Positions 1 through 22,836 of a DNA stretch of 22,836 nt are shown here, piece after piece; the first letter of the stretch is position 1, and every line of letters begins with the position of its first letter. The notes beneath the pieces were generated by a model. That model did not search any database. It worked only from the letters and a program-made list of their open reading frames with translations, and had not been told where the DNA came from. Origin of the DNA: a virus. Where the stretch lies: positions 1-22,836 of the IMG/VR virus record IMGVR_UViG_3300031565_000402, one strand, 5' to 3'. The translations under genes were made by a program, and so were the position numbers.

Positions 1-64
1 TCGTTCAATAGAAGGACTGCTGGTTCTGATCCAGTCAATACGGGTTCGACTCCTATTCTCCCAG
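1..64 (+). tRNA. tRNA-Gln (anticodon CTG), 5' end cut off by the window
   Basis: The D-arm remnant, a 5-bp anticodon stem (GCTGG/CCAGT), the loop TTCTGAT with anticodon CTG at 26-28, a T-loop TTCGACT and the acceptor 3' strand ending CCCAG can all be read. The arrangement follows E. coli tRNA-Gln closely, including the G discriminator. The 5' acceptor strand lies before base 1. No CCA is encoded (the next bases are ATTATT), so the host must add it. The T-stem contains at least one mismatch, so it is slightly irregular. It may be the last member of a phage tRNA cluster, which cannot be seen from here. Confidence 0.85.
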
Positions 65-125
65 ATTATTACATGGCATAGGTATACAGCCAACTTCAAT
101 ATATGTTTATTGTATAGGACTAATA

Positions 126-293
126 ATGAAACTATCAGAGCTGTCTAAACCTAAACAAACTAAAAAAGGGCTTATCTCAGACATAATGGGTAACATATCT
201 ATGTTATATCCACTAGTTGGGGTGAGCTTTTTTACTAGGATAAAGCATATAATATTTATTAAAATATTAAAATACATTCTGAAAGGTAACTAA
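126..293 (+). CDS. small hypothetical protein, 55 aa
   Basis: A short open frame from ATG 126 to TAA 291-293, ending one base before the next start codon. The N-terminal third is polar and Lys-rich (MKLSELSKPKQTKKG). The rest is hydrophobic and basic, with Ile/Leu/Phe-rich stretches around residues 24-52, which suggests a membrane-associated peptide. An AGGA-like ribosome binding site lies about 7 nt before the start. The tight junction with the following gene supports it as a real cistron, but the length makes this only moderately certain. No family was recognised. Confidence 0.5.
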   Translation: MKLSELSKPKQTKKGLISDIMGNISMLYPLVGVSFFTRIKHIIFIKILKYILKGN

Positions 294-294
294 A

Positions 295-684
295 ATGTTT
301 ATAGATAAAAGTATGCAAGGCATTAATAAACTAACTAATTTATCAAAAATGTTAGTGGCTATAGCAGCTGTAATAACTACTATAGGTGGTGGTGTTATAT
401 TTTTTGAAGATAGGTATTTTAGCACAGCCTCAGCTAAAGAAATGAAAAAATCATTTGAAGAATCATCAGTAAAAACATTTGAAATGCAACAAAAGATATT
501 AAAAACAGAACAAGAAGGTTTATCACGCAAATGGGATGTAGAACAACTTAGTGATTTAAGAGATCACAAATTATTATTAACCAAAGAGTTATCACGTGAA
601 CCAAATAATGAATTATTAAAAGAAAGAATAGGAATAATTAAACAAAAAATAATTAAACTTGAAAACAAACTATATGGAGACTAG
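295..684 (+). CDS. membrane-anchored coiled-coil protein of unknown function, 129 aa
   Basis: Residues 19-37 form a clear hydrophobic segment rich in Ile, Val, Ala and Gly, fitting one transmembrane helix or signal anchor. The remaining 90 or so residues are charged and helical (Glu/Lys/Leu-rich), fitting a coiled coil or helical rod in the cytoplasm or outside the cell. The start is supported by AAAGG about 8 nt upstream. The stop codon overlaps the promoter at 681-717. Single-span coiled-coil proteins in phages include spanins, holin partners and superinfection-exclusion proteins, but no motif here decides between these, so no function is assigned. Confidence 0.65.
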   Translation: MFIDKSMQGINKLTNLSKMLVAIAAVITTIGGGVIFFEDRYFSTASAKEMKKSFEESSVKTFEMQQKILKTEQEGLSRKWDVEQLSDLRDHKLLLTKELSREPNNELLKERIGIIKQKIIKLENKLYGD

Positions 685-717
685 CAAAGTTAGTAAAATA
701 TACTATAATATAAATAG
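681..717 (+). promoter_or_regulatory. putative phage promoter, copy 1
   Basis: The block reads CTAGCAAA at 681-688, AAAATAT at 695-701 and CTATAATATA at 703-712, with a perfect -10 hexamer TATAAT at 704-709. CTAGCA lies exactly 17 nt upstream of it, in the -35 position. A second copy at 5316-5352 matches without gaps at 29 of 37 positions, including both hexamers. That repetition, in two intergenic regions at the head of gene clusters, is the main evidence. The -35 differs from TTGACA, so the site may use a phage factor or an activator. It would drive the genes from 763 onward. Confidence 0.65.
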
Positions 718-762
718 TAAGTATTGTAATTTATTATATATTTTTAATGTGAGGTGATGTAT

Positions 763-984
763 ATGCAAAGGAAGGGTTGGAGTCCAGCTGAGGAAAAATT
801 ACTTATTAGTAATTATAAAATTAAAACAATATCGGAATTAATTGAATTGTTTGCTAAAATGGGTAAGCAGCGTAATGGTGAATCTATCAATGCTAAAATA
901 AAACGACTTAAAGCTAAAGGTAGAATAGACGGATATAAAAACGAGGATACTGTAGTACGATCACTAAAACAACGGCGGATATAA
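763..984 (+). CDS. SANT/Myb-like DNA-binding protein, 73 aa
   Basis: The protein opens with WSPAEEKLLISNYKIK and continues with a helical segment rich in Ile and Leu, then ESINAKIKRLK. This is the usual W-(T/S)-x-x-E-(E/D)-x-x-L start and third recognition helix (S-I-x-x-x-I-x-R-L) of small phage and Gram-positive SANT/Myb-like domains. The start is placed at ATG 763 because GAGGTG at 751-756 is 6 nt away; GTG 754 and ATG 757 overlap or touch that ribosome binding site. It lies directly behind the promoter at 681. A transcription regulator is the likely role. Confidence 0.65.
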   Translation: MQRKGWSPAEEKLLISNYKIKTISELIELFAKMGKQRNGESINAKIKRLKAKGRIDGYKNEDTVVRSLKQRRI

Positions 985-985
985 T

Positions 986-1231
986 ATGTCTGATAATAAA
1001 AGTTTATGTAAAAACTGCCAACACAGGTTTAGACGTGTGTTTATACCACTACACCCAGAGAATTTTATAGACGATGATGGTAATAGCCTAGTGGGTGAAG
1101 AAAATATAGTTATTATGAATATGTGTCTAATCTCTGATATGGATCTAGATATAGATTCTACAGTAGAATGCACTCATTATGTATCAAAGGACGATGGTTT
1201 AGTACAATTTTTTAGACACAAAGATACTTAG
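986..1231 (+). CDS. small Cys-containing protein, possible zinc binder, 81 aa
   Basis: An N-terminal CKNCQHRFRR motif gives a C-x2-C pair at residues 8 and 11. Single cysteines follow at 47 and 62 (ECTHY). The spacing would allow one four-Cys zinc site, as in small phage C-x2-C ... C ... C proteins, but this is inferred from the pattern only. It starts one base after the stop of the previous gene and has only a weak GGCGG upstream, so translation may be coupled. No named family was recognised. Confidence 0.55.
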   Translation: MSDNKSLCKNCQHRFRRVFIPLHPENFIDDDGNSLVGEENIVIMNMCLISDMDLDIDSTVECTHYVSKDDGLVQFFRHKDT

Positions 1232-1247
1232 ATAGGAGAAGAATTAA

Positions 1248-1736
1248 ATGTTAAATGAATTTGGTTTATCGGCTGAGCAAGTAATCGATGATTACAGGAA
1301 CACTATAAATAAAGATAATCATTCAAAATGTGAAATTTTAAAAGATAATGGATTTAAAATATGGATACCCGGTGGTTTAGTTGATAACAGTAATTTTTAT
1401 AAATACGAAAGTAGTCCTATGATGCTTTATTTGTTATTTAGGGGTAAATTAATACGTGGTAAAATGACTACACCTTTATGGAAAAAAATCAAACAAGAGT
1501 ATTATGATAATGGTTATTTAGTATGTGCACTGAGTTATTCACAAATAATGGATAAAACAGGGTGGTATCGATCAAAAATACATAGATACGTAAACGAACT
1601 AGTTGAACGTAGATGGATACGTATCGATAGAGTAAATGTTGGTAAAAAATACAAACAAAATATATATTTACTAGGTCGTTTAACTGAGTTTGGTACAGAT
1701 AGATACTTCATAGATGAGGTAGTTAGTATGCCCTAA
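1248..1736 (+). CDS. winged-helix protein, replication-initiator-like, 162 aa
   Basis: Residues about 91-146 have the pattern of a winged helix: a SYSQIMDKTGW helix, then WYRSKIHRYVNELVERRWI as the recognition helix, then a beta hairpin (RIDRVNVGKKYKQNIYLL). The short segment MMLYLLFRGK before it is also typical of the HTH_36/RepA/DnaD-type modules in phage replication proteins. AGGAG precedes the start at good spacing. Three hairpin repeats begin inside its last codons and continue downstream, the arrangement expected if it binds them as iterons. Initiator is therefore attractive but unproven; a transcription factor is the alternative. Confidence 0.55.
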   Translation: MLNEFGLSAEQVIDDYRNTINKDNHSKCEILKDNGFKIWIPGGLVDNSNFYKYESSPMMLYLLFRGKLIRGKMTTPLWKKIKQEYYDNGYLVCALSYSQIMDKTGWYRSKIHRYVNELVERRWIRIDRVNVGKKYKQNIYLLGRLTEFGTDRYFIDEVVSMP

Positions 1737-1793
1737 AAATAGGGCTAGTATATGCCCTAAAAATAGGGCTAGTATATGCCCTAAAAATAGGGC
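1730..1793 (+). repeat. three tandem 24-bp repeats, each a perfect 6-bp hairpin
   Basis: The core GCCCTAAAAATAGGGC occurs at 1730-1745, 1754-1769 and 1778-1793, giving an exact 24-bp period. The cores are joined by TAGTATAT. Each core is GCCCTA-AAAA-TAGGGC, a perfect inverted repeat with a 4-nt loop. The first copy contains the stop codon of the winged-helix gene (TAA 1734-1736). A period near two helical turns would put all copies on one face of the DNA, as in iterons or operator arrays. No spacers differ between copies, so this is not a CRISPR array. Confidence 0.9.
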
Positions 1794-2076
1794 TACAGAA
1801 TAGTATAATAGAATAAGTAATAGAATAGTACAAAGGTTTGATGAATCAAACCGTTTGAAACCCTACAAAATATTAGTTTTAAAAAATAGTTTGTAGGACA
1901 ACAGTAATTGGTATTAACTTTCGGTCAGTAAAACAGTTTGTAGGATAATAATTAAACGATATGAACTTTTCAACGATAAAATTTATAATATTATTATGGT
2001 CCATGTTTTACAAACACAGATATATGAGCTAACGCTTTTATAATTAAAATAATTAAAAGATTTAGGAGGATTAAAA
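1737..2076. other. 340-bp non-coding region: candidate origin, centromere or control region
   Basis: No credible gene is present. After the hairpin repeats come an AATAG-rich run (1799-1828), a palindrome GGTTTGATGAATCAAACC at 1835-1852, and the 8-bp motif TTTGTAGG at 1890-1897 and 1937-1944, with its complement CCTACAAA at 1862-1869. An AT-rich tract follows, with TATAAT at 1984-1989 as a possible -10. The final AGGAGGA at 2064-2070 is the ribosome binding site of clpP. Iteron-like repeats beside a winged-helix gene and an AT-rich tract suit an origin; lying just upstream of a filament operon also suits a centromere. Neither is shown. Confidence 0.5.
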
Positions 2077-2661
2077 ATGTCAGGAGTTCCGTATATTATT
2101 GAAGAGTCAGGTAATGGTGAAAGAGTTTATGATTTATATTCAAGGTTGTTGAAAGATAGGATAGTTTTTATAGGTGAAGAGTTCACATCTTCGTTAGCAA
2201 ATTCAGTTGTAGCTCAGTTACTATTTTTAGAATCAGACAATAACGAAAAAGATATAACAGTGTATGTTAATAGTCCAGGCGGTCAGGTGTCCGCTTGTTT
2301 GTCTATATACGATGCTATGAATTATGTAAAACCTGATGTATCTACTATTTGTGTAGGTCAGGCAGCTAGTGCAGCTGCTTTTGTTTTATCAGCGGGTACT
2401 AAAGGTAAACGTTTTGCATTGAAAAATTCTCGTATAATGATGCACCAAATCTCTGGTGGAGCTGTAGGTCATATAGAGGATATGAAACGAACAATGGATG
2501 AAGTAAATAAATTGAATTTTATATTACTTACAGAATTATCAAAAACCACAGGTAAGACTATGAATAAATTAAAAAAGGATTTAGAAAGAGATTATTACAT
2601 AAGTCCTGAAGAAGCTAAGAAATATGGAGTAATTGACGAAGTATTATATAGTAGGGAGTAA
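2077..2661 (+). CDS. clpP: ClpP-family serine protease, 194 aa
   Basis: The whole ClpP fold can be followed: RIVFIGEEF, YVNSPGGQVSA, the nucleophile elbow GQAASAAAF with Ser98, MMHQ with His123, and LERDYYISPEEAKKYGVID with Asp172. All three catalytic residues and the oxyanion-hole GG are present, and the length matches cellular ClpP. AGGAGGA sits 6 nt before the start. Cellular ClpP forms a 14-mer that degrades unfolded substrates fed by Clp ATPases; a phage copy would need a host or phage ATPase partner. A separate head protease (18111) makes a prohead maturation role unlikely. It is followed after 4 bp by the coiled-coil gene. Confidence 0.93.
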   Translation: MSGVPYIIEESGNGERVYDLYSRLLKDRIVFIGEEFTSSLANSVVAQLLFLESDNNEKDITVYVNSPGGQVSACLSIYDAMNYVKPDVSTICVGQAASAAAFVLSAGTKGKRFALKNSRIMMHQISGGAVGHIEDMKRTMDEVNKLNFILLTELSKTTGKTMNKLKKDLERDYYISPEEAKKYGVIDEVLYSRE

Positions 2662-2665
2662 TTAC

Positions 2666-3472
2666 ATGGTTGATAATAAACAAATAGTATATAGAAAAGA
2701 ACTTCCACCAAAGGCTACTAAACAATTAGGCAGAGGAGGTCCACGAGATATGCAGAGGCGTCAGGGAGTTGGTTCTGCTTCTATTAATATGCCTAAGATT
2801 GATATGGAGGCTTTAAAAGAAGTTTTACTAAATAACAAAGAAGCACGAGAAGAACTTAAAGTAGAAATACGTAAAGAGATGAATGAAGTAAAAGATTTGG
2901 TAGATTCTAGTAGAAATATTGAAGGACTAGGTTTACCTTTTGATGTGGTTGAGCAAAAAATTAAAGAAGCGGTCGAGCATACGACGCAACAGGTGCGTCA
3001 AAGATACGAAAGTGGTATTGGTAGTCTAAATAGTCAATTAAACGCAGCCAAGGGTCAAATTAAGAGCCTCAACACACAAGTAGACCAGTATGTGCAAGAA
3101 TGTAATACGTTAAAAGAGCAAATAATAACTAAAGATAAAAAAATAGAAGAAAAAGATAGGGATATTTCTGATTTGAGATCAAATCAAAATGACGAGGTAG
3201 GCGAATTAAAATTAAAAATTATGGATCTTATAGACAAAATAAAATCAGGTAAAATAACACAATACGACTACCATGATGACAGACCTGTAATAGACGAAAA
3301 AATATTTATAGATCCTATTAGTGAAGTTGTTACAGAACTTGATTCTCATATAAATGTCGATGTGTCTATAGAAGGTGATTCTAGACGTGATATGAAAGCT
3401 GATGTAGCAAAGCTTAAAAATTTATTAGATAATAAAAAGTTTAAGCCTACAAGTATAAGTATTAATGAGTAA
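2666..3472 (+). CDS. coiled-coil protein between ClpP and actin-like genes, 268 aa
   Basis: The N-terminal 45 residues are basic and Gly/Pro-rich, probably disordered. Residues about 50-200 are strongly helical, and the stretch around 110-200 shows heptad-like Leu/Ile spacing with many Glu, Lys and Gln. A compact C-terminal part (about 205-268) is more mixed. ATG 2666 is chosen because GGGAG lies about 7 nt upstream; an earlier in-frame codon at 2633 would sit inside clpP. The gene lies 4 bp after clpP and 13 bp before the actin-like gene, so the three are probably made together. A filament adaptor, ClpP substrate selector or scaffold are possibilities; no family was recognised. Confidence 0.7.
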   Translation: MVDNKQIVYRKELPPKATKQLGRGGPRDMQRRQGVGSASINMPKIDMEALKEVLLNNKEAREELKVEIRKEMNEVKDLVDSSRNIEGLGLPFDVVEQKIKEAVEHTTQQVRQRYESGIGSLNSQLNAAKGQIKSLNTQVDQYVQECNTLKEQIITKDKKIEEKDRDISDLRSNQNDEVGELKLKIMDLIDKIKSGKITQYDYHDDRPVIDEKIFIDPISEVVTELDSHINVDVSIEGDSRRDMKADVAKLKNLLDNKKFKPTSISINE

Positions 3473-3485
3473 AGGAGGATTTACT

Positions 3486-4478
3486 ATGAGTGGAGTTGGA
3501 TTAGATATAGGAACTAATATGTTAGTTTCTGCAATTATGGACGAGGAAGGTAATACAGTTTATAAACGACAACGAGATGCTTTTCTTCGTATCACACCTA
3601 AATCTAAGGTTAACCAAAAAAGTATTAGGATGGCATTAGAAAATAGAAAAGCTAATTTTATTATAGATGAATCTGGTGATTTTATAGTGGTTGGTGAAGA
3701 TGCTTTAATTATGGCTAATGAACGAAGTGTGGACGCTAGACGTCCTATGAGTAAAGGTGTGTTATCACCTAAAGAAAAAGATTCATTACCAATGATTAAA
3801 TTAATAATAAAAAGTATAGTAGGTGATGGTAATGGAGACAGTAACTTAGTATTTTCAGTTCCAGCTGAGCCTGTAGATGGCGAGTTTGATATATTTTTTC
3901 ATACAGAAATGATGAAATCGTATATTAAAGAAATGGGATTTGAAGCTACACCTATAAACGAAGCATTTGCAATAGCATTTTCAGAACTATTAGATGATAA
4001 TTTGACAGGTATGTGTCTATCTTTTGGTGCAGGTATGGTTAATACCGCAGTGTGCTATGAAGGTGACCCTATAATTCAGTTCTCATTAATCAGGGGTGGT
4101 GATTGGATAGACCAGTCAGTTGGTAAAGCTATGGATGAACGTGCTTCTTTGATTCAGATAGAAAAAGAAGAGGGTAATATAGATCTTCTTAATCCTGAAG
4201 GTAAGATACAGGAGGCTATAACTGTTTATTACAATGTATTAATAAATTATGCATTAGATAATATTATATATGAATTAAACAGAGCTAAACTTCCTTCGTT
4301 TAGAAAAGAAATACCAATAGTAGTATCTGGTGGATTAACAATAGCTAGAGGATTTGTTAATAAATTTGAGGATGCTATGGTAGGTAAGAAATTTGCATTT
4401 GATGTTAAGGAAGTTAGATTAGCCAAAGATCCAATGACAGCTGTTGCTAACGGATGTTTAATGGCGGCTGTATTGTAA
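3486..4478 (+). CDS. actin-like ATPase (MreB/ParM-type ASKHA fold), 330 aa
   Basis: The actin-superfamily motifs appear in order: phosphate-1 GLDIGTNM (5-12), connect-1 PINEAFAIAF (156-165), phosphate-2 LSFGAG (178-183), GGDWIDQSV (204-212) as in MreB, adenosine motif VVSGGLTIARGF (278-289) and connect-2 DPMTAVANG (315-323). Phosphate-2 normally starts with Asp (D-x-G-x-G); here it is Ser. The length fits a small bacterial actin. ATG 3486 is 6-7 nt after AGGAGGA. Plasmid and phage homologues form filaments that move or position DNA. The upstream repeats and adjacent coiled-coil gene are compatible with that, but an Hsp70-like or structural role is not excluded. Confidence 0.85.
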   Translation: MSGVGLDIGTNMLVSAIMDEEGNTVYKRQRDAFLRITPKSKVNQKSIRMALENRKANFIIDESGDFIVVGEDALIMANERSVDARRPMSKGVLSPKEKDSLPMIKLIIKSIVGDGNGDSNLVFSVPAEPVDGEFDIFFHTEMMKSYIKEMGFEATPINEAFAIAFSELLDDNLTGMCLSFGAGMVNTAVCYEGDPIIQFSLIRGGDWIDQSVGKAMDERASLIQIEKEEGNIDLLNPEGKIQEAITVYYNVLINYALDNIIYELNRAKLPSFRKEIPIVVSGGLTIARGFVNKFEDAMVGKKFAFDVKEVRLAKDPMTAVANGCLMAAVL

Positions 4479-4485
4479 TAAGTAT

Positions 4486-4505
4486 TATATGTAATAAAAC
4501 ATATA
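4486..4505 (+). repeat. 7-bp inverted repeat after the actin-like gene
   Basis: TATATGT (4486-4492) and ACATATA (4499-4505) are perfect complements around the loop AATAAA. All but two pairs are A-T and no T-run follows, so this is a poor terminator. It lies between the actin-like gene and the ribosome binding site GGAGG of the next gene and could be an operator or a chance AT palindrome. The half-site resembles the palindromes near 16121 and 18085. Confidence 0.4.
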
Positions 4506-4526
4506 TCACTTTGGAGGAATCTTAGT

Positions 4527-5282
4527 ATGTCAACCTATAAAATTTCTGGAACGACCAGTACTGATTCTATAGTTCTGGTTATTAATGAATCTGATTGGAT
4601 ATTAGAAGATAGTGCACAAAAATCTGCAGGATATTATGAGATGACTACTACTAGTGGTCTTAAAACTGTTATTTCTATGCAGAATAATGGTAATACACTT
4701 GGTTATGGTCATGTTATACCTGTAATAGAACATGTTACTGTTTCTGGTACATTTAAATCAACGGCTGGTACTGATGATGGTCATATATCTAATGTTGGTG
4801 CTATGTATTTTAATAATAATAGTGATGTTGCTACATTTGGCTCTGTGTCTGGTGATGGTGGTAGAGCTTTCTTTAGATTTCCTGATATAACTATACCTAA
4901 CGGTGCTACTATAACATCAGCCGTGTTATATGTGTTATCTGATACATCTACACAATGGGATGGGTATGTGAAAGTAAAAGTTGGGTTCAATAATATAGAT
5001 ACTGCTGTAGCTCCAACAGATGTAGATACTACTGAAGCTTTAACAATGACTAGTGGTGTAGTATGGGAACCTCAAACTTTTACACAGGGTACTTGGTATA
5101 ATACACCAGATTTAGCAGATGAATTACAGGTAGTTGTAGATAGAGGTGGTTGGTCAAGTGGAAATGCAATAATGTTACTAATGGATGAGGATGGTTCAAC
5201 TGTATCTAAACGAAGATTGGTTCATACATATGAGGATGGGTCATCAAATAGACCATACTTAGAACTTGAATGGTATGAATAA
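4527..5282 (+). CDS. two-domain beta-rich protein, probable virion or surface protein, 251 aa
   Basis: Residues 1-68 (YKISGTTSTDS ... TVISMQNNG ... GYGHVIPV) look like the small transthyretin or carboxypeptidase-regulatory-like beta sandwich repeated in phage tail and head-fibre proteins. Residues about 85-251 carry AFFRFPDITIPNGATITSA, TWYNTPDLADELQVVVDR and GWSSGNAIMLLM, the pattern of DNRLRE/disaggregatase-type jelly-roll domains of cell-surface and phage proteins, some of which bind carbohydrate. The protein has no Cys and no signal peptide. GGAGG lies about 10 nt upstream. Its place after a filament operon and far from the tail genes is unexpected. A decoration or adhesin role is inference. 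Confidence 0.6.
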   Translation: MSTYKISGTTSTDSIVLVINESDWILEDSAQKSAGYYEMTTTSGLKTVISMQNNGNTLGYGHVIPVIEHVTVSGTFKSTAGTDDGHISNVGAMYFNNNSDVATFGSVSGDGGRAFFRFPDITIPNGATITSAVLYVLSDTSTQWDGYVKVKVGFNNIDTAVAPTDVDTTEALTMTSGVVWEPQTFTQGTWYNTPDLADELQVVVDRGGWSSGNAIMLLMDEDGSTVSKRRLVHTYEDGSSNRPYLELEWYE

Positions 5283-5315
5283 ATGTGTATATATTTGATA
5301 TAGTTTATAAAATAT

Positions 5316-5352
5316 CTAGCAAATAGATAAAAATATTCTATAATATATATAT
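5316..5352 (+). promoter_or_regulatory. putative phage promoter, copy 2
   Basis: CTAGCAAA at 5316-5323, AAAATAT at 5330-5336 and CTATAATATA at 5338-5347 repeat the arrangement at 681-717, with TATAAT at 5339-5344 and the same 17-nt spacing. Twenty-nine of 37 aligned positions are identical without gaps. The mismatches cluster in the spacer (positions 9-14), as expected for a conserved recognition site and not for a recent duplication. It lies after the beta-rich gene and would produce a leader of roughly 200 nt before the cold-shock gene. Confidence 0.68.
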
Positions 5353-5564
5353 AAATATTTTAGGAAAAGGTTAGTTTATAAAAAGTGGACAGGATAAGGA
5401 TGCGGGTTATTAAGGTTATGTAAATGGCTAGCCTTATGTAGTAAAATAAGCCAAAGATGTTGTATTACTTTTATATTTTATGTTAAAATCTTTATAAATA
5501 ATATAATAATACAAATACAACACAAAATATAAAAAAAATAATTATTAGGAGGAATTAAAAAAGA
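5353..5564 (+). promoter_or_regulatory. long leader of the cold-shock gene, with a possible second promoter
   Basis: About 210 nt separate promoter copy 2 from the cold-shock start. Two tiny in-frame cistrons stand back to back: 5400-5423 (7 codons plus stop) and 5424-5441 (5 codons plus stop), the first preceded by AGGATAAGG. GGC and TTAT near 5427-5436 can pair imperfectly with ATAAGCC just before 5455. TTGTAT (5460-5465) and TGTTAAAAT (5481-5489) could form a weaker sigma-A type promoter with an extended -10. AGGAGG near 5549 is the ribosome binding site. Long structured leaders are typical of cold-shock genes, but no known riboswitch or cold-box was recognised. Confidence 0.35.
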
Positions 5565-5780
5565 ATGTCGAATGTAACTGGAACTGTTAAATGGTTCAAT
5601 GCGGAACGTGGATATGGGTTTGTATTTAAAGATGGTGATGAGCAGACTGAGTATTTTGTTCATTATTCATATATAGATATGGAAGGTTATAAAACACTAA
5701 AAGCTGGTCAAGCTGTAACATTTGAAATCACTGAGACAGAAAAGGGTATTCAAGCTCATAATGTAGAAGCAGTGGTTTAA
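5565..5780 (+). CDS. cold-shock-domain protein, 71 aa
   Basis: This is a complete single-domain CspA-type protein: GTVKWFNAERGYGFVF carries Trp10, Phe11 and the RNP1 aromatics (16-21), and YFVHYS (30-35) is RNP2. The later part, KAGQAVTFEITETEKGIQAHNVEAV, closes the OB-fold barrel. Such proteins bind single-stranded RNA or DNA, melt RNA secondary structure and can act as antiterminators. The N-terminus is canonical. AGGAGG lies upstream. Its insertion RNP2 with Tyr in place of the usual second Phe (VFVHFS) is a mild change that keeps the aromatic. It heads the gene cluster 5565-9417. Confidence 0.95.
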   Translation: MSNVTGTVKWFNAERGYGFVFKDGDEQTEYFVHYSYIDMEGYKTLKAGQAVTFEITETEKGIQAHNVEAVV

Positions 5781-5793
5781 GGAGAAATTAAAA

Positions 5794-6249
5794 GTGTATT
5801 TAGCAGAAGCTATTAAGGAAAAGGACTTAATAATAGAATCAATAAATGACTTATGTAAAAGAATAAATAATATATCAGTAGCTAATGATGGAGCTGATAT
5901 TAAATTAAATAAGGAATTATTGAAAAATAAAATCAAGGAACTTGAGAATTTATATAAAGAATGTCAGAAATATATGATAATAATAGATAGAGCTAAGACT
6001 ATATCTAAAATCAAGTTGAATGAAGAGGAATTTAGTATAGCAGACGCTGAAAATATATTAAAAGTTATGGGAGATAAACTAGATTTTTTTTGCAAATTAG
6101 GTGATACTAATGAGCATGCTAGGTTATACTCCCAAGGCTTTGTTTGTGTAGATGTTGAAGATTTATATCTAAAGATACGTAATCTTAAGACAGATATACA
6201 TTCTATTAAAAATAGTGTTGAGAGATCGATGTGGATAATAGAAGTATAG
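5794..6249 (+). CDS. helical protein, DIP1984-like, 151 aa
   Basis: The opening MYLAEAIKEKDLIIESINDLCKRI, followed by an acidic spacer and long amphipathic helices (about 40-75), recalls the DIP1984/septicolysin-like family, whose members begin (M)KLAEAL..R..L...I..L..R; this is pattern memory, not a search. The remainder (80-151) is also mostly helical. Translation probably starts at GTG 5794, with AGGAG at 5780-5784, overlapping the cold-shock stop region. The last 19 bases overlap the next gene. Family function is unknown. Confidence 0.55.
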   Translation: MYLAEAIKEKDLIIESINDLCKRINNISVANDGADIKLNKELLKNKIKELENLYKECQKYMIIIDRAKTISKIKLNEEEFSIADAENILKVMGDKLDFFCKLGDTNEHARLYSQGFVCVDVEDLYLKIRNLKTDIHSIKNSVERSMWIIEV

Positions 6250-6491
6250 TTTTTAAATACTGGGTAGAATTTACTGATGACGGTAACATAAAGTCATTTC
6301 ATAAGAATAAATATGAATGTGAATCAGAATGTGAAGAATACGTTGTTAAGTTGATACCTATACGTAGAAATATTGTAAAAGGAATAGAAGAGTCCGCAAA
6401 GAAAATGTCTAAGGTTATAAGTAATGAATCCAAAAGACTTGACACAGAATTAAAAAAAGCTTTAAAAGATATTAAGGGGGTATTAAAATGA
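6231..6491 (+). CDS. small basic helical protein of unknown function, 86 aa
   Basis: Starts with GTG 6231 inside the end of the previous gene, with GAGAG about 6 nt upstream, and its TGA (6489-6491) overlaps the next ATG in an ATGA junction, so it is probably coupled on both sides. Residues 1-45 look like a small beta-containing region (FKYWVEFTDDGNIKSFH). Residues 48-86 form a long Lys/Glu-rich helix. No family was recognised. Confidence 0.5.
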   Translation: MDNRSIVFKYWVEFTDDGNIKSFHKNKYECESECEEYVVKLIPIRRNIVKGIEESAKKMSKVISNESKRLDTELKKALKDIKGVLK

Positions 6492-7138
6492 TTATAGGAC
6501 TGGCAGCTAGAGCGCGGGTAGGAAAAAATACGTTTGCGGAATATTTAAAAGATATATTTATTAAAAAACATGATCTAGGTTTTAATGAAATGGCATTTGC
6601 GAATATATTAAAACAGATGTGTGCTGATTCGTTTGATTTAACGTATGATCAATTATGGGGAGATAATAAAGAAGAGTCTACTGTGTTTAAGAAACCAGGC
6701 TCTTCTCAAGGAGCTGCTGTTGAATACTCTGATGGTAGAGGGTTACCACCTTGGTATTGGACTCCACGTGAGATTATGCAAGAAGTAGGGTCATTTTATA
6801 GAAGTATAGATAGTAATTATTGGGTAAGAGCTTTAGATAATAATATCAAAAATTGTAATAATAAAAATATAATAATAACTGATGTTAGACATATTAATGA
6901 GTGCGAATATGTAAAGAAAAATGGTATATTAATAAGGTTATTACGTTCATCAGCTGATACTATACACGGAATGAGTCATGAATCAGAAACCGCGTTGGAC
7001 TGTAAGGACTCATCTTATTTTGATATAGAAATAAACAACGATGGCACATTAGATGATTTTTACAAAGCAGCTGAAAATACAGTGGAAGCACTTTTAGTAA
7101 CAAATAATATAAAACAAGGGAGGCTTTATAATGGCTAA
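6488..7138 (+). CDS. deoxynucleoside monophosphate kinase (T4 gp1-like), 216 aa
   Basis: A P-loop stands at the very N-terminus (GLAARARVGKNT, residues 4-15), in the form GxxxxxxGKxT used by phage dNMP kinases. Later landmarks of the family are TPREIMQEVG (substrate side), IIITDVRHINECEYVKKNGILIRLLR (the DVR(F/H)xNE strand-helix) and SHESETAL. The length fits. The enzyme phosphorylates dNMPs to dNDPs with ATP for phage DNA synthesis, in the cytoplasm. It overlaps the preceding gene by 4 bp and the following one by 8 bp. Substrate range, including modified nucleotides, cannot be read from the sequence. Confidence 0.85.
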   Translation: MIIGLAARARVGKNTFAEYLKDIFIKKHDLGFNEMAFANILKQMCADSFDLTYDQLWGDNKEESTVFKKPGSSQGAAVEYSDGRGLPPWYWTPREIMQEVGSFYRSIDSNYWVRALDNNIKNCNNKNIIITDVRHINECEYVKKNGILIRLLRSSADTIHGMSHESETALDCKDSSYFDIEINNDGTLDDFYKAAENTVEALLVTNNIKQGRLYNG

Positions 7139-7403
7139 AAAAAGTAGTGATATAACATTAAGTTTTTTACCTGAAGAGATTGTAGGCGCTGACATCACTA
7201 AGAGTGGAGATTATAAATACGCAAGCGTAGGTATTAAAGTTAGTGATAATGAGCGCGTTAGAATATCATATGAATGGTCTGGTGAAGGTATACCAGATTT
7301 TGTTATGAGTCTAATGAGTTGGATGAAAGCTAGCGAAGAAAATGTTGATGAACGGAAAAAAGAATTAGAATGTGAGTATAAGGAACTCAAGGAGAGGTTA
7401 TAA
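7131..7403 (+). CDS. hypothetical protein, 90 aa
   Basis: Starts with AGGGAGG about 8 nt upstream, inside the end of the kinase gene. Residues 8-50 alternate hydrophobic and polar in short strands (ITLSFLPEEIV, YASVGIKVSD, VRISYEW). Residues 55-90 are helical and end in a Glu/Lys coiled segment. The C-terminal stop TAA shares a base with the next ATG (TAATG). No family was recognised. Confidence 0.6.
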   Translation: MAKKSSDITLSFLPEEIVGADITKSGDYKYASVGIKVSDNERVRISYEWSGEGIPDFVMSLMSWMKASEENVDERKKELECEYKELKERL

Positions 7404-7636
7404 TGCCAACTTTATCTGATTATCAAACACCACATTTTATTCCATATACTGAGGGATGGACTTTAACTAGAAACACTTCTGATAGATATATGTCATTTAG
7501 TAATCAGAGGGGATATAGAAATGGGCAACCACAGCCTGGTTATAATGCGCAGAATCCTAGCATTCAACCAGAACGTGTTGATTTTAATCAGGAAAGTGTT
7601 AAATTAAGACCACTGATAGTAAATAGATACGCATAA
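7403..7636 (+). CDS. small hypothetical protein, 77 aa, low complexity
   Basis: Pro-, Gln-, Asn- and Tyr-rich with no long hydrophobic stretch (GYRNGQPQPGYNAQNPSIQ), so probably partly disordered. GGAGAGG lies just before the start, which overlaps the previous stop by one base. Its position between the kinase cluster and the HD gene gives no clue to its job. No family was recognised. Confidence 0.55.
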   Translation: MPTLSDYQTPHFIPYTEGWTLTRNTSDRYMSFSNQRGYRNGQPQPGYNAQNPSIQPERVDFNQESVKLRPLIVNRYA

Positions 7637-7652
7637 TAAAGGGGAAAATACA

Positions 7653-8234
7653 ATGGATTACAAGGAAAAGGTAAAAGCGTTTAAGCATGAATTAAGTTTG
7701 ATGGGTAATAAGGATATATTAGATTTTACAAAGGAATGTATAAGAGTATCACCTGATTATGTATTTGAGGATTGCCCGTCTAGTTCGTCTAGTAAGTTTC
7801 ATCCTATAGATGAGTTAGGTGGTGATGGCACTATAATACATACTCGTAGAGTATTTACTATGGCTTATGATTTATCTAGAGGTCTTGGGTGTGAAAATCA
7901 TAGAGATGAAGTATGCTCTGCATCGATACTACATGATCTTGCTAAACAAGGCCTTATGTCGTGTGGTCACACTATCAAAGAGCATCCACAGATAATGGCT
8001 AATTTAATATCAGAAGTGTATAATGGTGGATTTAAATCAAAGCTAGATAAAAAATCAGCAAATATAATTTATTGGTCTGTATTTTTTCATTATGGACCAT
8101 GGACCATAAAGAAGTATAATAAGCCGTTGGATCAATTCACACCAGAGGAATACTGTGTGTATCTTGCTGATTACACAGCGTCTAGACGCTTTGTTAAAGT
8201 GGATTATCAAAGAAAGGAAGGATTAAGTATATAA
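7653..8234 (+). CDS. HD-domain phosphohydrolase, 193 aa
   Basis: Metal-binding residues of an HD domain appear in order: His63 (IIHTRRV), the His94-Asp95 pair (SILHDLAKQG), His111 (KEHPQIM), His146 and Asp173 (YLADYTASRR). This is the layout of YpgQ/YqeK-like and nucleotide-cleaving HD enzymes, which hydrolyse phosphoester bonds in nucleotides or RNA using metal ions. The substrate cannot be told; given the nearby dNMP kinase, a nucleotide is plausible. GGGGA lies about 9 nt upstream of ATG 7653. Stop and next start overlap as TAATG. Confidence 0.8.
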   Translation: MDYKEKVKAFKHELSLMGNKDILDFTKECIRVSPDYVFEDCPSSSSSKFHPIDELGGDGTIIHTRRVFTMAYDLSRGLGCENHRDEVCSASILHDLAKQGLMSCGHTIKEHPQIMANLISEVYNGGFKSKLDKKSANIIYWSVFFHYGPWTIKKYNKPLDQFTPEEYCVYLADYTASRRFVKVDYQRKEGLSI

Positions 8235-8479
8235 TGGGAGAACGAAGATGGATTCCTGAAGGTGGTATAGGAAAGCATAATGATAAAATACGTAAAGAAA
8301 GTAAAATAGCAGACTCAAAGAATTTACCTTACACTATATCAAGACCTCCTATAAGAAAATCATATACATGGTTTGAGTGTGAAAAATGTGGACATGTTTT
8401 TAACGCTCCTAAAGGCACGATAATGGTGATATGTTCTGAATGTAATAAACTTACAAATGCGAGGGTATTAAATGAGTAG
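8234..8479 (+). CDS. zinc-ribbon protein, 81 aa
   Basis: Residues 46-72 contain two C-x2-C knuckles (Cys49/Cys52 in FECEKCGHVF and Cys67/Cys70 in ICSECNKL), separated by 14 residues: a classic zinc ribbon. The N-terminal 45 residues are basic and probably flexible. The gene overlaps the HD gene by 1 base and the NusG-like gene by 8, so it is translated within the cluster. Zinc ribbons of this kind bind nucleic acid or polymerase subunits. Next to a NusG-like gene, a role in transcription is possible but not shown. Confidence 0.7.
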   Translation: MGERRWIPEGGIGKHNDKIRKESKIADSKNLPYTISRPPIRKSYTWFECEKCGHVFNAPKGTIMVICSECNKLTNARVLNE

Positions 8480-8969
8480 TTGGCATGTTTGGGCTGTTAC
8501 AGCTAATAGGCATAGGCGTATTATGGAGTTTTTATCTGAATTAAAAAGTACAGAACCCAAAGTTATAGAAGATTTTATATATCCAATGGCAGAAAAGGAG
8601 TATAAAACTAAAAAAGGTACTAGAATAAAAGAAATACCTATTTACTCAAATTATATATTTATAAAGTATAACAACAATATAGTTACAGATGATAGTATAG
8701 AAAAGTGTAATTGGATATCAAGTTATGTTGGTAAATGTTCAGATGATGAAATATTAAGAGTTCAGGAACAGAACAGGTGTGACTATGCTGATATGACACC
8801 TACTACACATCTATGTAAAGGTGATGTGGTAAAATTAATTCAAACACCATTCATTGGATGGGTTGCTACTATAGTTGATATAGATGGTGATAAGTTATCT
8901 GTTAGTATTGAAATTTTAGGTTCTGAGCGAATTATAAAGTGTAACGTAAGTGACGTACATATAATGTAA
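8472..8969 (+). CDS. NusG-like transcription elongation factor, 165 aa
   Basis: The N-terminal half fits an NGN domain: WHVWAVTANRHRRIMEFL, with the typical strand and helix start, and IPIYSNYIFIKY in place of the usual P-G-Y-x-x-V. Residues 112-165 (LCKGDVVKLIQTPFIGWVATIVDIDGDKLSVSIEILG) match a KOW domain, with GD-V-x-I-x-x-x-P-F. NusG-family proteins bind RNA polymerase and act in pausing, termination or antitermination. A phage copy may redirect host polymerase into the late genes downstream. It overlaps the zinc-ribbon gene by 8 bp and is about 16 bp before the next gene. Confidence 0.8.
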   Translation: MSSWHVWAVTANRHRRIMEFLSELKSTEPKVIEDFIYPMAEKEYKTKKGTRIKEIPIYSNYIFIKYNNNIVTDDSIEKCNWISSYVGKCSDDEILRVQEQNRCDYADMTPTTHLCKGDVVKLIQTPFIGWVATIVDIDGDKLSVSIEILGSERIIKCNVSDVHIM

Positions 8970-8985
8970 AAGGCAGGGAAAATTT

Positions 8986-9417
8986 ATGGGTGGTAACGCT
9001 ACAAAGAAGCGTGGTAGACCATGTGGATATGAGTTAAGTGATATAACTAAGGAAAAAATCAGACGTAGTAGAACTGGCACTCCTCATTCAGAAGAGACTA
9101 GAGATAAGATATCGAGATCGTTGATAAGATATTTTAGAAAAAGGGATCCGGTTTCTAAAGGTATTGAAAGAGAATATAGACGGTTTCCAAAGCAAGCCGT
9201 TAAATGGTTATCTGAACATAGATCAGATATAGATGATACTGAAGGCATAATGACAAATAAGCGTATGATATATTTAAGTCAGCTTGAGGTATGTTATGGA
9301 TCAGATATAGAAAACTTTTCTCATAGCTCTACTCCTGAATTTTTAATGTTGTTAAAAGAAGAACTACGTAATAGTGGAATGTCAGATGAATTGAATGAGT
9401 TACTGTCTTTAATATAA
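8986..9417 (+). CDS. NUMOD3-motif DNA-binding protein, 143 aa
   Basis: An AT-hook-like KKRGRPCGY begins the protein, followed by TKEKIRRSRTGTPHSEETRDKISRSL, a NUMOD3 pattern (helical DNA-contact module of GIY-YIG and HNH homing endonucleases). No nuclease motif follows; residues 60-143 are helical and unfamiliar. It could be a remnant of a homing endonuclease or a specific DNA-binding protein, perhaps linked to packaging given its place before the terminase genes. The start has an AGGGA-type site about 9 nt upstream. A stand-alone endonuclease follows after 13 bp. Confidence 0.6.
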   Translation: MGGNATKKRGRPCGYELSDITKEKIRRSRTGTPHSEETRDKISRSLIRYFRKRDPVSKGIEREYRRFPKQAVKWLSEHRSDIDDTEGIMTNKRMIYLSQLEVCYGSDIENFSHSSTPEFLMLLKEELRNSGMSDELNELLSLI

Positions 9418-9430
9418 GGATTATCTGTTT

Positions 9431-10867
9431 GTGAAAAAACTATCTATTGAATATATAAATAATGAATTTAATAAATGTGGATATAAACTACTTACTACTA
9501 ATTATATTAACAGTAGATGTAAATTAGATTATATATGTCCTAATGGACATAAACATTCTATTTCATGGAATGGATGGAAAAAAGGTGATAGATGTCCATA
9601 CTGTTCAAATTTAGCAAAACCAACTATAGAATTTATAAAAGAATGCATTAGTAATGAAGGATATACATTGATATCCACTGAATATGTTAATGCAAAAACT
9701 AATATAGAGTTAATATGTAATAACGGGCATATCTTTTATATTACATGGTCTAACTGGAAAAATAAAACACGACCAAGAAGATGTCCTCATTGTTCTAAAA
9801 GACCGCCAATAGATATAGAATTTGTAAAACATAATATTGAATCAGGTGGGTATAAGTTAATATCTAATCAATATATAAATGCCAAAACTAAGCTAGAATT
9901 AATATGTTCTAATAATCATACATATAATGTAAGCTGGGATAATTGGTCTACTAAAAATAATAGATGTCCAATATGTAATTCAAACGGCGTATCAGTAGCT
10001 GAAAAATTACTATTTAAAACTATTAGTAGTTATTATAACAATACATTAATTATAGAAAATGATAGATCTATAATTACACCGTATGAACTAGATATTGTTA
10101 TTCCAGATAAAAAAATTGCCATTGAATATTGCGGACTTTATTGGCATTCAGAATTAGCTGGAAAAGATAGAAACTATCATTTAAACAAGCTGAATTTATG
10201 TAACGAAAAAGGTTATAAATTAATAACTGTTTTTGAAGATGAGTGGTTATTAAAAAAAGATATTGTTATTAGTAGATTAAAAAATATATTAGGTATAGAT
10301 GATAATATAACCAGACTATATGCTAGATTATGTGTAGTTAAAGAAATATCTACTAATGAGGCTTCTACTTTTTGTAGTAAATATCATTTACAGGGTTATA
10401 ATGGGTCTAGTATAAAGCTAGGACTGTTTTATGATAATGAATTGGTGTCTGTGATGACATTTTCAAAACAATCTATATCTAAAGGTAGTTACCACACTAA
10501 CGGTGTGTGGGAATTACAGAGGTTTTGTTCAAAAACAAATCATATTATAATTGGTGGATCATCAAAATTACTAAAGTATTTTGAGAGAACTTATCAATGG
10601 AAAAAGATAATATCCTATGCTGATAGAAGATGGTCTGATGGTAATTTATATGATAAACTGAACTTTAAGTTTGAATATTATACTAAATGTAACTATTGGT
10701 ATTTTTCTGAAAGAGAATATCCTAGGCGTAGACACAGATTTACGTTACGAAAGTCAAGTTCTATGGTTACAGGAACAGAGTGGCAGAATAGAATCAATGA
10801 AGGTTGGGACAGAATATGGGATTGTGGTAATTTAAAATATGTAAAATATAATTTGAAAGGTATATAA
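9431..10867 (+). CDS. free-standing homing endonuclease, zinc repeats plus Vsr/EDxHD nuclease, 478 aa
   Basis: Residues 5-185 are three related units of about 60 aa, each with a GY.L(I/L)....YIN strand, C..(N/G)H and a CP.C pair: treble-clef-like zinc domains of the DUF723 kind. Residues about 190-295 carry the catalytic core: YELDIVIPDKKIAIEYCGLYWHSE, with Asp221, Glu232 and His239, then YKLITVFEDEW, as in EDxHD (Vsr-like) homing enzymes such as I-Bth0305I. The last 180 residues form another domain often seen at the end of such proteins. Start GTG 9431 follows AAGGA by about 10 nt. It lies between the NUMOD3 gene and the small terminase gene. Confidence 0.85.
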   Translation: MKKLSIEYINNEFNKCGYKLLTTNYINSRCKLDYICPNGHKHSISWNGWKKGDRCPYCSNLAKPTIEFIKECISNEGYTLISTEYVNAKTNIELICNNGHIFYITWSNWKNKTRPRRCPHCSKRPPIDIEFVKHNIESGGYKLISNQYINAKTKLELICSNNHTYNVSWDNWSTKNNRCPICNSNGVSVAEKLLFKTISSYYNNTLIIENDRSIITPYELDIVIPDKKIAIEYCGLYWHSELAGKDRNYHLNKLNLCNEKGYKLITVFEDEWLLKKDIVISRLKNILGIDDNITRLYARLCVVKEISTNEASTFCSKYHLQGYNGSSIKLGLFYDNELVSVMTFSKQSISKGSYHTNGVWELQRFCSKTNHIIIGGSSKLLKYFERTYQWKKIISYADRRWSDGNLYDKLNFKFEYYTKCNYWYFSEREYPRRRHRFTLRKSSSMVTGTEWQNRINEGWDRIWDCGNLKYVKYNLKGI

Positions 10868-10869
10868 AC

Positions 10870-11394
10870 ATGGCTAGACCAGTTGGACGCCCTAAAAATC
10901 CACCTAAATTTAAAGATTTGTTGTCTGATTTAATTCCATCATCTGATATATTTGAACCAAAAGAATTAGAAATGTTTAACGGTTTAATATCGTTATTTCT
11001 AAGTGATTTTGATGAGAGTCAGTTATCAGCTAATGATATGGATGATATAGTGTCTATAGCTACTAATAGGGTGTTGGAGATACGGCTATTAAAATCATCA
11101 AAAGGAAACAGTGATGCTCAAATAGAAGCATCTGGTGCTGTTGAGCGAATAAGAAAACAAACTGAAAGGTTGAAAGAGAATTTAGTTACACGACGTAAGG
11201 ATAGAATAGACCCAAAAAAATATTCAGGTTTATCTATTGTTGATTTGGCTGTATCTTTTGATCAAGAAAAAAAGGAAGGCATGATATCTAAATACGCTGA
11301 TTACAAAGCAGAGGAAGAATCAATTATAATGTCTGGTGCATTAGTTGGTAATAGTCAAGACCAAGATGCTGATTCGTTTGATAAGGAAGATTAA
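10870..11394 (+). CDS. probable small terminase subunit, 174 aa
   Basis: The protein begins MARPVGRPKNPPK, an AT-hook-like Gly-Arg-Pro stretch. It then has helices typical of small terminases: an acidic N-terminal part (25-60), a Lys/Arg-rich helix (100-125) and a C-terminal Glu/Asp-rich tail. Identity rests mainly on position, 3 bp before the large subunit, and size; the sequence alone is not diagnostic. Such proteins bind the packaging site and load the motor. It is 2 bp after the homing endonuclease and was probably adjacent to the NUMOD3 gene before that insertion. Confidence 0.6.
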   Translation: MARPVGRPKNPPKFKDLLSDLIPSSDIFEPKELEMFNGLISLFLSDFDESQLSANDMDDIVSIATNRVLEIRLLKSSKGNSDAQIEASGAVERIRKQTERLKENLVTRRKDRIDPKKYSGLSIVDLAVSFDQEKKEGMISKYADYKAEEESIIMSGALVGNSQDQDADSFDKED

Positions 11395-11397
11395 TAT

Positions 11398-14300
11398 ATG
11401 CCGGTAGATATTTATGAAGATATGGAGTTATTGTTTAATAGAGGCGGCTCATTAGTTGATTTCTATAGAAACTATCCTATATTAGCTGCTTATGATTTAT
11501 TAAAAGTTGATTTAGCTCCTATACAGCGTATAGTGCTTAATGATATGTGGTTTAAGAATTATTGTATATCAGTGGCTGGTCGTGGTTTTGGAAAAAGCCA
11601 GGATATTAATAGCTTAACTCATTTTGATAATAAAGGTTTGGTTTATTTATATGAAGAACTGCCACCAATTCCTTCTTATCTAAGTGATGGTGAAGAGGAA
11701 ATAATAGATTGGGATGATAGGATATATACTTCAGAAGGTTTTAAACCTACTAAAAGACTGTGTTTAGAAAGTAATATAGAGGGTAAACGTATTGAGACTT
11801 ATAGTGGATTTGTAAATAGGGGATCTAATCATCACCCATTACTTACAATTAATGATAATTGTGATTTTATATATAAAAGTTTATCTGATTTTATTCCTGG
11901 TGATACTGTATGTATTCAGCGTAATCAAAATATATTCGGTGGTTTAATTATAGATAGTGCTGACGCTTATTTAATTGGTTTATTTGTTGGATGTGGTTGT
12001 GTAGACATTAATGATAACCAAAGTGTTATTAGTAGTGAATTGAGTATAAAAAACTTTTGTATTGATTATTGTATTAATAACAAGGTTGATTATAAAATAA
12101 CTTATGATAAAAGAACTGAAAGTGCTGATAAGATATTATTTGAAGAATTTGATTATTTTTTCTACAAATATAAAATTAATAAATTAGTCCCATATTCAAT
12201 AAGAACATCTAGTCGTGAATCACAGATATCATTTCTACAAGGTTATTTTGATATAAATAGTGATGTTAATACAGATGGTAGTGTGTCATGCTGTTCTTTG
12301 TATAGAAAATTACTAGAAGAGATTCAATTAATGCTTCTTAACTTTGGTATTACAAGTAGATTGTATGAAAAAAGAATTAAATCTGAATTGAATAAATCTT
12401 ATTTCTTAGATATATCTTCAGAAGACGCTTATAGATTTAAAGAACTAATAGGTTTTACACTTTATAGAAAACAAAATATATTAGATAGTTACTATGACAC
12501 AGAAGAATTAGATATAGACAAGGCTGTTATACCTTATGTATTTGATTTATGTGCTAAAATATCTAAATATTATGATGATGTGTATAAAGTTAAAATAAAA
12601 CCAAATCTCACCGTTGAATTATCTAATAAAAATGAATTAACATATAAAAGTATTGTTGAATTTTTAACTCAATGTAAATACGTTATTAATAATGGATTTG
12701 ATTTAGTTGGAGTTAAACACGATATAGAGAAATTATACAATATACTATACTATAACTATTATTTTGACACTATAGTATCAGTAGATGACTGGAAGGGTGA
12801 TTGTTATGATTTCGAAATTAGTATGGACGGAGAACCTAATTATTTTACTAATGGTTTTATAAACCATAATACTTTTTTGTTAGGTATAAACGCAGTGTTA
12901 CATGCTATGTTGTATCCTGGATATAGGATAGGATTAATAGGACCGTCTTTTAGACAAAGTCTTGTATTATCAGATACTTGTACTACTTTCTGGACGGATG
13001 AAGGTTTAAAATCTACACCTATAGAGTTTTATAATTCTATAAAATCGAACCATACATTAGTTCAGTCATCTGAATCACAAAATAAAATTGTTAGTAAATG
13101 GGAGAATCCAGATAGAGCATGTAGATATATAAAAACCACTAAAGGGTTTGAATTGTCTGGGACTGTTGATCATGCTATACAAGTATTAGATGATAAATGT
13201 AATATAGTTTTTAAAGATTTACAGGATGTGTCTATTGATGATAACATAGTTATTAAAACAGGATTTAATTATTTTGGTAATGATAACATATTACCTAAAT
13301 GTAATCTTATTGGTGATTGGCGTACTAATAGTTGTAAATTTCCTACTGAATTAACATCAGACATGTCCTATTTATTTGGATTAATTATAGGGGATGGTTG
13401 TGTGTCATATAAACCAAGGAAATACAGAGTTAATTTTACTTCAATTGATGATGATTTATTGGAATATTTTAAAAAATATATGTGTGAATACTTTGGTATA
13501 GATAATGTTGGTAGTTACCAAAAAACTGATGCTGGATGTATTCAGTTAAATATTTCAAATAAAAATTTATGTGATTTTTTAATTGAATGCGGATTTACTA
13601 GTACTACTGCATTAGATAAAAAAATACCAACATCTATAAAAAAAGCATCCAAGGAAAACATTGTTAATTTTTTGAGTGGTTTATTTGATACTGATGGTAG
13701 TTGTTACACACAAAACTATGATCATTACAATTCATGTGAAGTATCTTTAAGTACTAGTTCTTTACAATTAGCTAAAGAAGTTCAATCAGTTCTACTTAAT
13801 TTAGGTATAATATCTAGTTTTTGCGTTAGTGGTAAGGCATGTAGGAAAAAACTAATAGGTAGAGATAAGTATTCTGAATGTGCTACATCTTATAAAGTTA
13901 GAATAACATGGTATAGTAATTTAATAAAATTTAGGGATATTATAGGTTTTAGGTGTGAATATAAATTAAATAAACTGAATGGTTTTATAAATGGATTAAA
14001 GAATAGAAAGAGAACACATAGTATAGTTTATGATTTAGGTCTTCCAAAGAATATAATTTCTAAAGATTATGATAAGTTTTTAGAGTATAAGAACAAAGGA
14101 TTTTATTTTGTTAAGATGGTTGAATCAGATTATTTTTTTGCACCGACTATTGATGCTGAGGTAGAAAATGAATCTTGTTATTGGGCAGGTGGTTTTATAA
14201 ATCATAATTCAAAGATGATATTTGCCGAAGTTGAAAAACTTTATCAAAGAGCTCCACTTTTAAGAGAGGCTACAGAAAAGAAACCAACTAGAGGCGCTGA

Positions 14301-15630
14301 TACGTGTTTTCTTAAATTCAAAGGCACCGATATTTCTAACGGAAGTTATATAGAGGCATTACCTATAGGTGTTGATGGTGCTAAAATTAGAGGGTCACGT
14401 TTTTATCTAATAGAAATAGACGAGTTAGCTCAGATGCCTACTGATATAATTGATATGGTAATTAGACCAATGGCAGCTGTTCAATTAGAGCCTATGTTAA
14501 AGGTGCGTGAAATCGAACGTATACAGAAATTAATTGATGAAGGATTGGCAACAGAAGATGATATGATTGAAGATTCAGCTAATAAGATGATAATGACTTC
14601 ATCTGGGTATTATAAATTTAATCATATGTGGCATAGAATGAAATCATATTGGAAAGCCATGAAGGAAGAAGGTACTAATACTAAATACGCAGTTCATCAA
14701 GTACCCTATCAGATGTTACCTAAAGGATTTCTGGATATGAACAATGTCAACGAAGCTCGTAGAACTATGTCTAATATAGAGTTTATGATGGAATATGAAG
14801 CAGCTATGGTAGCTGATAGTGAGGGATTTTTTAAAGCTTCGTTACTAGAATCGTGTACTAGAGATAGTGATTTTACTATAAAATTAAGAGGTGAATCTGG
14901 TAAGGAATATATACTTGGAATAGATCCAAATCAAGGTGGATCAGCTTTATTTGGATTAATTGTGGTAGAGCTTGGATCACCAAATAAGATAGTGTATGTG
15001 CGCGGTATTAAAAAACAATCAACGCAAGAAATGACTAAATCAGTGCAGAGATTGATAAGTAGTTTTAATATAGTAAGAATATTTATGGATGCTCAAGGTG
15101 GTGGAAACGCAATAAAAGATTTACTAGCAGAGGGATACGGTGATAATACACCAATATTAGATATGGACGATGATGATACTAAATATTTACATGGACGACG
15201 TATATTACGTATGATTAATTTTTCTCCTACTTGGATATCAGATGCCAACTTTGATACACTATCATTACTTGAAAACAATAGATTAAGATTCCCTAATATA
15301 CCTAGAACATCATCAGAAATAGAAGAACGTATGTATGATGAGGTAAAGATGTTAAAGTCTCAGATGCTAAGTATAATAGTTACAGAAACAGCTAGAGGCG
15401 TAAGACACTTTGATACACCTAAAAAAGGTCAAAATAAGGATTTATATTCAGCTATGATATTGGCATCTTATGGTGTGAAAGAAATGACTAATACTATGGA
15501 ACGGGTTGATCCAAAATTAACTGAAGGTCTTATTAGGCATCATAGTGGAACTAATACGTTCACTTCAAACAAAATTACTGGTGTTGGTAAAGACTATATG
15601 AAAGACGCTGTGTTACAACGAAAACTATAA
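11398..15630 (+). CDS. terL: terminase large subunit precursor with two inteins, 1410 aa
   Basis: The host protein is split in three: 1-66, 492-520 and 938-1410, about 568 aa after splicing. Joined, the Walker A reads GRGFGK-T and the second junction GPSFRQ-SKMIF, both normal terminase sequences. The ATPase continues with Walker B LIEIDE (Asp1008, Glu1009) and coupling TSS. The C-terminal RNase H-like nuclease has its acids at Asp1176 (GIDPNQGG), Asp1231 (FMDAQGGG) and Asp1348 (NKDLYSA). It cuts and packages phage DNA into the prohead at the portal. The ATP site is incomplete until intein 1 leaves, so splicing is needed for activity. The gene starts 3 bp after the small subunit. Confidence 0.95.
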   Translation: MPVDIYEDMELLFNRGGSLVDFYRNYPILAAYDLLKVDLAPIQRIVLNDMWFKNYCISVAGRGFGKSQDINSLTHFDNKGLVYLYEELPPIPSYLSDGEEEIIDWDDRIYTSEGFKPTKRLCLESNIEGKRIETYSGFVNRGSNHHPLLTINDNCDFIYKSLSDFIPGDTVCIQRNQNIFGGLIIDSADAYLIGLFVGCGCVDINDNQSVISSELSIKNFCIDYCINNKVDYKITYDKRTESADKILFEEFDYFFYKYKINKLVPYSIRTSSRESQISFLQGYFDINSDVNTDGSVSCCSLYRKLLEEIQLMLLNFGITSRLYEKRIKSELNKSYFLDISSEDAYRFKELIGFTLYRKQNILDSYYDTEELDIDKAVIPYVFDLCAKISKYYDDVYKVKIKPNLTVELSNKNELTYKSIVEFLTQCKYVINNGFDLVGVKHDIEKLYNILYYNYYFDTIVSVDDWKGDCYDFEISMDGEPNYFTNGFINHNTFLLGINAVLHAMLYPGYRIGLIGPSFRQSLVLSDTCTTFWTDEGLKSTPIEFYNSIKSNHTLVQSSESQNKIVSKWENPDRACRYIKTTKGFELSGTVDHAIQVLDDKCNIVFKDLQDVSIDDNIVIKTGFNYFGNDNILPKCNLIGDWRTNSCKFPTELTSDMSYLFGLIIGDGCVSYKPRKYRVNFTSIDDDLLEYFKKYMCEYFGIDNVGSYQKTDAGCIQLNISNKNLCDFLIECGFTSTTALDKKIPTSIKKASKENIVNFLSGLFDTDGSCYTQNYDHYNSCEVSLSTSSLQLAKEVQSVLLNLGIISSFCVSGKACRKKLIGRDKYSECATSYKVRITWYSNLIKFRDIIGFRCEYKLNKLNGFINGLKNRKRTHSIVYDLGLPKNIISKDYDKFLEYKNKGFYFVKMVESDYFFAPTIDAEVENESCYWAGGFINHNSKMIFAEVEKLYQRAPLLREATEKKPTRGADTCFLKFKGTDISNGSYIEALPIGVDGAKIRGSRFYLIEIDELAQMPTDIIDMVIRPMAAVQLEPMLKVREIERIQKLIDEGLATEDDMIEDSANKMIMTSSGYYKFNHMWHRMKSYWKAMKEEGTNTKYAVHQVPYQMLPKGFLDMNNVNEARRTMSNIEFMMEYEAAMVADSEGFFKASLLESCTRDSDFTIKLRGESGKEYILGIDPNQGGSALFGLIVVELGSPNKIVYVRGIKKQSTQEMTKSVQRLISSFNIVRIFMDAQGGGNAIKDLLAEGYGDNTPILDMDDDDTKYLHGRRILRMINFSPTWISDANFDTLSLLENNRLRFPNIPRTSSEIEERMYDEVKMLKSQMLSIIVTETARGVRHFDTPKKGQNKDLYSAMILASYGVKEMTNTMERVDPKLTEGLIRHHSGTNTFTSNKITGVGKDYMKDAVLQRKL
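11596..12870 (+). mobile_element. intein 1 in terL, 425 aa, endonuclease domain degenerate
   Basis: It begins at Ser67 (SQDINSLTHFDNKG, block A with N-S-L in the usual D-(T/S)-x place) and ends at NGFINHN before Thr492. Block B is GSNHHPLLTI. Removing it restores Walker A GRGFGK-T; starting at the next residue, Gln68, would leave GKST and fits block A less well. The middle holds a LAGLIDADG endonuclease region: motif 1 LIGLFVGCGCV (residues 192-202) has Cys199 where the catalytic Asp belongs, and motif 2 GYFDINSD has Asn287 there. The splicing parts look intact; the endonuclease is probably dead. Confidence 0.9.
12958..14208 (+). mobile_element. intein 2 in terL, 417 aa, LAGLIDADG endonuclease intact
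   Basis: It begins at Ser521 (SLVLSDTCTTFWTDEG) and ends GGFINHN before Ser938. Block B is GTVDHAI. Excision joins GPSFRQ to SKMIF, a common terminase stretch. Both LAGLIDADG-type motifs keep their acids: GLIIGDGCV with Asp666 and LSGLFDTDGS with Asp766, so homing activity is likely. Only 29 terminase residues separate the two inteins. Nucleophile +1 is Ser and the penultimate residue His, as usual. Confidence 0.93.
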
Positions 15631-15637
15631 TAATTTA

Positions 15638-15676
15638 ACTAACCTCCTAGTTATTAGTGGGGGTGTTATTTTTTTT
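15638..15676 (+). terminator. Rho-independent terminator after terL
   Basis: AACCTCC (15641-15647) pairs with GGGG-T-GTT (15660-15667) with one bulged T and one T-G pair, followed by A and a run of eight T (15669-15676). This is the classical form. The T-run sits just before GGAGG of the next gene, so some readthrough or a promoter for the membrane-protein gene may exist. It would separate terminase transcription from the head genes. Confidence 0.65.
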
Positions 15677-15692
15677 GGAGGTATTGTTAGCT

Positions 15693-16094
15693 ATGAATGA
15701 AAAAGAAATAGATAATGTTGATAAAGTAACTGTTGGTGAAGTATTAAATGAAGTACAAACAGATATAGATAATTTACAGATGTCTATCGATAGTAAGTTT
15801 AAGCAAAGACGTGATTCATTACTAATCGCAAAACAAACCAAAAACTACTTTATAGTAAAAAATATTTTTTGGGATAAATGGTTTCAGAAACTTTTTGCTC
15901 AATTTATTTCTGTTAAAATATGGGTTATGATTTTGATTACTGTATTATTAGGTATTGGGTTAATAACAAATATACAGTTTGTTTCTATATTAGGTATTAT
16001 TATGGGATTAAAAGGAGCATTTCAGGTGGCTGATGTGTGGCATAAAAGTAACAATAATGATGTTATAGAAAGAAGTGCTATGGATAAAACCTAA
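15693..16094 (+). CDS. small membrane protein between terL and portal, 133 aa
   Basis: Residues 1-50 are soluble, acidic then basic, and helical. Residues 75-92 and 94-112 are two adjacent hydrophobic segments, probably two transmembrane helices in a hairpin. The end is polar. The start is ATG 15693, with GGAGG at 15677-15681; an earlier codon at 15657 lies in the terminator. Gene order suggests virion or lysis-related functions, but two-helix proteins are also common among holins and membrane-anchored inhibitors. No family was recognised. Confidence 0.6.
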   Translation: MNEKEIDNVDKVTVGEVLNEVQTDIDNLQMSIDSKFKQRRDSLLIAKQTKNYFIVKNIFWDKWFQKLFAQFISVKIWVMILITVLLGIGLITNIQFVSILGIIMGLKGAFQVADVWHKSNNNDVIERSAMDKT

Positions 16095-16113
16095 TTTAGT
16101 GATTAAATATATA

Positions 16114-16129
16114 ATATACATATGTATAT
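16114..16129. repeat. 16-bp perfect palindrome before the portal gene
   Basis: ATATACATATGTATAT is self-complementary. A TATAAT at 16110-16115 overlaps its left end. The gene AGGAG site and start follow at 16139-16152. It may be an operator at a late promoter, or an AT-rich chance palindrome. A related ATATGTATA is found before the protease gene. Confidence 0.4.
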
Positions 16130-16151
16130 GTATTAATAGGAGATATAGTTT

Positions 16152-18023
16152 ATGGATTCTAAAGATATATCAAAAGTAACTGCTGACCTAAAGAAAAATT
16201 ATCCAGACATCGGTTTGCATAAGATAGAATGGGATGGTAGTAAGGCGTCTTTGTACGTACATCCAACTAAAAAAGTATTAGCTGGGTTAGAGTCTAAAGA
16301 TGCTATTAAAATGAGAACAGTAGAGCGTGCCGCTACTGTGAGAAGACAAACTCTAGATAGGTCTGGTTTAGATTTATCTCAGAATTATAGAGCTCCTTAC
16401 GAGGATACGCCACAAGAACTATTTAAGAGATCAATGAAATATTATGTTGAGCAGGATATTTATGGCTCAACTATTGATGTTCTAACAAATTTATCATCAA
16501 AGGGATTTGAAAATGATTCTGACGATTCTGATATAAAGTTATTTTTTGATGTGTGGAATTTGGATGTTAACTTTAAAGAAATAATTAATTGGATATTTTT
16601 TGATTTGTTTAGAGTAGGAATGGTTAGAACGTATAAATCAGTAGGTAAATATGAGCCAGGTATAACTTATTTATCTAATATACCGGGCACTAAAGTAGAA
16701 CGAAGTATATTAAAAGAAATATCAGCTAGAGCTGAAAGAATTAATAAACGAAGATCACAATTGTTGTCTAAGAATAAAGAGCTTGCTCAAAAGAAAAAAA
16801 AGTGGTCATCTGGTTATATGCCTATTAGGTATACAATATTAAATCCACTTAGTTTAGAAATTAATGGGAGTTTATTATTTAATGATACTAAGGTTACATT
16901 ACAGCCGTCAGATGAATTGAAAAAACTATTATCTAAACCTAGTTCTGAACTTACTACAGAAGAAAAAGAAATAATTAAGTTACTACCAAGTGACTTCAAG
17001 AAAAGTGTAGAAGAAGGTGGTGGTATAGATTTACCTAGTGAGTATGTTGGTTCAGTTGATTACCGTAAAATGCCTTATGAAAGATATCCAAGGCCTAGAG
17101 GTGTTAAAGCGTTTGAGGCTATAGAATATAAAAATGCTTTAAGACAAGCTGATCTTAGTACACTAGATGGTATAACAAATTATATATTAAAAATAACCGT
17201 TGGTAACGATGAGTTTCCTGTGACAGAACAATCACAACTAACCGCTGTTGCAAATTTATTTGATACAACGTCTAAATCATTTGATGTGGTTTGGAATCAC
17301 ACTTTGAATATTGAAAAAATAGTGTCTCCTGAGATAGAAGCAGTTCTTGGACAGGACAAATATTTACAAGTAAATCAAGATATTACTGGTGCAATAGCTA
17401 TGTCTAGGGCTCTTATAGATGGTACAGGTGATATTGATCAAGCTGAAGCCGCACTGTTAGCTAGAACTATTAGTGAGGAAGTATGGTATGCACGCTCTCA
17501 AGTAGAACGCTGGATATATAATGAATATAGAGAGATAGCTGAATCACAAGGATTTGATAGATTCCCTAAAGTTAGGTGGGACAATACTGTACTTAAAGAT
17601 ATTATACTTTATATGAGTACTATTTCTCAATTGGTAGATAGAAGAATGATATCTTACCGTACTGCAACAGAACAACTTGGGTTTGAATTTGATAATGAAT
17701 TTTCAAATATGGAATTAGAACTACCTAGTGTTCTGGATGGTACACTAGGTATAGTAGGTAGCCCATTTCAAAAAAGTTCCGATGGCATACAGCCTACACA
17801 AAAAGCTCCTGTTGGAACACCATCAGCTGGTAGACCAAAAGGTAAAGTAGCTAAACCTAAATCAAAAGAAACAAAAGTTTCAAAAACTACTAAAGTACCA
17901 AACCAATCACCGAGTAATCAACCAAATAACCAGGCAGCAAGTATATTGAGAGAAGCTGCAAAAATTATGACAGATGAGCAATTTGAGTCATTTACTGAAG
18001 GTTTTTTATCAAGCTTATCCTAA
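16152..18023 (+). CDS. portal protein, 623 aa
   Basis: Size, place between large terminase and head protease, and sequence style agree with a portal: an N-terminal wing (YEDTPQELFKRSMKYYVEQDIYGSTIDVL), a helical stem around 135-165, a basic loop near 195-225 (RRSQLLSKNKELAQKKKKW), beta-rich wing segments (YTILNPLSLEINGSLLF), and a C-terminal helical crown (LKDIILYMSTISQLVDRRMISYRTATEQLGF). The last 90 residues include a Pro/Lys/Ser-rich linker (545-595), probably disordered, and a short helix. It forms the dodecameric ring for DNA entry and terminase docking. AGGAG precedes ATG 16152. Confidence 0.8.
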   Translation: MDSKDISKVTADLKKNYPDIGLHKIEWDGSKASLYVHPTKKVLAGLESKDAIKMRTVERAATVRRQTLDRSGLDLSQNYRAPYEDTPQELFKRSMKYYVEQDIYGSTIDVLTNLSSKGFENDSDDSDIKLFFDVWNLDVNFKEIINWIFFDLFRVGMVRTYKSVGKYEPGITYLSNIPGTKVERSILKEISARAERINKRRSQLLSKNKELAQKKKKWSSGYMPIRYTILNPLSLEINGSLLFNDTKVTLQPSDELKKLLSKPSSELTTEEKEIIKLLPSDFKKSVEEGGGIDLPSEYVGSVDYRKMPYERYPRPRGVKAFEAIEYKNALRQADLSTLDGITNYILKITVGNDEFPVTEQSQLTAVANLFDTTSKSFDVVWNHTLNIEKIVSPEIEAVLGQDKYLQVNQDITGAIAMSRALIDGTGDIDQAEAALLARTISEEVWYARSQVERWIYNEYREIAESQGFDRFPKVRWDNTVLKDIILYMSTISQLVDRRMISYRTATEQLGFEFDNEFSNMELELPSVLDGTLGIVGSPFQKSSDGIQPTQKAPVGTPSAGRPKGKVAKPKSKETKVSKTTKVPNQSPSNQPNNQAASILREAAKIMTDEQFESFTEGFLSSLS

Positions 18024-18110
18024 TATAATTGAATTTTAAATAACTTGTAATTATCTAACTTTCTTATTAGTAGGAATATATGTATACATTTTTTATAGGA
18101 GGGGTTACTT

Positions 18111-19205
18111 GTGTCTAAAAACAAACCTATACTACTAGAGGCTGAAATTAATATAATAGATAGTACTGAAGATCTTATGAGAGAAGTAGCTTCTATTGTA
18201 GAGTTTCCGAAAAATAAAACGCCTGATATGTTATTTTTTACTGGTTGCTTTGTTTCTTCTGGTGAAAATTTAAATCATGCTTATTTTATGCCATCTGAAT
18301 TAGTTAAATCATTTAATAGTATAATAAATAAACCACTTGACATAGAACACGAAGAAGATGTTATAGTGGGACATATATATTCTAGTGCGTTCGTAGATCA
18401 ATCTGGAAATAAACTAGAATTAGAAACTTTATCAACTATGGATGAAAAAGCACTTGATATGATGGATTTAGATATAATAATAGGTGGTATTATATATAAA
18501 AGTCGTTTTCCAGAGATGGCTGAAGAGGTTACAGATGATAAATGGAAACTATCAATGGAGACGTATTTTCAGGACTATGATATTAAAGTAGGTAACTTAA
18601 TTATGAGTAGACAGGAAGCTGAAGTTATGGGACTTGCATCGTTTGATAATATTGGTAGAATTGCAGATATAATCAAAGGTGGTGTACAAGTAGCTTCTGG
18701 TGAAATAGCAAGAGTACTAAGAGACCTTATGTTTTCTGGATGTGGTTTAGTAGAAAAACCCGCTAATCCTAGGTCTTTAATATTTACTACTGCCGCAGAA
18801 TCAAAAAATAAAAATAAAGAAGCTATTTTGGTTGATTTGGATAAAATAGACGGTGTAGGAGATATTGATATACCGATTAAAAAAACTAAAAAAACCAAAG
18901 CTGATATTAGTGCTGAAGATATTAGATCACAGACAAGTATTGGTATATGTGTAAGTTATAAAAAATATTTATATGCCAACGAACCTGTTGGCCCTGACAC
19001 TGAGATTTTACATGAAAATTGGTGTACGTTATATGAGTCTGGTTGTACTTCTTTTGGACGTGATACAACTGATCCAAATTGTTTACGTAATCAAATAGCA
19101 CAACAGGCAGCATCGTACGCCGAATCGAAGTTGTTAGAAATGAATAAAACAGATAAACGAGGCGGGTTATTAAAAGAATTAAAAAAAGTAATTAAAAAAA
19201 TATAA
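18111..19205 (+). CDS. head maturation (prohead) serine protease, 364 aa
   Basis: Residues about 35-225 match phage prohead proteases: NKPLDIEHEEDVIVGHI with catalytic His80, KLSMETYFQDYD with the nucleophile Ser148 at the usual (L/M)S(I/M) position, and GCGLVEKPANPRS, the characteristic V-x-x-P-A-N. It cleaves scaffold and capsid N-termini inside the prohead. The start is GTG 18111, with AGGAGGGG about 6 nt upstream. The last 130 residues are an extension with a Lys-rich linker, then a domain with Cys280, Cys305, Cys312 and Cys324. Gap upstream holds ATGTATACAT. Confidence 0.8.
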   Translation: MSKNKPILLEAEINIIDSTEDLMREVASIVEFPKNKTPDMLFFTGCFVSSGENLNHAYFMPSELVKSFNSIINKPLDIEHEEDVIVGHIYSSAFVDQSGNKLELETLSTMDEKALDMMDLDIIIGGIIYKSRFPEMAEEVTDDKWKLSMETYFQDYDIKVGNLIMSRQEAEVMGLASFDNIGRIADIIKGGVQVASGEIARVLRDLMFSGCGLVEKPANPRSLIFTTAAESKNKNKEAILVDLDKIDGVGDIDIPIKKTKKTKADISAEDIRSQTSIGICVSYKKYLYANEPVGPDTEILHENWCTLYESGCTSFGRDTTDPNCLRNQIAQQAASYAESKLLEMNKTDKRGGLLKELKKVIKKI

Positions 19206-19219
19206 GGAGGTAATCGCTC

Positions 19220-19639
19220 ATGCCACAAGCAAAATTATCAGGTAGGAGTATACCTAAAGTTGTAAGAGTAAATGCGGATGATAAAGATGCGTGTTTATAT
19301 AAGAACTTAGGTAATGGACGTAGGGTGCCTTTTCTATGGGCTACTACAGTAACATTGGCATCAGGTACTAATGAAATATTAGTAGCTAGCGGTGTAGAGT
19401 TTAGTTCTTTTAAACTTTCAGAAGGTAGATTTAGTGTACTGCCAAATAGTGATGATGATGTTGGAAGATATTATATAGACAAAGACACTACTTTGAATAC
19501 AGCCACTTTAAAAGTTACATCATCTGTAGCTGCTATTAATGTAGACTTTGATGTAATGGTGTTTTTAGGTGATAGTGCTGTATTTGATTCTAATTCGTCA
19601 AACCAGATTTGGAAGAGACGTGATTCGAATTCTATGTAA
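19220..19639 (+). CDS. small beta-rich structural protein, 139 aa
   Basis: Mostly short strands (VPFLWATTVTLASGTNEILVASG, TATLKVTSSVAAINVDFDVMVFLG), no Cys except one at residue 25, and no long helix. The place between protease and scaffold and the composition suggest a head component such as a decoration or neck protein. AAGGAGGT lies about 8 nt upstream. No family was recognised; the role is inference from context. Confidence 0.6.
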   Translation: MPQAKLSGRSIPKVVRVNADDKDACLYKNLGNGRRVPFLWATTVTLASGTNEILVASGVEFSSFKLSEGRFSVLPNSDDDVGRYYIDKDTTLNTATLKVTSSVAAINVDFDVMVFLGDSAVFDSNSSNQIWKRRDSNSM

Positions 19640-19673
19640 TTAAGTTTTAAGGTTATAAGGAAAAGGATTATAA

Positions 19674-19726
19674 GTAAATTTGAGATATTAAATAAACGTG
19701 GGGTTGGTAGCTTATTACAAATTTAC
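19674..19726 (+). repeat. 9-bp inverted repeat in the scaffold leader
   Basis: GTAAATTTG (19674-19682) and CAAATTTAC (19718-19726) are perfect complements and enclose 35 nt, including GTGGGGTTGG. The gap from 19640 to 19754 also has two AAGG(A/-)TTATAAG copies (near 19649 and 19663). A long-range stem in the leader of a highly expressed gene is plausible. It is not a terminator (no T-run). Confidence 0.4.
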
Positions 19727-19754
19727 GAAAACTTTATAAGGAGGTTTAATTTCT

Positions 19755-20633
19755 ATGAATGATCAACTGGTACAGAACATTGAGACTATCGTTGATAAAA
19801 TCTTCAAGCAAAAAGAAGAAGCTGATATGAGAAAAGAAACTGAAACAGCTTTGACTAATGCTGCTGAAACTATTACACAGCTTAATGCATCTTTAGAGGC
19901 AAAAGATGAAACACATAAGGCTGAAGTTTCAAGTTTACAGGAAACAATTGATTCACTTGAATCTCAATTGAGTGAATTGTCGAATGATAAAAAGGCTCTT
20001 GAAGATGAAAAAGCGAAGTTAGATGAGGAAAAAGAACAACTAACCGAAAGGGCTGCTACTGCTGAGAAAAGTCTGGATGATATGCGTAAAGATCAGCTAT
20101 CAAAAGATAGAATGGAAATTCTCACAACTGCAGGAATAGCTTCTACTAATAAAGAAGCTCAGTGTGAAAAAGTTAGAGATATGAGTGAAGAAGATTTTGC
20201 TTCTTATAAGGATGAATTAGTGTCAGTTAGGGATTTTATTGTTAAGGAACTAGAAAGTAAGACTGATAATAGTCCAGACGCTTTAGCGGCTGCTCAAGCT
20301 GCTCAGGCTAAAAAAGACGCAGAAGAAGAAAAAGCAAAACAAAAAGTATTAATAGCTGCAAGACTCGAAGAACTGAAATTAGTCGGAGCTGACATTGTTG
20401 ATGAGGCAGAAATTGCCAAAATTCAGAAAATGGATGACGAGGCATTTGCTTCATTTAAAGATGAGGTAGTTGCTTCTATAGATTCTGACGATGTATTCGA
20501 TCCTATTGACCCTAAGAGGGCTATAGCAGCTGCACTTAATATGGAAGCCGAGCCTAACAAAGACATGGTATCTAAATACCGTGAACTTGGTGCCGCAATG
20601 GCAGATAGTATTAAGTCAAAAGCAACAAGATAG
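19755..20633 (+). CDS. scaffold (prohead core) protein, 292 aa
   Basis: Residues 18-118 are a long Glu/Lys/Ser coiled coil. Residues 119-157 and 204-242 are two related units sharing (M/L)E-(I/E)-L, then a D(E/D)-x-F-A-S-(Y/F)-KDE core, joined by an Ala/Gln/Lys linker (165-203). The C-terminus is a basic helix (KYRELGAAMADSIKSKATR), as expected for a capsid-binding scaffold end. Position between the protease and the major capsid gene fits. It guides capsid assembly and is then degraded. Strong AAGGAGG lies upstream. Confidence 0.8.
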   Translation: MNDQLVQNIETIVDKIFKQKEEADMRKETETALTNAAETITQLNASLEAKDETHKAEVSSLQETIDSLESQLSELSNDKKALEDEKAKLDEEKEQLTERAATAEKSLDDMRKDQLSKDRMEILTTAGIASTNKEAQCEKVRDMSEEDFASYKDELVSVRDFIVKELESKTDNSPDALAAAQAAQAKKDAEEEKAKQKVLIAARLEELKLVGADIVDEAEIAKIQKMDDEAFASFKDEVVASIDSDDVFDPIDPKRAIAAALNMEAEPNKDMVSKYRELGAAMADSIKSKATR

Positions 20634-20677
20634 AAAAATATTTTAATTAAATTATAAGATAAGGAGGAATGGTAATT

Positions 20678-21283
20678 ATGTTTATTCCCAGACATCCTGT
20701 GGTTGAGAATCAATTTTGTCAGTTTGGTGAAACAAGTACTAGTACTGGGGTAGGTGCTGTGTTGGCTTATGCTGGTTCTGTATGTTACCTTGTTAATGCT
20801 GCTGCAAATCAGGAAGCAATAATTGGTCTTTATGATGCTATATCTACTTATACATCTCCAGAGAATTTACCATTTGGATTTTTAATGCAGAAGGTAAAAT
20901 CTGGTTATCACCAAGTACACCCATCTGGGTTTTATATGCCTGGTGATCTAGGTTCGTCAGACGTTATTGCGCAACCTAAGTATAATGCTAATGGTCAAAT
21001 CAGTGGTACAAAAGCCGCTGCTGTTGGCGTAGCTCATTTAGGTATTTGGGATACAGTTCATTATGCCGTAGAAACTTCTGGAACAGATGTTATGAAACCT
21101 GGTGACATTCTCTATGTTGATAAAACAAGTGCTGAATGTAAGGTAAATAATAGTAATGCTAATGTGCCTACAGGCGTATCAGCTTCTGTTGCTAGAGTTG
21201 TTAAAGGCGCTAGTGCAGCACAGGTAGAAGCTAATATTAATAACACTACCTTGTATCCTATTAGAATAAAACTCTTAATATAA
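20678..21283 (+). CDS. decoration-like head protein before the major capsid gene, 201 aa
   Basis: Rich in Ala, Gly, Val and Ser with short strands, no coiled coil, and motifs such as KPGDILYVDKTSAE and GVSASVARVVKGAS, as in capsid cement proteins. ATG 20678 is chosen: AAGGAGG ends at 20667, 10 nt away, while ATG 20669 is only 1 nt from it. It sits between scaffold and major capsid gene, where lambda-like phages put their head-stabilising protein. Identification is from context and composition. Confidence 0.6.
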   Translation: MFIPRHPVVENQFCQFGETSTSTGVGAVLAYAGSVCYLVNAAANQEAIIGLYDAISTYTSPENLPFGFLMQKVKSGYHQVHPSGFYMPGDLGSSDVIAQPKYNANGQISGTKAAAVGVAHLGIWDTVHYAVETSGTDVMKPGDILYVDKTSAECKVNNSNANVPTGVSASVARVVKGASAAQVEANINNTTLYPIRIKLLI

Positions 21284-21371
21284 GTATTTATAAAAATAAG
21301 TTGAATTATGGATCAATACGTTTGTCATTAATTAAGCGTATCCAAAACTCTTGAAGGAGGATATTGTTATT

Positions 21372-22442
21372 ATGGATAGAAAGGAAATGCAAAAACTTTT
21401 TAGGGCAACGGCTTCGATTAATACTCCGGAAGGTATGGCTGCATATAAGGCGTTCGCCGCAGCTCTCACTACACCTATCCTTCAAGCGGTTGAGCGTGAA
21501 TCCATTATGAGACAGCTATTTGCTGTTGAAAGACTCGGCCCTGGTGCCCAGGCAGTTTACCCAGTAGCGGAAGATTTTGAAATCCCAGTGTGGATCCTGC
21601 CAGGTCTCGGTTATGTCGCTCAGAACTTCATTGAAGGTATCGGAGAAGAGGTATATGTTCCTACATTTACAGTTGACGCTGCAGGTGATTGGAAACTTAC
21701 TTATGCTAGAGATTCAAGAATTGATATACCTCAACGTGCCGCTGAAAAAGCCGCTAAAGCGATCGCTGGTTATGAAGAGGAATGTGGATGGCGTGTAATT
21801 TTACCTGCCGCTACTTCCGCTTTTTCTGGTAAAGGACTGTTAGGATCACGTCCCGCGCCTATTTACGAGATCAATCCTGCATCTACTGGTGCTGGATATC
21901 TGTCAAAAGAATTAATTAATAGAATGATTGTTGGTTTTAAGAGAGTAGGAAGAACACTCACCGATCTATATGTATCACCTGAAGATGCTGCTGATATCAG
22001 AGAATGGACTGATACAGACATCGATCCTGTAACTAGAAGAGAAATTTTTCAGGCAGCAGGTATGGGAAAAATATGGAATGTCATGTTGAATGAAATTCAG
22101 CATCTCGGTGCAACTGGTCTTTACAACATTAATGGTAATGCATCAGCTTATGGTAAATTTACAGCTGATGGTAGTGAAATGTATCAAGCATATCAATTAG
22201 ATAATCCTAATGTGACAAATGCTGATGGTACTATTGCTACACTTGGTGAAACACAGGTAGTTGGTTTTGACCTTACTGCTAATGATTCTCTTGTAATGCC
22301 TATTAGAAAAGACTACGAAGCGTATGATGATCCTACACTGCTTCGTTCCCAGAAAGCTGGGTTCTTTGGTTGGGAAGAAATTGGTTTCGCATGTCTTGAC
22401 CCAAGAATGGTATCTATCGGTGTAATAGATAGATCACTATAA
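21372..22442 (+). CDS. major capsid protein (HK97-fold type), 356 aa
   Basis: Residues 1-60 are helical and may be the N-arm or delta-like part; the core has the strand-rich pattern of HK97-type shells (AVYPVAEDFEIPVWILPG, WRVILPAATSAF, LTDLYVSPEDAADIREW, REIFQAAGMGKIWNV, GWEEIGFACLDPRMVSIGVIDRS). Context is decisive: portal, protease, scaffold, then this gene. ATG 21372 follows AAGGAGG (21354-21360) by 11 nt. Codons are more GC-rich than in neighbouring genes (CGT, CTC, GCC, ATC), which fits very high expression. Confidence 0.85.
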   Translation: MDRKEMQKLFRATASINTPEGMAAYKAFAAALTTPILQAVERESIMRQLFAVERLGPGAQAVYPVAEDFEIPVWILPGLGYVAQNFIEGIGEEVYVPTFTVDAAGDWKLTYARDSRIDIPQRAAEKAAKAIAGYEEECGWRVILPAATSAFSGKGLLGSRPAPIYEINPASTGAGYLSKELINRMIVGFKRVGRTLTDLYVSPEDAADIREWTDTDIDPVTRREIFQAAGMGKIWNVMLNEIQHLGATGLYNINGNASAYGKFTADGSEMYQAYQLDNPNVTNADGTIATLGETQVVGFDLTANDSLVMPIRKDYEAYDDPTLLRSQKAGFFGWEEIGFACLDPRMVSIGVIDRSL

Positions 22443-22461
22443 TAGTATAATATTGTAATTT

Positions 22462-22489
22462 AGTGCCCCCATATAATATGTGGGGCACT
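22462..22489. terminator. strong hairpin after the major capsid gene
   Basis: AGTGCCCC (22462-22469) and GGGGCACT (22482-22489) pair perfectly; CATA and TATG extend the stem with one bulged T and loop TAA. No T-run follows (TTATACTAAA), so it is not a typical intrinsic terminator; it may end or stabilise the capsid mRNA. Strength and position make a function likely. Confidence 0.6.
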
Positions 22490-22511
22490 TATACTAAATG
22501 GAAATTGATAT

Positions 22512-22836
22512 ATGTATATTTTATTATTTATTTTATTGATACTAAACATTGAAGCGGTTACAAATATTTTAAGTAAGTCTGAAATAATTAAACCGATAAG
22601 ATCTTTTTTGTTTAGTAGATCCAATAATAAGGGTATAAAATTTTTACATGATTTACTAGACTGCCCTTACTGTACTTCAGTGTGGGTAAGTTTGTTTTAT
22701 ATGACAATGATATACCTAATAGTCGGGGTGTATGCGCTATCGTCTGTGTTTGTATTTTTTATGTTAGTTATAGCTCTACATAGGCTATCTAACATATTAC
22801 ATCATGTAATAGATAGAATAGATAGTAATAATAGGT
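22512..22836 (+). CDS. DUF1360-like membrane protein, start only, at least 108 aa
   Basis: The frame begins at ATG 22512 and runs off the window. An N-terminal hydrophobic segment (YILLFILLILNI), then LLDCPYCTSVWVSLFYMTMIYLIVGVYALSSVFVFFMLVIA: a C-x2-C-x3-W motif at the start of transmembrane helices, typical of DUF1360 phage proteins (usually C-x2-C-x-x-F/W-W). The ribosome binding site is weak (GGAA about 9 nt upstream). Function of the family is unknown. The end is missing. Confidence 0.7.
   Translation, partial: MYILLFILLILNIEAVTNILSKSEIIKPIRSFLFSRSNNKGIKFLHDLLDCPYCTSVWVSLFYMTMIYLIVGVYALSSVFVFFMLVIALHRLSNILHHVIDRIDSNNR

Follow-up and report, generated by a model that had tools for sequence, protein, structure and literature searches.

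The 22.8-kb tailed-phage contig analyzed in this study (the whole stretch of DNA, hereafter the window) carries three closely packed genes, encoding in this order a canonical ClpP peptidase (clpP), an adaptor-like protein with a long helical middle (cc), and an actin-like ATPase of the volactin family. The trio recurs in about 40 related environmental phages, and apparently represents a conserved phage cytoskeletal module that has hitherto not been described. As an overall explanation, we lean toward a cytoskeletal module made of the actin and the cc adaptor, with ClpP remodelling the filament system.

Organization of the clpP-cc-actin cluster

The clpP gene (194 aa) is located at 2077-2661, followed by cc (268 aa) at 2666-3472 and the actin gene (330 aa) at 3486-4478, all on the plus strand. 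The intergenic gaps are 4 nt between clpP and cc and 13 nt between cc and actin, in agreement with the first-pass annotation of this DNA, which had described three open reading frames 4 and 13 bp apart. The list of open reading frames puts the start of cc at TTG 2633 and that of actin at ATG 3465, but alignment with relatives favours ATG 2666 and ATG 3486, respectively. A purine run resembling a ribosome-binding site precedes each of the three starts, and a non-coding stretch of approximately 340 bp lies upstream of clpP. The scan for sigma-70 promoters gave matches no commoner than those in shuffled sequences.

Conservation of the trio among related phages

The gene arrangement was compared for a near clade of 47 loci (window included, with a few duplicates), 4 of which end too near the actin gene to judge the presence of clpP. 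Among the 43 loci reaching far enough upstream, clpP was found upstream of the cc-actin pair in 42, and the trio is therefore neither restricted to one phage, which would have counted against the proposal in the first-pass annotation, nor a chance arrangement, since it is conserved in tens of relatives. Neither gap exceeds 60 nt in 34 of these 42 loci, some of the genes overlapping or being separated by a few nt, and the exceptions with wider gaps are mostly insertions: cc is separated from actin by endonuclease-like genes in L022 and L044, and from clpP by an endonuclease-like gene in L037 and by a gene of 448 aa in L034. The distance from actin to the next shared gene ranges from 35 to 3822 nt across the near clade and the upstream genes change too; the trio behaves as a unit. 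Adjacency alone is no proof of joint function, because synteny extends to genes farther downstream (cold shock, dNMP kinase, HD and terminase).

The single exception, L014, carries the cc-actin pair and lacks clpP on a 20.5-kb contig, indicating that clpP has been dispensable at least once. For more distant volactin-bearing phages (approximately 38-43% identity), no clpP match was detected in the fetched flanks, and a search of the whole sequences gave no ClpP above 33% identity. The suspicion of an undescribed system, raised in the first-pass annotation, agrees with the literature searched, in which we found neither a description of such a trio nor any association of a phage ClpP with an actin.

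Identification of the actin-like ATPase as a volactin

The product of the third gene matched the Pfam family Volactin (PF25216; 1.8e-68) with 231.8 bits against a cut-off of 35, the alignment of residues 4-328 covering its full length. The AlphaFold model (pLDDT 93) has an actin fold, for which the nearest solved structures are MamK and MreB with TM of about 0.7. The original assignment as an ATPase of MreB/ParM type holds as far as the actin fold is concerned, but the family is Volactin, neither MreB nor ParM. Volactin is a cytoskeletal protein of haloarchaea that forms dynamic filaments in vivo, as shown for Haloferax volactin only (PMC10869688). From family and fold, we consider it highly probable that the phage protein forms filaments as well.

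A profile scan of IMG/VR yielded 378 viral stretches encoding relatives of this actin, the best 80 of them going down to approximately 38% identity, and a second scan, with each species represented by a single genome, yielded 247 relatives; of the 80 retained, most are haloarchaeal, together with Archaeoglobaceae, Omnitrophota, Acidobacteria and others. Within annotated phage records, matches were obtained in two uncultured huge phages only, PHROGs holds no family for the phage actin, and no report of volactin in phages was found in the literature searched.

The phosphate-2 loop of volactin (residues 179-186 of the window actin) is S-F-G-A-G-M in the place of a loop that carries an aspartate in MreB, ParM and actin, and in the family alignment Ser179 is nearly invariant. 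Two volactin genes (L016:383-1867 and L017:3067-5166) are interrupted by an intein within this phosphate-2 motif, inserted after GMCIS and ending with HN before CGAGM; it is full-length with a LAGLIDADG endonuclease in L017 and a mini-intein in L016.

Properties of the cc protein

The cc protein gave no domain match above any curated cut-off, and no match was obtained by tblastn against phage records, its relatives being found only through IMG/VR. Residues 89-195 (2930-3250, plus strand) show a strong hydrophobic periodicity near 3.6 residues, which was reached by none of 2000 shuffled sequences. By this periodicity the region is assigned as a long amphipathic helix. An unrecognized 268-aa coiled-coil protein had been proposed for this gene; the lack of recognized domains and the long helix are in agreement, and coiled coil is the likely reading of that helix. 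The relatives of cc are 174-450 aa in length, with conserved ends and a helical middle of very different length.

At the N-terminus, a basic motif (I.Y.K...K..GRGGPRD.Q; 2684-2755, plus strand) was recognized from invariant alignment columns of the clpP-carrying clade. Its GPRD element is present only in this clade plus L014 and is absent from the distant neighbours of volactin, which suggests a link with ClpP, even though the co-occurrence is no proof of such a link because the clade is probably of single origin. At the other end, the C-terminal module (3281-3433, plus strand) consists of a KIFIDP motif and an amphipathic helix (RDMKADVAKLKNLLDN); this proposed actin-binding tail recurs beside distant volactins.

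The layout of cc, which adjoins the actin and ends in a conserved C-terminal helix preceded by a linker of variable sequence and length, fits that of arcadin-2 and ParR. In the arcade cluster of Pyrobaculum, the C-terminal helix of arcadin-2, situated after a non-conserved linker, binds a hydrophobic groove of crenactin, and ParR uses the same site on ParM (PMC5173319). The likeness to the crenactin-arcadin-2 pair concerns this layout (PMC5173319), whereas its actin is of another family, arcadin-2 depolymerizes filaments and no ClpP has been reported there.

ParMRC and AlpAC are likewise two-gene systems of actin and adaptor, comparable to the cc-actin pair, and AlpAC is phage-encoded (PMC4446434). 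We therefore considered that the trio might serve DNA positioning or partition in the manner of ParMRC and AlpAC, the basic N-terminus of cc sitting on phage DNA, the filament moving the genome and ClpP resetting the system. This reading, which we regard as unlikely, has a phage precedent in the adaptor-actin operon AlpA/AlpC of prophage CGP3 (PMC4446434), and it could draw on the basic character of the cc N-terminus and on three tandem 24-bp palindromes at 1727-1798 upstream of the operon. The adaptors of ParMRC and AlpAC, however, bind DNA at defined repeats and serve actins of another family, whereas for the cc-actin locus we recognized neither a DNA-binding domain in cc nor repeats common to the carriers of the trio. 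Each 24-bp repeat is a palindrome of GCCCTA-AAAA-TAGGGC, and the array lies at the 3' end of a wHTH/RepO-like gene, recurring only in L004, L005 and L006 as three tandem palindromes of 23-25 bp at the same place with different sequence. Other trio-bearing relatives have tail-fibre-like genes at this position and no such repeats. The palindromes at 1727-1798 were rejected as a centromere for the actin, being missing in most of the trio-bearing relatives.

Association of the cc tail with other volactins

As a measure of tail recurrence, a 16-residue matrix of the near-clade cc tail was applied to genes around other volactins. A score of at least 4 was given by 32 of the 156 volactin neighbours versus 31 of the remaining 1204 genes (Fisher 2e-15, a value that ignores relatedness). 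In 75 of 115 loci, the gene with the highest score was the one directly adjoining the actin. Several high scorers counted as non-neighbours (L063, L066, L070, L081, L151 and L168) apparently encode proteins of this type too, displaced from the actin by about one more gene. When the matrix was trained on haloarchaeal tails and tested on viruses and bacteria, the result pointed in the same direction (3e-7, again ignoring relatedness). In terms of lineages, we estimate that perhaps six or seven independent groups underlie the pattern. Profile-profile comparison of the tail was significant for the neighbours in Desulfobacterales/Acidobacteria (E 4e-5) and not for other groups, and the C-terminal-module profile, when run on the full set of ORFs, did not reach beyond the near clade; the wider relationships are weaker, come from short-motif enrichment, and concern a tail that is short outside the near clade.

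The C-terminal module thus accompanies the actin where no ClpP adjoins it, in archaea and bacteria as well as in phages, and L014 has the cc-actin pair but no ClpP. For these two reasons, we consider that cc is probably the adaptor of the actin, and not that of ClpP as the first-pass annotation had suggested; this assignment takes tail binding to the actin from the sequence pattern.

The N-terminal halves of the tail-bearing proteins differ from each other, those of L050, L055 and L059 having a TM helix, the haloarchaeal ones (Pfam DUF7139) four TM segments, and cc of the window a soluble helical rod. Volactin of Haloferax volcanii (VolA, HVO_2015) belongs to the same actin family as the phage actin over its whole length, and its neighbour gene also has a C-terminal tail similar to that of cc. 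The haloarchaeal protein, however, is an archaeal cell-shape protein, its neighbour is the four-TM DUF7139 protein instead of a soluble coiled coil, and its gene has no adjoining clpP. In haloarchaeal loci (for instance L113:4931-5863), the DUF7139 gene is located upstream of volactin, and its cytosolic-looking tail ends in a similar C-terminal helix. On sequence grounds, the DUF7139 protein is a candidate membrane anchor for haloarchaeal volactin.

Contact of volactin filaments with the membrane is restricted to the filament tips, and the binding partners are not known (PMC10869688). If the tail binds the actin, the missing partner of volactin would be identified (DUF7139 in haloarchaea), a proposal open to test in viruses as well as in archaea and bacteria. 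Actins of the volactin type occur commonly among viral contigs and also in some bacterial genomes, and the adjoining gene often has a similar short tail; the shared tail points to a widespread system of actin plus anchor, joined to a protease in this phage group.

As a separate observation, the distant volactin phages L063, L066, L070, L073 and L082 have a gene for a Dps/ferritin-like protein, recognized by eye, that separates the actin from the adaptor bearing the tail.

Properties of the phage ClpP

The ClpP encoded at the head of the trio (Pfam PF00574, 1.2e-69) scored 264.6 bits against the curated canonical subfamily NF001368, above its cut-off of 249, and 259.4 bits against the stricter equivalog TIGR00493, below its cut-off of 308.6. 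A solved bacterial ClpP is matched end to end (E 2e-66). In a comparison of 35 distinct phage ClpPs, every one carries the triad Ser98/His123/Asp172, bearing out the initial view of a catalytically complete enzyme, and Tyr63 and Leu115, which we take to be positions of the ATPase-docking cleft, are likewise invariant. By these sequence comparisons, the phage ClpP is classified as canonical and catalytically intact. It probably uses a host Clp ATPase, on which it presumably depends because no AAA_2-type unfoldase was detected over the cut-off in 17 related records, some of them possibly fragments.

ClpP-like proteases mature the heads of many phages, and the phage ClpP indeed matches PHROG 94 (1e-40). 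It is nevertheless very improbable that this ClpP is the head-maturation protease, with its site beside the actin being incidental: it passes the cut-off for canonical ClpP and fails that for the head-maturation protease NF045542 (82.9 bits, cut-off 120), and the portal gene is approximately 13.5 kb away from clpP, which lies outside the head gene cluster. In addition, the ORF at 18111-19205, situated in this clade between the genes for portal and capsid, encodes another conserved protein whose His80 and Ser148 are invariant and which is a candidate for the prohead protease; its model is of low confidence (pLDDT 62) and resembles herpesvirus assemblin, the best match being E 0.045 and none significant. 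ClpP as prohead protease is disfavoured by both the subfamily cut-offs and this candidate, in line with the earlier statement that the phage has its own prohead protease and does not need ClpP for head maturation.

A more serious alternative is that cc and the actin work together as a pair, and that ClpP is merely co-transcribed with them as a protease for host takeover or proteostasis, which would degrade host proteins together with host ClpX or ClpC and have no role for the filament. We give it real weight while regarding it as not the likely case. Canonical ClpP was found in 160 phage records at E<=1e-10, many of them unrelated, and a host-directed action has been proposed for ClpP of jumbo phages (PMC7824862). 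The distant volactin phages without canonical ClpP, together with the cc-actin pair of L014, fit this alternative as well. Against it, clpP is located directly upstream of cc in nearly all the near-clade phages, despite wide divergence and changing flanking genes. Jumbo and other phages also carry canonical ClpP, whereas in the clade of the window clpP is stably coupled to the actin-adaptor pair. That ClpP is functionally tied to the filament is, in our judgement, a possibility only a little short of even.

A working model of the module

In the explanation toward which we lean, the volactin-type actin would polymerize and the helical middle of cc would form an extended rod, probably oligomeric, while the FIDP motif and the C-terminal helix of cc would bind the actin, as arcadin-2 does on crenactin and ParR on ParM. 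The basic N-terminus of cc would hold the cargo that is to be moved or positioned, most probably either a component of the phage or a structure of the host. More generally, the N-terminal part of the tail-bearing proteins may set the attachment of the filament, to the membrane in haloarchaea and some phages and to a cargo in the phage of the window. The phage ClpP, made from the same operon and with no phage unfoldase found over the cut-off in 17 related records, would probably dock on a host Clp ATPase, and its likeliest role would be the turnover of cc, of the actin or of a competing host protein, by which the filament could be remodelled at the right stage. Action of ClpXP on FtsZ and MinD is known (PMC3983244, PMC7857489). 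A stable canonical ClpP within one phage group would represent an unusual viral cytoskeleton packaged with its own protease. A more specific version, in which cc binds volactin filaments through the tail and recruits ClpP plus the host unfoldase through GPRD, and in which the tail is the mark of volactin anchors in general, DUF7139 among them, appears improbable to us.

Other genes in the window

Three further genes of the window were noted. The large terminase gene (11398-15630; 1410 aa) contains two inteins with LAGLIDADG domains. The gene at 8472-8969, upstream of the terminase genes, encodes a NusG-like transcription factor and is conserved throughout the clade. The product of 9431-10867 (478 aa) combines repeated N-terminal Cys-rich units, a part resembling REase_MTES_1575 and a Mom-like acetyltransferase domain, a composition that makes it a probable DNA modification or homing gene.
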